Source: Paracoccaceae bacterium (lineage in GTDB: Bacteria > Pseudomonadota > Alphaproteobacteria > Rhodobacterales > Rhodobacteraceae). From it: a DNA stretch of 64,000 nt. A model generated the notes under the pieces. It was given only the letters and a program-made list of their open reading frames with translations. It ran no database searches and was not told the origin of the DNA. Where the stretch lies: positions 1 to 64,000 of the forward strand of contig JAFIEF010000005.1 of assembly GCA_020832655.1 (NCBI GenBank), in the 5' to 3' direction. Made by a program: the position numbers and the translations under genes. Every line of letters starts with the position of its first letter. Within the stretch, counting starts at the first letter, position 1. This document shows, in pieces, positions 1-64,000 of the stretch.

Positions 1-872
1 ATCAGCGTGGTATAGGCCAGCGTCTGTTTCAGGTCGGTCTGGCGCAGCGCCATGACAGATGCAAACACCGCCGTCACGGCCCCAAACAGCGTCAGCACAA
101 AGACCCATGTATCGCTGCCCGACAGGCTGGGATGCATCCGCGCCAGCAGATAGACGCCGCCCTTCACCATCGTGGCAGAGTGCAGATAGGCCGAAACCGG
201 GGTCGGCGCGGCCATCGCATTGGGCAACCAGAAATGGAACGGCACCTGCGCTGATTTGGTAAACGCCCCGATCAGCACAAGGATCAGGATGCCCATGTAA
301 TAGGGCTGGCCAGCCATGCTGCCGGAGGCATTAAGCTGCGACAGCTCGAACGTGCCCTGCGTCACCCCGATCAGGATGAAGCCCGCCAGCAGCGCCAACC
401 CCCCCGCCGCCGTCAGCAACAGCGCCTGCAACGCATTGCGGCGCGATTTCGGGTCGGTATGGGAAAAGCCGATCAGCAGATATGACGTGAAGGTCGTCAA
501 TTCCCAGAACACGAAAAGCGCAATCATATTATCGGCCAGCACCAGCCCCAGCATCGACAGCATGAAGCTGAACAGATAAAGCGCGAAACGGTTGTAATGC
601 TTGTGCCCGGCAAGGTAGCGCGCGGCATACAGCATCACCAGCGCGCCGATGCCGGTGATCAGCAGCGCGAACATCAGGCTTAGCCCGTCCAGCCAGAAGG
701 ACATGCGCACTGTCAGGCTGGGGATCCAGTCCCAGACCCATTGCACAGGGCCATCACGGGGAATGACAGGCAGATATTGCAGAAAGAACAGGAACAGCGC
801 GGTGGTCAGTGCGACTGTGATCATCCCGGCGGGATTGACCCAGGGCGCATTCGGATCGGAAGGCTCTGCCAT
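1..872 (-). CDS. mrpA: Na+/H+ antiporter subunit A (MrpA/MnhA), N-terminal part
   Basis: Partial gene running off the left edge; about 290 N-terminal residues are visible. It is a polytopic membrane protein of the proton-pumping NuoL/MrpA family. Seen: a transmembrane Glu in FWELTTFTSYLLIGF (about residue 124), Lys in FTKSAQVPFHFWLPNAM (about 206), and PTPVSAYLHSATMVKGG, all typical of the antiporter core. The MrpA subunit works in a multisubunit Mrp complex that exchanges cytoplasmic Na+ for protons; the other subunits should lie left of the window. The ORF track misses it because it is open to the edge. I chose the ATG at 872 because AGGAGAAG lies about 9 bases upstream. NuoL or MrpD is the main alternative. 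Confidence 0.85.
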   Translation of the reverse strand, partial: MAEPSDPNAPWVNPAGMITVALTTALFLFFLQYLPVIPRDGPVQWVWDWIPSLTVRMSFWLDGLSLMFALLITGIGALVMLYAARYLAGHKHYNRFALYLFSFMLSMLGLVLADNMIALFVFWELTTFTSYLLIGFSHTDPKSRRNALQALLLTAAGGLALLAGFILIGVTQGTFELSQLNASGSMAGQPYYMGILILVLIGAFTKSAQVPFHFWLPNAMAAPTPVSAYLHSATMVKGGVYLLARMHPSLSGSDTWVFVLTLFGAVTAVFASVMALRQTDLKQTLAYTTL

Positions 873-1126
873 CTGCTTTGTCTTCTCCTGAATTGCACTC
901 GGTTCGGCCCCCACAGGCACGGGCGACAGTATCCGCCCAAGCCCATCGGCGGGCGTTGTTTCACATCTTGAGGCAAAAATCGCAACGATAATCGGCAAAA
1001 CATGCACGGTTTTAGCCTGTTTTGGCGCCGAACTTTGCTCTGATCGCCCCGGATGACGCCCCAGGCGGCCCACAGGCCCGCCTGCCTCGTGCTTGACAAG
1101 CCCTGCCGGCTTCGAAACATGGCCTC

Positions 1127-1618
1127 ATGCGCAGCCCCGCACTTGATAACCGCGATATCGCCATTCTGACCACGCTGATGCGCGAGGGGCGCATCACCAA
1201 GGCGGAACTGGCGCGGCGGGTGAACCTGTCACCCACCCCCTGCTGGGACAGGCTGAACCGGCTGGAACAGGCCGGGCTGATTCGCTTCTACCGGGCCGAG
1301 ATTGCGCTGCAACGTCTGGCCCCGCATGTGGTGATCTTCGTCACCATCGAGCTTGACCGCCACAAGTCAGAGGATTTCCAGCGTTTCGAACGCGCTGTCG
1401 CCAGCCTTGATGAAATCACCGATTGCTGGTCACTGGGCGGCGGGTTCGACTATCTGCTGAAGGTCATTACCTCTGACATAGCGGCCTATCAGGCGCTGAT
1501 GGACGGGCTTCTGGACCGCCGCGCCGGGGTGAAGCGCTATTTCACCTATATCGTGACCAAGCATGTCAAGGACAGCCCGCCCCCGCTGGCCCGGTTGCTG
1601 GATGATTCGTCTGGCTGA
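1127..1618 (+). CDS. Lrp/AsnC family transcriptional regulator
   Basis: A 163-residue Lrp/AsnC regulator. The N-terminal winged helix-turn-helix covers roughly residues 10-60 (ITKAELARRVNLSPTPCW as the helix-turn-helix core). The C-terminal RAM/effector-binding domain follows, with the GGGFDYLLKVITSDIAAYQ stretch typical of the family. It stands 110 bases before an aldehyde dehydrogenase on the same strand and is divergent from mrpA. Regulators of this exact subtype are known next to succinate-semialdehyde dehydrogenase genes in ectoine catabolic clusters (asnC-ssd or doeX-doeC). I infer that it controls the downstream dehydrogenase in response to an amino-acid-like effector. No ribosome binding site is obvious before the ATG. 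Confidence 0.85.
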   Translation: MRSPALDNRDIAILTTLMREGRITKAELARRVNLSPTPCWDRLNRLEQAGLIRFYRAEIALQRLAPHVVIFVTIELDRHKSEDFQRFERAVASLDEITDCWSLGGGFDYLLKVITSDIAAYQALMDGLLDRRAGVKRYFTYIVTKHVKDSPPPLARLLDDSSG

Positions 1619-1728
1619 GTGCCCCTCTTCAGACGAACCATCGCCGTTTGCGCCCGTTCCCGAAAACAATCTCTGCGCGCCATCATCTATCATGGCCAAA
1701 ACCGCAGATTGCCACGGAAGGAAACGCC

Positions 1729-3207
1729 ATGCGCGGCACGCAGAATGCAATGAACATGCCACTGGCCGACCGGCTGAACGACCGCTCCTTGCTGCGCGAA
1801 CAGGGATTTGTCGGGGATTGGCGCGATGCAGATCAGCGCTTTGACGTGACCGACCCCGCCACTGGCGCGACCATTGCGCAGGTGGCGCGGATGCGCGCCA
1901 ATGATGCCAGTGCCGCTGTGGATGCCGCGCAATCCGCCTTTCCCGACTGGTCCGGCGGCGTGCCCCAGACCCGCAGTGCCGCGCTGCGTCGCTGGTTCGA
2001 ACTGATCATGGAAAACCGCGAGGGTCTGGCGATGATCATGGTCGCCGAGCAGGGCAAGCCGCTGTCAGAGGCGCGCGGCGAGATCGAATATGGCGCGGGC
2101 TTTGTCGAATTCTATGCCGAAGAAGCCAAGCGCCCCGATATTCGCGGCGTGACCTCGCATCTGCCTGATGCCGAGGTCGAGCTTTGGCGCGAGCCGGTGG
2201 GGGTGGCGGCACTGGTCACGCCCTGGAACTTCCCTTCGGCGATGGTCACGCGCAAGGCTGCCGCGGCGCTGGCGGCGGGCTGCACCTGTGTCGTGCATCC
2301 ATCAGCCGAAACACCGCTTTCGGCGCTGGCGCTGGCCGCGCTGGCCGAACGCGCGGGGATTCCCCCAGGCGTGCTGAATGTTGTGCCGGGTGACGCGCCA
2401 GAGATCGTGGGCACATGGACGCAGGATACCCGCGTGCGCGCGCTGTCCTTCACCGGCTCGACCGAGGTGGGGCGGCTGCTCTATCGTCAATCCGCCGACA
2501 CCATCAAGCGGCTGGTGCTGGAACTGGGCGGGCATGCGCCCTTCATCGTCTTTGCCGATGCCGATCTGGACCGCGCCGTGGCAGAAGCGGTCAAGGCAAA
2601 ATTCGCCACCACCGGGCAGGATTGTCTGGGGGCAAATCGTTTTCTGGTCCAGCAGCCTGTCTATGACGAATTCTGCACCCGCTTTGCCACCGCCATGCGC
2701 AAGCTGACGCTTGGGCCGGGGATGGAAGATCGTGACCTTGGCCCGTTGATGCATGAACGCGCCGTGGCCAAGCAGGAAGCCCATGTCGCCGATGCAATGG
2801 CGCGCGGCGCGCGCTGCCTGCTGGGTGGCGCGCGCGATGCGCAAGGCCCGCTTTTCTACAAGCCCACCTTGCTGGTCGATGTGCCCGGCGACGCCGATAT
2901 CATGCATCAGGAAACCTTTGGCCCGGTCGCGGCGGTCGCCCCTTTTGAAACCGAAGAAGAGGCCATCACCCGCGCCAATGCCACCGAATACGGGCTGGTG
3001 GCCTATGTCCACACGCTGGATCCACGCCGCATCTACCGCATGACGCGGGCGCTGCAATTCGGCATGGTGGCCGTCAACCGCACCAAGGTCACGGGCGCGC
3101 CGATCCCCTTTGGCGGCATGAAACAGTCGGGGCTGGGGCGCGAAGGCGCGCGCTGGGGGATGGAGGCGTTCACCGAGATCAAGTATGTCTGCCGCGACTG
3201 GGGGTAA
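1729..3207 (+). CDS. NAD(P)-dependent aldehyde dehydrogenase, succinate-semialdehyde dehydrogenase type
   Basis: A 492-residue soluble aldehyde dehydrogenase that oxidises an aldehyde to its acid with NAD(P)+. The general-base Glu is in ELGGHAPF (residue 265) and the catalytic Cys is in TGQDCLGANRF (residue 299). The NPSAE-like cofactor loop and C-terminal FGGMKQSGLGREG are of the GabD/SSADH subfamily. The ORF track begins at 1648, but I prefer ATG 1729 because GGAAGGAAA sits just upstream. The adjacent Lrp/AsnC gene matches the asnC-ssd pair of Rhodobacterales ectoine catabolism, so the substrate may be succinate or aspartate semialdehyde. The exact substrate cannot be read from sequence alone. 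Confidence 0.9.
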   Translation: MRGTQNAMNMPLADRLNDRSLLREQGFVGDWRDADQRFDVTDPATGATIAQVARMRANDASAAVDAAQSAFPDWSGGVPQTRSAALRRWFELIMENREGLAMIMVAEQGKPLSEARGEIEYGAGFVEFYAEEAKRPDIRGVTSHLPDAEVELWREPVGVAALVTPWNFPSAMVTRKAAAALAAGCTCVVHPSAETPLSALALAALAERAGIPPGVLNVVPGDAPEIVGTWTQDTRVRALSFTGSTEVGRLLYRQSADTIKRLVLELGGHAPFIVFADADLDRAVAEAVKAKFATTGQDCLGANRFLVQQPVYDEFCTRFATAMRKLTLGPGMEDRDLGPLMHERAVAKQEAHVADAMARGARCLLGGARDAQGPLFYKPTLLVDVPGDADIMHQETFGPVAAVAPFETEEEAITRANATEYGLVAYVHTLDPRRIYRMTRALQFGMVAVNRTKVTGAPIPFGGMKQSGLGREGARWGMEAFTEIKYVCRDWG

Positions 3208-3272
3208 CTGACGCGCGGGCTTTGCGGCCAGTGTCGGCCGAGGGTCATCCCGTCTTGCCCGGCCTTGGCCGC

Positions 3273-4175
3273 TCAGCGTCCGAACTCGACAATCGCCGCG
3301 CCCAGCGCAATCAGCGCCATCAGCGCCAGCTTGCGCGGGCCAACCCGTTCTTTCAGGATGAACCATCCAATCAGCGCGGCAAAGACGGTCGAGGTTTCGC
3401 GCAGTATCGCGGCCTCGCCAACCTTGCCGATCAGCGTGGCAATCATCACCGACCCGAAGCTGACATAGCCGATGATCGCCCCCAGAAACCCGCGGATCAT
3501 CAGCGGGCGCAGCGCGGGCGGGCGGGGCATGTTGCGATAGCGCAGCGCCCCCAGTATCGCGAAATCGATCGAGGACAGGAAGAAGAACCACGCCACAAAG
3601 CCCAGCGGGTCGCCCGACAACCGGATCGCCCAGGCGTCATAGGTGGTATAGGCCGCCACTGTCATCCCCCCGGCCAAGGCCCAAAGAAGCCCGTGTTTCA
3701 GCGCGCGCGGGTCGATCTGTTCTTCCGACAGGTTGCGCAGCGCCAGCAGCAGGATGCCCCCTGACAGGCAGGCCACGCCCAGCCACTGCACCAAAGTATA
3801 GCTTTCGCGAAAGATCAGCATGGCGGCAAAGATGGTGATCAGCGGCCCCGTGCCGCGCACCACCGGATAGACCACGGTAAAGGCCGCGCGCTCATAAGCC
3901 AGCGCCATCGCCAGCTTGTAAAGGAAGTGAATGATGATCACACCCACAAAGACCGGCCACATGAACAAGGGTGGCGGGCCAAAGACGAAAATCGCAATGG
4001 GACCGGCGATGATCACCAGCCAGAAATCGATCGCCCCGCGCGTCAGCCAGGGGTCATGCAACCCCTTTTGCAGCGCACCGAAGACAGCATGAGCCAATGC
4101 TGCGGTCAGCGCCAGAAGCGTGGCCAGCCGCGCGCCTTCAGGCGTGCCCACCAATGAAAGCAGCCACTCGCCCAT
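3273..4175 (-). CDS. EamA/DMT-family membrane transporter
   Basis: A 300-residue hydrophobic protein with about ten predicted transmembrane helices arranged as two EamA repeats. The second repeat ends in SSTVFAALIGWFILKERVGPRKL-type sequence. The family exports or imports small metabolites such as amino acids; substrates are rarely predictable. The gene is monocistronic, converging on the aldehyde dehydrogenase. Its start lies only 23 bases from the left copy of the 106-bp inverted repeat, so that repeat occupies the place where its promoter should be. Confidence 0.85.
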   Translation of the reverse strand: MGEWLLSLVGTPEGARLATLLALTAALAHAVFGALQKGLHDPWLTRGAIDFWLVIIAGPIAIFVFGPPPLFMWPVFVGVIIIHFLYKLAMALAYERAAFTVVYPVVRGTGPLITIFAAMLIFRESYTLVQWLGVACLSGGILLLALRNLSEEQIDPRALKHGLLWALAGGMTVAAYTTYDAWAIRLSGDPLGFVAWFFFLSSIDFAILGALRYRNMPRPPALRPLMIRGFLGAIIGYVSFGSVMIATLIGKVGEAAILRETSTVFAALIGWFILKERVGPRKLALMALIALGAAIVEFGR

Positions 4176-4198
4176 GCGCCCTGCCTGCGTGAATGATT

Positions 4199-4304
4199 AA
4201 AGCGTTTCGGCTTTTCGTTGAATCGCCTTCAATGCTTTAACCTTTTGTTTTGTCGCAATTTCGAACCGAAAAAGTCTGTCAACTTTTTCTGAAATTGCTT
4301 TAAC
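4199..4304. repeat. 106-bp AT-rich inverted repeat, left copy
   Basis: The reverse complement of this segment matches 7700..7805 at 104 of 106 positions by hand comparison. It has about 37% G+C in a region near 65%. It contains an internal hairpin GAAAAAG-TTGACAGA-CTTTTTC whose loop includes a TTGACA, a possible -35 element reading toward the EamA gene. No convincing -10 box is placed after it. The copy lies between the 3' end of hisE and the start of the EamA transporter. Confidence 0.95.
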
Positions 4305-4343
4305 ATGTGTTGCATACGCCCGCGCCCGAAGATGCGCAAGCGC

Positions 4344-4658
4344 TCAGCGGTCGCGCGCGGCTTTCTCGGCGATGCCGGACACGCCTTCGCGACGGGTAAG
4401 CTCTGCCTCGATGTCAGCCAGGCTGACCCCGCGCGCCGCGCACATCACCAGCAGATGATAGAGCACATCGGCGGCCTCTGCAGTCAGGCGCGCGCGGTCG
4501 CCCTTCACGGCCTCGATCACCGCCTCTATGGCTTCTTCGCCGAATTTCTCTGCGCATTTCTCCGGCCCCTTGGCCAGCAATTTCGCGGTCCAGCTGCTGT
4601 CCGGGTCCGCGGCTGCCCGCGCGGCGATGGTGGCGGCCAGACGTTCCAGCGCGCTCAT
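4344..4658 (-). CDS. hisE: Phosphoribosyl-ATP pyrophosphatase HisE
   Basis: A 104-residue all-alpha MazG-fold enzyme for the second step of histidine synthesis, hydrolysing phosphoribosyl-ATP to phosphoribosyl-AMP and pyrophosphate. The metal-binding helix [18 protein letters not shown] and the following DVLYHLLV stretch are diagnostic. Length is normal for a stand-alone HisE. Its ATG overlaps the TGA of hisF by four bases, so the two are translationally coupled in a hisF-hisE order common in alphaproteobacteria. Confidence 0.95.
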
Positions 4659-5416
4659 GTCAGCCTCACCGGAATACCGGCAGCCGCCATATGCGCCTTG
4701 GCCTGCCCGATGGTGTAGTCACCGAAATGAAAGATCGACGCGGCCAGCACCGCCGACGCGCCTGCATCGCGCACGCCCTCGACCAGATGATCAAGCGTGC
4801 CCACGCCCCCCGAGGCAATAACCGGGATCGGCACGGCATCGACAATGGCGCGGGTCAGGGGCAGGTTGAAGCCCGCCCGCGTGCCGTCCCGATCCATGCT
4901 GGTCAGCAGAATTTCGCCCGCGCCTTTCGCCGCGACTATGCGGGCAAATTCCACCGCATCAACGCCTGTTGGCCTGCGCCCGCCATGCGTGAAGATTTCC
5001 CACTTGCCGGGGCTGACCGTCTTGGCGTCAATCGCCACCACAATGCACTGGCTGCCGAAACGGTCGGCGGCGCGCGCCACCACATCCGGGTCGGCCACGG
5101 CAGCGGAATTGAACGACACCTTGTCGGCCCCCGCAAGAAGCAGCGCGCGCACATCATCCACTGTGCGCACACCCCCGCCCACAGTCAGCGGCATGAAGCA
5201 TTGTTCAGCCGTGCGCGTGACCAGATCGAACATGGTGCCGCGGTTTTCATGGGTGGCGTGGATGTCCAGAAAGCACAGCTCATCCGCGCCCGCAGCGTCA
5301 TAGGCTTTCGCCGCCTCGACCGGGTCGCCCGCATCGCGCAGATCGACAAAATTCACGCCCTTGACCACGCGGCCATCGGCGACATCCAGACAGGGAATGA
5401 TGCGGGTTTTCAACAT
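4655..5416 (-). CDS. hisF: Imidazole glycerol phosphate synthase cyclase subunit HisF
   Basis: A 253-residue TIM barrel that, with HisH, turns PRFAR and glutamine-derived ammonia into imidazole glycerol phosphate and AICAR. The two catalytic aspartates are visible in [18 protein letters not shown] near the N terminus and in [11 protein letters not shown] near residue 130. The GGGVRT and SGGVGT phosphate-binding loops are present. It precedes and overlaps hisE. HisH, HisA and HisB are not in this window, so the rest of the pathway lies elsewhere or upstream. Confidence 0.97.
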
Positions 5417-5458
5417 GGCCCCGTCTTAGCCCGCCTGCCGCGCGTCGAAAAGAGGCAT

Positions 5459-5472
5459 TTGACAAAGATCAA
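5459..5472. promoter_or_regulatory. FNR/FnrL-type binding site
   Basis: The sequence TTGACAAAGATCAA fits the FNR-family pattern TTGA(C/T)-N4-(A/G)TCAA on both arms. It lies 57 bases before the DksA/TraR-like gene and 42 bases before the divergently read hisF. The motif is seen directly; control by oxygen through FnrL is inference from the known consensus in Rhodobacterales. Confidence 0.6.
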
Positions 5473-5528
5473 AGACGCGCATGCAAAACCGGGTCAGATA
5501 TGGCTGACACACTCACAGGAGCACTGAC

Positions 5529-5855
5529 ATGACCGACATCAAGGATATCAGCGACCGCAAGGCGCAACTGACTCAGCGTCGGCTGGAGCTTGTCGCGCGC
5601 ATGTCCTTTGTCGATCAGGAGCTTTCCAGTCACGGCAGCCCCGATTGGGAAGACAACGCGATCGAGCATGAAGAGGATGAATCGCTTGAGGCACTGGGCA
5701 TGTCCGCGCAGACAGAGCTGCGCATGATCGATGCCGCGGTGGCAAGGCTTGACGCAGGCGAGTATGGCTTTTGCACCAAATGCGGCGCGCGCATCAGCGA
5801 GGCGCGGCTGGATTTGCTGCCCGCCACGCCGTTCTGCAAATCCTGCGCGCGATAG
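5529..5855 (+). CDS. Short DksA/TraR-type C4 zinc-finger protein
   Basis: A 108-residue protein with an acidic, helical N-terminal two thirds and a C-terminal four-cysteine zinc finger (CTKC near 78-81, CKSC near 103-106). This is the arrangement of DksA/TraR proteins, which insert into the RNA polymerase secondary channel to modulate initiation, often with ppGpp. It is shorter than the canonical DksA of about 150 residues and closer to TraR/YbiI-size members. A good site, AGGAGC, precedes the ATG. An FNR-type box lies upstream, suggesting oxygen-dependent expression. It precedes prfC on the same strand but with its own leader. Confidence 0.85.
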   Translation: MTDIKDISDRKAQLTQRRLELVARMSFVDQELSSHGSPDWEDNAIEHEEDESLEALGMSAQTELRMIDAAVARLDAGEYGFCTKCGARISEARLDLLPATPFCKSCAR

Positions 5856-5891
5856 CTTGCAAGCATCCGGCGCGCGCCCTATACGCGCGCC

Positions 5892-7499
5892 ATGCTGGAC
5901 CATGCCCATAACCGCCCCGAATTGCCGCCCGAGATTGCGCGGCGGCGCACCTTTGCGATCATCAGCCACCCTGATGCGGGCAAGACCACGCTGACGGAAA
6001 AATTCCTTCTATTCGGCGGCGCGATCCAGATGGCGGGGCAAGTGCGCGCCAAGGGCGAGGCGCGGCGCACGCGCTCGGATTTCATGCAGATGGAAAAGGA
6101 CCGCGGAATTTCGGTCTCGGCCTCGGCAATGTCGTTCGATTATGATCGCTTCCGCTTCAATCTGGTGGACACCCCCGGCCATAGCGACTTTTCCGAAGAC
6201 ACCTATCGCACGCTGACGGCAGTAGACGCCGCGATCATGGTGATTGACGGCGCGAAGGGCGTCGAATCCCAGACCCGCAAGCTGTTCGAGGTCTGCCGCC
6301 TGCGCGATCTGCCGATCCTGACCTTTTGCAACAAGATGGACCGCGAAAGCCGCGAGACTTTCGACATCATCGACGAAATCCAGCAAAACCTGGCGATTGA
6401 CGTCACCCCCGCAAGCTGGCCCATCGGGCAGGGGGCGGATTTTCTGGGCTGTTATGATCTGCTGCATGACCGGTTGGAACTGATGGACCGTGCCGACCGC
6501 AACAAGGTGGGCGAAACCGTGGTGGTGAACGGGCTGGATGACCCGGCAATGGCCGCGCATGTGCCCGCCGATCAGCTTGCGCAGCTGCGCGAGGAAGTCG
6601 AGATGGCGCGCGAGCTTCTGCCGCCGCTTGACCCCAAATCAGTGCTGGAAGGGCATCTGACCCCGATCTGGTTCGGATCGGCGATCAATTCTTTCGGGGT
6701 GAAGGAACTGATGCAGGGCATCGCCGCCTATGCCCCCCAGCCCCAGCCCCAGCGCAGCGAAACCCGCGAGATTGCGCCAGAGGAAAGCAAGGTCACGGGC
6801 TTCGTGTTCAAGGTGCAGGCCAATATGGACCCCAAGCACCGCGACCGCGTGGCCTTTGTGCGCCTCGCCTCTGGCCATTTCCAGCGCGGCATGAAGCTGT
6901 TGCATGTGCGTAGCAAGAAACAAATGAGCGTGGCCAGCCCGGTGCTGTTTCTGGCCGCGGACCGGGAACTGGCCGAAGAAGCCTGGGCAGGCGATATCAT
7001 CGGCATTCCCAATCACGGCCAGTTGCGCATTGGGGACGCGCTGACCGAAGGCGAAACCCTGCGCTTCACCGGCATCCCCAGCTTCGCGCCCGAACTTCTG
7101 CAAGCCTGCCGCGCGGGCGATCCGATGAAGGCCAAGCATCTGGACAAGGCGCTGATGCAATTCGCCGAAGAAGGCGCGGCGAAGGTGTTCAAACCCAGCT
7201 TCGGGTCCGGCTTTGTCGTCGGCGTGGTGGGCCAGTTGCAGTTCGAGGTTCTGGCCAGCCGGATCGAGCTGGAATACGGCCTGCCGGTGCGGTTTGAACC
7301 CACGCAATTCACCTCTGCCCGCTGGGTCATGGGCGACAAGCTGGCGGTAGAGAAATTCGCCAGTGCCAACAAGCAGCATATGGCCACCGACAGCGATGGC
7401 GACCCGGTCTTCATGACCCGCCTGCAATGGGATATCGACCGGGTGGAACGCGACTATCCCGATATCCGCCTGACCGCGACCAAGGAAATGATGGTCTAG
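5892..7499 (+). CDS. prfC: Peptide chain release factor 3
   Basis: A 535-residue translational GTPase that recycles RF1/RF2 from the ribosome after peptide release. GTPase motifs are clear: HPDAGKTTL (G1, near residue 23), DTPGHSDF (G3) and NKMD (G4). Domains 2 and 3 of the RF3 type follow, with the VGVVGQLQFEVL stretch characteristic of the family. Length is usual. The ATG lies 36 bases after the zinc-finger gene stop. Downstream are a hairpin repeat and the right copy of the 106-bp inverted repeat. Confidence 0.97.
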   Translation: MLDHAHNRPELPPEIARRRTFAIISHPDAGKTTLTEKFLLFGGAIQMAGQVRAKGEARRTRSDFMQMEKDRGISVSASAMSFDYDRFRFNLVDTPGHSDFSEDTYRTLTAVDAAIMVIDGAKGVESQTRKLFEVCRLRDLPILTFCNKMDRESRETFDIIDEIQQNLAIDVTPASWPIGQGADFLGCYDLLHDRLELMDRADRNKVGETVVVNGLDDPAMAAHVPADQLAQLREEVEMARELLPPLDPKSVLEGHLTPIWFGSAINSFGVKELMQGIAAYAPQPQPQRSETREIAPEESKVTGFVFKVQANMDPKHRDRVAFVRLASGHFQRGMKLLHVRSKKQMSVASPVLFLAADRELAEEAWAGDIIGIPNHGQLRIGDALTEGETLRFTGIPSFAPELLQACRAGDPMKAKHLDKALMQFAEEGAAKVFKPSFGSGFVVGVVGQLQFEVLASRIELEYGLPVRFEPTQFTSARWVMGDKLAVEKFASANKQHMATDSDGDPVFMTRLQWDIDRVERDYPDIRLTATKEMMV

Positions 7500-7550
7500 G
7501 TGTTTGATCCCTGCGCAGCTTGCGCCAGCCGACCCTTCCCAACGCCATGA

Positions 7551-7690
7551 CTTCATCTTGCCCCAAATACTCACGCCGAAGGCAGCGAGCCGACAGGCTC
7601 GCTTCCTCTACCGACCGCGCCAATGCAGTGCAAACTGCGTTCTGCCCGAACGGGAACGCCACCAACTGCTCGACCTGATCAAGAACGTCG
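7551..7690 (+). repeat. Intergenic hairpin repeat, copy 1
   Basis: Begins CTTCATCTTGCCCCAAATACTC and continues into a perfect hairpin AGCGAGCC-gaca-GGCTCGCT (7584..7603). Further similarity to copy 2 at 44453 reaches a shared CCAACTGCTC near the end. The prfC-lnt interval 7500..7808 holds this repeat plus the right 106-bp inverted repeat and no credible gene; the short ORF in the track here is not supported. It may act as a prfC 3' structure or terminator-like element. Confidence 0.8.
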
Positions 7691-7699
7691 CGACGAGAC

Positions 7700-7805
7700 G
7701 CTAAAACAATTTCAGAAAAAGTTGACAGACTTTTTCGGTTCGAAATTGCGACAAAACAAAAGGTTAAAGCATTGAAGGCGATTCAACGAAAAGCCGAAAC
7801 GCTTT
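7700..7805. repeat. 106-bp AT-rich inverted repeat, right copy
   Basis: Inverted partner of 4199..4304, with two mismatches, both at the outer (prfC-side) end. It ends three bases before the lnt stop codon. The pair encloses hisE, hisF, the zinc-finger gene and prfC (about 3.4 kb). No transposase, integrase or inverse-repeat-binding enzyme gene lies inside. Confidence 0.95.
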
Positions 7806-7808
7806 ATA

Positions 7809-9491
7809 TCAGCCCTGCTGGCCGCGCGACCGCAGCGCCAGCAGCGCCAGCCCTCCCAGCACGATCAGCCAGATCGGCCAGTCGCCCAGCCTTGCATAGG
7901 GGGTGGGTGGCAGCGCGCGCGGCAGGGGTGCATCCAGATACCCCGCCTGTCCCAGCCCAAGCTGCGCGCTCACGCCCCCGCGCGCATCGATCACTGCCGA
8001 AACGCCCGTATTGGCCGCGCGCAGCACTGGCAAGCCCTGCTCAACCGCGCGCAGTCGCGCCTGCGCCAGATGCTGATATGGGCCGGTCAGGGTGCCGAAC
8101 CACGCATCATTGGTGATCTGCAACACCCAGTCGGGGCGCGCGGTCGTGCGCAGATGGCGCGGGAAGATCGATTCGTAGCAGATCAGCGGCAGCGCCGTGC
8201 CCAGATCGCCCAGATCCAGCAGCGCAGGGCCGGGTCCGGGGCTGTAGCCTGCCAGCACCTGCGCTGCAAAACCCGCCAGCCCGGTGCCAAGGATCGCCTC
8301 GGAAAAGGGGACATATTCGCCAAAGGGCACCAGATGATGCTTGTCATAGATATGGCTGACTTGCGCATCCCTGTCGATCAGTGCAAGGCTGTTGAAATAG
8401 CGTCGGTCCTCATAGCGCTGCACCCCGAAACCCAGCCGCGCATCCGCGCCATGCACGGCGATTGCCTCGGCCATCATCACCAGCCCCTCGCCCGGAAATT
8501 CCAGAAAGAACGGCACAGAGGTCTCCGGCCACAGGATCAGCGCCGGGGCGGGCTGCGCGGGCGCGCTGGTTTGATCAAGCAGCCGCTCGAAGAAGAAGAG
8601 CGCGCGGTCATCGCGCCATTTTTCATCCTGCGGGGCGTTGGGCTGGGCCAGCCTTATGATTTGCTCCAGCGGGTCAGGCGCGGGCGGGCGGGTATGCCCC
8701 CAACCCCATGCGCCCGCCCCCAGCGCCACCGCGAGAACCAGCGCAGGCAGCCTGCGCGCCCTTGCGCCATGCGCCAACAGCGCCGCACCGCCCAGCACCA
8801 GTAAACTTAGCAGCCCGGCCCCGCCCAAAGCGGCCAGATGCACTGCACCGGTGTCGATCAGAACATGACCAAGGCTTGCCCAGGGAAAGCCCGTGAACAC
8901 CCAGCCGCGCAGCAATTCCAGCCCGGTCATGGCCAGCACCAGCGCAGCGATGCGTCTGCGCGCGCTGTGCGTGATATCCCATCCGGCTGATTGCTGCGGT
9001 TCGCCAACTCTCTGGTCCCGACCGCGCGCAAGCGCGGGCAGCGCCCGAGGGCGCGTGCGGGGCGGGTGGGTGGGCACGGCCCGAGGGCGCTTTCGCGTCA
9101 CGTGCCACAGCGCGCCCTCAAATCGGTCAGCCGGACCAGGTATCAGCCGCGCCGCAATCCAGCCCGCCCCAGCCCAGAACAGCGCCAGCCCCCCGGCCAT
9201 GAGCATCAGCGCAAATGGGGCCATCCAGCCATGAATTTCCGGTTCCACAAAGAACGGCTCTATGATCCAGAACAGGCTGGCGGCGAAATACCCCGCCCCC
9301 GCCGCCCAGAGCCTGCCTGCCCAGACCCGTGGCGGCGCCTGCATCGGCAGGATCAGAAACAGCGCAGTCAATGCGGCCAGCGTCGCCCACCACCAGCCCA
9401 GCGGCGCCTGCCCTGCGGCCATCACCACGCCCAGCGCGCCATAGCCCAGCCCCATTTGCACGGTAGCCCGCCAGCGCGGCGCGCGCATCAT
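7809..9491 (-). CDS. lnt: Apolipoprotein N-acyltransferase Lnt, with an internal insertion
   Basis: A 560-residue inner-membrane enzyme that adds the third acyl chain to lipoproteins. An N-terminal membrane region of several helices is followed by a nitrilase-fold domain. The Glu-Lys-Cys triad is visible in LWPETSVPF, YDKHHLVPFGEYVPF and ICYESIF, so the catalytic domain looks intact. An Arg/Pro-rich stretch, KRPRAVPTHPPRTRPRALP and onward, sits between membrane helices. It is encoded by a GC-rich palindromic repeat and makes the protein longer than the usual 500-530. The start overlaps the corC-like stop as ATGATG. Confidence 0.92.
   Translation of the reverse strand: MMRAPRWRATVQMGLGYGALGVVMAAGQAPLGWWWATLAALTALFLILPMQAPPRVWAGRLWAAGAGYFAASLFWIIEPFFVEPEIHGWMAPFALMLMAGGLALFWAGAGWIAARLIPGPADRFEGALWHVTRKRPRAVPTHPPRTRPRALPALARGRDQRVGEPQQSAGWDITHSARRRIAALVLAMTGLELLRGWVFTGFPWASLGHVLIDTGAVHLAALGGAGLLSLLVLGGAALLAHGARARRLPALVLAVALGAGAWGWGHTRPPAPDPLEQIIRLAQPNAPQDEKWRDDRALFFFERLLDQTSAPAQPAPALILWPETSVPFFLEFPGEGLVMMAEAIAVHGADARLGFGVQRYEDRRYFNSLALIDRDAQVSHIYDKHHLVPFGEYVPFSEAILGTGLAGFAAQVLAGYSPGPGPALLDLGDLGTALPLICYESIFPRHLRTTARPDWVLQITNDAWFGTLTGPYQHLAQARLRAVEQGLPVLRAANTGVSAVIDARGGVSAQLGLGQAGYLDAPLPRALPPTPYARLGDWPIWLIVLGGLALLALRSRGQQG
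9008..9112. repeat. GC-rich palindromic element inside lnt
   Basis: Contains two copies of CCCGAGGGCGC, a palindrome GCGCCCGAGGGCGC, and GGGCGGGTGGGTGGGCACG. The last is shared in near-identical form with the segment after thiQ (GGGCGGGTGGGCACG). It keeps the lnt frame open. Boundaries are approximate. Confidence 0.5.
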
Positions 9492-10357
9492 GCCGCCGTG
9501 CCGCGCAGCGCTTCGGGGATATGCACACGCAGCCGCTTGATGCGGCGCGGATCGGCCTCTGCCACTTCGAATTCGACGCCAGAGGGGTGCGCGACGATCT
9601 CTCCCTTCACCGGGACATGGCCTGACAGCAGGAACACCAGCCCGCCCAGCGTATCGATTTCTTCCTCGGTCACGTCATCGATCAGCGCAAGGCCCAGCTT
9701 TTCCTGCAACAGATCCAGCGGGGTGCGGGCATCGGCCAGCCACAGCGCGGGGCTGTCGATGCGGATGAATTCTTCCTCTTGGCTGTCATGCTCATCCTCG
9801 ATCTCGCCCACCACCTGTTCCAGCAGGTCTTCGATCGTGACCAGCCCGTCCACGCCGCCATATTCATCGATCATCAGTGCAAAATGTGTCCGTTCGGCCT
9901 GCATCTTGCGCAACAGAACCCCCAGCGGCATCGAGGGCGGCACATAAAGGATCGGGCGCAGCAGTGGTGCGAGATCCAGTTCGTGATGACCGTTGAAGCC
10001 GTAATGCAGCGCCAGATCCTTCAACAGCAGCAGGCCAGTGGGGTTGTCCAGCGTTTCGGCATAGACCGGGATGCGCGAATAGCCCGAGTCGCGAAACGCG
10101 GCCACGATCTCGGCCAGGCTCGCGCCCTGTTCCACGGCGATGATCTCTGCCTTGGGGGTGGCGACATCCTCGACCCGCATATCGGCCAGATTGGCCAGCC
10201 CCGGCAGATCGGGGGCCAACCCCGAGGCGGGTTTGTCCGGGTCGTCATCAGGGGAAAATGCATCGAACAAGCGGCCAAACAAGCCGCGCGATTCGGTGTC
10301 TTTGGGATCGTCCAGCGCGCGCCGCGCCGCACTAGATCCGTCTGTCGTGTCGCCCAT
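9488..10357 (-). CDS. CorC/HlyC-family CBS-domain protein
   Basis: A 289-residue cytoplasmic protein with paired CBS domains (roughly residues 60-190) followed by a CorC_HlyC/transporter-associated domain. Seen: MRVEDVATPKAEIIAVE at the start of CBS1, EYGGVDGLVTIEDLLEQVVGEIEDEHD between domains, and the C-terminal beta-rich region. Family members are linked to Mg2+/Co2+ efflux, though the stand-alone CBS form lacks the membrane DUF21 part. It lies in the conserved phoH-ybeY-corC-lnt order and overlaps the lnt start. Confidence 0.9.
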   Translation of the reverse strand: MGDTTDGSSAARRALDDPKDTESRGLFGRLFDAFSPDDDPDKPASGLAPDLPGLANLADMRVEDVATPKAEIIAVEQGASLAEIVAAFRDSGYSRIPVYAETLDNPTGLLLLKDLALHYGFNGHHELDLAPLLRPILYVPPSMPLGVLLRKMQAERTHFALMIDEYGGVDGLVTIEDLLEQVVGEIEDEHDSQEEEFIRIDSPALWLADARTPLDLLQEKLGLALIDDVTEEEIDTLGGLVFLLSGHVPVKGEIVAHPSGVEFEVAEADPRRIKRLRVHIPEALRGTAA

Positions 10358-10377
10358 TGGTCCTTTCCAGCACTGGC

Positions 10378-10923
10378 CTAATCATCACTTCCGAAGCCCT
10401 CATATGGGTTATCTACCCCCAGAGTTGCAAGTATGCGGATTTCAGTTTCTTCCATCAGGGCGGCATCTTTGTCACGGATATGGTCATATCCCAGCAGATG
10501 CAGCACGGCATGGACAATCAGATGGGTCAGATGATCGGATAGCGGTTTTCCCTGCGCTTTTGCCTCGCGCAGGCAGGTGTCATAGGCCAGCGCGATATCG
10601 CCCAGCGCTTCGGGATCATCCGGCGCGCCGCTTTCGGGCAGGTCGGGGGGCGCGCCATCTTCGGGCGCGGCCAGATCCCATGCAGGCCAGCTTAGCACAT
10701 TGGTGGCGCTGGGCTTGTCGCGGAAATCGGCGTTCAGCGCGGCGATGCGCGCATCATCACAGGCCAGCAGCGCAATCTCGAACCCACCCAGCCCCAGCCC
10801 CTGATCGCGCAAGGTGGCGCTGGCGGCGGCTTCGGCCAACGCCTCCAGCCCGGTGGCGTGCCAGCGCGCATCCTCGATCAGCAGATCGACCAAGTTGGCC
10901 GCGTCAGGCAGGGGGCTGTTCAT
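10378..10923 (-). CDS. ybeY: Endoribonuclease YbeY (rRNA maturation)
   Basis: A protein of about 181 residues with the zinc-binding motif HAVLHLLGYDH near residue 140, diagnostic of YbeY, a single-strand RNase involved in 16S rRNA maturation and ribosome quality control. The track ORF begins at 11085, but that part is a shadow of phoH. I take the ATG at 10923 (MNSPLP); 10932 (MNAMNSPLP) is equally possible. Either start overlaps the end of phoH, so the two are coupled. Confidence 0.93.
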   Translation of the reverse strand: MNSPLPDAANLVDLLIEDARWHATGLEALAEAAASATLRDQGLGLGGFEIALLACDDARIAALNADFRDKPSATNVLSWPAWDLAAPEDGAPPDLPESGAPDDPEALGDIALAYDTCLREAKAQGKPLSDHLTHLIVHAVLHLLGYDHIRDKDAALMEETEIRILATLGVDNPYEGFGSDD

Positions 10924-11920
10924 CGCGTTCATAGGCCTGAATGATGCGGGCGACCAGCGGATGACGCACCACATCGGCCGAGGTGAAATAGCTGAACCCG
11001 ATCCCCTCGACCCCGTCCAGAATGCGCTCGGCCGCGCGCAGCCCCGATTGCATCCCGCGCGGCAGATCGACCTGGCTGCGATCACCGGTGATCGCCATGC
11101 GCGAGCCTTCGCCCAGCCGCGTCAGGAACATCTTCATCTGCATCTCTGTCGCGTTCTGGGCTTCATCCAGCACCACAAAGGCATTCGACAGCGTGCGCCC
11201 GCGCATGAAGGCCAAGGGCGCGATTTCGATGCGGCGTTCCTCCATCAGCTTCTGCAACTGCTTGCCGGGCAGGAAATCATTCAGCGCGTCGTAAAGCGGC
11301 TGCATATAGGGATCGACCTTTTCCTTCATGTCGCCGGGCAGGAAGCCCAGCCGCTCGCCCGCCTCGACTGCCGGGCGCGACAGCAGGATCTTGTCGACAT
11401 GCCCATCCGTGAACATCTGCACCGCCACCGCCACCGCGATATAGGTCTTGCCGGTGCCTGCCGGGCCAATGCCGAAATTCATCTCGTTGGCCAGTAGCGC
11501 GCGGGTATAGGCCTGCTGGGCTTCGGTACGCGGGATGATGGATTTCTTGCGCGTGCGAATCTCCAGCCGGCCGGTGCGGAACATCTCTAACTGTTCCTCG
11601 GCGCGTTCATCAGCGCTGGCGGTCTGGCCCATGCGGATCAGCCCGGCGATGTCGCCCGCATCGATCTGCCGCCCCTGCGCCAGCATCTGATACAGCTCCT
11701 GCAGGATATGCGCGGTCTGCGCGCGCGCATCTTCCCGCCCGATCAGGGTCAACTGGTTGCCCCGGCGCAGGATTTGCACACCAAGCTGGCTTTCAAGATG
11801 GGTCAGGTTGCGATCATATTCGCCGCACAGATCCACCAGCAGGCGGTTGTCGGAAAACTCGATCTGCGACTGGGCTGCGCCTTCGGCAAGCTCTGTCGGG
11901 GTCAAGGCGGTGATGCCCAA
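10904..11920 (-). CDS. phoH: PhoH-family ATPase (YbeZ-like)
   Basis: A 338-residue P-loop ATPase with Walker A GPAGTGKTYIA near residue 150 and Walker B FVVLDEAQNAT near 250. The N-terminal segment is KH/R3H-like, as in YbeZ proteins that partner YbeY in RNA metabolism. It is first in a phoH-ybeY-corC-lnt operon on the minus strand. In many relatives miaB precedes it; here aroC does. The roughly 210 bases between it and aroC hold nothing I can identify. Confidence 0.92.
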   Translation of the reverse strand: MGITALTPTELAEGAAQSQIEFSDNRLLVDLCGEYDRNLTHLESQLGVQILRRGNQLTLIGREDARAQTAHILQELYQMLAQGRQIDAGDIAGLIRMGQTASADERAEEQLEMFRTGRLEIRTRKKSIIPRTEAQQAYTRALLANEMNFGIGPAGTGKTYIAVAVAVQMFTDGHVDKILLSRPAVEAGERLGFLPGDMKEKVDPYMQPLYDALNDFLPGKQLQKLMEERRIEIAPLAFMRGRTLSNAFVVLDEAQNATEMQMKMFLTRLGEGSRMAITGDRSQVDLPRGMQSGLRAAERILDGVEGIGFSYFTSADVVRHPLVARIIQAYERDEQPPA

Positions 11921-12130
11921 ATGGCTCTCCCATTGTTTGGCGGCCCATGATCTGCGGGGGACAGGGCCGCATCATGTCCCCATGCTGCCAATGACAACTG
12001 CATCTGGCAAGGGGGGATGCTTGAGGGCGGCACGGAAAACACGAAATCGTCACGCGGCGGCCACGCGGCGCACAATATCTGGCATGACGAGGCTGCGCGC
12101 CCCTATGCCGCACTACTGCCGCAGCCGCGT

Positions 12131-13240
12131 TCAGCCCCCGATCCGGCCCAGCGGGCCGGTCTGACCGGTTTGCGCGCGGTGCAGCAATAGCTGATCAAGC
12201 AGCACACAGGCCATCATCGCCTCGCCCACCGGCACGGCGCGAATACCCACGCAGGGGTCATGGCGGCCTTTGGTGACAACTTCGGTCGGTGCGCCCGCGC
12301 GGGTAATCGAGGCGCGCGGAGTGTGGATCGACGAGGTTGGCTTGATCGCAAAGCGCACCACCACATCCTGCCCTGTGGAAATACCGCCCAATATGCCACC
12401 CGCCTTGTTCGAACGGTAGCGCGGCCCGTCCGCACCCATCTCGATCTCATCGGCGTTCTCGACACCGGTCAGCGCGGCGGCTTCCATGCCTGCGCCAATT
12501 TCGACGCCCTTGACAGCATTGATCGACATCATCGCGGCGGCCAGTTCGGTGTCGAGTTTCGCATAGATCGGCGCGCCGACCCCAGCTGGCAGGCCAGAGG
12601 CCACGACCTCTATCATCGCGCCCACGGAATTGCCGTCCTTGCGGATCTGGTCCAGCGCTGCGGCCCAGTCTTGCGCCGCCTGCGCGTCGGGCACCCAGAA
12701 GGGGTTGCGCGCGATCTCGTCCCAGTCAAACCGCGCGCGGTCAATCCTGTGCGGCCCCATCTGCACCATATAGCCGGTGATCTTCAGCCCCGGCACCAAT
12801 TCGGCCAGCACCGCGCGCGCCACGCCGCCAGCGGCCACCCGTGCCGCCGTTTCACGCGCGGAAGAACGCCCGCCGCCGCGCGGATCGCGCAGCCCGTATT
12901 TCTGGAAATAGGTGATATCGGCATGGCCGGGGCGGAAAGTATCAAGGATATTGCCATAATCCTTTGATCGCTGATCCATATTGCGGATCATCAACTGAAT
13001 CGGCGTGCCGGTAGTGCGGCCCTCATAGACGCCTGACAGAATTTCCACTGCATCGGGTTCGCGCCGCTGCGTGGTATGGCGGCTGGTGCCCGGCTTGCGC
13101 CGGTCCAGCCAATGCTGGATCTGGCCTGCTTCCAGCGTCACGCCGGGCGGGCAGCCATCGACTGTGGCTCCCAGGGCGGCCCCGTGGCTTTCACCCCAGG
13201 TGGTGACACGAAACAGATGACCGAATGTATTGAAGCTCAT
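12131..13240 (-). CDS. aroC: Chorismate synthase
   Basis: A 369-residue FMN-dependent enzyme converting EPSP to chorismate, the last shared step of aromatic amino acid synthesis. N-terminal [18 protein letters not shown] and internal [18 protein letters not shown] are the family signatures. Length is normal. It lies 9 bases after the methylase stop on the same strand, so it may be read through from the restriction-modification unit. Confidence 0.97.
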
Positions 13241-13249
13241 GCGCGCGCA

Positions 13250-13897
13250 TCATCCCTGTTTGGCACGCAATGGCACTACCTTGCTTTGCGAGTGATTGGA
13301 ATAGGTGTCCCATGTCGGCACATAGTCTTCGGCCTGATTGCCCCAGACGGTCCAGCCTGCACGCGGGCCGCGCGCGAACAGCTCCAGCTTGCGGCCAAAG
13401 CTGCACCGCTCGATCAGGTCATATTGTTCATCGGGCTTGCGGCTGTGTTCGCGCTTTTGCGTCACAAGGATGTTTTCCTGAGAGCGCCCCGGCGCCAGCG
13501 TGCGCGCATTCTTGCCGCGCACCCCGAATAGCAAAATTTCCGTGACATTGCGGAAATAAAAGCCCACCCCGCGCCGATCCGGGCCACCATCCTTGCGCAC
13601 CTTGTACCAGATCAGGTTTGACTTGTAGCTGAAGCCCCAATGCTCCATGACCTTCAGCCCTTCGGGCAGCAGCGCATTGGGCACCCACAGATACAGATGC
13701 GCGGGCGTATCCGCCAGCGCCTCTACCGGCATGTCGCAGATCTCGTCGAGCGACAATGTCGGGTAACGCGACAGGCGTTTGTGTTCGGGGGCCATCTTGC
13801 CCGTGCGGTTCTGGAACTGCCAGGGTGGATCAGCCAGAATCGTCTGGAATTTCTGCCCGCCCAGATCGGCCAGCAGCGCATCGCCTGCGGTTGTCAT
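13250..13897 (-). CDS. MT-A70 family DNA N6-adenine methyltransferase
   Basis: A 215-residue MT-A70 family methylase. The catalytic DPPW motif lies in ILADPPWQFQNRT (about residue 22-25), with the AdoMet-binding region late in the protein (KLELFARGPRAGWTVWGNQ). It overlaps the preceding endonuclease gene by four bases (ATGA), so the two form a type II restriction-modification operon. I infer that it protects the sites recognised by the BglII-family partner, whose reading frame is broken. It is intact and should still methylate. Confidence 0.85.
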   Translation of the reverse strand: MTTAGDALLADLGGQKFQTILADPPWQFQNRTGKMAPEHKRLSRYPTLSLDEICDMPVEALADTPAHLYLWVPNALLPEGLKVMEHWGFSYKSNLIWYKVRKDGGPDRRGVGFYFRNVTEILLFGVRGKNARTLAPGRSQENILVTQKREHSRKPDEQYDLIERCSFGRKLELFARGPRAGWTVWGNQAEDYVPTWDTYSNHSQSKVVPLRAKQG

Positions 13898-14487
13898 GTC
13901 GCATCCTCCAGATACAGGCTGGCCCTGATGCCGAACACCAGAAGCGGACAGCCCGCCGCCCCGCCCCCTTCGATCTTTGGCAAGAGCTTGCTCATATGCG
14001 TGGTCGAGGCTCCGTAGCTTGATCCTCGACCAATTTTCCTAAAGATATCTTGCAGCTCGTCACAGCGGGTGATGATTACGCCGACGCTGACAGCGCGCAG
14101 GTCGAAGAGCAACCGGAAATTGTTCAGATCCCGGTCGAAGAAGGGATCCTTGTTGTTCCACTCGATCTCTAGCGCCACCTTGTTGCGATATCAATCAATC
14201 TGATGCGTGGGTGAATCCAGCCGCTGCCCGTCGATCACCACACCGGTTTCGAACTTCTTTTCCTGCCAGCCCCGCGCATAAAGGAAGCTGTCGATATATT
14301 CGGAAACCTGGCTTTTGCGACCGCCCCCTTGGGTGATCCAGCTTTTGCGCAGGCGGAACTCTGTCAGCAAGTCCAGGATATCGCCCCATTCATCAGGAAA
14401 ATCCGCCGAAAGAATCGCGCTGGCATGTTTCCATTCATGCACTTCGTAATGCGTCCGGATGAAATCTGGCAGACGATTGCACAACAT
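13894..14487 (-). pseudogene. BglII/BstYI-family restriction endonuclease with an in-frame TGA
   Basis: Two track ORFs (14191..14487 and 13894..14178) lie in the same frame and are separated only by one TGA at 14191..14193. Read through, they give about 197 codons with a PTHQID-[stop]-YRNKVALEIEWNNKDPFFDRDLNNF core. The E-x-E and DRDLNNFRLLF stretch and the later GRGSSYGASTTHMSKLLPKIEGGG are typical of BglII-like endonucleases, which cut GATC-centred sites. The stop falls just before the predicted catalytic strand, so the product would be inactive unless the codon is read through. Two lines of its sequence have about 52-57% G+C, lower than neighbours, hinting at acquisition by transfer. Confidence 0.8.
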
Positions 14488-14589
14488 ATAGGGGTTCCTT
14501 GACCTCCGACCACGCTATGCGCGACGGCAACGAAAAGCAAGCGCGGTGCCATGCTTGCCAGTGCGGGAAAATGGAACTATGTGCAACCT

Positions 14590-14685
14590 CACCTCGGGGT
14601 GCCCTGATCAGGGGCTGAGATGCGCGCTTGCGCGAACCCGTTGAACCTGAACCGGTTAAGACCGGCGGAGGGAAGGTTGGGGGCA
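14590..14685 (+). promoter_or_regulatory. TPP riboswitch (THI element)
   Basis: Conserved THI-box pieces occur in order: CGGGGTGCCC, GGGGCTGAGATGCGC, ACCCGTTGAACCTGA and ACCGGCGGAGGGAAGGTTGG. They lie 50 bases before thiB. Thiamine pyrophosphate binding is expected to switch off translation or transcription of thiBPQ. Exact ends are approximate. Confidence 0.95.
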
Positions 14686-14734
14686 AAGCCCCGCTTCTAT
14701 CCGCCTGTCGTGAGAGAGATATGGAGAGAAGCAG

Positions 14735-15709
14735 ATGAAATATCCCCTTTTCGCGGCAGTGGCAGCTTTTTCCTTCAGCGCGGCGCAGGCCGACACGCTG
14801 ACGGTGCTGGCCCCTGATTACTTTGGCTCAAGCTGGGGGCCGGGACCGGCCATCAAGGAAGGATTCGAGGCGCACTGCGACTGCACACTGGAATTTCGCA
14901 CTGGCGATGTGCTGCCCCGGCTGATGCTTGATGGTGCGCGGCTGGAAGCTGACGCGGTGATCGGGCTGGGCACGGATGAACTGCTGCGCGCGCGCGAATC
15001 GGATCTGTTTGCCCCGCATGGGCAGGATCTGGCCCCGCTGAGCGTGCCGGTGACATGGGAAGATGATCTGTTCATCCCCTTCAACTGGTCCTATGCCGCC
15101 TTCGTCTATGACCGCACGCGGCTGGGTACCCCGCCAAAGAGCTTTGCCGAACTGGTCAGCCGCGACGATATCAGCATCATCACCCAGGATCCGCGGTCTT
15201 CGGGCGCAGGGTTGGCGCTGCTTCTGTGGGTCGATCAGCTTTATGGCGAAGATGCCCCCAATGTCTGGCAGGCGCTGGCGGACAAGACGGTGACTGTCAC
15301 GGCGGGCTGGTCGGAAGCTTACGGCATGTTCACCAATGGCGAGGCCGATATGGTGCTGAGCTATACCACATCGCCCGCGTATCACATCATCGCAGAAGAT
15401 GATGACAGCAAGGCCGCCGCAATCTTTGACGAAGGCCATTACTTCATTGCCGAGGCTGCGGGCGTGCTGGCAGGGGCCGAGAACCCCGATCTGGCGCGCG
15501 ACTTCATGGCCTATATCCTGTCGCAAGAGTTCCAGAACATGATCGCCACCGCGAACTGGTCCTACCCCTCGGCCCTGCCGCGCGAGGCGTGGAATGACAC
15601 CTTCCGCGATCTGCCCCTGCCCGAAGTGGCGATCTTTCAGGATGAAGTGGCCGCAGATGCCCGCCGCGCACCTGCGCTGGCACATTGGCTGGATGGCATG
15701 ACAAGATGA
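14735..15709 (+). CDS. thiB: Thiamine ABC transporter periplasmic binding protein
   Basis: A 324-residue periplasmic substrate-binding protein for thiamine and its phosphates. A signal peptide, MKYPLFAAVAAFSFSAAQA, is followed by a mature N terminus resembling ThiB (DTLTVLAPDYFGSSWGPG). AGAGAGATATGGAGAGAAG supplies a ribosome binding site before the ATG. A TPP riboswitch lies in the leader, and the stop overlaps the thiP start as ATGA. The family captures ligand and delivers it to ThiP/ThiQ. Confidence 0.95.
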   Translation: MKYPLFAAVAAFSFSAAQADTLTVLAPDYFGSSWGPGPAIKEGFEAHCDCTLEFRTGDVLPRLMLDGARLEADAVIGLGTDELLRARESDLFAPHGQDLAPLSVPVTWEDDLFIPFNWSYAAFVYDRTRLGTPPKSFAELVSRDDISIITQDPRSSGAGLALLLWVDQLYGEDAPNVWQALADKTVTVTAGWSEAYGMFTNGEADMVLSYTTSPAYHIIAEDDDSKAAAIFDEGHYFIAEAAGVLAGAENPDLARDFMAYILSQEFQNMIATANWSYPSALPREAWNDTFRDLPLPEVAIFQDEVAADARRAPALAHWLDGMTR

Positions 15710-17304
15710 ACGACCCGGCCCGCCGCGCCCGCCTTCTGGCCCTGACGCTGGGGGGCGGCGTGGCGGCGTGGCTGGTGGTGCTGAATTTCGGCGCGCTGGG
15801 GGCCGTTGCCTGGCGCGCCGAAGGGCTAAGCGCCCTGCGCGGGGCGGATTGGGCGGCGATACGCTTCACGCTGGTGCAGGCATTATGGTCGGCCGGGCTG
15901 TCAGTGGCGCTGGCGGTGCCGATTGCGCGCGCGCTGGCGCGGCGGGAATTTCGCGGACGCGGGCTTCTGATCACCCTGATGGGGGCGCCCTTCATCCTGC
16001 CCACGCTGGTTGCGGTGCTGGGGCTGCTGGCGGTGTTTGGCCGCGCGGGGCTGGTCAATCAGGGGCTTGGCGCGCTGGGGCTTTCGCAATTCAACATCTT
16101 CGGGCTGCATGGGGTGGTGCTGGCGCATGTGTTCTACAACCTGCCGCTGGCCACGCGCATCCTGTTGCAGGGCTGGGCGGGCATCCCGGCCGAACGTTTC
16201 CGCCTTGCTGCAACGCTTGGCTTTGGCCCGCGCGATCATTTCCGCCAGCTTGAATGGCCCATGCTGCGCGAACTGGCCCCAGGGGCGTTTCTGGTCATCT
16301 TCCTGATCTGCCTGACCAGTTTTTCCGTGGCGCTGACAATGGGCGGGGGGCCGCGCGCCACCACGGTCGAACTGGCGATCTTTCAGGCCTTCCGCTTTGA
16401 TTTCGACATGGGGCGCGCAGCGCTTCTGGCACTGGTGCAATTCGGGCTTTGTGCAGGGGCAGGGATAGTCGCATGGCGCGTGGCGCTGCCTTCGGCGCTG
16501 GGGGGCGGCATGGACCGGCCCCAGCAGCGCTTTGATCTGGGCCGGGCCGGGTTGCGGGTCTGGGACAGCGCGCTGATCATGGCCGGGGCGCTGTTCCTGC
16601 TGGTGCCGCTGGCAATGGTGGTCTGGCGCGGGCTGGTGCATGTGCCCGGGCTGCCGGTCGAGGTCTGGCAGGCCACTGCGCGCTCGCTGATGGTGGCGCT
16701 GGGGGCAACAGCGGTGACATTGGCGATGACGCTGGCGCTGGCCCACGCCGTGCTGGGTCTGGGCGGGCGGCGCGGGGCGGTTCTGGAATGGCTGGGGCTG
16801 GCCGCGCTCGCCGCCTCGCCGCTGGTGATCGGCACCGGGCTGTTTCTGTTGATCCGGCCCTTCGCCAATCCGCGCGATTTCGCGCTTCTGGTCACGATGC
16901 TGGTCAATGCCGGCATGGCGCTGCCCTTCGCGCTGCGGCTGATCCTGCCGGGGCTGCGCGAAGTGATGGCCACGCAAGGGCGCCTGGCCGAGACGCTGGG
17001 CTTGCATGGGCGCGCGCGGCTGCACATCGTCACCCTGCCGCGCCTGCGCCGCCCCTTGGGCTTTGCGGCAGGCTTGACCGCGGCACTGTCAATGGGCGAT
17101 CTGGGGGTGATCATGCTGTTTGCCGAACGCGAAGGCGCGACCCTGCCGATGCAGCTTTACCGGCTGATGACGGCCTATCGGCTGGATGACGCGGCAGGGG
17201 CAGCGCTGGTGTTGCTGGGCACCAGCCTTGCGCTGTTTTGGTTGTTCGATCAATGGGGGCAGGGACATCTGCGCATCTGGGGGCGGGGCCATGCTGACGC
17301 TTGA
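15706..17304 (+). CDS. thiP: Thiamine ABC transporter permease
   Basis: A 532-residue inner-membrane permease with two fused binding-protein-dependent transport domains, each about six helices. Each half carries an EAA-like loop (RLAATLGFGPRDHFRQLEWP near 175 and RLAETLGLHGRARLHIVTLP near 430). I prefer the ATG at 15706 over the track start at 15685, because it overlaps the thiB TGA. It forms the channel that passes thiamine from ThiB into the cell, energised by ThiQ. Confidence 0.95.
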   Translation: MNDPARRARLLALTLGGGVAAWLVVLNFGALGAVAWRAEGLSALRGADWAAIRFTLVQALWSAGLSVALAVPIARALARREFRGRGLLITLMGAPFILPTLVAVLGLLAVFGRAGLVNQGLGALGLSQFNIFGLHGVVLAHVFYNLPLATRILLQGWAGIPAERFRLAATLGFGPRDHFRQLEWPMLRELAPGAFLVIFLICLTSFSVALTMGGGPRATTVELAIFQAFRFDFDMGRAALLALVQFGLCAGAGIVAWRVALPSALGGGMDRPQQRFDLGRAGLRVWDSALIMAGALFLLVPLAMVVWRGLVHVPGLPVEVWQATARSLMVALGATAVTLAMTLALAHAVLGLGGRRGAVLEWLGLAALAASPLVIGTGLFLLIRPFANPRDFALLVTMLVNAGMALPFALRLILPGLREVMATQGRLAETLGLHGRARLHIVTLPRLRRPLGFAAGLTAALSMGDLGVIMLFAEREGATLPMQLYRLMTAYRLDDAAGAALVLLGTSLALFWLFDQWGQGHLRIWGRGHADA

Positions 17305-18181
17305 CGGGGTGGATATCCGGCAGGGGGATTTCACCCTGCGCGCCGATCTGCGCATCGCTGATGGCGCGCGGGTGGCAATCATTGGCCCATCGGGCGGGGG
17401 GAAATCGACGCTGATGGGCGCGATTGCGGGCTTCGTGGCGCTGGCCTGGGGGCGGATCTGCTGGCAGGGGCGCGACATCACCGCGCTTGGCCCCTCGGCG
17501 CGCCCGGTTTCGGTGCTGTTTCAGGACAACAACCTGTTTCCGCATCTGTCGGTCCTCGACAATGTCGCGCTGGGGCTTGGCCCTTCGCTGCGGCTGAAGC
17601 CCGCACAGCGCGGGCAGGTCAGCGCGGCGCTGGCACGGGTCGGGCTGGAGGGGCTGGAAACCCGCAAGCCCGCGCAATTATCCGGCGGGCAGCAAAGCCG
17701 CGTCGCGCTGGCGCGGGTGCTGTTGCAGGGGCGCGCGCTGCTGCTGCTGGACGAACCCTTCTCGGCCCTTGGCCCGGCGCTGAAATCCGAGATGCTGGCG
17801 TTGGTGGCCGAGATCTGCACCGAAACCCGCGCCACGCTTTTGATGGTCACGCATGATGTGGGGGACGCGCGCGCGATTGCGCCGCAAACCGTGCTGGTGG
17901 CAGAGGGCCGCGCCGAAGGGCCATTCGCAACCGCCGGGTTACTGACCAGCCCCCCGCCCGCGCTGCGCGCTATTGGGGCGTCACACCCACCCGGGTTTAT
18001 GCACACCCGGCCCGCCCCCCGCCGCGGGGGGGGGGGCAAGGGCGGGCGGGTGGGCACGCGCCCGCGCGGGGGGCGGCCCCGAAGGCCGCGCAATCCTGAC
18101 CGCCTCAGGCGCTTTGCACCACCTTGGCGGCGTCGCGCGCCAGCTCCTCGCGCGTGGCGTTGCGCCGATACCAGATCGTGA
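17291..18181 (+). CDS. thiQ: Thiamine ABC transporter ATPase ThiQ, with an abnormal C-terminal extension
   Basis: An ABC ATPase with Walker A GPSGGGKST, signature LSGGQQSR and Walker B ALLLLDEPFSAL, overlapping thiP by 14 bases. The normal ThiQ body of about 230 residues ends near PPPALRAIG. Here the frame stays open for roughly 65 further residues rich in Arg, Gly and Pro, encoded by a GC-rich repeat. It then overlaps the antisense end of the BASS transporter gene by 77 bases. I think the original stop was lost when the repeat arrived. The ATPase core itself looks complete. Confidence 0.85.
   Translation: MLTLDGVDIRQGDFTLRADLRIADGARVAIIGPSGGGKSTLMGAIAGFVALAWGRICWQGRDITALGPSARPVSVLFQDNNLFPHLSVLDNVALGLGPSLRLKPAQRGQVSAALARVGLEGLETRKPAQLSGGQQSRVALARVLLQGRALLLLDEPFSALGPALKSEMLALVAEICTETRATLLMVTHDVGDARAIAPQTVLVAEGRAEGPFATAGLLTSPPPALRAIGASHPPGFMHTRPAPRRGGGGKGGRVGTRPRGGRPRRPRNPDRLRRFAPPWRRRAPAPRAWRCADTRS
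17980..18105. repeat. GC-rich palindromic element at the thiQ 3' end
   Basis: Includes CACACCCACCCGGGTTTATGCACACCCGG, a run of eleven G residues, GGGCGGGTGGGCACG (shared with the lnt element) and GGCCCCGAAGGCCGCG. It separates the conserved thiQ body from the convergent BASS transporter gene. Boundaries are approximate. Confidence 0.5.
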
Positions 18182-19010
18182 TCGCGGTCGAACTCAGCAC
18201 GATGAACAGCGAATACAGCACCGGGATCAGCAACACCTCTTCCTGCATCACGCCGACAAAGGTCAGCGTCACCACCAGTACTGCCAGCGGCCCGTTCTGG
18301 ATGCCGGTTTCCAGACTGATCGTGCGCGCGCGATTGGTGTCCTGCCCCAGCCCGCGTGCGACCCAATAGCCAAACAGCATCCCAATCAGCCCGATGCTGA
18401 TGGTGGCGAAATAGATATGCGCGGGCGTGTCCAGCAGCAGTTGATAATTGCGCGGCACCCAGGTCACGATCAGGAACAGAATCACCACCACCCCCATGAA
18501 CGACCCGATCAGTTCGACAGTCGCGCCGATATTGGGGTTAAGCTTGCGCAGCACCATGCCGATCATCGTCGGCACCAGCAGCACCACCAGGATCTGCGCG
18601 ACATTGCCCGGCGGGATCGCATATTCGCCGCCCACGCCCGCCATGCCGCCATAGAAGGACAGCAGCAGCGGCACCATCACCACCGCGACCAGTGTCGAAA
18701 CCGTGGTCATCATGATCGACAGCGCCAGCACGCCCTTGCTGAAATAGGCGAAGATGTTCGAGGTCGTCCCCCCCGGCATGCAGGCAATCAGCAAAAGCCC
18801 CACGATCAGCGCCGGGTGCAGCCCCAGCATCATCGCCAGTGCAAAGCCAAGGAAGGGCATCACCGCGAACTGGCTCAGCAGACCCACCAGAATTCCCTTG
18901 GGCTTGCGAAAGGCGATCAGGAAATCGCGCGGGGTCATGCTGGCGCCCATGCCCAGCATGATCACCATCATCATGACGCCCAGCAATGTAGTTTCCAGTT
19001 CTGTCAGCAT
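18105..19010 (-). CDS. BASS-family (bile acid:sodium symporter-like) transporter
   Basis: A 301-residue membrane protein of the SLC10/BASS type with about nine or ten helices. Seen: the N-terminal GMGASMTPRDF and the CMPGGTTSNIFAYFSKGVLALS crossover region, which carries Na+ and substrate sites in this family. Bacterial members import small organic acids such as pantoate or pyruvate together with sodium. It starts three bases after the fadD stop, so the two are probably co-transcribed. The substrate is not predictable. Confidence 0.88.
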   Translation of the reverse strand: MLTELETTLLGVMMMVIMLGMGASMTPRDFLIAFRKPKGILVGLLSQFAVMPFLGFALAMMLGLHPALIVGLLLIACMPGGTTSNIFAYFSKGVLALSIMMTTVSTLVAVVMVPLLLSFYGGMAGVGGEYAIPPGNVAQILVVLLVPTMIGMVLRKLNPNIGATVELIGSFMGVVVILFLIVTWVPRNYQLLLDTPAHIYFATISIGLIGMLFGYWVARGLGQDTNRARTISLETGIQNGPLAVLVVTLTFVGVMQEEVLLIPVLYSLFIVLSSTAITIWYRRNATREELARDAAKVVQSA

Positions 19011-19013
19011 CGA

Positions 19014-20747
19014 TCACGCCTTTCCTTCAAATTCGGCCCGCACTTCGGCCTTCAGATCCTTGCGCAGGATCTTTCCGATGGGGGATTTGGGCAATTCTTC
19101 GCGGATGATGACCGATTTCGGTACCTTGTAGGGGGCCAGATGCGCGCGGCAATGCGCAACCACGGCCTCGCGCGTCAACTCATCGGACTGGTCGGGGTTC
19201 TGCACCACATAGGCGCGCACCGCCTCGCCGGTCTTGGCGTCAGGCGTGCCGACCACGGCAGCTTCCAGCACGGTTTCAAGCTTGGCCAGACAATCCTCGA
19301 CCTCGTTGGGGTAGACATTGAAGCCAGAGACGAGCACCATGTCCTTCTTGCGGTCAACGATGCGCAGATAGCCGTCGGGGTCCATCGTGGCGACATCGCC
19401 GGTGAACAGCCAGCCATTCTGGATGGTCTTTTCGGTCTCGTCCCGGCGGTTCCAGTAGCCCAGCATCACCTGTGGCCCCTTGACCAGCAATTCGCCGGGC
19501 TGGCCGTCCTCGACCGGGTCGGCATTGTCATCGACCAGCGCGATTTCGGTGCCCGGCACCGGCACCCCGATCGAACCTGCGCGCATCGGCTGTTCCAGCG
19601 GGTTGAAGGTGACAAGCGGCGAGGATTCGGTCAGCCCGTAGCCTTCGGCCAGCCTTGTGCCGGTGATCTTTTCCCAGCGTTCGGCCACCGCGCCATGCAG
19701 CGCCGTGCCGCCTGCAATCGCCGCTTTCAGCGTCTTGGGCGGGAAGGCTGCGAACCATTCTTCGTTCATCAGCCCGTTGAACAGCGTGTTGACGCCTGTG
19801 ACCCATGTAACCGGGTAGTTTTCCAGCGCGCGCTGGATGTTCTGCACCGGGCGCGGCGAGGGTACGAGGATATTGCGCGCGCCAATCGCGAAGAAGGTCA
19901 TCAGATTGGCGGTAAAGGCGAAGATATGATAGACCGGCAGCGCCGTGAGCACGCAATCCTGCCCCGTCATGTGGTGCGACCCCATCGCACGCACCTGTTC
20001 AAGATTTGCCAGAATATTGGCATGGCTCAGCATCGCGCCCTTGGCCACGCCGGTCGTGCCGCCGGTATATTGCAGCAACGCCAGATCATCGGGTTTGAGT
20101 TGGTCCCAATCGGTGACTTTCGGGTGCTTGCGCCCGCGCCTCAACGCCTCGCGGATGCGCAGAACCGGCACATCCAGTTTCGGCACTGGTGGCAGGCTGC
20201 GGGTCCAGATCTTCTGCACCCCGCGCACAATGGTTTCGGGGATACGCGGAAAGAATTCGGGCACGCCCGCCAGCACCACATGGCGAATGCCGGTCTGGGG
20301 GATGACACGCGCCAGCTTGTCGGCGAACAGATCGCTGATCACCAGAACCTCGACACCCGCATCATTGAACTGGTGGATCATCTCGGAGGGCGTGTAAAGC
20401 GGGTTGGTATTGACCAGCACGCAGCCCGCCTTGAACGCGCCGAAGGCCGCAACCGGATAGGCCAGCCCGTTGGGCAGTTGCACCGCGACCCGTGCGCCGC
20501 GCGCAAGCCCGCATTCATGGCGCAGAAAGCCGGCGAACTGGTCCGACAGCGCGCCCACCTGCGCAAAGCTGTGGCTGCCATTCATGCCATTGGGCACGAC
20601 GCAGGTAAACGCCTTGCGCCTGGCATGGCGCGCACAGGCATCCTCGACCAGCGCGGCGAGATTGGCATAGGGGGATGGCGGCAGCTCTGGCGCGATGTCC
20701 TGGCCATAAGCGGCCAGCCACGGATGACTGGGTGCAGGTTTGGTCAC
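19014..20747 (-). CDS. fadD: Long-chain fatty acid-CoA ligase
   Basis: A 577-residue AMP-forming acyl-CoA synthetase activating fatty acids for beta-oxidation. Motifs: P-loop YTGGTTGVAKGA near residue 215, FTGDVATMDPDGY and DRKKDMVLVSGFNVYPNEVE, and a C-terminal catalytic Lys in SPIGKILRKDL. I chose GTG 20747 (VTKPAPSHPW) over the track start at 20801 because GAGGGAGGA lies just upstream. Downstream is a BASS transporter that could share its transcript. Confidence 0.93.
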   Translation of the reverse strand: MTKPAPSHPWLAAYGQDIAPELPPSPYANLAALVEDACARHARRKAFTCVVPNGMNGSHSFAQVGALSDQFAGFLRHECGLARGARVAVQLPNGLAYPVAAFGAFKAGCVLVNTNPLYTPSEMIHQFNDAGVEVLVISDLFADKLARVIPQTGIRHVVLAGVPEFFPRIPETIVRGVQKIWTRSLPPVPKLDVPVLRIREALRRGRKHPKVTDWDQLKPDDLALLQYTGGTTGVAKGAMLSHANILANLEQVRAMGSHHMTGQDCVLTALPVYHIFAFTANLMTFFAIGARNILVPSPRPVQNIQRALENYPVTWVTGVNTLFNGLMNEEWFAAFPPKTLKAAIAGGTALHGAVAERWEKITGTRLAEGYGLTESSPLVTFNPLEQPMRAGSIGVPVPGTEIALVDDNADPVEDGQPGELLVKGPQVMLGYWNRRDETEKTIQNGWLFTGDVATMDPDGYLRIVDRKKDMVLVSGFNVYPNEVEDCLAKLETVLEAAVVGTPDAKTGEAVRAYVVQNPDQSDELTREAVVAHCRAHLAPYKVPKSVIIREELPKSPIGKILRKDLKAEVRAEFEGKA

Positions 20748-20891
20748 TATATCCTCCCTCGTCCACTTGCATGGGACGTTGCGCCAAGAAGACCCCAGCA
20801 ATGCCTGTCGCGCAAGCCCTTACGTGTCGTCGTGACACCTGATCGCGGCAAAAAACCCCACGTCACATGCCGTTTCGGGGCGCATGGGCGC

Positions 20892-21653
20892 TCAGCGCGA
20901 CCTTGCTGCGGTCTGCGCTGCCCCGCCATGACGAAACCCGGCTTCGGCCATCAGCCGGTCGGAATGAGTTTCGATCACCTGTTCCAGCTCGCTCATGAAC
21001 ACGCGCGGCGGGGTGCCGGGCGGGATCGGGGGCAGGAACTCGACCACGGCCAACCCCGGCTTGCGATACAGGCTGTGCTTGGGCCAGAACACACCGACAT
21101 TCGCCGCGACCGGCACGCAAGGCTGGCCGAGTTGGTCATAAAGCACGGCCGTGCCCACCTTGTAGGGGCGCTTGGCACCGGGGGCGACGCGGGTGCCCTG
21201 GGGGTAGATGATCAACTGCCCGGCCTGTTCCTGCCCCGACGCCACCCGCGCCAGCATATCCTTGATCGCCGCCCCGCGCTTGCCCCGGTCCACTGGAACA
21301 CAGCCGATGCGCAACGCATACCAGCCCAGGATCGGCGCCCATCTTAGCTGCTTTTTCATCACGAAACGCGGGCGTGGCAGGGCGCTGAAGATCATGATGA
21401 TGTCAAAGAAGGACTGGTGCTTGGCGGCAATCAGCACGCCCCCTTCCGGCACCTGCCCGCGCACTTCCGAGCGCAGCCCCACCAGCAGCGCCGCCGACCA
21501 GCGCACATAGCGGCAGTAGCTGTGACACGCCGTAATCGCCATGTCGCGCCAGATCAGTGCAAACGGCGTGAAGACAATGGCCAGCACCAGCATGGCCAGA
21601 TACATCTGGCCGATGAAAATGACCGAACGCAGCCATTGCACGCCGTAAGCCAT
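20892..21653 (-). CDS. plsC: 1-acyl-sn-glycerol-3-phosphate acyltransferase
   Basis: A 253-residue membrane-bound acyltransferase making phosphatidic acid from lysophosphatidic acid. Motif I HQSFFD (an HX4D motif) near residue 80 and motif III YPQGTR near 150 are present, the latter a variant of EGTR. The N-terminal hydrophobic helix anchors it. I take the ATG at 21653, which overlaps the ftsX TGA as TGATG. Being last in ftsE-ftsX-plsC is a recurrent arrangement in this group. Confidence 0.93.
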   Translation of the reverse strand: MAYGVQWLRSVIFIGQMYLAMLVLAIVFTPFALIWRDMAITACHSYCRYVRWSAALLVGLRSEVRGQVPEGGVLIAAKHQSFFDIIMIFSALPRPRFVMKKQLRWAPILGWYALRIGCVPVDRGKRGAAIKDMLARVASGQEQAGQLIIYPQGTRVAPGAKRPYKVGTAVLYDQLGQPCVPVAANVGVFWPKHSLYRKPGLAVVEFLPPIPPGTPPRVFMSELEQVIETHSDRLMAEAGFRHGGAAQTAARSR

Positions 21654-22525
21654 CAGGTAACCCCCCGTAACACGCGAAAGGCCGTGGCGCGCGCCGCGAC
21701 CCAGGCCAGAAGCGCGGTCAGCACCGGCAGCGACAGCGGCATCAGCCAATCCAGCCCGTGAAAGCCCAGCCCGGTCAGAACCTGACTGCCCGCGCCGGGA
21801 TCAGGCAGCGCAAGCACCGCGCCCAGCCCCGCGGCCATGCCCGCAACAGCCCCAAGGGCTGCGCGCAGCGTGATGCGCCGCACAAAGGCGCGCGCGATGA
21901 AGCGGTCCTGCGCGCCCACCAGCCGCAGCACATGGATCACCTGCGCATTGGCCGAAAGTGACGCACTGGCCGCCAGCACGATGATCGCCCCCATCACCCC
22001 CGCAATCAGCCCCAGCGACAGATGCGCCAACCCGCGCAGCCGCGCAGCCGCTTCCGCCAATGGGCGGCGCCAGCGCGTGTGATCGTCATAGACCGCGCCC
22101 GGTGCTTCGGCGCTCAGCCGCAGCCGCAGCCCCTGCAAATCCGGCCCATCTGCTGTTTCGGTGACATCGATCAGCACCGGCATTGGCAGCAGATCCAGCG
22201 GCAAATCCGGCCCCAGCCATGCCTCTAGCAATCCGGCCTGCTCCTCGACCGCGATCAGGCGGGCCTCGGCGATGCCGGGGGTTGTGCGCAACACCTCCAG
22301 GACAATGGCGGCCTGTTCGTGCACCTGATCGGCGGGGGCGGCGATGCGCACGGTCGCGGTTTGCGCCAGACCGCTGGCCCAGCTTTGCGCCAGCCGCGCG
22401 GCAGAAACCGACAGCGCCAGCGCGAACACTGCCAGAAACGCCATTGCCGCCGCGCTCAACCCCAGCAGCCAGACCCCCTGGCCGCTGCGCGGCACCAGAT
22501 CATCGGACAGCTTGTGCAGGCTCAT
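21653..22525 (-). CDS. ftsX: Cell division ABC transporter permease FtsX
   Basis: A 290-residue membrane protein with an N-terminal helix, a periplasmic loop of about 110 residues and three further helices with the FtsX domain. FtsEX activates cell-wall hydrolases at the septum. It overlaps ftsE upstream (ATGA) and plsC downstream. The sequence is divergent, as usual for alphaproteobacterial FtsX; the assignment rests strongly on the ftsE neighbour and topology. Confidence 0.9.
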   Translation of the reverse strand: MSLHKLSDDLVPRSGQGVWLLGLSAAAMAFLAVFALALSVSAARLAQSWASGLAQTATVRIAAPADQVHEQAAIVLEVLRTTPGIAEARLIAVEEQAGLLEAWLGPDLPLDLLPMPVLIDVTETADGPDLQGLRLRLSAEAPGAVYDDHTRWRRPLAEAAARLRGLAHLSLGLIAGVMGAIIVLAASASLSANAQVIHVLRLVGAQDRFIARAFVRRITLRAALGAVAGMAAGLGAVLALPDPGAGSQVLTGLGFHGLDWLMPLSLPVLTALLAWVAARATAFRVLRGVT

Positions 22526-23193
22526 AGCTCTGCCCCCGCAGCGATGACCTTGCCGCGCGACAGCCGCAGCACCCGCGCTGAAACCTGCGTCTTCACATAG
22601 CGGATCAGGTTCAGATCATGGGTGGCAATCAGAACCGCCGTGCCCATGCGGTTCAACTCGACAATCAGGGTCATCAGGCGCTGCGACATCTCCCAGTCCA
22701 GATTGCCGGTCGGTTCGTCGGCCAGCAGCACCTCTGGCTGGGTAATGATCGCACGGGCAAGGGCCGTGCGCTGACGCTCGCCGCCCGACAATGTCGGCGG
22801 CAATGCCTTTGCCTGGCCGCGCAAACCTACCCAAGCCAGCAGATCGGACAGATTCTGTTCATCCACGGCGCGCCCTGTTACACTCAATGGCAGGGCGACA
22901 TTCGCTTCAACGCTCAGATGATCCAGAAACCGGCAATCCTGATGCACCACCCCGATGCGCTGGCGCGCGCGGGCCAGCGCATCGCGCGACATGGCTGCCA
23001 GATCCTGCCCGGCAAGGCTGATCTGCCCCTGTGTCGGGCGCAATTCGCCATAGCACAGCTTCAGGAAAGTGCTCTTGCCCGCGCCCGAGGGGCCGGTCAG
23101 GAAGTGGAAGCTGCCCTTTTCCAGTGTCAGCGAGACATCGCTGAACAGCGCCCCGCCACCATAATCATGCCCGACCGCGTCAAAACCGATCAT
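22522..23193 (-). CDS. ftsE: Cell division ATP-binding protein FtsE
   Basis: A 223-residue ABC ATPase partnering FtsX at the division site. Walker A GPSGAGKST, signature LSGGERQRTALARA and Walker B VLLADEPTGNLD are all intact. The start is taken as ATG 23193 (MIGFDAVGHDY); the track start at 23238 adds unconserved residues. No strong ribosome binding site is seen at either start. It is first of ftsE-ftsX-plsC and divergent from a zinc-ribbon protein gene. Confidence 0.93.
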   Translation of the reverse strand: MIGFDAVGHDYGGGALFSDVSLTLEKGSFHFLTGPSGAGKSTFLKLCYGELRPTQGQISLAGQDLAAMSRDALARARQRIGVVHQDCRFLDHLSVEANVALPLSVTGRAVDEQNLSDLLAWVGLRGQAKALPPTLSGGERQRTALARAIITQPEVLLADEPTGNLDWEMSQRLMTLIVELNRMGTAVLIATHDLNLIRYVKTQVSARVLRLSRGKVIAAGAEL

Positions 23194-23402
23194 GCTGCGC
23201 GACCCCGAATGCGCGCGCCCGGCCGCATTGGCGCACATCCGAGCGCGTGTGATCGGCTGCCTGTTGCGGTGGCAGTCACGCTGATGGCCATTTCCGCTGT
23301 CCTGTCGCCCACATCAATAACCTTGGAACACACAACTTCGCTTGCTACAACACTTGGTAAAGGGCGCCAATGCCTCAATGACCCTCAGCGCAAGGTTTCC
23401 GA

Positions 23403-24221
23403 ATGCGGATCACATGCCCGAACTGTCTGGCCCAGTATGACATCGATGATACCTTGTTGCCGAAAGACGGGCGCGAGGTGCAGTGTTCCGCCTGTGATCA
23501 TGTCTGGTTCCAGACCCCGATGCGGAAGAAAGCGGACAGCCCTGTGCCTGCCGGGGATTTGGCGCGGCCTAAATCTGAGCCGCGAAGCGATGAGGCGTCA
23601 GACCCCGCAACCAGCGCCCCCACGCGCAAGATCATTAGCCCCATCCCGCCGCGCCACACAGAGCCAGCAACCACCGACGAAGACGGGCAATCCGGGCCAC
23701 AGCCCAAACCGTCACGCAAGCTTGACCCCGCAGTGGCCGATGTCCTGCGCGAGGAAGCCGCCTTCGAAGATGAGCAGCGCCGCAAAGAGGCCGAGGGGCT
23801 GCACAGCCAGCCAGAACTGGGGCTTATGGGCGGCGCGCCCTGGCCTGCGGCCAAGCCGCCGCCATCCGATCCGGTCGATCCGGATCACGATCCCGCCGAT
23901 AGTTCTGCACGCACCGTGCACAGCTTCCCCGATATCGAAGATGTCAGCGCCACGCTGGAACCCGTCGATACCCGGCGCAGACAGGGCAGCGCCGACAGCA
24001 CGCAGGATTTTGCCCTGCCACAGACCGCCAGCGCGCGGCGGCGCAGCTTCCTGACCGGGTTCGCGCTGCCGCTGATCATAGCGGGGGTGGGGCTGGCGGC
24101 CTATCTCTGGGCCGAAGATCTGTCACAGCTTGCCCCGCCATTGCAGGAACCTCTGGCGGCCTATGTCGCACTGGTCGATCACGCCCGCGCTGCCCTTCTG
24201 GCGCTGATCGGGGGCGGATGA
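23403..24221 (+). CDS. Zinc-ribbon (MJ0042-type) membrane-anchored protein
   Basis: A 272-residue protein with an N-terminal zinc ribbon (CPNC at 5-8 and CSAC at 28-31, then DHVWFQTP), a long charged and probably disordered middle, and one transmembrane helix near residue 220 (SFLTGFALPLIIAGVGLAAYLWA). Proteins of this form are common next to ftsEX in alphaproteobacteria, but no function is established. The family is recognised from the zinc ribbon; its role is unknown. Confidence 0.8.
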   Translation: MRITCPNCLAQYDIDDTLLPKDGREVQCSACDHVWFQTPMRKKADSPVPAGDLARPKSEPRSDEASDPATSAPTRKIISPIPPRHTEPATTDEDGQSGPQPKPSRKLDPAVADVLREEAAFEDEQRRKEAEGLHSQPELGLMGGAPWPAAKPPPSDPVDPDHDPADSSARTVHSFPDIEDVSATLEPVDTRRRQGSADSTQDFALPQTASARRRSFLTGFALPLIIAGVGLAAYLWAEDLSQLAPPLQEPLAAYVALVDHARAALLALIGGG

Positions 24222-24268
24222 CTGGCGCACAGGTCAAGCCGGATGACACGCAAGGTGCCAAGCGCGGC

Positions 24269-26107
24269 CTATAGCGGCCAGACGATCAGCAGCAGCGGGA
24301 TGCTGACCGCGACCACCACCAGTTCCAGCGGCAGGCCAAGCTTCCAGTAATCACCGAAGCGAAACCCGCCGGGGCCAAGGATCAGCGTGTTGTTCTGGTG
24401 CCCGATCGGGGTCAGGAAGGCGCAGGATGCCCCGATCGCCACCGCCATCAGAAAGCTGTCGGGGCTGACCCCCAGCGTGCCCGCAATGCCCAGTGCAATC
24501 GGGCACAGCACCGCCGCCGTGGCCGCGTTGTTCATCACATCCGACAGCAGCATGGCCGTAACCAGCATCACCACCAGCGCGATGACAGCATTGCCCTGCG
24601 CAATGATATCGACCAGAAACCGCGCCAGAAGATCCGCCGCCCCGGTCGCCTGCATCGCGCCTGCGACAGGGATAAGCGCCGCCAGCAGTACGATCACGGG
24701 CCAGTCTATCGCACGATAGACCTGCCGCGGCGGCACTGTGCGCAACAGCATCGAGGCCAGCACCCCCAGCGCAAAGGCAATTGCGGCCGGAAACACACCC
24801 GATGTGACCAGAACAATCGCTGCAACCAGAATACCCACCGAGATAAGGGCCATGCGCTTGTCGGGAATGCGCAGATCGCGCGCGCCCAGCGGCACACAGC
24901 CCATGTCACTGGTGAATTCGGCCAGCAATTCGGCCGGTCCCTGCATCAGCAGCAGATCGCCGGAACGCAGCTTCAGGGTCCGCAACCGGGCGCGGGGCGG
25001 GTGGCCATCGCGCGATACCGCAAGCAGGTTCAGCCCGTAGCGCGCGCGCAGCCGGATATCGCTGGCCGAACGCCCGACCAGGCCGGACCCCGGCAACACC
25101 GCCAATTCGCGCAGCACGATGTCATCGGCGGTTTCGCGACGACCTTCGTCGTCATCCTCGGTTGCGGTCTTGCTGTCCGTCGCGTCGTCCTTGTCGGCCT
25201 TTGCAGCCTTTTTGGCGCTTTCTTGTTCTTCCAGTTTCATCCCGAAGACCGACAGCGCCTCTGCCAGGGCATCAACATCGGCGTCCAGCACCAGAATATC
25301 GCCCGCGCGGATGCGGCGCGCGCCATGCGGGGCGTGCATGCGCAGCTCATTGCGCACAAGCCCCAGGATCTGCGCGCCCGAAGCCTCTATCTCGCGCTCG
25401 AATCCGCGCAAGGTCAGGCCCACGGCCTTGCTTTTTTCCGGCACGCGCAACTCACTCAGATAGCTGCCTGTCTCAAAACCCTCGGCATTGCTGGCCTTGC
25501 GCGCAGGCACCAGAAAGCGCCCCAGCAGCGCCACGAAGGCGACGCCCGACAGGGCCACGGCCAGACCGACCGGTGTGAAATCGAACATGCCGAATGCGCC
25601 CAGCCCGGCCTCTTCGCGAAACCCCGAGACGATCAGATTGGGCGGCGTGCCGATCAGCGTGGTCATGCCACCCAGAATCGTACCAAAGGCCAGCGGCATC
25701 AGTACCTGCCCCGGCGTCAGGCCCAGCCGCCCCGAAAGCTGCACGGCCACCGGCATCAGCAATGCCATCGCGCCGACATTGTTCATCACGCTCGATAGCG
25801 CCGCCCCCAGCGCCAGAAGCGCCAGCATGCTTATCACCGGCCCGGCCGCTCGCGGCAGCAGCGCGCGGGTCAGCCAATCCACCGCGCCACTGCTTTGCAA
25901 CCCCTGGCTAAGCACCAGCACGCAGGCCACGGTTATCACCGCCGGATGCCCGAAGCCCAGAAATGCCTCTGTCGCGGGCACCAGCCCGACACTGACGCAG
26001 GCCAGCAGCGCCGCCAGCGCCACCACATCATGACGCCAGCGCCCCCACAGGAACAGCGCCATTGTGACGATCAGAATGGCAAAGATCAGATAATGCTGCC
26101 CGGTCAT
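24269..26107 (-). CDS. SLC13-family permease with paired RCK_C domains
   Basis: A 612-residue membrane protein. An N-terminal set of helices is followed by two TrkA-C/RCK_C regulatory domains (about residues 210-420) and a second membrane half, the layout of bacterial SLC13/ArsB-like anion permeases. Such proteins move sulfate, dicarboxylates or similar ions. The two RCK_C domains are joined by a highly charged linker with runs of Lys, Asp and Glu. I chose ATG 26107 (MTGQHYLIF); the track start at 26170 adds a non-membrane leader. The substrate is unassigned. Confidence 0.85.
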   Translation of the reverse strand: MTGQHYLIFAILIVTMALFLWGRWRHDVVALAALLACVSVGLVPATEAFLGFGHPAVITVACVLVLSQGLQSSGAVDWLTRALLPRAAGPVISMLALLALGAALSSVMNNVGAMALLMPVAVQLSGRLGLTPGQVLMPLAFGTILGGMTTLIGTPPNLIVSGFREEAGLGAFGMFDFTPVGLAVALSGVAFVALLGRFLVPARKASNAEGFETGSYLSELRVPEKSKAVGLTLRGFEREIEASGAQILGLVRNELRMHAPHGARRIRAGDILVLDADVDALAEALSVFGMKLEEQESAKKAAKADKDDATDSKTATEDDDEGRRETADDIVLRELAVLPGSGLVGRSASDIRLRARYGLNLLAVSRDGHPPRARLRTLKLRSGDLLLMQGPAELLAEFTSDMGCVPLGARDLRIPDKRMALISVGILVAAIVLVTSGVFPAAIAFALGVLASMLLRTVPPRQVYRAIDWPVIVLLAALIPVAGAMQATGAADLLARFLVDIIAQGNAVIALVVMLVTAMLLSDVMNNAATAAVLCPIALGIAGTLGVSPDSFLMAVAIGASCAFLTPIGHQNNTLILGPGGFRFGDYWKLGLPLELVVVAVSIPLLLIVWPL

Positions 26108-26180
26108 CTTCCCTGCCTGTGTCAGCGGCGCGACAGGCACGACCAAAGCAGCGCAGGCGGCCGGTTGCAAGCATCCGTGC

Positions 26181-27560
26181 TCAGAAACTGCCGAAGAAAC
26201 TGCCCAGCGTGATCAGCACCACCAGCGCAATCAGCGGGATGATCACCGCGACCACGGCGATGTCCTTGTAAGCCTCGCGATGGGTCAGCCCGCAAATGGT
26301 CAAGAGCGTGATCACCGCACCATTATGGGGCAACGCGTCCAGCCCGCCTGTCGCGACGGCGGTGACACGGTGCAGCAGATCGGGCGATATCCCCGCCGCC
26401 TGCCCCATCTGCATATAGGTTTCGCCCAGGGTCGACAGCGCAATCGACATCCCCCCAGAGGCAGAGCCGGTCATCCCCGCCAGCAGGCTGGTGCCGATAG
26501 CAAGCGAGATCAGCGGATTATCCCCGCCTGCCGTGACCACCCAGTCGCGGATCGCGCCAAAGGCCGCAAGCGAGGCGATGACCGCGCCAAACCCCACCAG
26601 CGAGGCCGTGTTGAAGATGGGTTTGAGCGAATCCTTCGCCCCTGCATCCAGCGTGTCCTGCAACTTGCCGGTCAGCCGCGCCCAGTTCAGTGCCACCAGC
26701 GCCATTGACGCCAGCGTCAGCGCCGCAATCACCGACCACACCCCGCGCAACGCGCCGATATCGGTTTCGCCAAATTCCGGCTTCGCCAGATAGCTTGTGT
26801 CCAGCATCGGGATCAGCAGGAATGTAAATGCCACATTCAGCATCAGCACCAGAACCAGAGGGGCACCCGCCACCGGCAGCGAGGGCTGGCCGCCGCCCGC
26901 CGCCCGCGCCTCCTGGTCGGCATCCGCACCATATCCCGGACCCAGCGCCCGCGCGCGCCGCTCCAACCATGCCCAGCCCAAGCCCAGCATCAACAGCGCG
27001 CTGATTACCCCCAGCCCCGGCGCGGCGAAAGGCGTGGTGCCGAAATAGGGCATCGGGATCGCGTTCTGGATCGCGGGCGTGCCGGGCAGCGCGGTCATGG
27101 TGAAGGTGAATGCCCCCAGCGCAATGGTTGCGGGGATCAGCCTTTTCGGCAGCCGGGCTTCCTGAAACAGCGCCGCGGCAATCGGCCAGACCGCGAAGGC
27201 AACCACGAAAAGCGACACCCCGCCATAAGTCATCACTGCACAACACAGGATCACGGCAAGGATCGCACGCTGCGGCCCCAGCCTGTGGATGATGCCATCG
27301 GCCAACACGCGGGCAGAGCCGGACACCTCCATCAGCTTGCCAAATACCGCGCCCAGCAGGAACAGCGGAAAGAACTGGATGATGAAGCCGCCCGTGGCGG
27401 TCATGAAAACCTGGGTATAGCTGGCCAGAACCGGCCCGCCCTCTGCCAGCAATACCGCCATAAGCGCCAGCGCCGGGGTCAGCAACAGCAGGCTTATCCC
27501 GCGATAGGCCAGATACATCAGGGCGGCCAGGGCAAGGGCGATGATCACGATGCCGGTCAT
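26181..27560 (-). CDS. GntP-family permease
   Basis: A 459-residue protein of about 12 helices resembling GntP gluconate:H+ symporters. Seen: YGGVSLFVVAFAVWPIA, the TALPGTPAIQNAIPMPYFGT loop and C-terminal GGLDALPHNGAVITLL, both typical of GntP/short-chain-acid transporters. I take ATG 27560 rather than the TTG 27593 used by the track. It sits upstream of the SLC13 gene on the same strand with a 73-base gap. It may import a hydroxy acid such as gluconate or hydroxybutyrate; the substrate is uncertain. Confidence 0.85.
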   Translation of the reverse strand: MTGIVIIALALAALMYLAYRGISLLLLTPALALMAVLLAEGGPVLASYTQVFMTATGGFIIQFFPLFLLGAVFGKLMEVSGSARVLADGIIHRLGPQRAILAVILCCAVMTYGGVSLFVVAFAVWPIAAALFQEARLPKRLIPATIALGAFTFTMTALPGTPAIQNAIPMPYFGTTPFAAPGLGVISALLMLGLGWAWLERRARALGPGYGADADQEARAAGGGQPSLPVAGAPLVLVLMLNVAFTFLLIPMLDTSYLAKPEFGETDIGALRGVWSVIAALTLASMALVALNWARLTGKLQDTLDAGAKDSLKPIFNTASLVGFGAVIASLAAFGAIRDWVVTAGGDNPLISLAIGTSLLAGMTGSASGGMSIALSTLGETYMQMGQAAGISPDLLHRVTAVATGGLDALPHNGAVITLLTICGLTHREAYKDIAVVAVIIPLIALVVLITLGSFFGSF

Positions 27561-27702
27561 GGCGTGGGTCCAGAAATTGCTGCGCTGCGGCAATGCTATC
27601 GCAGCATGGCCCGGCTTGCAATCGCTGGGCCCGGCATAAAACCGCGCCCAGCAATCACATTGCAGGGCGCGGCAATTGTTTCAGACGATCAGACGGGTCG
27701 GA

Positions 27703-29904
<2,202 letters not shown>

Positions 29905-30045
29905 TCATATACCGCATAGCTGCGTATCGGATGCGGCAAATTCAAGCCGCAAAACCAAGATGCCAGCGGTATAGCACGCAGAAATCATAAGTAGAACTTG
30001 CATTTTCTTATCATAGCAATTTGAATTCATTATGCACAAGGCTGC
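29905..30045. promoter_or_regulatory. AT-rich katG upstream region with ATAG half-sites
   Basis: Between katG and the divergent ABC ATPase gene lies an AT-rich stretch containing CATAGC (29915), TATAGC (29970) and CATAGC (30012). They resemble OxyR half-sites but are not arranged as a full canonical site. This is weak evidence of peroxide control. Confidence 0.3.
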
Positions 30046-30113
30046 TTGATACAGATCATGGTGCGCGGGAACCATGCTTGGCACGGTCCGGCAAAATCTG
30101 CCATGATGACCAT

Positions 30114-30833
30114 ATGATCGACGCTGCCCCACCCCCTGTTTTCCGACTGGCCGATGTGACCCGTGTGTTTCGCACCGGCACGATAGAAGTACGCGCGCTG
30201 CGCGGCGTCACCCTGTCGCTGAATGAACACGAAATGGTGGTGCTTCTGGGCGCGTCGGGGTCGGGCAAGTCGACGCTGCTGAACATCATGGGCGGGCTGG
30301 ATCTGCCGACCGAGGGCAAGGTGTTCTTCCGCGACCGCGACCTGTCGGGCGCGTCTGACAAGCGATTGACCGCGTTTCGCCGCGACCATGTCGGCTTTGT
30401 CTTTCAGTTCTATAATCTGGTGCCCAGCCTGACCGCGCGGGAAAATGTAGCACTGGTCACGGAAATCGCGCGCGATCCGATGTCCCCCGAAGAAGCGCTT
30501 GACCGCGTGGGGCTGACCCCGCGCATGGACCATTTCCCGTCAGAACTGTCGGGCGGCGAACAGCAGCGCGTGGCGATTGCCCGCGCCATCGCCAAGCGCC
30601 CCGATGTATTGCTGTGCGATGAACCCACCGGCGCGCTGGACAGCAAGACCGGCGTGCAGGTGCTGGAAGCGCTGGAAGAGGTCAATCGCAGCCTTGGCAC
30701 CGCCACCATCCTGATCACCCACAACGCCGATATCCAGCGCATCGCGCATCGGGTGGTGGTGCTGGCCGATGGCCGCGTGACCCGCGACGAAGTCAATGCC
30801 CGGCGCATCAGCCCGTCACAGGTGACATGGTGA
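30114..30833 (+). CDS. ABC transporter ATPase (MacB/LolD type)
   Basis: A 239-residue ABC ATPase of the LolD/MacB-like class. Walker [10 protein letters not shown], signature [14 protein letters not shown] and Walker [17 protein letters not shown] are seen. The start is taken at ATG 30114 (MIDAAPP). It is followed by an FtsX-type permease whose start overlaps its stop and then by a HlyD-type adaptor. I infer a mechanotransmission-type exporter or envelope transport system. The cargo is unknown. Confidence 0.92.
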
Positions 30834-33193
30834 GGGCGCTGGACCGCAAATTGCTGCGCGACCTGGGAAGGATATGGGCGCAGACCGTGGCAATCGCGCT
30901 GGTGCTTGGCTGCGGCATCATGGTGATGGTGGCGGCGCATGCCACGCAATCCTCGCTGGTGCAGACCCAATCGGCCTATTATGACCGCCATCGCTTCGCC
31001 GATATGTTCGTGTCCGCGACGCGGGTGCCACAGCCGCTGCTGGCGGAACTGGCAGAAATTGACGGCGTGGCCTGGGTAGACGGGCGGATCGGCTTCCATT
31101 CGGTGCTGGATATTGACGGCATGGATGCCCCGGCAATCGGGCGGGTGCTGTCGCTGCCGCCCGGCAATGCGCAGGGGCTGAACCTGCCGCTCTTGCGTCA
31201 GGGGCGGATGCCCGACCCGGACCGGCTGGACGAGGTGGCGATCAACGAACCCTTCGGGCAGGCCCACGGGCTGGAACCCGGCGCGCGGTTTCGCGCGGTT
31301 CTGAACGGGCAGTTGCGGGAACTGACCGTCACGGGATGGCTGCTTAGCCCCGAATTCATCTATACTATGGCGCCGGGCACGATCATGCCCGATGATCGCA
31401 GTTTCGGCCTGATCTGGCTGAACCAGCCTGCGGCAGCAGCCGTCAAGGATATGCAAGGCGCAGTCAACGAGATCTCGCTGCGGCTGATGCGCGGAGCAGA
31501 TGAACGCGCAGTAATGGTAGCCGTCGACCGGCTGCTGGACCCCTATGGCGGCACCGGTGCCTATGGGCGCGACCGGCAAAGCAGCCATGCCTTTCTGGAC
31601 AGCGAATTACAGCAACTTGGTGGGCTGGCCACCTATCTGCCGCCGGTCTTTCTGGTGGTGGCGGCGTTTCTGGTCAATATGGTGCTGGGGCGGCTGATTG
31701 CGCTGGAACGCCCGCAGATCGGGCTGATGCGCGCGCTGGGCTATAGCCGCACCGAAATCGGGATGCATTACTTCAAGCTTGCCGCGCTGATCGGGGTGAT
31801 CGGCGTGGGCTTGGGCTGGGGCTTTGGCTGGCTGCTGCGCGAAGGCATGCTGGCGCTGTATATGGATTTCTTCCGCTTCCCCTTCCTGCTGCGCGACATC
31901 GCACCGGGGGCGATGCTGGGATCTGCCGCGCTAGGGGTGGGCGCGGTTGGGCTGGGCGCGGCGCGCGCGGTCATGGCCGCCATCCGCCTGCCCCCGGCAG
32001 AAGCCATGTCCCCGCCTGCGCCACCCAGCTTCGCGCGCGGCTGGGTCGACCGGGCAATGGCCGCCCTGCGCCTGCGCCAGACCAGCATGATGATCCTGCG
32101 CTCTATCCTGCGCTGGCCGGGACGGGCGATGATCACGCTGCTCGGCGTGTCAACCTCGGTGGGCGTGCTGGTGTCGTCCTATTTCCTGTTCGACGCAATT
32201 GATGTTGTGCAGAACCGCGTTTTCGAACAGGGCAACCGCCAGCATGTCACCCTGACACTGGCCGCGCCCGCGCCCGAACATGCCGTGCTTGACGCCTATA
32301 CCCTGCCCGGCGTGCTACGTGCCGAAGGTGCCTATGCCGCGCCTGTGCGGCTGATCAATGGCCATCGCAGCCGCACCAGCGCGCTGATGGCCCAATTCCC
32401 AGGCGCGACGCTGGCGCGGGTGATGGATGATGCCACCGGGCTGGTGGAATTACCGCAAACCGGGGTGGTGCTGCCCGATCTGGTGGCACGGCATCTGCAT
32501 ATTTCGGCCGGTGACATGATCGAAGTCGAACTGCTGACCCCACCACGCGAGACCCTGACCCTGCCGGTCACGCAGATCATCCAGCAGGGGCTGGGGGGCG
32601 AGGCCTATATCGCCGCCCCGGCGCTGTTTCAGGCCATGCGCATCGCGCCGCAGGTCAGCCAGATTCATCTGCGCGTCGATCCGCCCGAAATGCCCGCGCT
32701 GCAACATCGGTTGAAGACTGTGCCCGCCATCGCCGGCGTATCCGACTGGGCGCAGGTGCGCGCCCAGTTTCAGGCCGAACTTGATGATGGTATGCTGACA
32801 ATGGTGCTGATCTACACGGTGATCGGCGTGCTAATCGCCATTGGGGTGGTCTATAATGCTGCGCGCATTCAGCTATCGGAACGCGCGCATGAACTGGCCA
32901 GCCTTCGCGTGATGGGCTTTACCCGCTTCGAGGTGGGCTTTGTGCTGGTGGGCGAAATGATGCTGCTGACACTGGTCGCCGTGCCGCTGGGCTGGCTGAT
33001 GGGCTATGCCTTTGCGCAGGGCATGGTCGATGCGGTGTCGACAGATGTGGTGCAACTGCCCTTCGCGATTTCGCGGCGCACCTATGCGCTGGCCGCGCTG
33101 GCCGTTGTCGCCGCTTCGCTGGCGGCGGTTCTGCTGGTGCGGCGCAGGCTGGACCGGATTGATTTGGCCAGCGCGCTGAAGGCAAGAGAGTAA
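30827..33193 (+). CDS. FtsX-type ABC transporter permease
   Basis: A 788-residue permease with an N-terminal helix, a large periplasmic domain and two FtsX-like membrane domains (about residues 270-390 and 660-780), so it is a duplicated eight-plus-helix permease. The C-terminal [18 protein letters not shown] tail is usual for this class. It overlaps the ATPase gene by 7 bases and precedes the adaptor gene. No outer-membrane channel gene follows. Confidence 0.9.
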
Positions 33194-33212
33194 GGACGAA
33201 AGGAACAGGTTC

Positions 33213-34424
33213 ATGTCACGCACAAGGCTGGCACTGGGGATCGTGGTGCTGCTTGGCCTGGGGGCCGCAGCGATCTGGGCGCTATGGCCAGAGCCGCAGC
33301 CGGTCGATCTGGGGCAGGTCGAACGCGCGCCGATGCAGATCACCCTGACCGCCGAGGGCGTGACCCGCGTGCGCAACCCCGTCACCATCACCGCCCCGAT
33401 AACGGGCACCACCACGCGCTCGCCGGTGCAGACCGGCGACAGCGTGCGCGCGGGCGAAACCCTGATTGCAGTGATCCAGGCGGCAGACCCCGCGCTGATG
33501 GATGCGCGCAGCCGCGCGCAGGCCGAAGCCGCCGTGGCAGAGGCCGAAGCCGCCGTGCAACTGGCCGAGGCCAATCTTGAGCGCGCCGAATCCGCCCTTG
33601 ACCATGCCCGCGCGCAACTTGAACGCGGCGAACGCCTAGCCGCCAGCGGCACCATATCGCAGCGCATGCTGGAAGATTTGCAACAGGCCGTCACCTCTGC
33701 CCGTCAGGGGCTAAGCGCAGCGCGCGCGGAACGCGATCTGTCGCAGGCAACGCTGCTGCGCGCGCGCGCGCAGCTTCTGGGGCCGGAAGCCACGCGCCTG
33801 CCCAATGGCGAGCCGGGGGAATGCTGTGTGCGCATCATCGCGCCGGTCAGCGGCACGGTTCTGAATGTCACCGACCGCAATGCACGTCAGGTCAGCGCGG
33901 GCACCCCGCTTGTGACCATCGGCGACCTGGCCGATCTGGAGATCGAGCTTGACCTATTGTCCAGCGATGCGGTGCGCGTGCCCGCTGACGCGCCCGCGCG
34001 CATAACACGCTGGGGCGGCGAGGCTGTGCTGAAGGCGCGGCTGCGCCGGATCGAGCCAGCCGCCTTCACCCGCGTCTCGGCGCTGGGGATCGAGGAACAG
34101 CGCGTGCGGCTGCAACTGGATCTGCTGACCCCGCCCCAGGACCGCCCCGGTCTGGGCGATCAGTTCCGCGTGCTGGCGCAGATCACCCTGTGGCAGGACG
34201 ACTCGGTTCTGCAACTTCCGCAAAGCGCGCTGTTTCGTCACGGCGATGGCTGGGCGGTGTTTCGCAAGCTTGATGGTCAGGCGCTGCTGACCCCGGTTAC
34301 GCCGGGGCGGCGCTCTGCCGACAATGTGGAAATACTGGATGGTATAGAGGCCGGCACGCAGGTGGTTCTGTTCCCGCCCGCCAGCCTGAGCGATGGCGCG
34401 CGGATTATTCCGCGCGATGGCTGA
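33213..34424 (+). CDS. HlyD/MacA-like periplasmic adaptor
   Basis: A 403-residue membrane-fusion adaptor: one N-terminal anchor helix, split biotinyl-lipoyl half-motifs (ITAPITGTTTRSPVQTGDSVRAGETL and IIAPVSGTVLNVTDRN), and an alpha-helical hairpin rich in Ala and Glu between them. It would link the ABC permease to an outer-membrane channel or deliver cargo across the periplasm. AAAGGAACAGG precedes the ATG. It closes a three-gene operon with the ATPase and permease. Confidence 0.92.
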   Translation: MSRTRLALGIVVLLGLGAAAIWALWPEPQPVDLGQVERAPMQITLTAEGVTRVRNPVTITAPITGTTTRSPVQTGDSVRAGETLIAVIQAADPALMDARSRAQAEAAVAEAEAAVQLAEANLERAESALDHARAQLERGERLAASGTISQRMLEDLQQAVTSARQGLSAARAERDLSQATLLRARAQLLGPEATRLPNGEPGECCVRIIAPVSGTVLNVTDRNARQVSAGTPLVTIGDLADLEIELDLLSSDAVRVPADAPARITRWGGEAVLKARLRRIEPAAFTRVSALGIEEQRVRLQLDLLTPPQDRPGLGDQFRVLAQITLWQDDSVLQLPQSALFRHGDGWAVFRKLDGQALLTPVTPGRRSADNVEILDGIEAGTQVVLFPPASLSDGARIIPRDG

Positions 34425-34483
34425 GTGGCCCGCAATTGGGGGTGGGATGCGCGCATCCACGCCCCCTGCGGGCCGGATCGGCG

Positions 34484-34684
34484 TCAGCCGATGATGCGGT
34501 CGATATCGCTGCGCACCAGCCCGACATCTGCCAGTTCGCGATCCGTCAGCTTGTGCAGTTCGCGGCGCGTGATACGGGTATCGTTCCAGGTCTTCAGGGT
34601 GGCGAAAAACGCGCCAAGCGACAGGCCCTGGAAACCGTCAAGCGCGCGCTCGACATGCGGGCGGCTTTGTTCGTAGAAGGTCAT
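34484..34684 (-). CDS. DUF1127 (YjiS-like) small protein
   Basis: A 66-residue protein with the DUF1127 core TRRELHKLTDRELADVGLVRSDIDRII. Short alphaproteobacterial DUF1127 proteins are often stress-induced and some affect phosphate metabolism or RNA turnover; the role of this one is unknown. It is a lone gene convergent with the adaptor gene and divergent from ruvC. Confidence 0.85.
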   Translation of the reverse strand: MTFYEQSRPHVERALDGFQGLSLGAFFATLKTWNDTRITRRELHKLTDRELADVGLVRSDIDRIIG

Positions 34685-34906
34685 CTTCGGTCTCCATTCG
34701 GGAAGTTTTATAACTGCCCATTATGCAGGCAGTGATGCAGAGCTATGCCTCTCTGCTGCGCAGCACAACTACCGAAATCCGCAACTCCACTATGCAAATT
34801 TCGCATGACACCCCGCGCCATCCGTCAAATCGAAACGCTTGGCAGATGTTCGCCTTTCGTGCTAACAGTTTTGCAACAAGGGCAGGCAGACAGCGAAAGG
34901 CCAGAT

Positions 34907-35410
34907 ATGCGCGTCATCGGCATTGATCCCGGCTTGCGGAATCTGGGCTGGGGCATCATCGAGGCCGAAGGCAGCAGGCTGCGCCATATCGGCAACGGGG
35001 TGTGCCACTCTGACCCCGGCGGCACATTGGCCGCGCGGCTGCTGGAACTGCACAGCCAGTTGACCGAGGTTATCAGGCAATATCGCCCCAATATGGCCGC
35101 GGTAGAGCAGACCTTTGTCAACAAGGACGCGGTGGCCACGCTGAAGCTGGGCAGCGCGCGCGGTATCGCGCTTCTGGTGCCGGCGCAGGCCGGGCTTCAG
35201 GTCGGCGAATACGCCCCCAATGCGGTCAAGAAGGCGGTGGTCGGCGTGGGCAAGGCCGCCAAGGAACAGGTTGATCATATGGTGCGCATGCAGCTTCCCG
35301 GCGTACAGATTGCCGGGCCGGATGCTGCCGATGCGCTGGCAATTGCCATCTGCCACGCCTTTCACGGCCAATCGGCGCAGCGCATGGCGCTGGCAAGGGG
35401 CGCGCGATGA
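34907..35410 (+). CDS. ruvC: Holliday junction resolvase RuvC
   Basis: A 167-residue RNase-H-fold nuclease that cuts Holliday junctions. Catalytic acidic residues are visible in [24 protein letters not shown] and the C-terminal [15 protein letters not shown] prefer ATG 34907 with CGAAAGG upstream over the track start at 34745. It overlaps ruvA by four bases (ATGA). Confidence 0.96.
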
Positions 35411-36075
35411 TCGGCAAAATATCGGGCATACTGGACATGCGCGGGCCGGACCATGTGCTGGTCGATGTGCGCGGGGTGGGCTATATCGTTTTCGTCTCTG
35501 AGCGCACCCTTGCGCGGCTGCCCGCCATCGGGCAGGTGGTGGCGCTATACACCGATCTGGTGGTGCGCGAGGATCTGTTGCAGCTTTACGGTTTCATCAG
35601 CCTTCAGGAAAAGGAATGGCACCGCGTGCTGACCTCGGTGCAGGGGGTGGGGGCGAAGGCGTCGCTGGCAATTCTGGGCGCGCTGGGGCCGAATGGCGTG
35701 GCACGGGCGATTGCGCTGGGCGACAGCGCGGCCTTGCGCGCCGCGCCCGGTGTCGGGCCGAAACTGGCGCAACGCATCGCCAATGAGTTGAAGGACAAGG
35801 CGCCTGCGCTGATGGCGGTCGAGGTTGCACCCGCCCCTGTGGCCGAGGCACCGGCCAGCCCCGCCGCGCCAGGTCCCGCCCCCCCGCAAGCCCCTGCCCC
35901 CGCTTCCGCCCCGCAATCAAACGCCGTGGCCGAAGCCATGTCGGCGCTGGCCAATCTGGGCTATGGCCCCTCTGACGCCGCCCGCGCAGTGGCTGAAGCA
36001 CAATCCACCACGCCAGAGGCCGACACCCCTGCCCTGATCCGCGCCGCGCTGCGCCTGCTCGCCCCGAAAGGGTAG
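35407..36075 (+). CDS. ruvA: Holliday junction branch migration protein RuvA
   Basis: A 222-residue protein with N-terminal OB fold ([28 protein letters not shown]), two helix-hairpin-helix motifs ([15 protein letters not shown] and [17 protein letters not shown]), an Ala/Pro-rich linker, and a C-terminal RuvB-binding domain. It targets RuvB to Holliday junctions. Unusually, ruvB does not follow directly; a DUF4268 gene intervenes. Confidence 0.96.
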
Positions 36076-36079
36076 AAGT

Positions 36080-36997
36080 ATGAGAAGCCAACCGATTTCA
36101 AGACTGACCAACCTGGCACCGCGCATGGCATGGCCCGACGAAGCGCGGGACTTCACCCCTTGGCTGGCCGAAAACCTCGACCATCTGAATGACGCCATTG
36201 GGCTTGAACTGGAACTGACCGGGCGCGAGGTCACGGTAGAAGGCTTTGCGGCAGATATACTTGCCCGTGATGTTACCGATGACAGCAATGTGCTGATCGA
36301 AAATCAACTGGAGCGGACAGACCATCAGCATCTGGGACAGATCATGACATATCTGGCGGGGCTGGATGCGCGCACAGTGATTTGGATCGCCCCAGAATTT
36401 CGCGAGCCGCATCTCTCTGCTATCGGCTGGCTCAACCAGCATACATCCGAAGCATTCGCCTTTTTTGCTGTCAGGTTGCGGGTTGTCAGCATCGCGGGTA
36501 GCCCGCCTGCGCCGATCTTCGAGGTGATGGAAAAACCCAACGGCTGGGAGCGCCGCCTCCAACATGCTGCAACCCGGAATGGTGGCTCGGCACGCGGGGA
36601 TTCGCGCGCCGCATTCTGGGCCGCCTATCTAGAGCGGTTTCCGCAGGCCACAGAATGGGGGCTGGCCCCTCGCCGACATTCAAACGCGTGGGTCAAGAAT
36701 GTGCTCTGTGGCAGGATCTGGCTGTCGCTCTGGATCGGAGATGAAAACTGTGGCGTTTTTGTCCGTGGCCCCTTTGGAACCTCTATGGAAGAAACGGCCG
36801 AGCTTCTGGAACCTTATCTCGATGGACTGAGAGAATATTTGAATATTCCAAGGGTCTCTGAAACCCGTTACCCCCTGCTTCAGCGTTTGGAAATAAGTGC
36901 CGCTGATGCCTCCAACTGGCCGCAGATCATTGACTGGATGGAGGAAACACGAGACCGCTACACACGCGCAATCAACCAGATCGTTGACATCACATGA
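36080..36997 (+). CDS. DUF4268 / PD-(D/E)XK nuclease-like protein inserted in the ruv operon
   Basis: A 305-residue protein. The N-terminal half holds an apparent PD-(D/E)XK-like core: Glu in IGLELELTG, Asp in FAADILARD and an ENQ in [27 protein letters not shown], where ENQ replaces the usual E-x-K. The C-terminal half, from about residue 170 ([12 protein letters not shown]), matches DUF4268. Two lines of its sequence have 48-50% G+C, against about 65% for neighbours, suggesting transfer. It starts 4 bases after the ruvA stop and its TGA overlaps the ruvB ATG. Function unknown; a DNA-processing or defence role is inference from fold and place. Confidence 0.8.
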
Positions 36998-38031
36998 CCA
37001 ATCCCGACCCCGGCCTGCGCGGCGCAGACCTGCCTGACGACCCGCCCGAACTGGACCGCGCGCTGCGCCCGCAGGCGCTGGATGATTTCGTGGGCCAGGC
37101 AGAGGTCCGCGCCAATCTGCGCATCTTCATCCAGTCAGCGCGGATGCGCGGGCAGGCGATGGATCACACGCTGTTCTATGGCCCGCCCGGTCTGGGCAAG
37201 ACCACGCTGGCACAGATCATGGCGCGTGAATTGGGGGTCGGGTTTCGCATGACCTCCGGCCCGGTGCTGGCCAGGGCGGGCGATCTGGCCGCAATTCTGA
37301 CCAATCTGGAAGCCCGTGATGTACTGTTCATTGATGAAATTCACCGCCTGAACCCGGTGGTCGAAGAAGTTCTCTATCCGGCGATGGAGGATTTCCAGCT
37401 TGATCTGGTGATCGGTGAAGGGCCGGCCGCGCGCACTGTGCGCATTGAATTGCAGCCCTTCACGCTGGTGGGCGCGACCACGCGGCTGGGGCTGCTGACC
37501 ACGCCCTTGCGCGACCGTTTCGGCATCCCCACGCGGCTGCAATTCTATACCGAGGCTGAACTCTGCCAGATCGTGACACGCGGCGCGCGACTTCTGGGGG
37601 TGCAGGCCGATGAGGAAGGCGTGCGCGAAGTGGCGCGGCGCGCGCGCGGCACCCCGCGCATTGCCGGTCGCCTGCTGCGCCGGGTGGTGGATTTTGCGCT
37701 GGTTGAAGGCGACGGGCATCTGACGCGCAAACTGGCCGATGACGCGCTGACCCGGCTGGGGGTGGACAATCTGGGCCTTGACGGGGCCGACCGGCGCTAT
37801 CTGACATTGCTGGCGGAAAATTATGGCGGCGGGCCAGTGGGGGTGGAAACCATCGCTGCTGCATTATCCGAAAGCCGCGACGCGATTGAAGAGGTGATCG
37901 AGCCGTTCCTGCTGCAACAGGGGTTGATTGCGCGCACCCCGCGCGGCCGGATGCTGGCGGCACGCGCCTGGGCGCATCTGGGCCTGCCTGCCCCGCGCAA
38001 TGAAGGTCAGGGCGGGCTGTTCGACGCATAG
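36994..38031 (+). CDS. ruvB: Holliday junction branch migration helicase RuvB
   Basis: A 345-residue AAA+ motor for branch migration. Walker [12 protein letters not shown], Walker [17 protein letters not shown] and the arginine-finger region in LRDRFGI are present, followed by the winged-helix domain. It overlaps the DUF4268 gene by four bases, so its translation may depend on that gene. Confidence 0.97.
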
Positions 38032-38051
38032 CCGCGTGGCGCGCGCGCGGA

Positions 38052-40310
38052 TCATTCCGGGGGATGTCGCGCCTGTAACTGCGCGGGCGCATATTGCGCC
38101 AACACGTCCAGCAGCTTTGCCTTGCGCACCGGCTTGGTCAAAGCCCCTGTCATGCCGACAGATTTCAGCTTTGCGGTTTCTTCGGGCAGGACATGGGCGG
38201 TCAGGGCGATGATCGGCACATCCGCGCCATCGGGCCGCGCGCGGATAAGGCGCGTGGCCTCGCGACCATCCATTTCGGGCATGGAAATATCCATGAAGAT
38301 CAGATCGGGCCTGAACTCGGGAAATGTCTCGACCGCCTCGCGCCCGTTATGGGCAAAGACAAGCTCTACAGCCTGGCCCTTCATCATCTTGGAGAAGACC
38401 AGCCTGTTGGTGGCGTTGTCTTCGGCATAAAGCACGCGCAGGGGGCGGGAACCCTGCAGCGCTGCGTGCGGGTCTTCGGTCAGGGTCTGGCCGGGGGCAT
38501 CGGTCGCATCCGGGTCAAGAATGCCGTGAACGGCAGCGGCAAAATCATGCCATCGCACGGGCTTGGGCAGGCTGGCCTGCACGGTCCCGTCAGCGGTCAG
38601 GGCAGCGCTTTGCGTCATGGACGAGCACAGCATCAGCAGCGGGCAATCCGTGTGATCTGCCCGGATCGTCCGGGCCAGTTCAGCCGCTGGTTGGGCCTGC
38701 AGATCCTGATCCAGAACAACCAGATCGAACTGGCCCGCGCGCAATGCCTGCGACGCGGACTCAGCCTGTATCGCGGTGCTGACCGCAACCTCGCAGACCC
38801 GCAAGCGCCGTTCCAGAATTGCGCGGCTGACCAGATGATCGCTGATCAACAGCACCTGTCCCAGCGCTTGGGGCAAGCTGCAGGGCACCCCCTGCTTTGC
38901 GGGCGAGATGAAAGGCAGTTCCAGCGCGAAGCCGAAGCAAGAGCCAATGCCCGGCTCTGAATCCAGCCACATGGAGCCGCCCATCGCCGGGACAATCCGC
39001 CGCGAGATCGCCAGCCCCAGCCCCGTGCCCTCGAAGCGGCGATTGGCAGCATCATCGACCTGCTGGAACTCGGCAAAGACCTGATCGTGATGCTCGGCGG
39101 CGATGCCGATACCGGTATCTTCGACCGTGATATGGACAAGCTGGTGATCAGGCTGCGCCTCGCTGCCTGTTGATGCCCCCACGACACGGACCAGAACATA
39201 GCCGCTATCGGTGAATTTGACGGCGTTGCCGACCAGATTGGTCAGAACCTGCCGCAAGCGCCCCGGATCGGCCTTCGCGCTGCTGGGCAGGAAGATGTCA
39301 TAGTCAAGGATCAGTTCCACCCCCTTGCCATGCGCGACCGGGGCCATCAGCATCAGCACCTCATGTATGGCCTGTTCCAGATCGAAGATTTCGGGGTGCA
39401 GTTCCATCTTGTCGGCATCCATCTTGGAAAAATCCAGGATGTCGTTGATGATCAGGACCAGCGCCTGCGCGCTGCTGCGGATTGTCTGGGCATAGATGCG
39501 CTGTTCGTGATCAAGTGCGGTTTCTGCCAGCAATTCCGCCATGCCCACCACGCCATTCATCGGGGTGCGGATCTCATGGCTCATATTCGCCAGGAAATTG
39601 GATTTGGCTTGCGCGGCGGCTTCGGCGCGGCGCTGCGCCTCTATCAGTTCGTCCTGGTAGTGCAGGCTTTGGGTAATGTTGCGCACAAGGCTGACATAAT
39701 CGCCATTCGGCGCGCGACGGTCCATCAGCCTTACGCCCGTCCCGTTGGCAAAATGCAACTTCACCTGCGCGATCTCGGGCGTGTCCCAGCGCGCCAGCAT
39801 CCATGTGACCCACTTGTCGGGGCTGGTACCGTCCAGTTTGACCAGCTCTTCATGGGCACAGATTTCCAGAATGCGCCGGTAGCTGATGCCCTTGGTGACT
39901 TCGGGAAAGTCGCGAAATGTCGCCAGATAGGCCTGATTTGCCAGGACCAGATTCCGCCGGGAATCGAAGACAGCAAAGCCGTCGCGGATGGTCTCCACCG
40001 CCTCGCGCAGACGCAAATCGGCCAGATCAGCGACCGAGTTGGCCACGCGCAACTGTTTCGAGGTATGGGCATTCACCCCTTCCAGCTGCTGCGCGACACT
40101 GTTCATCTGCTGAAGCTTGTCGCGCTGGGCGATGACCTGGTCCGATAGCCGATGGGCATGGGCCTTGAGTTGCGCATTGGCCTGCGTCAGTTCGCGGCGG
40201 GCCTGTTCCAGCAACCGTTCGGCGCGCAGTCGCGCGCGGCGTTCATGCAAAAGCATATCATGTCGGATCTGCTGCATCAGATGAAGCTGCCGGTCGGGAA
40301 CATTCGGCAT
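38052..40310 (-). CDS. Hybrid sensor histidine kinase with receiver domains
   Basis: A 752-residue cytoplasmic hybrid kinase. In order: a coiled coil (about 1-75), a PAS domain (about 90-220), HisKA with the phosphoacceptor in FLANMSHEIRTPMNG (near 245), HATPase_c, a receiver-like region (QVLLISDHLVSRAI to LPKPVR), and a clear receiver (RPLRVLYAEDNATNR, LIFMDISMPEMDG) ending in the KPVRKAKLL lysine. No transmembrane segment is seen, so the signal is probably intracellular and sensed by PAS. A partner regulator gene is not adjacent. Confidence 0.9.
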   Translation of the reverse strand: MPNVPDRQLHLMQQIRHDMLLHERRARLRAERLLEQARRELTQANAQLKAHAHRLSDQVIAQRDKLQQMNSVAQQLEGVNAHTSKQLRVANSVADLADLRLREAVETIRDGFAVFDSRRNLVLANQAYLATFRDFPEVTKGISYRRILEICAHEELVKLDGTSPDKWVTWMLARWDTPEIAQVKLHFANGTGVRLMDRRAPNGDYVSLVRNITQSLHYQDELIEAQRRAEAAAQAKSNFLANMSHEIRTPMNGVVGMAELLAETALDHEQRIYAQTIRSSAQALVLIINDILDFSKMDADKMELHPEIFDLEQAIHEVLMLMAPVAHGKGVELILDYDIFLPSSAKADPGRLRQVLTNLVGNAVKFTDSGYVLVRVVGASTGSEAQPDHQLVHITVEDTGIGIAAEHHDQVFAEFQQVDDAANRRFEGTGLGLAISRRIVPAMGGSMWLDSEPGIGSCFGFALELPFISPAKQGVPCSLPQALGQVLLISDHLVSRAILERRLRVCEVAVSTAIQAESASQALRAGQFDLVVLDQDLQAQPAAELARTIRADHTDCPLLMLCSSMTQSAALTADGTVQASLPKPVRWHDFAAAVHGILDPDATDAPGQTLTEDPHAALQGSRPLRVLYAEDNATNRLVFSKMMKGQAVELVFAHNGREAVETFPEFRPDLIFMDISMPEMDGREATRLIRARPDGADVPIIALTAHVLPEETAKLKSVGMTGALTKPVRKAKLLDVLAQYAPAQLQARHPPE

Positions 40311-40393
40311 TTGTTGTGCCGGTCCAACATGAATATGGCCTTAACGCGCGGCAGCGAGGGCGTGCGCGACAAACACAAGGGCTGCCCTGATGG

Positions 40394-41359
40394 CTAGGTC
40401 GCGCCGCGCGGCGCGGCGGCGCGGCGCAGCCGGTCATTGATCGCAGCCCCCAGCCCGTCATCGGGCACCGGGGCGACGGCAATCGGGCGGCCCAGCGCAT
40501 CGGCGCTGTGCAGCGTGGCGAACAATCTGGCGGCAGCCTCGGCCAGATCGCCGGTGGCCGACAGGTTGAATTCCGCGCCCTTGCAATCGGGGCCAAAGCC
40601 GATCCAGACCTCGCCCGTCCGGGGGCGCATGGCGTTCAGCCGCACCGCCGCCCCTGGCGCGTAATGCGATGCCAGCTGCCCCGGCGCGGTGATCCTGCCA
40701 TCGCCGGGCGGTGCCGGCATCTGGCCCAGATGCGCGGCCAGCGCGTCCTTGCTGATGCCGCCTTCGCGCAGCAGGGTGGCGCGCGCGCCGGTCAACCCCA
40801 GAATCGTCGATTCCACCCCCACCGGACAGGCGCCGCCATCCAGCACCGCCGCAATACGCCCGCCCAGACCCGCCATGACATGCGCCGCTGTGGTCGGGCT
40901 GATCCGGCCCGAGGGGTTGGCCGAAGGCGCAGCCACCGGCCCGCCAAACGCCGCCAGCAGGCGCTGCGCCACCGGATGGGCGGGCATGCGCAGCGCGACG
41001 CTGTCCAGCACCGCCGTCACTGCCGGGGCCAGCCCGTGCCCTGCGCGCAAGGGCAGCACCAATGTCAGCGCGCCGGGCCAGAAGGCGCGCATCACTTGCT
41101 CGGCGCGGGGATCAACCTGTGCGATCTCGCGCGCCATTTCCGGCCCCGACACATGCACGATCAGCGGGTTATGCGCGGGCCGCCCCTTGGCGGCAAAGAT
41201 ATCCGCCACGGCCTGCGGACAACGCGCATCGCCTGCAAGCCCATAAACCGTTTCCGTGGGCATCGCCACCAACCCGCCCTGACGCAGCAGCGCTGCGGCG
41301 CGGATAATGCCATCTTCGGTTGCAGGCAACAACGCAGTGGGCGCGTGGGGCTGGGGCAT
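40394..41359 (-). CDS. tsaC: L-threonylcarbamoyladenylate synthase (Sua5/TsaC type)
   Basis: A 321-residue enzyme making threonylcarbamoyl-AMP for the t6A37 modification of ANN-decoding tRNAs. The N-terminal YrdC-like domain has MPTETVYGLAGDA and KGRPAHNPLIVHV; the length and C-terminal Sua5 domain mark it as the longer Sua5 form. It is divergent from the acyl-CoA dehydrogenase gene. Confidence 0.92.
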   Translation of the reverse strand: MPQPHAPTALLPATEDGIIRAAALLRQGGLVAMPTETVYGLAGDARCPQAVADIFAAKGRPAHNPLIVHVSGPEMAREIAQVDPRAEQVMRAFWPGALTLVLPLRAGHGLAPAVTAVLDSVALRMPAHPVAQRLLAAFGGPVAAPSANPSGRISPTTAAHVMAGLGGRIAAVLDGGACPVGVESTILGLTGARATLLREGGISKDALAAHLGQMPAPPGDGRITAPGQLASHYAPGAAVRLNAMRPRTGEVWIGFGPDCKGAEFNLSATGDLAEAAARLFATLHSADALGRPIAVAPVPDDGLGAAINDRLRRAAAPRGAT

Positions 41360-41380
41360 GGTGTGACGTGGCGTCCCTGT

Positions 41381-41408
41381 TTGGAATTCCCGGCAGGCAG
41401 GCTAGAAT
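41381..41408 (+). promoter_or_regulatory. Candidate sigma-70-type promoter
   Basis: TTGGAA (41381) and TAGAAT (41403) are spaced by 16 bases and lie 70 bases before the acyl-CoA dehydrogenase ATG. This is a sequence resemblance only. Confidence 0.35.
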
Positions 41409-41586
41409 GCCCTATTAGGCATTGCACCCCGCCTTGCCAAGCGCCACGCCGTCATCCATGCCGTTCGAAGGAGTTGTCATGCCCTATCGCGCCCCGCTTC
41501 AGGATTTTCGCTTTCTGCTGGATCATGTCATAGGTTTTGATCAGGTCAGCGGAACCGGGATGTTTGCCGAGGCCACGGCAGAGACA

Positions 41587-41755
41587 ACCCAGGCCATCCT
41601 GACCGAAGCCGCGCGGCTATGCGAGGATGTGATGGCGCCCTTGCAGCGCAATGGTGATCTGCACCCGGCACGGCTGGAGAACGGCGACGTGGGCCCCACC
41701 CCCGGGTTTTGCCCTGGCGTCCGCCCCCATGAGGAAGGGGGCGGGCGGGGCCGTT
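41587..41755 (+). repeat. Tandem duplication unit, copy 1
   Basis: Aligns with 41763..41931 at an offset of 176 bases, with one 1-base insertion (GGG versus GG before TTTTGCC) and one 1-base deletion compensating each other. Its first half encodes family-like sequence (EDVMAPLQRNGDLHPARLENG); its second half is degraded and ends in the TGA. About 77% identity overall. Confidence 0.85.
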
Positions 41756-41762
41756 GACCGGA

Positions 41763-41931
41763 TACCACGCCATCGTGACCCAAGCGGCGGGTCTATGTGT
41801 GGATGTTATGGCGCCCTTGCAGCTCATTGGGGATCTCCACCGGCCACGGCTGTTGAACGGCGAGGTGCGCACCTCGCCCGGTTTTGCCGATGCCTTCCGC
41901 GCCATTGCCGAAGGCGGCTGGCTGGGCATTT
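41763..41931 (+). repeat. Tandem duplication unit, copy 2
   Basis: Its second half encodes the family-like sequence (VRTSPGFADAFRAIAEGGWLGI); its first half is degraded relative to copy 1. By hand count the copies differ at 38 positions, of which 37 are transversions. Confidence 0.85.
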
Positions 41932-43357
41932 CCGCTGATCCCACGCATGGCGGCATGGGGCTGCCGCAGACCCTGGCAGTGGCGGTCAATGACATGATGT
42001 CCTCTGCCTGTCTGGCTTTGCAGCTTTGCCCGCTGATGGCGCAAGGCCAGGTGGAGGCACTGGAACACCACGCCGATGATACGATCAAGGCGCTTTACCT
42101 GCCCAAGCTGATTTCCGGCGAATGGACCGGCACCATGAACCTGACCGAACCGCAGGCAGGCAGCGATGTCGGTGCGCTGCGGACCAAGGCAGAGCCGCTG
42201 GAGGATGGCAGTTACGCGATTACGGGCCAGAAGATCTATATCAGCTGGGGCGATCATGACATGACTGAAAATATCTGCCATCTGGTGCTGGCCCGCCTGC
42301 CCGATGCGCCAGAGGGCACGCGCGGCATCAGCCTGTTCATGGTGCCGAAATTTCTGCCCGATGAGAACGGCAATCCCGGCGCGCCGAACAGCCTGCGCGT
42401 GGTTTCACTGGAACACAAGATGGGGCTGCATGGCTCGCCCACTGCGGTGATGGAATATGACCGCGCCACAGGCTGGATGGTGGGGGCACCCAACAAGGGC
42501 ATGGCGGCGATGTTCACCATGATGAACAATGCCCGCGTCGGTGTCGGCGTGCAGGGCATCGGCGTGGCCGAAGGCGCCTATCAGCATGCGCTGGCCTATG
42601 CGCGAGAGCGCAGGCAGGGACGCACGCCGCTTAGCAGTGCGGGCGCGATCATCGAACATACCGATGTGCGCCGGATGCTGGCGATGATGAAGGCCGAAGT
42701 GTTTGCCATTCGCGCCATTGCGCTGGCCAACAGCGTGGCGATCGACATGGCGCGCGCCACCGGGGCCGAGGACTGGGCCGCGCGCGCGGCCCTGCTGACG
42801 CCGATCACCAAGGCGCATGGCACTGATATCGGCATCGAGGTCGCCAGCGCCGGCATTCAGGTGCATGGCGGCATGGGCTTCATCGAGGAAACGGGCGCCG
42901 CGCAATATCTGCGCGATGTGCGTGTCACGGCGATCTATGAAGGCACCAACGGCATTCAGGCGATGGATCTGGTGGGCCGCAAGATGATGGATGGCGGCGA
43001 GGCCGCGTTCCGCCTGCTGCAGGAAATCGAGGACGGGGCCGAGGCCGCCCGCGCCACCCTGCCCGATCTGGCCGAAGCGGTCTGGCAGGCCGCCGAATCG
43101 CTGCGCGAGGCCACGGAATGGCTGGTCGGGCAGGATATGACCAGCCGCAGCGCGGGGGCGGTGGCCTATCTGCGCGCCTTTGCCCGTGTTCTGGGGGGGC
43201 ATTACCATCTGAAAGCCGCGCTGCATGGCGATGGCGCGCGCAAGGCGCTGGCGCAAATCTTCATCACCCGCATCCTGCCCGAACATGGCGCGCTTCTGGC
43301 TCAGACCCGCGCGGGGGCTGACGCGCTCTATGCGCTGTCTGACGACGATCTGGCCGC

Positions 43358-44404
43358 ATGATGGATGGATCGGATACAAACGCAGCGCTGCGCTACCCGT
43401 TCCCCGACCCGCCCGCCGAAGGGCAGGTGCAACGCGTGGCCGAAGGCGTGTTCTGGGCACGCCTGCCGCTGCCGATGGCGCTGGATCATGTGAATGTCTA
43501 CATCCTTGATGATGGCGATGGCTGGACGGTCTTTGACACGGGCTTCGCCACCGGGCGCAGCCGCGCGATCTGGGCCACACTGCTGGACGGGCCGCTGGCG
43601 GGCAAGCCCGTCACCACTGTCATTGCCAGCCACCACCACCCCGACCATATCGGGCTGGCGGGCTGGTTTCAGGACCAGGGCGCAAGCCTGTGGACCAGCC
43701 GCACAGCCTGGCTGTTTGCGCGCATGCTGACACTGGACGCGCAGGACCGCCCCTTGCCCGAAACGCTGGAATTCTGGCGCCGCGCGGGGATGGACCCGGC
43801 GATATTGCGACAGCGTGCCAATGAACGCCCCTTCAATTTCTGCGATGTGGTGGCCCCCATGCCGCTGGGCTTCACCCGGCTGTCCGAAGGCCAGACCCTG
43901 CGCATGGGCGGGCGCGACTGGGTTGTGCGGCTTGGGCAGGGGCATGCCCCCGATCAGGTAACGCTGTGGTCGCAAAGCTGCAATCTGGTGCTGGGCGCAG
44001 ATCAGCTGCTGCCCGGCATCTCGCCCAATCTCGGCGTCTATGCCACCGAACCAGAGGCTGACCCGGTCGCAGAATGGCTGGAAAGCTGCGCGCGGCTGCA
44101 AGGCTTTGCGCGCGCCGACCATCTGGTCCTGCCGGGGCACAAGCTGCCCTTCACCGGGCTGCCCTTCCGGCTGAAACAGAAGATCGACAATCATCACGGC
44201 GCGCTGGAACAGCTGCACCAGCATCTGGCCAGCCCGCGCCGCGCGGGCGAATGCTTTGCGCCGCTCTTCAAGCGCCAGATAACCGATGGCACCTATGGGC
44301 TGGCGCTGGTCGAGGCGGTGGCGCATCTCAACCATCTTTGCGCAACCGGGCAGGCCCGGCGCTGGCAAGGCGAGGATGGCATCTATCTGTGGCAGGCGCT
44401 GTAA
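43358..44404 (+). CDS. Metallo-beta-lactamase-fold hydrolase
   Basis: A 348-residue MBL-fold enzyme with the metal motif ASHHHPDHIGLAG (HxHxDH-like) near residue 90, further ligands in VRLGQGHAPDQ and GADQLLPG, and LPGHKLPF late in the protein. A C-terminal helical part resembles the winged-helix tail of glyoxalase II/LACTB2-type hydrolases. It overlaps the acyl-CoA dehydrogenase stop by four bases, so it was probably in the same operon and may act on thioesters. The substrate is unknown. Confidence 0.87.
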   Translation: MMDGSDTNAALRYPFPDPPAEGQVQRVAEGVFWARLPLPMALDHVNVYILDDGDGWTVFDTGFATGRSRAIWATLLDGPLAGKPVTTVIASHHHPDHIGLAGWFQDQGASLWTSRTAWLFARMLTLDAQDRPLPETLEFWRRAGMDPAILRQRANERPFNFCDVVAPMPLGFTRLSEGQTLRMGGRDWVVRLGQGHAPDQVTLWSQSCNLVLGADQLLPGISPNLGVYATEPEADPVAEWLESCARLQGFARADHLVLPGHKLPFTGLPFRLKQKIDNHHGALEQLHQHLASPRRAGECFAPLFKRQITDGTYGLALVEAVAHLNHLCATGQARRWQGEDGIYLWQAL

Positions 44405-44452
44405 GGTTATCTCCGATCAACCTGCGCCAGATGAAAGCCTCATCCGTCCGGG

Positions 44453-44590
44453 CTTCATCTTGCCCAAAATACTCTCGCCGAAGGCACGGGCCGCAAGGCC
44501 CGTCACCCTGTCCGACGTGCCAGCGCAATGCAGCCAGCGCCTGCCCAAGCAGCAATGCAGCCAACTGCTCAAGCCTGGTCGAGTGTCACT
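44453..44590 (+). repeat. Intergenic hairpin repeat, copy 2
   Basis: CTTCATCTTGCCCAAAATACTC is followed by hairpin ACGGGCC-gcaa-GGCCCGT (44486..44503). Compared with copy 1 at 7551, the stem bases differ but pairing is kept (AGCGAGCC/GGCTCGCT). Similarity continues to CCAACTGCTC. It fills the 200-base gap between the hydrolase gene and the convergent lyase gene, which holds no credible ORF. Confidence 0.8.
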
Positions 44591-44604
44591 ATTGGGCGTA
44601 GCCG

Positions 44605-45777
44605 CTATTGCAGATCGCCAAAGGCGCGTTGAAGCCGCGCCACCGCGTCCTTGATCACCGCGCGCGGGGCACCCAGATTGAAGCGCAGATACTGCGTGCC
44701 GCCCGTGCCGAAGGTGGGGCCATGATTGACCGCGATCTGCGCGTCGCGCTCTACCCGTGCTGTGAATTCGCCCGGATCCATCCCCGTGCCGGAAAAATCC
44801 ACCCAGGCCAGATATGTCGCCTGCAAGGGCATCGAGGCCAGCCCCGGTATCGCATTCACGCCTGCATCAAAGATACGGCGGTTTTCATCCAGATAGGCGC
44901 AAAGCGCATCCACCCATTCGGCCCCTTGCGGCGAATAGGCCGCTGTGACGGCATGCAGCCCGAAGGAATTGGGCGAAATGCCCAGCGCCATCAGCGTGGC
45001 CGCGAAATTGCGCCGAAGCGCAGGGTCAGCGATGATGACATTGCCGCAATGCGTGCCTGCAAGGTTGAAGGTCTTGGAGGCCGCGGTCAGCATAACCAGC
45101 CGATCAGCAATATCAGGCGCGGCCAGCGGCATGGCGATGTGCTTCTGCCCCGGCATGGTCAGATCATGGTGGATCTCGTCCGACACCAGCAGCAAATCAT
45201 GACGCACGCAGAAATCCGCCAGCGCGCGCAATTCCTGCGCGCTCCAGACCCGGCCACCGGGATTATGCGGCGAGCACAGGATTACCATCCGCTCTGATCC
45301 ATCGAGCATGGCAGCGGCGGCTTCCAGATCCATCTGATACTGCCCGTCGACCAGCGCCAGCGGGCATTCCACCACGCGCCGCCCGGCGGCGTGGATGGTG
45401 CGGGCAAAGGCATGATAGACCGGCGTGAACAGCACCACCCCGTCGTCGGGCTGTGTCCATGTGTGCAGGCACAGCCCGACCGCATTGACCAGCCCGTGGG
45501 TGGTGAAGATATGCTCTGGCGCGACCTGCCAGCCGTGGCGATGTTCCATCCACCAGCAGATCGCCGCGCGATACGCCGCGTCATCGCCGAAATAGCCATA
45601 GACGCCATGCTCCACCGCACGGGCCAGCGCGTCCTGCACGCAGTCGGGGGCGGCGAAATCGGTATCCGCCACCCACATCGCAATGCCGTCCTGTGGCGCC
45701 ACACCATAGCGATCCTGCATCATGTCCCATTTCATGGAGTGCGTGCCGCGCCGGTCGATGATCTGGTCAAAATTCAT
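44605..45777 (-). CDS. PatB/MalY-type C-S lyase (class I/II aminotransferase fold)
   Basis: A 390-residue PLP enzyme of fold type I. The PLP Lys lies in LTAASKTFNLAGTHCGNVII (near residue 233), with SPHNPGGRVW and VSDEIHHDL as cofactor-binding loops. The combination is that of cystathionine beta-lyase-type MalY/PatB proteins, which cleave C-S bonds of cystathionine or related cysteine conjugates. I use ATG 45777 with GGGGCAGAG upstream; the track start at 46146 runs into def. It is divergent from def. Confidence 0.88.
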   Translation of the reverse strand: MNFDQIIDRRGTHSMKWDMMQDRYGVAPQDGIAMWVADTDFAAPDCVQDALARAVEHGVYGYFGDDAAYRAAICWWMEHRHGWQVAPEHIFTTHGLVNAVGLCLHTWTQPDDGVVLFTPVYHAFARTIHAAGRRVVECPLALVDGQYQMDLEAAAAMLDGSERMVILCSPHNPGGRVWSAQELRALADFCVRHDLLLVSDEIHHDLTMPGQKHIAMPLAAPDIADRLVMLTAASKTFNLAGTHCGNVIIADPALRRNFAATLMALGISPNSFGLHAVTAAYSPQGAEWVDALCAYLDENRRIFDAGVNAIPGLASMPLQATYLAWVDFSGTGMDPGEFTARVERDAQIAVNHGPTFGTGGTQYLRFNLGAPRAVIKDAVARLQRAFGDLQ

Positions 45778-45877
45778 CTCTGCCCCTTTCTGTTCGCGCC
45801 AAGCTGCCGCGCGCTTGGCGCTTGTGCAAGGGCAAAAGCCATTGAATGGCGCGCAGGCTTGGCTTACATCGCCTCGC

Positions 45878-46399
45878 ATGAGCATTCGTCCGATCCTGAT
45901 CCATCCTGACCCACGGCTGAAAAAGCTGTGCCCGCCCGTGGCCGAAATCACGCCCGAAATCGGCAGGCTGGCCGAGGATATGCTGGAAACCATGTATGAT
46001 GCCCCCGGCGTCGGGCTGGCCGCGCCGCAAGTGGGGGTGCTGGCGCGGCTGTTCGTGATGGATTGCGTGAAGGAAGAAGGCGAAAGCCCCCGCCCGATGG
46101 TGCTGATCAACCCCGAAATCATCACCACCTCGGAAGACACCAACACCTATGAGGAAGGCTGCCTGTCGATCCCCGAACACTATGGCGAAGTCACCCGCCC
46201 CAGGCGCGTGACCATGCGCTGGCTGGGGCTGGACGGCAAGACGCATGAGCAAGAGTTTGACGGGCTTTGGGCGACCTGCGCCCAGCATGAGCTGGACCAT
46301 CTGAACGGCAAGCTGTTCATCGACCATCTGGGCGCGATCAAGCGCAGCATGATCACCCGCAAGATGGTCAAGCTGAAGCGCGAACGCGCGCGCGGGTAG
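45878..46399 (+). CDS. def: Peptide deformylase
   Basis: A 173-residue Fe/Zn hydrolase removing the N-formyl group from new proteins. Motif 1 GVGLAAPQVG, motif 2 EEGCLSIPE and motif 3 QHELDHLNGKLFIDHL are all complete. The start is ATG 45878 (MSIRPILIHPDPRL), not the track start at 45722. It heads a def-def2-fmt cluster that couples formylation and deformylation. Confidence 0.96.
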   Translation: MSIRPILIHPDPRLKKLCPPVAEITPEIGRLAEDMLETMYDAPGVGLAAPQVGVLARLFVMDCVKEEGESPRPMVLINPEIITTSEDTNTYEEGCLSIPEHYGEVTRPRRVTMRWLGLDGKTHEQEFDGLWATCAQHELDHLNGKLFIDHLGAIKRSMITRKMVKLKRERARG

Positions 46400-46403
46400 C
46401 GCC

Positions 46404-46901
46404 TTGGCCATCCGCCGCTGCATCCCCTGGCCCGACAAGCGCCTGCGCCAGCGCGCCGCCCCGGTGGACGCCATCAGCGATGAGATCCGCGCGATCTGGG
46501 CCGATATGATCGACACGATGGAAGCCATGCCCGGTGTCGGCCTTGCCGCGCCGCAGATCGGGGTGATGCTGCAACTGGCGGTGGTGGATGCGTCCGAGGG
46601 GCGCGGGCAGGTGGTGCGCATGGCCAACCCCGAAATCCTGCATGCCAGCGGTCAGATGCGCGCCCATGACGAGGCCAGCCCCAACCTGCCCGGTATCTGG
46701 GCGCGGATCGAGCGCCCTCGGGCCGTGACGGTGCGATTTCTGAGTGACGCGGGCGCGATGCAAGAGCGCGATTTCGTGGGGCTATGGGCGACCTCGGTGC
46801 AGCATCAGATCGACCATTTGCAGGGGCGGATGTATTTTGACCATCTGTCAAGAATGAAACGCGACATGCTTTTGCGGCGCGCGCGAAAGGCGGCGTCGTG
46901 A
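46404..46901 (+). CDS. Degenerate peptide deformylase paralogue
   Basis: A 165-residue PDF-fold protein beginning with TTG four bases after the true def stop. Motif 1, GVGLAAPQIG, is kept. Motif 2, where EGCLS is expected, reads EASPNLPGI and lacks the metal-binding Cys. Motif 3 reads QHQIDHL, so the catalytic Glu of HExDH is Gln. It is therefore unlikely to be a normal deformylase. It could bind nascent peptides or ribosomes, or regulate Def, but this is inference. Confidence 0.88.
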   Translation: MAIRRCIPWPDKRLRQRAAPVDAISDEIRAIWADMIDTMEAMPGVGLAAPQIGVMLQLAVVDASEGRGQVVRMANPEILHASGQMRAHDEASPNLPGIWARIERPRAVTVRFLSDAGAMQERDFVGLWATSVQHQIDHLQGRMYFDHLSRMKRDMLLRRARKAAS

Positions 46902-46911
46902 AGGGCGCTGC

Positions 46912-46971
46912 CGGAGGGCAAGCGAGGGGCCAGCCCCTCGCGCTCCCCGGAGTATTTGTTGCAAGATGAAA
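46912..46971. repeat. Intergenic hairpin repeat, copy 3, inverted
   Basis: GGAGTATTTGTTGCAAGATGAAAG is the reverse complement of the lead sequence of the other two copies. It is preceded by hairpin GCGAGGGGC-ca-GCCCCTCGC (46922..46941). It lies between the deformylase paralogue and fmt. Confidence 0.7.
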
Positions 46972-46982
46972 GGGTATCGAGG

Positions 46983-47891
46983 ATGAAGGTGATCTTCATG
47001 GGCACGCCCGATTTCTCGGTCCCCGCGCTTGACGCGGTTCACGCCGCATATCAGGTCGTCTGTGTCTATACCCAGCCCCCCCGCCCGGCCGGTCGCGGCA
47101 AGCAGCCGCGCCTGACCCCGGTGCATGCCCGCGCCGAGGCGCTGGGCCTGCCCGTGCGTCACCCCGACAGCCTGAATGGGGCCGAAGCCCAGCTTGATTT
47201 TGCCAGCCTTGGGGCCGATGTCGCGGTGGTGGTGGCCTATGGGCTGATCCTGCCGCAGCCGGTGCTGGATGCGCCGCGCCTTGGCTGCCTGAACATCCAT
47301 GCCAGCCTGCTGCCGCGCTGGCGCGGGGCGGCCCCGATCCAGCGCGCGATCATGGCCGGTGACGCCGAAACCGGCATCTGCATCATGCAGATGGGGGCGG
47401 GGCTGGACACTGGCCCGGTGCTGCTGCGCGCGAAGACCCCGATCTCTGACACGGATACTGCCGCCAGCCTGCATGACCGGCTGGCCGCGATGGGGGCGGA
47501 ACTGGTGGTGCAGGCGCTGGCGCGACTGCCCGAACTGGTGCCAGAGCCGCAGCCTGATCAAGGCGTCAGCTATGCCGCCAAGATCGACAAGGCCGAGGCA
47601 CGCATCGACTGGACGCAGCCCGCAGAGAGTGTCGCGCGCCGGATCCGCGCGCTCTCGCCCTTTCCCGGCGCGTGGTGCGACAGTTCCATAGGTCGGCTGA
47701 AGCTGCTGAATGCGCGCGCGGTGGATGGGCAGGGCGTGCCCGGTCAGGTGCTGGAGGGCGGGCTGATTGTCGCCTGTGGCACGGGCGCTGTGCAGATCAC
47801 CGAGTTACAACGCGAAGGCAAGCGCGCCATGTCAGATGGAGATTTCCTGCGCGGGCTGGCGGGCACGGGCACTGTGCTAAAGCTGTCGTAG
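46983..47891 (+). CDS. fmt: Methionyl-tRNA formyltransferase
   Basis: A 302-residue enzyme formylating initiator Met-tRNA with 10-formyl-THF. [13 protein letters not shown] near the N terminus, the catalytic region [20 protein letters not shown], and [11 protein letters not shown] are diagnostic. I use ATG 46983 rather than the track start at 46956. Its end overlaps the convergent membrane-protein gene by 15 bases. Confidence 0.96.
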
Positions 47892-48494
47892 CGGCATCCG
47901 CCGGCCCAGCGCATTCAGGCCGAAGGCAAACACGGCAAAGGCCGCCAGCAGCCCGGTGACATTCAGCACCAGCGCGCCCAGGCCCAGCTCTGCCGCATTG
48001 ATGAAGGGATAGGGATACCAGCCGCTCAGCGCCCCGCGCAGCAGCGCATAGACGGCATAGCCCGCAGGCCAGATCAGCCAGAAAAGCGGACGTCCGCCGC
48101 GCGGGGGAATGCGGGCGGTTTCCGTCAGCCAGAACCAGGCCATCAGCGCGGGCAGGATGGTGTGAAAGGCGTGATCGGTCCACCATGCCAGCCCGGCGAA
48201 GTTGTAAAGATGCGCCAGCAGCAGGTGATAGACCAGCCCCACCATGATCATCGACATTGTCAGCATGCTCATCCAGCCGAAGGCGGCGCGCTGCCCGCTC
48301 GCGGCGATCCACAGCATGGTCGCGGCCATCAGCGCATTGGTCAGGATGGTGAAGAACCCTGCCAAGGCCCAGATCACCGCTATAGCGCCCATGTTCCAGC
48401 GCGCCATGTTCAGGCCAATCTGCGCCCCCAGCGCCGCCACCCCCAGCGCGCCGATGACACCGGCCACCACACGATATTTCGGATCGATCGGCAT
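47877..48494 (-). CDS. Pr6Pr-family membrane protein
   Basis: A 205-residue protein with six likely helices. Seen: [34 protein letters not shown] and [21 protein letters not shown], typical of the Pr6Pr/FAR-17a-like membrane family of unknown function. Conserved His and Trp residues could be catalytic. I use ATG 48494 with AGGAAGGGAC upstream. It is convergent with fmt and divergent from recO. Confidence 0.8.
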
Positions 48495-48568
48495 CTGTCT
48501 GTCCCTTCCTGCCCGCACCGCCAGAAAACACTTGTCGCAGCCCGGCCACCACGGCAAGGCTATGCCGC

Positions 48569-49279
48569 ATGAACTGGCGCGATCAAGGCATATTGCTGGG
48601 CGTGCGCCCGCTGGGCGAGGCAACTGCGCTGGCAGAGGTGTTCACCGCGCTGCATGGGCGCCATATGGGCGCGATCAGGGGCGGTGCCTCGCGCAGGATG
48701 GCGCCGGTGCTCCAAGCAGGCGCGCAGTTGGACATAAGCGCCCGCGCAAGGCTGGAACAGCATATGGCCAGCTTCACGGTAGAGCTGATCCGCGCCCGCG
48801 CAGCACCGCTGATGCAGGACCGTCTGGCATTGCTGGCGCTGGGGTCGGTCTGCGCGCTGTGCCGCTTTGCCCTGCCTGAACGCGCGCCCTATCCGGGGCT
48901 GTATGCCGCGACATGCGCATTGCTGGACGCGCTGGGCCAGCCGGGCTGGCTGCGCGACTATGCGCAGTGGGAATTGCGCCTGCTTGACGAAACCGGCTTC
49001 GGGCTGGATTTGCAGCAATGCGCCGTGACAGGGGCACTAAGCGGGCTGGCCTATGTCAGCCCCCGCACGGGCCGCGCCGTCACGGCCCAGGGCGCAGACG
49101 GTTATGCCGCGCGCCTGCTGCCGCTGCCTGCTGCGCTGCTGGAAGGGCACGCAATGGACAGGGATGATCTGCGCGCAGCCCTTGGGCTAAGCGGGCATTT
49201 CCTGCATGGCTGGCTTGCGCACAGCATCGGCAAGCCCCTGCCCGCAGCCCGCGCGCGGCTGCTGGACGCGCTGGGCTGA
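48569..49279 (+). CDS. recO: DNA repair protein RecO
   Basis: A 236-residue recombination mediator. The N-terminal OB fold (WRDQGILLGVRPLGEATALAEVFTALHGRHMGAIRGG) is typical, followed by a helical domain and a C-terminal segment without an evident zinc finger. It helps RecR load RecA onto gapped DNA. Its end converges on fabD. Confidence 0.93.
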   Translation: MNWRDQGILLGVRPLGEATALAEVFTALHGRHMGAIRGGASRRMAPVLQAGAQLDISARARLEQHMASFTVELIRARAAPLMQDRLALLALGSVCALCRFALPERAPYPGLYAATCALLDALGQPGWLRDYAQWELRLLDETGFGLDLQQCAVTGALSGLAYVSPRTGRAVTAQGADGYAARLLPLPAALLEGHAMDRDDLRAALGLSGHFLHGWLAHSIGKPLPAARARLLDALG

Positions 49280-49289
49280 GCGCGCTGCC

Positions 49290-50219
49290 TTATCCCTTCT
49301 GCGCGGCAACATCCTCGGGCGTGCCGAAATTGCGCGTCTCGGCGCCCCTGATGCAGCGCTTGATCATGCCCGACAGCGCCTTGCCTGCACCGATTTCCCA
49401 GAACTCGCTCACACCCTGATCGCCCATCCAGACGACCGATTCGCGCCAGCGCACCGAACCTGTCACCTGTTCGACCAACAGCTTGCGGATGGTTTCCGGG
49501 TCGCTGACGGCCTCGGCGCGGATATTGGCGACCAGCGGCACGGCAGGGGCGTTCAGCGTGACATCGGCCAGCGCTTCGGCCATGCGCTCGGCGGCGGGCT
49601 GCATCAGCGCACAATGGAACGGGGCAGAGACCGGCAAGAGCATCGCGCGCCGCGCGCCGCGGGTCTTGGCAATCTCTACCGCACGCTCGACCGCCGCCTT
49701 GTGGCCCGACACCACCACCTGGGCGGGGTCATTGTCATTGGCGGCCTGACAGATTTCACCCTGGGCGGCCTCTTGCGCGACCTCGGCGGCAGTGGCGAAA
49801 TCCAGCCCCAGAAGGGCCGCCATCGCGCCCTGACCCACTGGCACGGCCTGTTGCATCGCCGCGCCCCGAATGCGCAACAGCCGCGCGGCATCGGCAATCG
49901 CCAGCGCACCGCTGGCGGCCAGCGCTGAATATTCGCCCAGCGAATGCCCCGCGACAAAGGCGGCATCGGTGATCTGGACGCCTTCGGCTTCCAGCGCGCG
50001 GAAAGCTGCCAGCGAGGTCGCCATCAGCGCGGGCTGGGCATTGGCGGTCAGGGTCAGATCGGCAATATCGCCATCCCAGATCAGGGACGACAGCTTTTCG
50101 CCCAGCGCCGCGTCAACTTCGTCAAATACGGCCTTTGCGGCGGGATAGCTTGCGGCCAGCGCCTGCCCCATGCCGATGGTTTGCGCCCCTTGCCCCGGAA
50201 ATACGAATGCGCGGCTCAT
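49290..50219 (-). CDS. fabD: Malonyl-CoA:ACP transacylase
   Basis: A 309-residue enzyme transferring malonyl groups to acyl carrier protein for fatty-acid synthesis. FVFPGQGAQTIGMG is the N terminus, the catalytic Ser lies in GHSLGEYSAL (about residue 90), and the catalytic His in APFHCALMQPA. GGGAGGGGAAG precedes ATG 50219. fabG and acpP, common neighbours, are not seen here. Confidence 0.96.
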   Translation of the reverse strand: MSRAFVFPGQGAQTIGMGQALAASYPAAKAVFDEVDAALGEKLSSLIWDGDIADLTLTANAQPALMATSLAAFRALEAEGVQITDAAFVAGHSLGEYSALAASGALAIADAARLLRIRGAAMQQAVPVGQGAMAALLGLDFATAAEVAQEAAQGEICQAANDNDPAQVVVSGHKAAVERAVEIAKTRGARRAMLLPVSAPFHCALMQPAAERMAEALADVTLNAPAVPLVANIRAEAVSDPETIRKLLVEQVTGSVRWRESVVWMGDQGVSEFWEIGAGKALSGMIKRCIRGAETRNFGTPEDVAAQKG

Positions 50220-50341
50220 CTTCCCCTCCCACATGTTAAGTTGCTTTCAGATGCCGCAAAGCGGCGGCAAAGGCAAGGCACAGGCATGGTGTAGCAATGG
50301 GCGCAACGATGCACGCGCGCGCCGGTTTCCAGTAGCTGCGA

Positions 50342-53300
50342 TCAGTCGCTCATCGCCGCCAGAAGCTGGGCATTGCCCCCTGATGCGGTGGTGTCGATGC
50401 ACAGGTGACGTTCCCAAAGCGCATGAGCGGTGTCGGGCAAGTCGGTGATCACCGGCAGGATCGGCCCGTCACGGCGGGCCAGTGCCTGCGCGATCTGGCG
50501 CGCCTGATCCTGTGGCCCCCAGAAGATCACGCCTGAAAACCCGTCCAGCCGTTCCAGCCCGTCGGGGATGCCCGGCAATTCCACCGCCCGCCCGCCCAGC
50601 GCACGGATTGCATTCGCCTGCTCGGTGGATTGCGCGGGGTCAGGGCCAAGACACAGCAAGGGCGCACGCGGGCTGTGGCGCAGCCGGTTCGATTCGCCCG
50701 TAGGGCCGGGCAATTCCTGCGCGGCAGGCAGGGCCGCCGGGTCAGCAGGCGCTGCGGCAGCAATCGCGGCAACTGCCGCATCAAAACTGACAGCCGCGGC
50801 AGGCTGGGCACCGGGCGCGACCTGCGCACGCGCGAAGCGGGGCAGGTAATGCGGCCCGCCCGCCTTGGGGCCAGTGCCCGAAAGCCCCTCGCCCCCGAAA
50901 GGCTGGCTGCCCACAATCGCGCCGATCTGGTTGCGGTTGACATAGGCATTGCCGACATGAACCCGATCCACCACATGCTGAACGCGGCTGTCGATGCGCG
51001 TATGCAACCCGAAGGTCAGCCCGTAGCCCTTGGCGTTGATATCGTCGATCACGCGATCCAGATCGCGCGCCTTGAAGCGGGCCACATGCAGCACCGGGCC
51101 AAACACCTCGCGGTCCAGATCGCCAATGCCGCTGACGCGCAGCGCGACAGGCGCGATGAAGGTACCGCCATCGGGTGCGTCCAATTCATGCAGCACACGG
51201 CCTTCACTGCGCGCCTGCGCGACATAGGCGGCGATCTGGTCGCACGCCTGGCTGTCGATGACCGGGCCGACATCGATGGCCAGATGCCACGGATCACCCA
51301 GCCGCAATTCCTGCATCGCGCCGAACAGCATTTCTTCCACTTCCGGCGCGACATCTTCCTGAAGATACAGGCAGCGCAGCGCCGAACAGCGTTGCCCCGC
51401 CGATTGGAAGCTGGAGGCCAGAATATCCCTTATCGCCTGTTCCGGCAGGGCCGTGCTGTCCACGATCATCGCATTCAGCCCGCCGGTTTCGGCAATCAGC
51501 GGCGCATCGGGGGCCAGATGCTGCGCCATTGCGCGCCGGATCAGCAGCGCGGTTTCGGTCGAGCCGGTGAAGGCCACACCATTGATGCGCGGATCAGAAC
51601 TCAGCGCCGCCCCGACAATCCCGCCCTGACCGGGCAGAAGTTGCAACACCTCGGGCGGGACACCGGCCTTGTGCAGCAACCCGGTGGCGAAATGGGCAAT
51701 CAGCGGGGTCTGTTCGGCAGGTTTGGCCAGCACACCATTGCCTGCGGCCAGCGCGCCCGCAATCTGGCCGGTAAAGATTGCCAGCGGAAAGTTCCAGGGG
51801 CTGATGCAGGTGAACACCCCGCGCGCGGGCATGGTCAGTTCCGCAGCCTGAAGGGCGTAGTAGCGCAGGAAATCCACCGCCTCGCGCAATTCGCCCACGG
51901 CATCAAGCTGCGACTTGCCTGCCTCGCGCGCCAGAATCGCGAAGATGGGGCCAAATTCTTCCTCATAGAGATCGGCCGCGCGGTTCAGCACCGCCGCGCG
52001 GGTGGCAGTGTCAGCGCCCCACGGCATCGCGGCGTCCAGCGCGGTCTGCACATCTTCGGGCGTGGCCTCGGTCACTGTGCCCAACATGTCGGCATGATCG
52101 GCAGGGTTCACAACCTCTTTGGGCGTGCCGCTTTGCAGCGCGCCTGCAATCAGGGGGGCGGCATCAAACCGGGCGGCACGGAACGGCGCGCGGGCGGTCT
52201 CGATCTGGTCAAGATCGTGCTTGCAGGCCAGATCCCAGCCGCGCGCATTGCGCCGCTCTTGTCCGAACAGTTCCGGCCCGGTGGCAAGCCTGGGGTTGCG
52301 CCCTTCGGGCAAGGCATCAAGCGCGGCAAAGGGGCAGGCCGCCACTTCGGCAGGGGGGACATCTTCATCCACGATCTGATTGACGAAGGACGAATTCGCC
52401 CCGTTTTCCAAAAGCCGCCGCACCAAATAGGCCAGCAGATCCTTATGCGCCCCAACCGGCGCATAGATGCGGCAGCGCGTGCCATTGCGGGTCAGCACCA
52501 GATCATGCAGCGCCTCGCCCATGCCATGCAGGCGCTGGAATTCATAATCCAGCGCGCTGACCCGCATCTGCGCGGCCATATGCAGCACGGCGGCGACGGA
52601 ATGCGCGTTATGCGTGGCGAATTGCGGATAGATCCGGTCAGTCATGCCCAGAAGCTTGCGCGCGCAGGCAATGAAATTGACATCCGCCGCCGGTTTCCGG
52701 GTCAGCAGCGGAAAGCCATCCAGCCCCATCACCTGCGCGCGCTTGATCTCGGTATCCCAATAGGCGCCCTTGACCAGCCGCACCATCAGCTTGCGATCAA
52801 GCCTTTCGGCAGTGCCATGCAGCCAGTCCAGCACATCGGCTGCGCGCGGGCCATAGGCCTGCACCACCACGCCAAAGCCGTCCCAGCCTTCCAGCGCCGG
52901 GTCGCGCAGCACTTCGCCGATTACCTCCAGCGACAATGCCAGCCGGTCCTGTTCCTCTGCATCAATATTGAAGCCCAGCCCCATCGCCGCCGCCAGCCGC
53001 GCCAATTCGCGCAGCCGCGGCACCAGCTCGGTCATTACCCGGTCGCGCTGTGCCAGCTCATAGCGCGGATGCAGCGCCGAGAGCTTCACCGAAATGCCCG
53101 GATTGGAACGAATATCATTGCCGGTGGCGCGCGCGCCGATATTGCGGATCGCATCGCGATAGGCGGTATGATAGCGCTGCGCATCCTTCATCGTGCGCGC
53201 GGCTTCGCCCAGCATGTCATAGGAATAGCTGTAACCCTTGGCCTCCATGCTGGCAGCGCGGGTCATGGCAGCGTCAATGGTTTCGCCCAGCACGAATTGG

Positions 53301-53806
53301 CGGCCCATTTCCTTCATCGCGCGCCCGACGGCCGTGCGGATCACCGGTTCACCCAACCGCTTGAGCGCGCCACGCAACACCTGCACCGGGCTTTTGCTGC
53401 CCTCATCCAGAACGCGCCCGGTCAGCATAAGCGCCCAGGTCGAGGCATTGACCAGGCTGGAAGAGGAACGCCCCAGATGCCTGCCCCAATCCGAAGGCGC
53501 GATCTTGTCTTCGATCAGATCATCAATGGTGGCCGCATCAGGAACGCGCAACAGCGCCTCTGCCAGACACATCAGCGCGATGCCTTCATCAGTGGACAGG
53601 CCATATTCGGCCAGAAACACCTCCATCAGGCCGGGGGCGGCGCTGGTACGAATATCATGCACAAGCGCTGCGGCCTGTTCGACGATTTCGGCGCGCGCAG
53701 ACGCATCCAGCGCGGCCATGTCGCGCGCAGCGGCCATCACGCCGGCCTCTTCGCGCAATATCGCATCGGTGATCTGGGCAGGCAAAGGGGGCAGTGTTGT
53801 GGTCAT
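50342..53806 (-). CDS. putA: Bifunctional proline dehydrogenase / glutamate-semialdehyde dehydrogenase
   Basis: An 1154-residue enzyme turning proline into glutamate. An N-terminal alpha domain is followed by the FAD proline dehydrogenase barrel (about 130-450, with VRLVKGAYWDTEIKRAQ). Next is the aldehyde dehydrogenase with AETGGLNAM and catalytic Cys in SAGQRCSALRCLY. The C-terminal 170 residues form an Ala-rich linker and ALDH-like tail domain. The ribbon-helix-helix DNA-binding domain of enterobacterial PutA is absent, so this is not a self-repressor. Control is expected from the divergent Lrp-type putR. The start is ATG 53806. Confidence 0.96.
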   Translation of the reverse strand: MTTTLPPLPAQITDAILREEAGVMAAARDMAALDASARAEIVEQAAALVHDIRTSAAPGLMEVFLAEYGLSTDEGIALMCLAEALLRVPDAATIDDLIEDKIAPSDWGRHLGRSSSSLVNASTWALMLTGRVLDEGSKSPVQVLRGALKRLGEPVIRTAVGRAMKEMGRQFVLGETIDAAMTRAASMEAKGYSYSYDMLGEAARTMKDAQRYHTAYRDAIRNIGARATGNDIRSNPGISVKLSALHPRYELAQRDRVMTELVPRLRELARLAAAMGLGFNIDAEEQDRLALSLEVIGEVLRDPALEGWDGFGVVVQAYGPRAADVLDWLHGTAERLDRKLMVRLVKGAYWDTEIKRAQVMGLDGFPLLTRKPAADVNFIACARKLLGMTDRIYPQFATHNAHSVAAVLHMAAQMRVSALDYEFQRLHGMGEALHDLVLTRNGTRCRIYAPVGAHKDLLAYLVRRLLENGANSSFVNQIVDEDVPPAEVAACPFAALDALPEGRNPRLATGPELFGQERRNARGWDLACKHDLDQIETARAPFRAARFDAAPLIAGALQSGTPKEVVNPADHADMLGTVTEATPEDVQTALDAAMPWGADTATRAAVLNRAADLYEEEFGPIFAILAREAGKSQLDAVGELREAVDFLRYYALQAAELTMPARGVFTCISPWNFPLAIFTGQIAGALAAGNGVLAKPAEQTPLIAHFATGLLHKAGVPPEVLQLLPGQGGIVGAALSSDPRINGVAFTGSTETALLIRRAMAQHLAPDAPLIAETGGLNAMIVDSTALPEQAIRDILASSFQSAGQRCSALRCLYLQEDVAPEVEEMLFGAMQELRLGDPWHLAIDVGPVIDSQACDQIAAYVAQARSEGRVLHELDAPDGGTFIAPVALRVSGIGDLDREVFGPVLHVARFKARDLDRVIDDINAKGYGLTFGLHTRIDSRVQHVVDRVHVGNAYVNRNQIGAIVGSQPFGGEGLSGTGPKAGGPHYLPRFARAQVAPGAQPAAAVSFDAAVAAIAAAAPADPAALPAAQELPGPTGESNRLRHSPRAPLLCLGPDPAQSTEQANAIRALGGRAVELPGIPDGLERLDGFSGVIFWGPQDQARQIAQALARRDGPILPVITDLPDTAHALWERHLCIDTTASGGNAQLLAAMSD

Positions 53807-53854
53807 GGCGGCTTTCCCTGTCGGAACTATGGACCGAGTATGCCACATAGTCCC

Positions 53855-53885
53855 GTTGAATACTGCCCGAATTATGATATTCAAC
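53855..53885. promoter_or_regulatory. Inverted repeat, candidate PutR operator
   Basis: GTTGAATA at 53855..53862 and TATTCAAC at 53878..53885 form a perfect 8-base inverted repeat with a 15-base AT-rich spacer, in the putA-putR divergent gap. Both flanks would suit Lrp-type dimer binding. The arms are seen; the binding is inferred. Confidence 0.6.
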
Positions 53886-53922
53886 ACATCAAACGCCTGT
53901 ATTTTTGAAAGGATGCAAGACA

Positions 53923-54393
53923 ATGGCCCGCATCAAGCTGGACAGTTTCGACCACGCCATCTTGCGGATCATGGCTGTCGATGGGCGGCTAAGCGTGACC
54001 GAACTGGCGACGCGGATCGGGCTGACCAAATCGCCCACCCAGACCAGATTGCGGCGGCTGGAAGAACAGGGCGTGATTCAGGGCTATCGCGCGCTGATCG
54101 ACCCGCATCAGATCGGCATGGCCCATATCGCCTTTGTCGAGGTCAAGCTGTCCGATACCCGCGAAGCGGCGTTGCAAAGCTTCAACGCCGCGGCGCGCAC
54201 TGTACCCGAGATAGAGGAATGCCACCTGATCGCCGGGGCGTTCGACTATCTGCTGAAAGTGCGCTCGCGCGATATCGCAGCCTATCGGCAGGTTCTGGCC
54301 GAACATATTTCGGGGCTGCCGCATGTCACCTCGACCTCTACCCATGTGGTGATGGAAGCGGTCAAGGAAACCGGGGCGCAGCCGGTTTTCTGA
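53923..54393 (+). CDS. putR: Lrp/AsnC-type regulator of putA
   Basis: A 156-residue Lrp-family regulator with helix-turn-helix LSVTELATRIGLTKSPTQTRLRRLEEQGVI and an AsnC effector domain. Being divergent from putA matches PutR of Rhodobacter capsulatus, an activator that responds to proline. I take ATG 53923 with GAAAGGA upstream over the track TTG 53905. It probably also represses or limits its own expression, as its relatives do. Confidence 0.93.
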   Translation: MARIKLDSFDHAILRIMAVDGRLSVTELATRIGLTKSPTQTRLRRLEEQGVIQGYRALIDPHQIGMAHIAFVEVKLSDTREAALQSFNAAARTVPEIEECHLIAGAFDYLLKVRSRDIAAYRQVLAEHISGLPHVTSTSTHVVMEAVKETGAQPVF

Positions 54394-54422
54394 CCCGCAG
54401 CATATGGGCGCAGCCCGCGGGT

Positions 54423-55646
54423 TTAGCGCCGCCTTGCCGTCATGACTGAAACAGGCCCGGCGCGCAGGATCAGCCGGTCCGGGCCATCAAGATCGAAGCC
54501 CGTAGCCTGTTCCAGCGCATCTAGAAAGCGCAGTTCCAGATTTTGCAGCGCAACCGGGCAGGCCAGACGGGTGGTGCCCAGATCGGATATCTGAAGCATT
54601 TCCTCGACTATGGTGGCGGTGCCGACATAGCGGTTGCAGGCGGCACGGCCCGTGATCTGGTCGCTTGCGAATGCCAGTGTCAGTTCGGGCATATCGGGCT
54701 GGGTGGGGTCAACCGCCAGATTGAACAGCGATGTCACCAACCAGCTTCCACCACGCAGCAGGCTCAGCGGGTTTCCCGCGCAGCCGATGCTTGGTGGAAC
54801 TTCTGGCGACAAGGTCAGGTGGGCGGTTATCGGATAGGGCACCGCAGCCGTGCGAAACCGGCATTGCTGATCGACCAGTTGCAGTGTCAGCGACTCGCCC
54901 TCGAAGGTCAGCCTGCCATCACCGTCGCGTCGTGCCAGCAACGCTACCTTGGTGTCGGGGTCATGGGGCAGTGCGGGAATGTCCAGAATTGCCCCGGCAA
55001 GCGTCAGATCGATCTGCCATCCCTGTTCGGATTCTGCCCGCGCCGTCACCGGCAGCACCGGCGGGAAGGGGACCGGGGCGCATTCGGTTTCGGGCTGGTC
55101 GGGCAGTTGCAGCATCAGCCGCGCGCCGTGATCGTGCAGCCTGGCGCCATCATCGGCGACCAGCGGCGCACTGACATCATCGCCTGCGGCCGGGCTGAAC
55201 AGGCGCATGGGCGCAGGGGCGGTCATGCGCAACCCGTCGCCATCGGGGGCCAGATCGATGCGTGTGTCATCGGCGCACAGCCAGCGCGCACGAAAACCCA
55301 GCGCCAGAAGCGGCTCCAGCGTTGCGGTGATATCGCTTTGGCCGGGTTCAAGTTCCAGCCGGGCAGTTTGCGCGCGCATCTGCCCCTGTTCCACCAGCCC
55401 TGCCTGCACATGCGTCACCTGCCTGGGCAGTGGCGAAAAGACAAGGCTTGCCGAGCTCTCGCCCGGCACTACCGGCAGATGTTGCGCCGCCAGAATCTGG
55501 CCTGTGCTGTCAAGCAGAACGGCGGCGATTTCCTTGGGCTGGTCCAGCGTGGCCACCCAGTCCAGCGTGACCGCCAGATCGCGCGCGGCACCCGCGACCG
55601 GTAGGGCCAGTGCAGCTGTCAGGGCGGCAGGCAAGAGGCAGCGCAT
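54423..55646 (-). CDS. Exported META-domain protein
   Basis: A 407-residue protein with a signal peptide (MRCLLPAALTAALALPVAGA), an N-terminal region resembling a lipoprotein-type beta domain, and a C-terminal META/HslJ-like domain (LLRGGSWLVTSLFN, TLAFASDQITGRAACNRYVG, ISDLGTTRLACP). META domains occur in heat-shock-type envelope proteins. Function is unknown; a periplasmic or cell-envelope role is inferred. It lies convergent with putR. Confidence 0.75.
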   Translation of the reverse strand: MRCLLPAALTAALALPVAGAARDLAVTLDWVATLDQPKEIAAVLLDSTGQILAAQHLPVVPGESSASLVFSPLPRQVTHVQAGLVEQGQMRAQTARLELEPGQSDITATLEPLLALGFRARWLCADDTRIDLAPDGDGLRMTAPAPMRLFSPAAGDDVSAPLVADDGARLHDHGARLMLQLPDQPETECAPVPFPPVLPVTARAESEQGWQIDLTLAGAILDIPALPHDPDTKVALLARRDGDGRLTFEGESLTLQLVDQQCRFRTAAVPYPITAHLTLSPEVPPSIGCAGNPLSLLRGGSWLVTSLFNLAVDPTQPDMPELTLAFASDQITGRAACNRYVGTATIVEEMLQISDLGTTRLACPVALQNLELRFLDALEQATGFDLDGPDRLILRAGPVSVMTARRR

Positions 55647-55751
55647 TCCATGCTCCGGGGGGCAGACAACACAAGGTTCACCCCGTGCATAGCCCAAGGC
55701 GCTGCCTTGCAGCAAGCGGGTCGCAGAAGCGTGATGTCGCTGTGTTGCTGC

Positions 55752-56315
55752 TCAGGCGCGCTCGGAATACTCGAAGGTTTCTGTATTCACGACAATGTCT
55801 TCATCCTGCCCGACGAAAGGCGGAACCAGAATACGCAGCCCGTTATCCAGCACTGCAGGCTTGAAGCTGTTTGCTGCGGTCTGGCCCTTTACCACCGGCT
55901 CGGTCTCGACGACCTTGCACACGACTTTCTGCGGCAGGGTGATGTTCAGCGCTTCTTCGCCATAATACTCGACCGTGACAGTCATGCCATCTTGCAGGAA
56001 AGGGCGACGTTCGCCCAGAATTTCGGCATCCAGCTCGATCTGTTCAAAGCTCTCCATGTCCATCACCACCAGACGGCCATCGCTTTCATACAGGAATTGC
56101 TGGTCTTTCTGTTCCAGCCGCACCCGTTCCACCTTGTCGTCGGAACGGAAGCGTTCATTCAGCTTGCGCCCGTCGCGCAGGTTCTTCAACTCGACCTGTG
56201 CGAAGGCACCGCCCTTGCCGGGCTTGACATGGCTGACCTTGACCGCCGCCCAAAGGCCGCCTGCATGTTCCAGCACATTGCCGGGGCGAATTTCGTTACC
56301 ATTGATCTTGGGCAT
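55752..56315 (-). CDS. efp: Elongation factor P
   Basis: A 187-residue tRNA-mimic that rescues ribosomes stalled at polyproline. [20 protein letters not shown] is the N-terminal KOW-like domain; the modifiable Lys is in [10 protein letters not shown] (about residue 35). OB domains follow, ending [23 protein letters not shown]. The start is ATG 56315, not the longer track ORF. The modifying enzymes EpmA/EpmB are not in the window. Confidence 0.96.
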
Positions 56316-56525
56316 GAACAGAACCTTGCGCCAGTGCATTGAAGATGAAGACAGCGTCCCTATATCGGCAGCAGCCAGGGGTGGCAAGAATGATGAAACC
56401 GGCAATTCCCCGCCGCCATGCGCCTGATGCATGGCTGGTATGCGCCAAGGGTGTAGCGAATCACTCTGCAAACCACGTATGCAGCGCAGAGCGGTGAATG
56501 CAAGAGCAAGAACAAGGAATACAAG

Positions 56526-56849
56526 ATGTTTGACGGTGCAGACGGGACGGCCTTTACCCATGAGCAGGGGGCCCGCGCCCGGAAACTCTTTGCGGCTGTC
56601 GTTCTGGCGGCGTTGGATGACGCGATTGTCGATGACAAGAAATACGGCAATGGCCCGGAACAGATTGCCCGCTGGGCACGTTCGCGCGATGGGCGCGAAG
56701 TGCTGACCTGCGCCGGGATCGACCCAAATGAGCGCGTGGTCAAGGGTCTGATGGAATTCGTGGCCAAGGGTGTGCGCACCTCTGTCGCGCTGTCGCGCGA
56801 GGAAAGCGAGCGTCGCAATGCCGCCGCAGCGGCGGCCGAAGCCGCCTGA
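56526..56849 (+). CDS. DUF6280-like conserved small protein
   Basis: A 107-residue acidic protein ([59 protein letters not shown]) of a family that appears widely conserved in Rhodobacterales. No function is known to me. It is helical with an Ala-rich C terminus. An AAGGAATACAAG site precedes the ATG, and a good terminator follows, so it is monocistronic. Confidence 0.8.
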
Positions 56850-56874
56850 TATCCACCACAACCCGAATGAATTG

Positions 56875-56905
56875 CCCTGCGTCGCGCGCCGATGCAGGGT
56901 TTTTT
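56875..56905 (+). terminator. Rho-independent terminator
   Basis: CCCTGC-loop-GCAGGG followed by six T residues, 25 bases after the DUF6280-like gene stop. Confidence 0.85.
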
Positions 56906-56924
56906 CATGCGCGCCCGCGTCGCC

Positions 56925-57710
56925 TCAACCCGCAAGAAAGCTGTCAATGGCCTGTGCGACCGCAGACGCATGGGTGATGGGCAGCATATGGCCTGCTTGC
57001 GGGATTTCAACGCAGGTGGCCTGCGGCAGCCTTGCCGCCAGATTGCGGGCGATGGCGCCAGCAACGGGCGGCGAGGCGGCACCATTCAGCAGCAGGCAGG
57101 GGTGGGGCTGCGCCTCCAGCCGGCCCGGCGCCAGCATCCCGGCATTGTCATCATGAATGGCTGGCGCGGTAGCTTCAATCAGCGCCATCATCCCCGCCAG
57201 CCGGTCCTGTTCATGCGTGGGCAGGACATCAAAGCCCGCCCCACCCCCCCAGCGCGCCAGAAACCCGCGCGCCGCAGCGTGGCAATCCCCCGCCGCCATC
57301 GCCTGCGCCAAAGCCGCATCATGGCACCCATTGTCGTCAAATTCCGGCGTGCCGCGCGCCGCAGAGTAGAGCACCGGCTCTATCAGCACCAGCGCGCGCA
57401 CGAAATCTGGCTGTTCCAACGCCAGACGCAGCGCCACGGTCGCGCCGAAGGAATGCCCGATCAGGATCGCGGGCCTATCCCCTGTCAGGGCTTCGCGCGC
57501 ATGATCGGTGCAGATGCGGTGATAATCGCCCTGCCCGTCCCAAGCCGCCGATGCCCCATGCCCCGGAAGGTCAAACGCATGCGCTCGCAGCGGCGTGCTC
57601 AGCGCCGCGCGCAGTCTTGTCCAGTCACGGCTGCGCCCCAGCGCGCAGTGAATGAACAGCGCCGGGGGGCCGTCGCTGCCGCCCAGATCATGGGTCGCAA
57701 TCTGGCTCAA
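56925..57710 (-). CDS. Alpha/beta hydrolase
   Basis: A 261-residue serine hydrolase. The nucleophile elbow is ILIGHSFGATVAL (near residue 100) and the catalytic His is in VEIPQAGHMLPITHA. No substrate clue is visible beyond the family. It overlaps the upstream isomerase gene by four bases, so they form a two-gene operon. Confidence 0.88.
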   Translation of the reverse strand: MSQIATHDLGGSDGPPALFIHCALGRSRDWTRLRAALSTPLRAHAFDLPGHGASAAWDGQGDYHRICTDHAREALTGDRPAILIGHSFGATVALRLALEQPDFVRALVLIEPVLYSAARGTPEFDDNGCHDAALAQAMAAGDCHAAARGFLARWGGGAGFDVLPTHEQDRLAGMMALIEATAPAIHDDNAGMLAPGRLEAQPHPCLLLNGAASPPVAGAIARNLAARLPQATCVEIPQAGHMLPITHASAVAQAIDSFLAG

Positions 57711-58303
57711 ATGGTGACACCCAGATGCGCGGCCAGAAAATCCAGCCGGTCCTGCCCCCAGAAGCGCTGATCATCCACCACGAAGAAGGGCACGCCGAAC
57801 ACTCCTGCGGCCACGGCCTCTTCCAGATTGCGCGGATAAATCTCTGCCCCTTGCAGCATGCCGCTGAAGGCAAGGCCCGGATCAAACCCGGCAGCAGCCA
57901 GACAGTCGCGGATCACCTCATCCTCGGCGATATCGCGATCTTCTTCCCAGCAGGCGCGGGTCAGGCCAGTGACAAGTGCGGCAATATCCCCGCCCCCCGC
58001 TTCCTGCGCCGCGATGATGGCATAGGATGCCGGGGCCGCGTTGGTGGGAAAATGCGCCGGCCGGGGCTTCAGCGGAACATCCAGCCTTTTGGCCCAGCGC
58101 GCCAGCTCCTGCAGGCGATAGGCCTTGCGGCTATCATGGCGGTCAGCCAGTGCCTGCCCGCCAGTGCGCTGGAACAGCGCTGTCGGATCAACCGGCTTGT
58201 AGCGCAGCGTCGCGCCCGCAGCTTCGCCGATCTGCGCCGGCCGGGTGCCTGCCAGATGGGTCCAGGGCGAAATCGGGCTTAGATAATAGTCGATCTGCGG
58301 CAT
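57707..58303 (-). CDS. 2-hydroxychromene-2-carboxylate isomerase/DsbA-like protein
   Basis: A 198-residue GST-kappa-like enzyme. The active-site Ser is in DYYLSPISPWTHLAG near residue 9, and the C-terminal GVFGVPFFVVDDQRFWGQDRLDFL is typical of HCCA isomerases. The family isomerises an intermediate of naphthalene breakdown, but Rhodobacterales members have uncertain substrates. It is coupled to the hydrolase. Confidence 0.85.
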   Translation of the reverse strand: MPQIDYYLSPISPWTHLAGTRPAQIGEAAGATLRYKPVDPTALFQRTGGQALADRHDSRKAYRLQELARWAKRLDVPLKPRPAHFPTNAAPASYAIIAAQEAGGGDIAALVTGLTRACWEEDRDIAEDEVIRDCLAAAGFDPGLAFSGMLQGAEIYPRNLEEAVAAGVFGVPFFVVDDQRFWGQDRLDFLAAHLGVTI

Positions 58304-58397
58304 TTGGCACGGTCCTTATCGGGGGCGGTTTGCAAGACCGTAGCGGGGTGGTAAGCGGTGTCAATCATCCTCGAATCCTGCAAGGACATGCTGCCCC

Positions 58398-59414
58398 ATG
58401 ATCGACCGCACCGAACCCAAGCTGATTGCCGGCAATTCCAACCAACAACTGGCAAAATCCATTGCGCGCCGGATGTCGCTGCATCGGGGCATGCAGGTCG
58501 ATCTGGTCGATGCGCGGGTCGAACGCTTCAATGATGGCGAGGTGTTCGTCGAGGTGTTCGAAAATGTCCGTGGCGAGGACATGTTCATCATCCAGTCGAC
58601 ATCGAAACCGGCCAATGACCATTTGATGGAACTGCTGATCATCGCCGATGCGCTGAAGCGGTCATCCGCAGCGCGGATCACGGCGGTGATTCCCTATTTC
58701 GGCTATGCGCGGCAGGATCGCCGCACCAAAGCACGCACGCCGATCTCGGCCAAGCTGGTCGCCAATATGATCGCGCAGGCGGGGATAGAGCGCATCCTGA
58801 CGCTGGATTTGCACGCCGCGCAGATTCAGGGCTTTTTCGACATCCCGGTGGACAACCTCTATGCCGCGCCGGTCTTCGCGCTGGATGTGCTGCATAATTT
58901 CAAGGGGCGGCTGGCGGATGTGACCGTCGTGTCACCCGATGTTGGCGGTGTGGCGCGCGCACGCGAGCTGGCCAAGCGCATCGGCTGCGCGCTGGCGATT
59001 GTCGACAAGCGGCGGGAAAAACCCGGCGAGGTGGCCGAAATGACCGTAATCGGGGACGTGAAGGGCAAGACCTGCATCATCGTCGATGACATCTGCGACA
59101 CTGCGGGCACATTGTGCAAGGCCGCCGAAGTGCTGATAGAGGCCGGCGCAACCGAGGTGCACAGCTATATCACCCACGGCGTGCTGTCCGGTCCGGCGGT
59201 CGAACGGATCACCAATTCGGTGATGAAATCGCTGGTGATCACCGACTCGATTGCGCCCACCGACGCGGTCAAGGCCGCACCGAATATCCGCCTGGTTCCC
59301 ACCGCACCGATGTTCGCCCAAGGCATTCTGAACACATGGAAGGGCACTTCGGTCTCGTCGCTGTTTGGCACCGAAACGCTGAAGCCCATCTATGAAGGGC
59401 TTTACGGCGAGTAA
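58398..59414 (+). CDS. prs: Ribose-phosphate pyrophosphokinase
   Basis: A 338-residue enzyme making PRPP from ribose 5-phosphate and ATP for nucleotide, histidine and tryptophan synthesis. Seen: [15 protein letters not shown], the flexible loop YARQDRRTK, and the PRPP-binding motif [17 protein letters not shown]. The length is slightly greater than enterobacterial Prs, as in other alphaproteobacteria. It is monocistronic. Confidence 0.96.
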
Positions 59415-59445
59415 CACAGCATCGCGCTTGCCGGGCGTGGCGATG

Positions 59446-59769
59446 TCACTCCGGCGGCGTGTTGCGGCGCTTGCGGTCGGATTTCGGCAGCGAATCGACC
59501 GGGTCGAAATCATTGATGTCGCGCCGGTCCTTGCGCCGCGCTGCATTCCAGCGTGACAGCCCCAGCCAGACGCCAAGCCCGATCACCGCCCAGATAAGCC
59601 CCTGCACCACCACCGGCAGCCCCGGCACCAGCCAGACCAGCCCCGCGACCAGCGCGGCGGCGATGGCAAAACCCAGGGCAACATAAACCGGCGTCACCAT
59701 CTCTGCGATCAGCAGGATGACGGCAATGATGCCCCAGATGCTCCATTCCGGCAGGCCAAGGCTTTCCAT
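59446..59769 (-). CDS. NfeD-family membrane protein
   Basis: A 107-residue short NfeD protein with helices in its N-terminal half (WSIWGIIAVILLIAEMVTPVYVALGFAIAAALVAGLVWL) and a basic C terminus. It lies 3 bases after the SPFH gene stop, the standard NfeD-stomatin pairing, thought to organise membrane microdomains. Confidence 0.88.
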   Translation of the reverse strand: MESLGLPEWSIWGIIAVILLIAEMVTPVYVALGFAIAAALVAGLVWLVPGLPVVVQGLIWAVIGLGVWLGLSRWNAARRKDRRDINDFDPVDSLPKSDRKRRNTPPE

Positions 59770-59772
59770 ATG

Positions 59773-60627
59773 CTAGATATCCTTCAGGATGGCCGCCGCC
59801 TCGCGGAAGGCATTGGATGGCCCGCCCGGCAGCATGATCAGCTTGGCATTGTCCGATTTCGACAAGCCTTCCAGCGCCTCGATCTGCATGCGCGCAGTCT
59901 GGAAGGTCAGCGCCTCGCGCGCGTTCTCGCCTTCCAGCGATGCCGCGATGGCGCGGTTGGCCTCGGCATTGGCGTCGGCAATGGCGCGGATCGCATCGGC
60001 GCGGCGCTGCGCCTCGTAAAGTTCACCATCGGCGGCCAGTTCGGCGGCGCGGCGCAGGCCTTCGGCGCGGGTGATCGCAGCGCGGCGTTCACGTTCAGCG
60101 GCCAGAACCTCGGCCATCGCCTTCTGGGTGGTTTCATTCAGCTTCACATCGGTGATTTCCGAGCGCGAAATGCGAATGCCATACGTCTTGCCCGCATCTT
60201 CCAGCGCTTCCAGCAGCGCCACATTCAATGACCCGCGATCAGATTGCACGGCGTCCAGTTCCACCTTGCCCAGTTCCGAACGCACCAGCGATTGCACCAG
60301 ACCGATGACCAGATCATCGATCTTGTTCACCCGGAACACTGCTGCCTCGGGGTTCTCGATGCGGTAGACGACCAGCAACTGGCAGCCAAAGACGACATTG
60401 TCGGCCGAGACCACCTCCAGCGCGATGTCATTCAAGACCTGATCATTCACCGGCACCACCGAATGCACCCGGTCCAGAAACGGGATGATGATATTGACAC
60501 CCGCATCCAATGTGCGGTGATACGCACCCAGCCGCGTGATGACGAAATTCTGCGCCTGAGGCACGATCTTCAGCCCCATGATGACAATCAGCACCAGCAG
60601 AACGACAAGTGCGAGGATCAGTTCCAT
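59773..60627 (-). CDS. SPFH/stomatin-like protein (QmcA type)
   Basis: A 284-residue protein with an N-terminal membrane helix, an SPFH/prohibitin domain (about 25-200; VPQAQNFVITRLGAYHRTLDAGVNI), and an Ala/Glu-rich coiled-coil tail (AAERERRAAITRAEGLRRAAE). It is expected to form oligomers in the inner membrane and to partner the adjacent NfeD protein. Confidence 0.9.
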   Translation of the reverse strand: MELILALVVLLVLIVIMGLKIVPQAQNFVITRLGAYHRTLDAGVNIIIPFLDRVHSVVPVNDQVLNDIALEVVSADNVVFGCQLLVVYRIENPEAAVFRVNKIDDLVIGLVQSLVRSELGKVELDAVQSDRGSLNVALLEALEDAGKTYGIRISRSEITDVKLNETTQKAMAEVLAAERERRAAITRAEGLRRAAELAADGELYEAQRRADAIRAIADANAEANRAIAASLEGENAREALTFQTARMQIEALEGLSKSDNAKLIMLPGGPSNAFREAAAILKDI

Positions 60628-60847
60628 CAGGCAAACTCCTATATCAATGCCGCAGCGGGATGCATGGTTGCGCGAATTCCGCCCTTGTTCAACCTGTATC
60701 TGCGCGCCGCGCCGGGGCTGTCACGCCCGCTTCACGAAGCCGAGATCAGATCTGGAAAATCGCGCGGTCCGCACCAATGTGCTGTAGTATGACGTAGGAC
60801 CGGAACTCCGCGTCTTTACTTGTTACTGTCCCTCGTTCCGCACCTGT

Positions 60848-60872
60848 GCCCGGCCACTGGCCGGGCTTTTTT
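60848..60872 (+). terminator. Free-standing Rho-independent terminator
   Basis: GCCCGGCCACTGGCCGGGC followed by TTTTTT. No ORF on the plus strand precedes it between the SPFH gene and the CoA-binding protein, so it may end a small RNA beginning in the 220 bases upstream. Confidence 0.7.
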
Positions 60873-60912
60873 CTGCTTGCAGGCGCGCGGGTTCTGACGC
60901 AGCTTCGCTGTC

Positions 60913-61389
60913 ATGACAGGTGACGCCCCCTCTCCGCAGATGCTCCGCAGGATCTTGCAGCGCAGCAAGGTCATCGCCATCGTCGGTATCTCCACCAACC
61001 CGGTGCGGCCCAGCTATTTCGTCGGGCGCTACCTGTCGTTGAAAGGCTATCATGTGATCCCGGTCAATCCGGGGCTGGCGGGGCAGATGCTGTTTGGCGA
61101 ACGCATCCGTGCCGATCTGACCGACTGCCCGCCAGAGGTCGATATGGTCGATATCTTCCGCCGGTCAGAGCATGTGCCGCCGATTGTCGATCAGGCGCTG
61201 GCCGCTCTGCCCAATCTGCGCACGATCTGGATGCAGATCGGCGTGCGCAACCCGGAAGCCGCCGCCAGAGCACGCGCCGCCGGGGTGGATGTGATCGAGG
61301 ATCTCTGCCCCAAGATGGAATATCAGCGCCTGTTCGGTGAATTGCGCATGGGCGGGATCAATACCGGCGTGATCTCTTCGCGGCTATAG
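60913..61389 (+). CDS. CoA-binding domain protein
   Basis: A 158-residue Rossmann-like protein with IVGISTNPVRPSYFVGRYLSLKGYHVIPVNP, the CoA-binding signature, and a C-terminal segment (IEDLCPKMEYQRL) seen across the YccU-like family. It binds CoA or an acyl-CoA; no enzymatic activity is assigned. It converges with crcB. Confidence 0.87.
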   Translation: MTGDAPSPQMLRRILQRSKVIAIVGISTNPVRPSYFVGRYLSLKGYHVIPVNPGLAGQMLFGERIRADLTDCPPEVDMVDIFRRSEHVPPIVDQALAALPNLRTIWMQIGVRNPEAAARARAAGVDVIEDLCPKMEYQRLFGELRMGGINTGVISSRL

Positions 61390-61761
61390 CTGCGGGCACG
61401 CCCCTAGCCCCAGCCGATAGCCCGCCCAGACCGCCAGCATCCACAGCACCAGCGACCCCGCGCCATAAGCCAGCGCCAGCGCCGCCTGCTGGCTGCCCAG
61501 CAGCATGACTTCCAGCGAGAAGAACGAAAATGTGGTGAAACCACCGCAAAAGCCGGTCATCAGCAGCGCCTGCATCTTCGGCCCCAGCGGGCGCGTCACC
61601 AGCCAGCCAATCGCCAGCGCGCCAAGGATATTGGCCGCCAGCGTGGCCAGATAGGCCATCTGCGGCAGCGTGGCCAGCGCGGCCAGGCTGATTGCCGCGC
61701 GCAGCCCGGTTCCGACCGCCCCCCCCAGCCCGATCAGCAGCAATATGCGCGCCTGCCCCAT
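61384..61761 (-). CDS. crcB: Fluoride exporter CrcB, subunit 1
   Basis: A 125-residue, four-helix Fluc-type channel. GGAVGTGLRAAI, AANILGALAIG and GFCGGFTTFSFFSLE are the hallmarks. The start is ATG 61761, overlapping the stop of the other crcB gene. The antiparallel dimer exports fluoride. This and its neighbour are probably a heterodimeric pair. Confidence 0.92.
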   Translation of the reverse strand: MGQARILLLIGLGGAVGTGLRAAISLAALATLPQMAYLATLAANILGALAIGWLVTRPLGPKMQALLMTGFCGGFTTFSFFSLEVMLLGSQQAALALAYGAGSLVLWMLAVWAGYRLGLGACPQL

Positions 61762-62165
61762 CACAGCCCCCCGCCCAGTGTCAGACGCGTCAGCCCATAG
61801 CCCAGCGCGGCCAGCGTCGGGCAGGCAATGACGGAAACAGCCGCATTGGCGCAAGCCGCGCGGGCATGCCCGTCCTGCCACAATTGCAGGGTTTGCAGCG
61901 CAAAGCTCGACACGGTGGTATAGCCCCCCAGCACCCCGATGGCGAACAGGTCAAATCCGTTGATGCGCGGGGGGGGATAGGCCAGCGCGGCGCCCGCCCA
62001 TGCCAATGCCACCCCGATCAGCAGACTGCCCGACAGATTGACGCTCAGCGTACCCCAGGCCGGATGGGCGACGCGGCTGACCAGTGCCGACAGCGCCGCG
62101 CGCAGCATGCTGCCCAGCCCGCCCCCCAGCGCCAGCGCCAGGACATATGTCACGCCATTTTCCAT
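61761..62165 (-). CDS. crcB: Fluoride exporter CrcB, subunit 2
   Basis: A 134-residue second CrcB/Fluc subunit (GGGLGSMLRAALSAL, SVNLSGSLLIGVAL, GVLGGYTTVSSFALQ). It precedes and overlaps the first crcB. Paired genes of this kind usually encode the two opposite-topology halves of the channel. No fluoride riboswitch was recognised upstream. Confidence 0.92.
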   Translation of the reverse strand: MENGVTYVLALALGGGLGSMLRAALSALVSRVAHPAWGTLSVNLSGSLLIGVALAWAGAALAYPPPRINGFDLFAIGVLGGYTTVSSFALQTLQLWQDGHARAACANAAVSVIACPTLAALGYGLTRLTLGGGL

Positions 62166-62232
62166 CCCGCGCTGCTATAGCGGCTTTGCCGGGGGCGGGG
62201 AAGGGTGGCTGGCTGATGGGTTCGACGCCCTG

Positions 62233-64000
62233 CTAATCCTGTGCCCGCAACACCCCGGCCGGGCGGGCCGCAAGCGGGCGCAGCGCAAAGACCAGCCCTG
62301 CCAGCAGCGTGGCCAGCACCCCGCCCAGGATTATCGCCAGCGCCGAGACCGGTTCGAACTGGTAATCGGCCTGCATCACGAAACGCATCACCGCCCAGCT
62401 TGCCAGCGCGCCTGCGCCCAGCGCCACCAGCCCCGCCGCTGCCCCCATCAGCGCCGCGCGCAGCGCGAAGCTGGCCAGTATAACCCGCCGTGTCGCGCCC
62501 AGCGTCTTCATCACTGCGGCTTCATAGACCCGCGCGCGCTCGCCCGCCGCTGCCGCGCCGATCAGCACCACAAAGCCTGTCAGCAGCGTGGCAAGGGCGG
62601 CATAGCTGGTGGCAGTGGCCATTGTCGAAAGCGCCTCTGTCACGCGCTCGGCGGCTTCGCGCACACGAATCGCGGTGATGTTGGGGAACTGGTTCGACAA
62701 ATCGCGCAAGATCGCGCCTTCGGCGGCTTCCAGCGCATAGACGGTAGCGATATGTGTATGCGGCGCCGCGCGCAGCGGTTCGGGCGACATGACCATCACG
62801 AAACCGATCCCGCCGGTGGAAAAATCCACCTCGCGCAGATTGGCGATTTCGGCACTGATGTCACGGCCAAGGATGTTCACATTCACGCTGTCGCCCACCG
62901 AAAGCCCCAGATCAGCGGCCTGTCCGGCCCCAAAACTGACCAGCGGCGGGCCGGAATAATCGTCAGACCACCATTCCCCGGCCAGCAGCCTTGTGCCTTC
63001 GGGCATCGATGCGGCATAGGTCACGCCACGATCCCCGCGCAGCACCCAATGCCCGGCAGCGGAATGCTCGGCGGCGGGCACGCCATTCAGCGCCGTGACC
63101 ACCCCGCGCAGCATCGGCGCGGTTTCGACCTTGTCCACATTCGGATCATCACCCAGCCGCGCCAGAAAGCCCTGCAACTGATGGTTCTGGATATCGAGGA
63201 AGAAATAGCTTGGCGCGCGGTCGGGCAGATCGGCGGAAATGGCGCGGCGCATATTGCTGTCGATCTGGCCCACAGCGGCCAGCACGGTCAGCCCCAGCCC
63301 CAGCGACAGGATCACGGCACTGGCCCCTTCGCGCGGATTGGCTATCGCCCCCATCGCGCTGCGCAGCACAGTATGCCCGCGCAAGGCTCGCGCCCGCGCC
63401 GCGCGCCGCGCGATGACGCGCAACGCCAGCGCCGCCAGCGCAAGGATGGCCAGCGCCCCCATCACCCCGCCTGCGGTGGCATAGGCCAGACGCGGCACTG
63501 CGGCGAAGCCCGCCGCCACCGCCACCAGAAACGCCACCAGCGCGGCTGTCAGCAGCAGATAGGGCAGGCGCGGCCAGCCCCGCGCGGCATCGGCCACACC
63601 GCGAAAGATTGCCGCCGCGCGCACATGTTCGGTGCGCGCCAGGGGCCAGAGCGTGAAGATCAGCGCCGTCAGCGCGCCATAAATTGCGGCCTCGGTCAGC
63701 GCGCGGGGCTGGACCGAGATATCCAGCGACACCGGCAGTTGATCAGCGACCAGCGGGGCGACCGCAAAGGGCACCAGCGCCCCCAGCACCAGCCCCAGCG
63801 CAATGCCCAGCAGTGTCAGCACCCCGATTTGCAGGAAATAGACCGAAAAAATCACCCGCCGTTCCGCCCCCAGCGTCTTGAGCGTGGCGATGACATTGGT
63901 CTTGCCTTCCAGATAGCTGCGCACGGCGGCGGATACGCCCACCCCCCCCACGGCCAGCCCCGCAAGCCCGACCAGCACAAGGAAGGACGAGACACGTTCG
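62233..64000 (-). CDS. FtsX-type ABC permease (YbbP-like), partial
   Basis: At least 589 residues are visible and the gene runs off the right edge, so its start is missing. Two FtsX-like membrane regions are visible (near the start of the visible part and at the C terminus, ALIILGGVLATLLAGLVFALRPLAARPAGVLRAQD), with an extracytoplasmic domain between. The layout matches YbbP permeases, partnered elsewhere with a YbbA-like ATPase. Track start 63978 is only the first internal ATG/CTG-type codon. Confidence 0.85.
   Translation of the reverse strand, partial: ERVSSFLVLVGLAGLAVGGVGVSAAVRSYLEGKTNVIATLKTLGAERRVIFSVYFLQIGVLTLLGIALGLVLGALVPFAVAPLVADQLPVSLDISVQPRALTEAAIYGALTALIFTLWPLARTEHVRAAAIFRGVADAARGWPRLPYLLLTAALVAFLVAVAAGFAAVPRLAYATAGGVMGALAILALAALALRVIARRAARARALRGHTVLRSAMGAIANPREGASAVILSLGLGLTVLAAVGQIDSNMRRAISADLPDRAPSYFFLDIQNHQLQGFLARLGDDPNVDKVETAPMLRGVVTALNGVPAAEHSAAGHWVLRGDRGVTYAASMPEGTRLLAGEWWSDDYSGPPLVSFGAGQAADLGLSVGDSVNVNILGRDISAEIANLREVDFSTGGIGFVMVMSPEPLRAAPHTHIATVYALEAAEGAILRDLSNQFPNITAIRVREAAERVTEALSTMATATSYAALATLLTGFVVLIGAAAAGERARVYEAAVMKTLGATRRVILASFALRAALMGAAAGLVALGAGALASWAVMRFVMQADYQFEPVSALAIILGGVLATLLAGLVFALRPLAARPAGVLRAQD

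What the first reader, a model, noticed from the sequence alone, without database searches (positions are those of the whole stretch)
41587..41931. Tandem duplication with almost only transversions between copies
Aligning 41587..41755 with 41763..41931 by hand gives 38 base differences, of which 37 are transversions and only 1 (a TGC/TGT pair) is a transition, plus two compensating one-base indels. Ordinary mutation in bacteria favours transitions, and even random change gives only about two thirds transversions. In addition the changes fall in the second half of copy 1 and the first half of copy 2, so a chimera of copy 1 then copy 2 rebuilds the normal family sequence. I know of no standard process that explains this pattern. 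It could be an unusual mutational process, or an artefact of assembly or polishing.
Basis: partly seen in the sequence, partly recalled or inferred. Interest (0 to 1): 0.75.

Follow-up and report, generated by a model that had tools for sequence, protein, structure and literature searches.

The report
Assembly artefact from bad read ends
The odd duplicated stretch is very probably not in the bacterium's DNA: it is a 176-base false insertion that an assembler made from the error-filled ends of short sequencing reads, and the two-colour detection of the sequencer explains why nearly all the errors are transversions.

Summary
In detail: 37 transversions, 1 transition and a compensating indel separate two copies 176 bp apart, inside an acyl-CoA dehydrogenase gene. 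The cause is very probably technical. Relatives carry one copy, and without 176 bp at point X (41687/41688; exact base uncertain within 41679-41688) the frame runs on to 568 aa, exactly as in six relatives. The inserted 176 bp is two noisy arms leaving X in opposite directions (28 errors in 84 bp, 19 in 92 bp). Code each base by two light channels (A both, C red, T green, G dark). Then 46 of 47 errors flip one channel, and single-channel flips are by definition transversions. The flipped channel matches the preceding base, in the direction away from X, at 38/48 flips (chance 24.9, p<0.0002), and shows nothing for the following base. That is phasing lag in sequencing by synthesis. Where the preceding base is the transition partner, all 15 errors are a mixed colour, neither base. 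True divergence in the same gene shows 39-44% transitions and no neighbour effect. The same assembly has poly-G/poly-C decay at several contig ends and one further internal site. Best reading: low-quality two-colour read tails filling a false gap. Raw reads were not available.

The parts
41479..41687 (+). True 5' part of the acyl-CoA dehydrogenase gene (ATG at 41479), clean sequence up to point X
   Evidence: Matches relatives; with 41864-43361 it reads as one 568-aa frame, the length found in L031, L032, L036, L003, L005 and L038
41688..41771 (+). Arm 1 of the false insertion: error-rich copy of 41864-41947, read left to right away from X
   Evidence: 28 mismatches in 84 bp, 0 transitions; flipped channel equals that of the preceding base 24/28 (chance 14.5), following base 12/28 (chance 13.1)
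41763..41771 (.). Chance overlap (TACCACGCC region) where the two noisy arms were joined
   Evidence: Both arms align into this stretch in the printed alignments; joining by overlap is inference
41763..41854 (-). Arm 2 of the false insertion: error-rich copy of 41587-41678, read right to left away from X
   Evidence: 19 mismatches in 92 bp, 1 transition; flipped channel equals that of the preceding base (minus-strand direction) 14/20 (chance 10.4, p=0.05), following base 9/20 (chance 8.9)
41855..41863 (+). Last bases of the 176-bp insertion, identical to 41679-41687, so the exact position of X is uncertain by about 10 bp
   Evidence: alignment
41864..43361 (+). True remainder of the acyl-CoA dehydrogenase gene
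   Evidence: Pfam PF02771, PF02770, PF00441, PF12806; matches relatives

Best explanation
The 176-bp insertion at X is an assembly artefact. Two contigs that really abut at X were placed with a false gap between them. The gap was filled from each side with the low-quality 3' tails of short reads running away from X, and the two tails were joined at a short chance overlap. The tails come from a two-channel Illumina instrument (NextSeq, MiniSeq or NovaSeq type), where A is both channels, C red, T green and G dark. One wrong channel always gives a transversion; a transition needs both channels wrong. Lagging molecules (phasing) leak the previous base's light into each call, which flips one channel towards that base. 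Shown here: the single-channel spectrum, the dependence on the preceding base with mirrored direction, single copy in relatives, and other read-decay junk in the assembly. Inferred: the instrument class and the gap-filling step.
For: Relatives have one contiguous copy. Removing the 176 bp restores a 568-aa frame equal in length to six relatives. Sharp switch at X: 18/19 and 18/18 differences polarise to opposite copies. 46 of 47 mismatches are single-channel, P = 1.3e-7 against random. Flipped channel matches the preceding base 38/48 (chance 24.9, p<0.0002), the base two back 38/48 (chance 27.0), three back 33/48 (chance 27.0); following bases show nothing; the direction is mirrored on the two arms. 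At positions whose preceding base is the transition partner, 15/15 errors are neither the true nor the preceding base. A simple simulation of two-channel calling with lag gives 5-11% transitions, four-colour with no cross-talk about 30%, four-colour with laser cross-talk 7-18%. Natural differences in the same gene: 39-44% transitions, no neighbour effect. Poly-G/poly-C decay at the ends of C3, C40, C70, C90 and C100 and inside C20 at 41487-41565, the last being about 100 bp longer than in relatives; 20 homopolymer runs of 9 or more in 705 kb here against 1 in 438 kb of relatives' loci. Published: channel code and terminal poly-G (PMC6291791); bias towards the preceding base (PMC8002175); phasing raises errors at read ends (PMC10415152).
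Against: No raw reads, quality values or assembly method were available. PMC8002175 looked for C>A after T and T>A after C across platforms and did not see an excess, although that survey concerns average errors, not collapsed read tails. The effect is weak on arm 2 taken alone (p=0.05), where the green channel shows none (3/7). No other noisy tandem duplication like this one appeared in about 640 kb of other stretches; the other junk sites are homopolymer decays.
Confidence: 0.95

Rival explanations
1. A real tandem duplication that then mutated by an unusual transversion-only process.
For: The transversion excess is real.
Against: The process would have to mutate only the inserted 176 bp, switch copy exactly at X, copy the colour-channel state of the preceding base in opposite directions on the two sides, and spare the rest of the gene. 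No relative has the duplication.
Confidence: 0.02
2. Same artefact, but the tails come from a four-colour Illumina instrument (A/C and G/T laser cross-talk) or another platform.
For: A<->C and G<->T errors dominate on HiSeq (PMC3334598; PMC4719071); simulated cross-talk also lowers transitions, to 7-18%.
Against: C<->G and A<->T make up 21 of 37 transversions between the copies, which laser sharing does not predict. 15/15 mixed-colour errors after a transition partner, and poly-G at read ends, point to dark-G two-channel chemistry.
Confidence: 0.1
3. The noisy copies are true homologous sequence from another strain or species joined in by misassembly.
For: Identity of about 80% resembles that of relatives.
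Against: Relatives differ with 39-44% transitions; the arms show 1 in 47, and the noisy bases at conserved sites are mostly seen in none of 21 relatives.
Confidence: 0.01

Closest known systems
Phasing and read-end error accumulation in Illumina sequencing by synthesis (PMC10415152, PMC6053417, PMC3334598)
   Same: Errors dense in a read's 3' part, biased towards the preceding base, almost all substitutions
   Different: Here the tails were built into a deposited assembly, so they look like genomic sequence
Two-channel chemistry artefacts: dark G and terminal poly-G (PMC6291791)
   Same: Contig ends here carry poly-G (poly-C on the other strand); single-channel errors give transversions
   Different: The red/green mixing error that PMC8002175 expected but did not find on average is seen here in the arms
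False gap closure and false duplication at contig joins in draft assemblies
   Same: Sequence on both sides of a join is repeated, with low-quality ends facing each other
   Different: The copies are so noisy that the overlap was not recognised and merged; the software used is unknown

Membership tests
Assembly artefact from low-quality read tails at a false gap | Insertion absent from relatives; removing it restores the normal gene | tested here: met
Assembly artefact from low-quality read tails at a false gap | Errors confined to two arms facing each other, with clean sequence outside | tested here: met
Assembly artefact from low-quality read tails at a false gap | Raw reads do not support the insertion | not testable with these tools
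   No reads available
Assembly artefact from low-quality read tails at a false gap | Other read-tail junk in the same assembly | tested here: met
   Poly-G/poly-C decay at contig ends and inside C20
Sequencing-by-synthesis phasing error | Errors follow the preceding base in read direction, not the following base, decaying with distance | tested here: met
   offset -1 38/48 vs 24.9; -2 38/48 vs 27.0; -3 33/48 vs 27.0; +1 21/48 vs 22.0. Strong on arm 1, borderline on arm 2
Two-channel Illumina chemistry | Single-channel errors (transversions) dominate; mixed-colour calls when true and preceding base differ in both channels | tested here: met
   46/47 single-channel; 15/15 mixed-colour
Two-channel Illumina chemistry | Instrument recorded as two-channel | not testable with these tools
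Natural tandem duplication with biased mutation | Substitutions resemble divergence elsewhere in the gene or in relatives | tested here: not met
   39-44% transitions and no neighbour effect in natural divergence

The most novel reading that the evidence does not exclude
A real 176-bp tandem duplication whose inserted half was rewritten by a transversion-only process that depends on the neighbouring base.
Probability: 0.02. Interest if true: 0.85.

Novelty: not a real feature. Interest (0 to 1): 0.1.

Why it matters
It removes a false lead about mutation and shows a usable fingerprint: in a draft assembly, a noisy duplication with transversions only, whose errors follow the preceding base away from a point, marks built-in two-colour read tails. 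Here it shifts the frame of an ordinary acyl-CoA dehydrogenase gene, which automatic annotation would probably report as a split or broken gene.

Tried and rejected
Tandem Repeats Finder does not report the array. Called base identical to the preceding base as a simple test was significant only on arm 1; the channel-by-channel test was more telling. Reading the arms towards X instead of away gives no preceding-base effect. One script failed on file names. Literature searches for a described gap-closing artefact of exactly this kind found general warnings only, and those papers were not read in full.

Full report
OBSERVATION. 41587-41755 and 41763-41931 differ by 37 transversions, one transition and a compensating pair of one-base indels. 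The chance of at least 37 transversions in 38 with random change is 4e-6. The window is the start of contig C113 (106 kb) of a 3.24-Mb draft in 121 contigs; the closest matches of the gene are Roseinatronobacter-like Rhodobacteraceae. The site lies in the N-terminal part of an acyl-CoA dehydrogenase gene.

WHAT IT IS, ANATOMICALLY. In the relatives compared, the sequence left of 41687 and right of 41864 is contiguous and single-copy. Placing the differences against 21 relatives, 18 of 19 on the left are changes in copy 2 and 18 of 18 on the right are changes in copy 1, with a sharp switch between 41678 and 41688. So this is not two diverged copies but one insertion of 176 bp at a point X (drawn at 41687/41688). 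Leaving it out gives one frame of 568 aa, the same length as in six relatives checked; with it the frame shifts and stops at 41755-41757. The insertion consists of an error-rich copy of the sequence right of X (arm 1, 41688 to about 41771, 28 errors in 84 bp) running into an error-rich copy of the sequence left of X (arm 2, 41763-41854, 19 errors in 92 bp). The 7-bp 'spacer' is part of arm 1.

WHY ONLY TRANSVERSIONS. In two-channel Illumina chemistry, C is red, T is green, A is both and G is neither (PMC6291791). A wrong call in one channel gives A<->C, A<->T, C<->G or G<->T, which are the transversions; a transition needs both channels wrong. In the two arms 46 of 47 mismatches are single-channel. 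In a simple simulation, two-channel calling with lag and noise at 15-40% error gives 5-11% transitions; four-colour calling with no cross-talk gives about 30%, and with laser cross-talk 7-18%. With 1 in 47 observed, the spectrum alone does not separate two-channel from four-colour with cross-talk; the next tests do.

WHY THESE BASES. Molecules that lag one cycle add the previous base's light. The flipped channel should then take the state of the preceding base in the read direction. It does: 38 of 48 flips against 24.9 expected when errors are re-dealt among positions with the same true base (p<0.0002); 38/48 against 27.0 two bases back; 33/48 against 27.0 three back; no effect for following bases. 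'Preceding' is taken away from X on both arms, so the direction is mirrored on the two sides, as expected for read 3' tails entering a gap from both sides. The effect is strong on arm 1 and borderline on arm 2 (p=0.05). Where the preceding base is the transition partner of the true base (both channels differ), all 15 errors are a mixed call that is neither base. The survey PMC8002175 predicted exactly such errors from phasing on two-colour machines but did not see an excess in average data; collapsed tails may be a more extreme case, which is my inference.

CONTROLS. Natural differences between the clean part of this gene and six relatives are 39-44% transitions and show no neighbour effect. 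Elsewhere in the same assembly, contig ends decay into poly-G or, at contig starts, poly-C: starts of C3 and C70, ends of C40, C90 and C100. One such block lies inside a gene at C20:41487-41565 (L137 1487-1565), where the genome is about 100 bp longer than its relatives. (My notebook gives a wrong contig position for this block; the one here is right.) In 705 kb of this assembly there are 20 homopolymer runs of 9 or more, against one in 438 kb of relatives' loci. No second noisy tandem duplication was found in about 640 kb of other stretches.

CONCLUSION. The duplication is best explained as low-quality two-channel Illumina read tails built into a false gap. The error model is well supported from the sequence itself; the instrument and the gap-filling step are inferred, and raw reads would decide. 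It should be discounted as biology.

Noticed in passing
L137 1487-1565 (own genome C20:41487-41565): Block of long G and C runs inside a gene, about 100 bp longer than relatives; looks like a second false gap fill.
   Followed up: partly
L123 1-70 (C70 start), L131 1-47 (C3 start), L141 16550-16660 (C90 end), L120 10690-10720 (C40 end), L127 3636-3686 (C100 end): Contig ends decay into poly-G/poly-C (C100 into poly-A), typical of untrimmed read tails; genes near contig ends of this assembly should be treated with care.
   Followed up: partly
window 18007-18079: Very GC-rich intergenic stretch with an 11-G run and several inverted repeats; either a natural hairpin or terminator, or more read-tail noise.
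   Followed up: partly
window 46196-46833: Weak direct repeat at a distance of 517 bp (79/120 identical, 10 transitions, 31 transversions).
   Followed up: no
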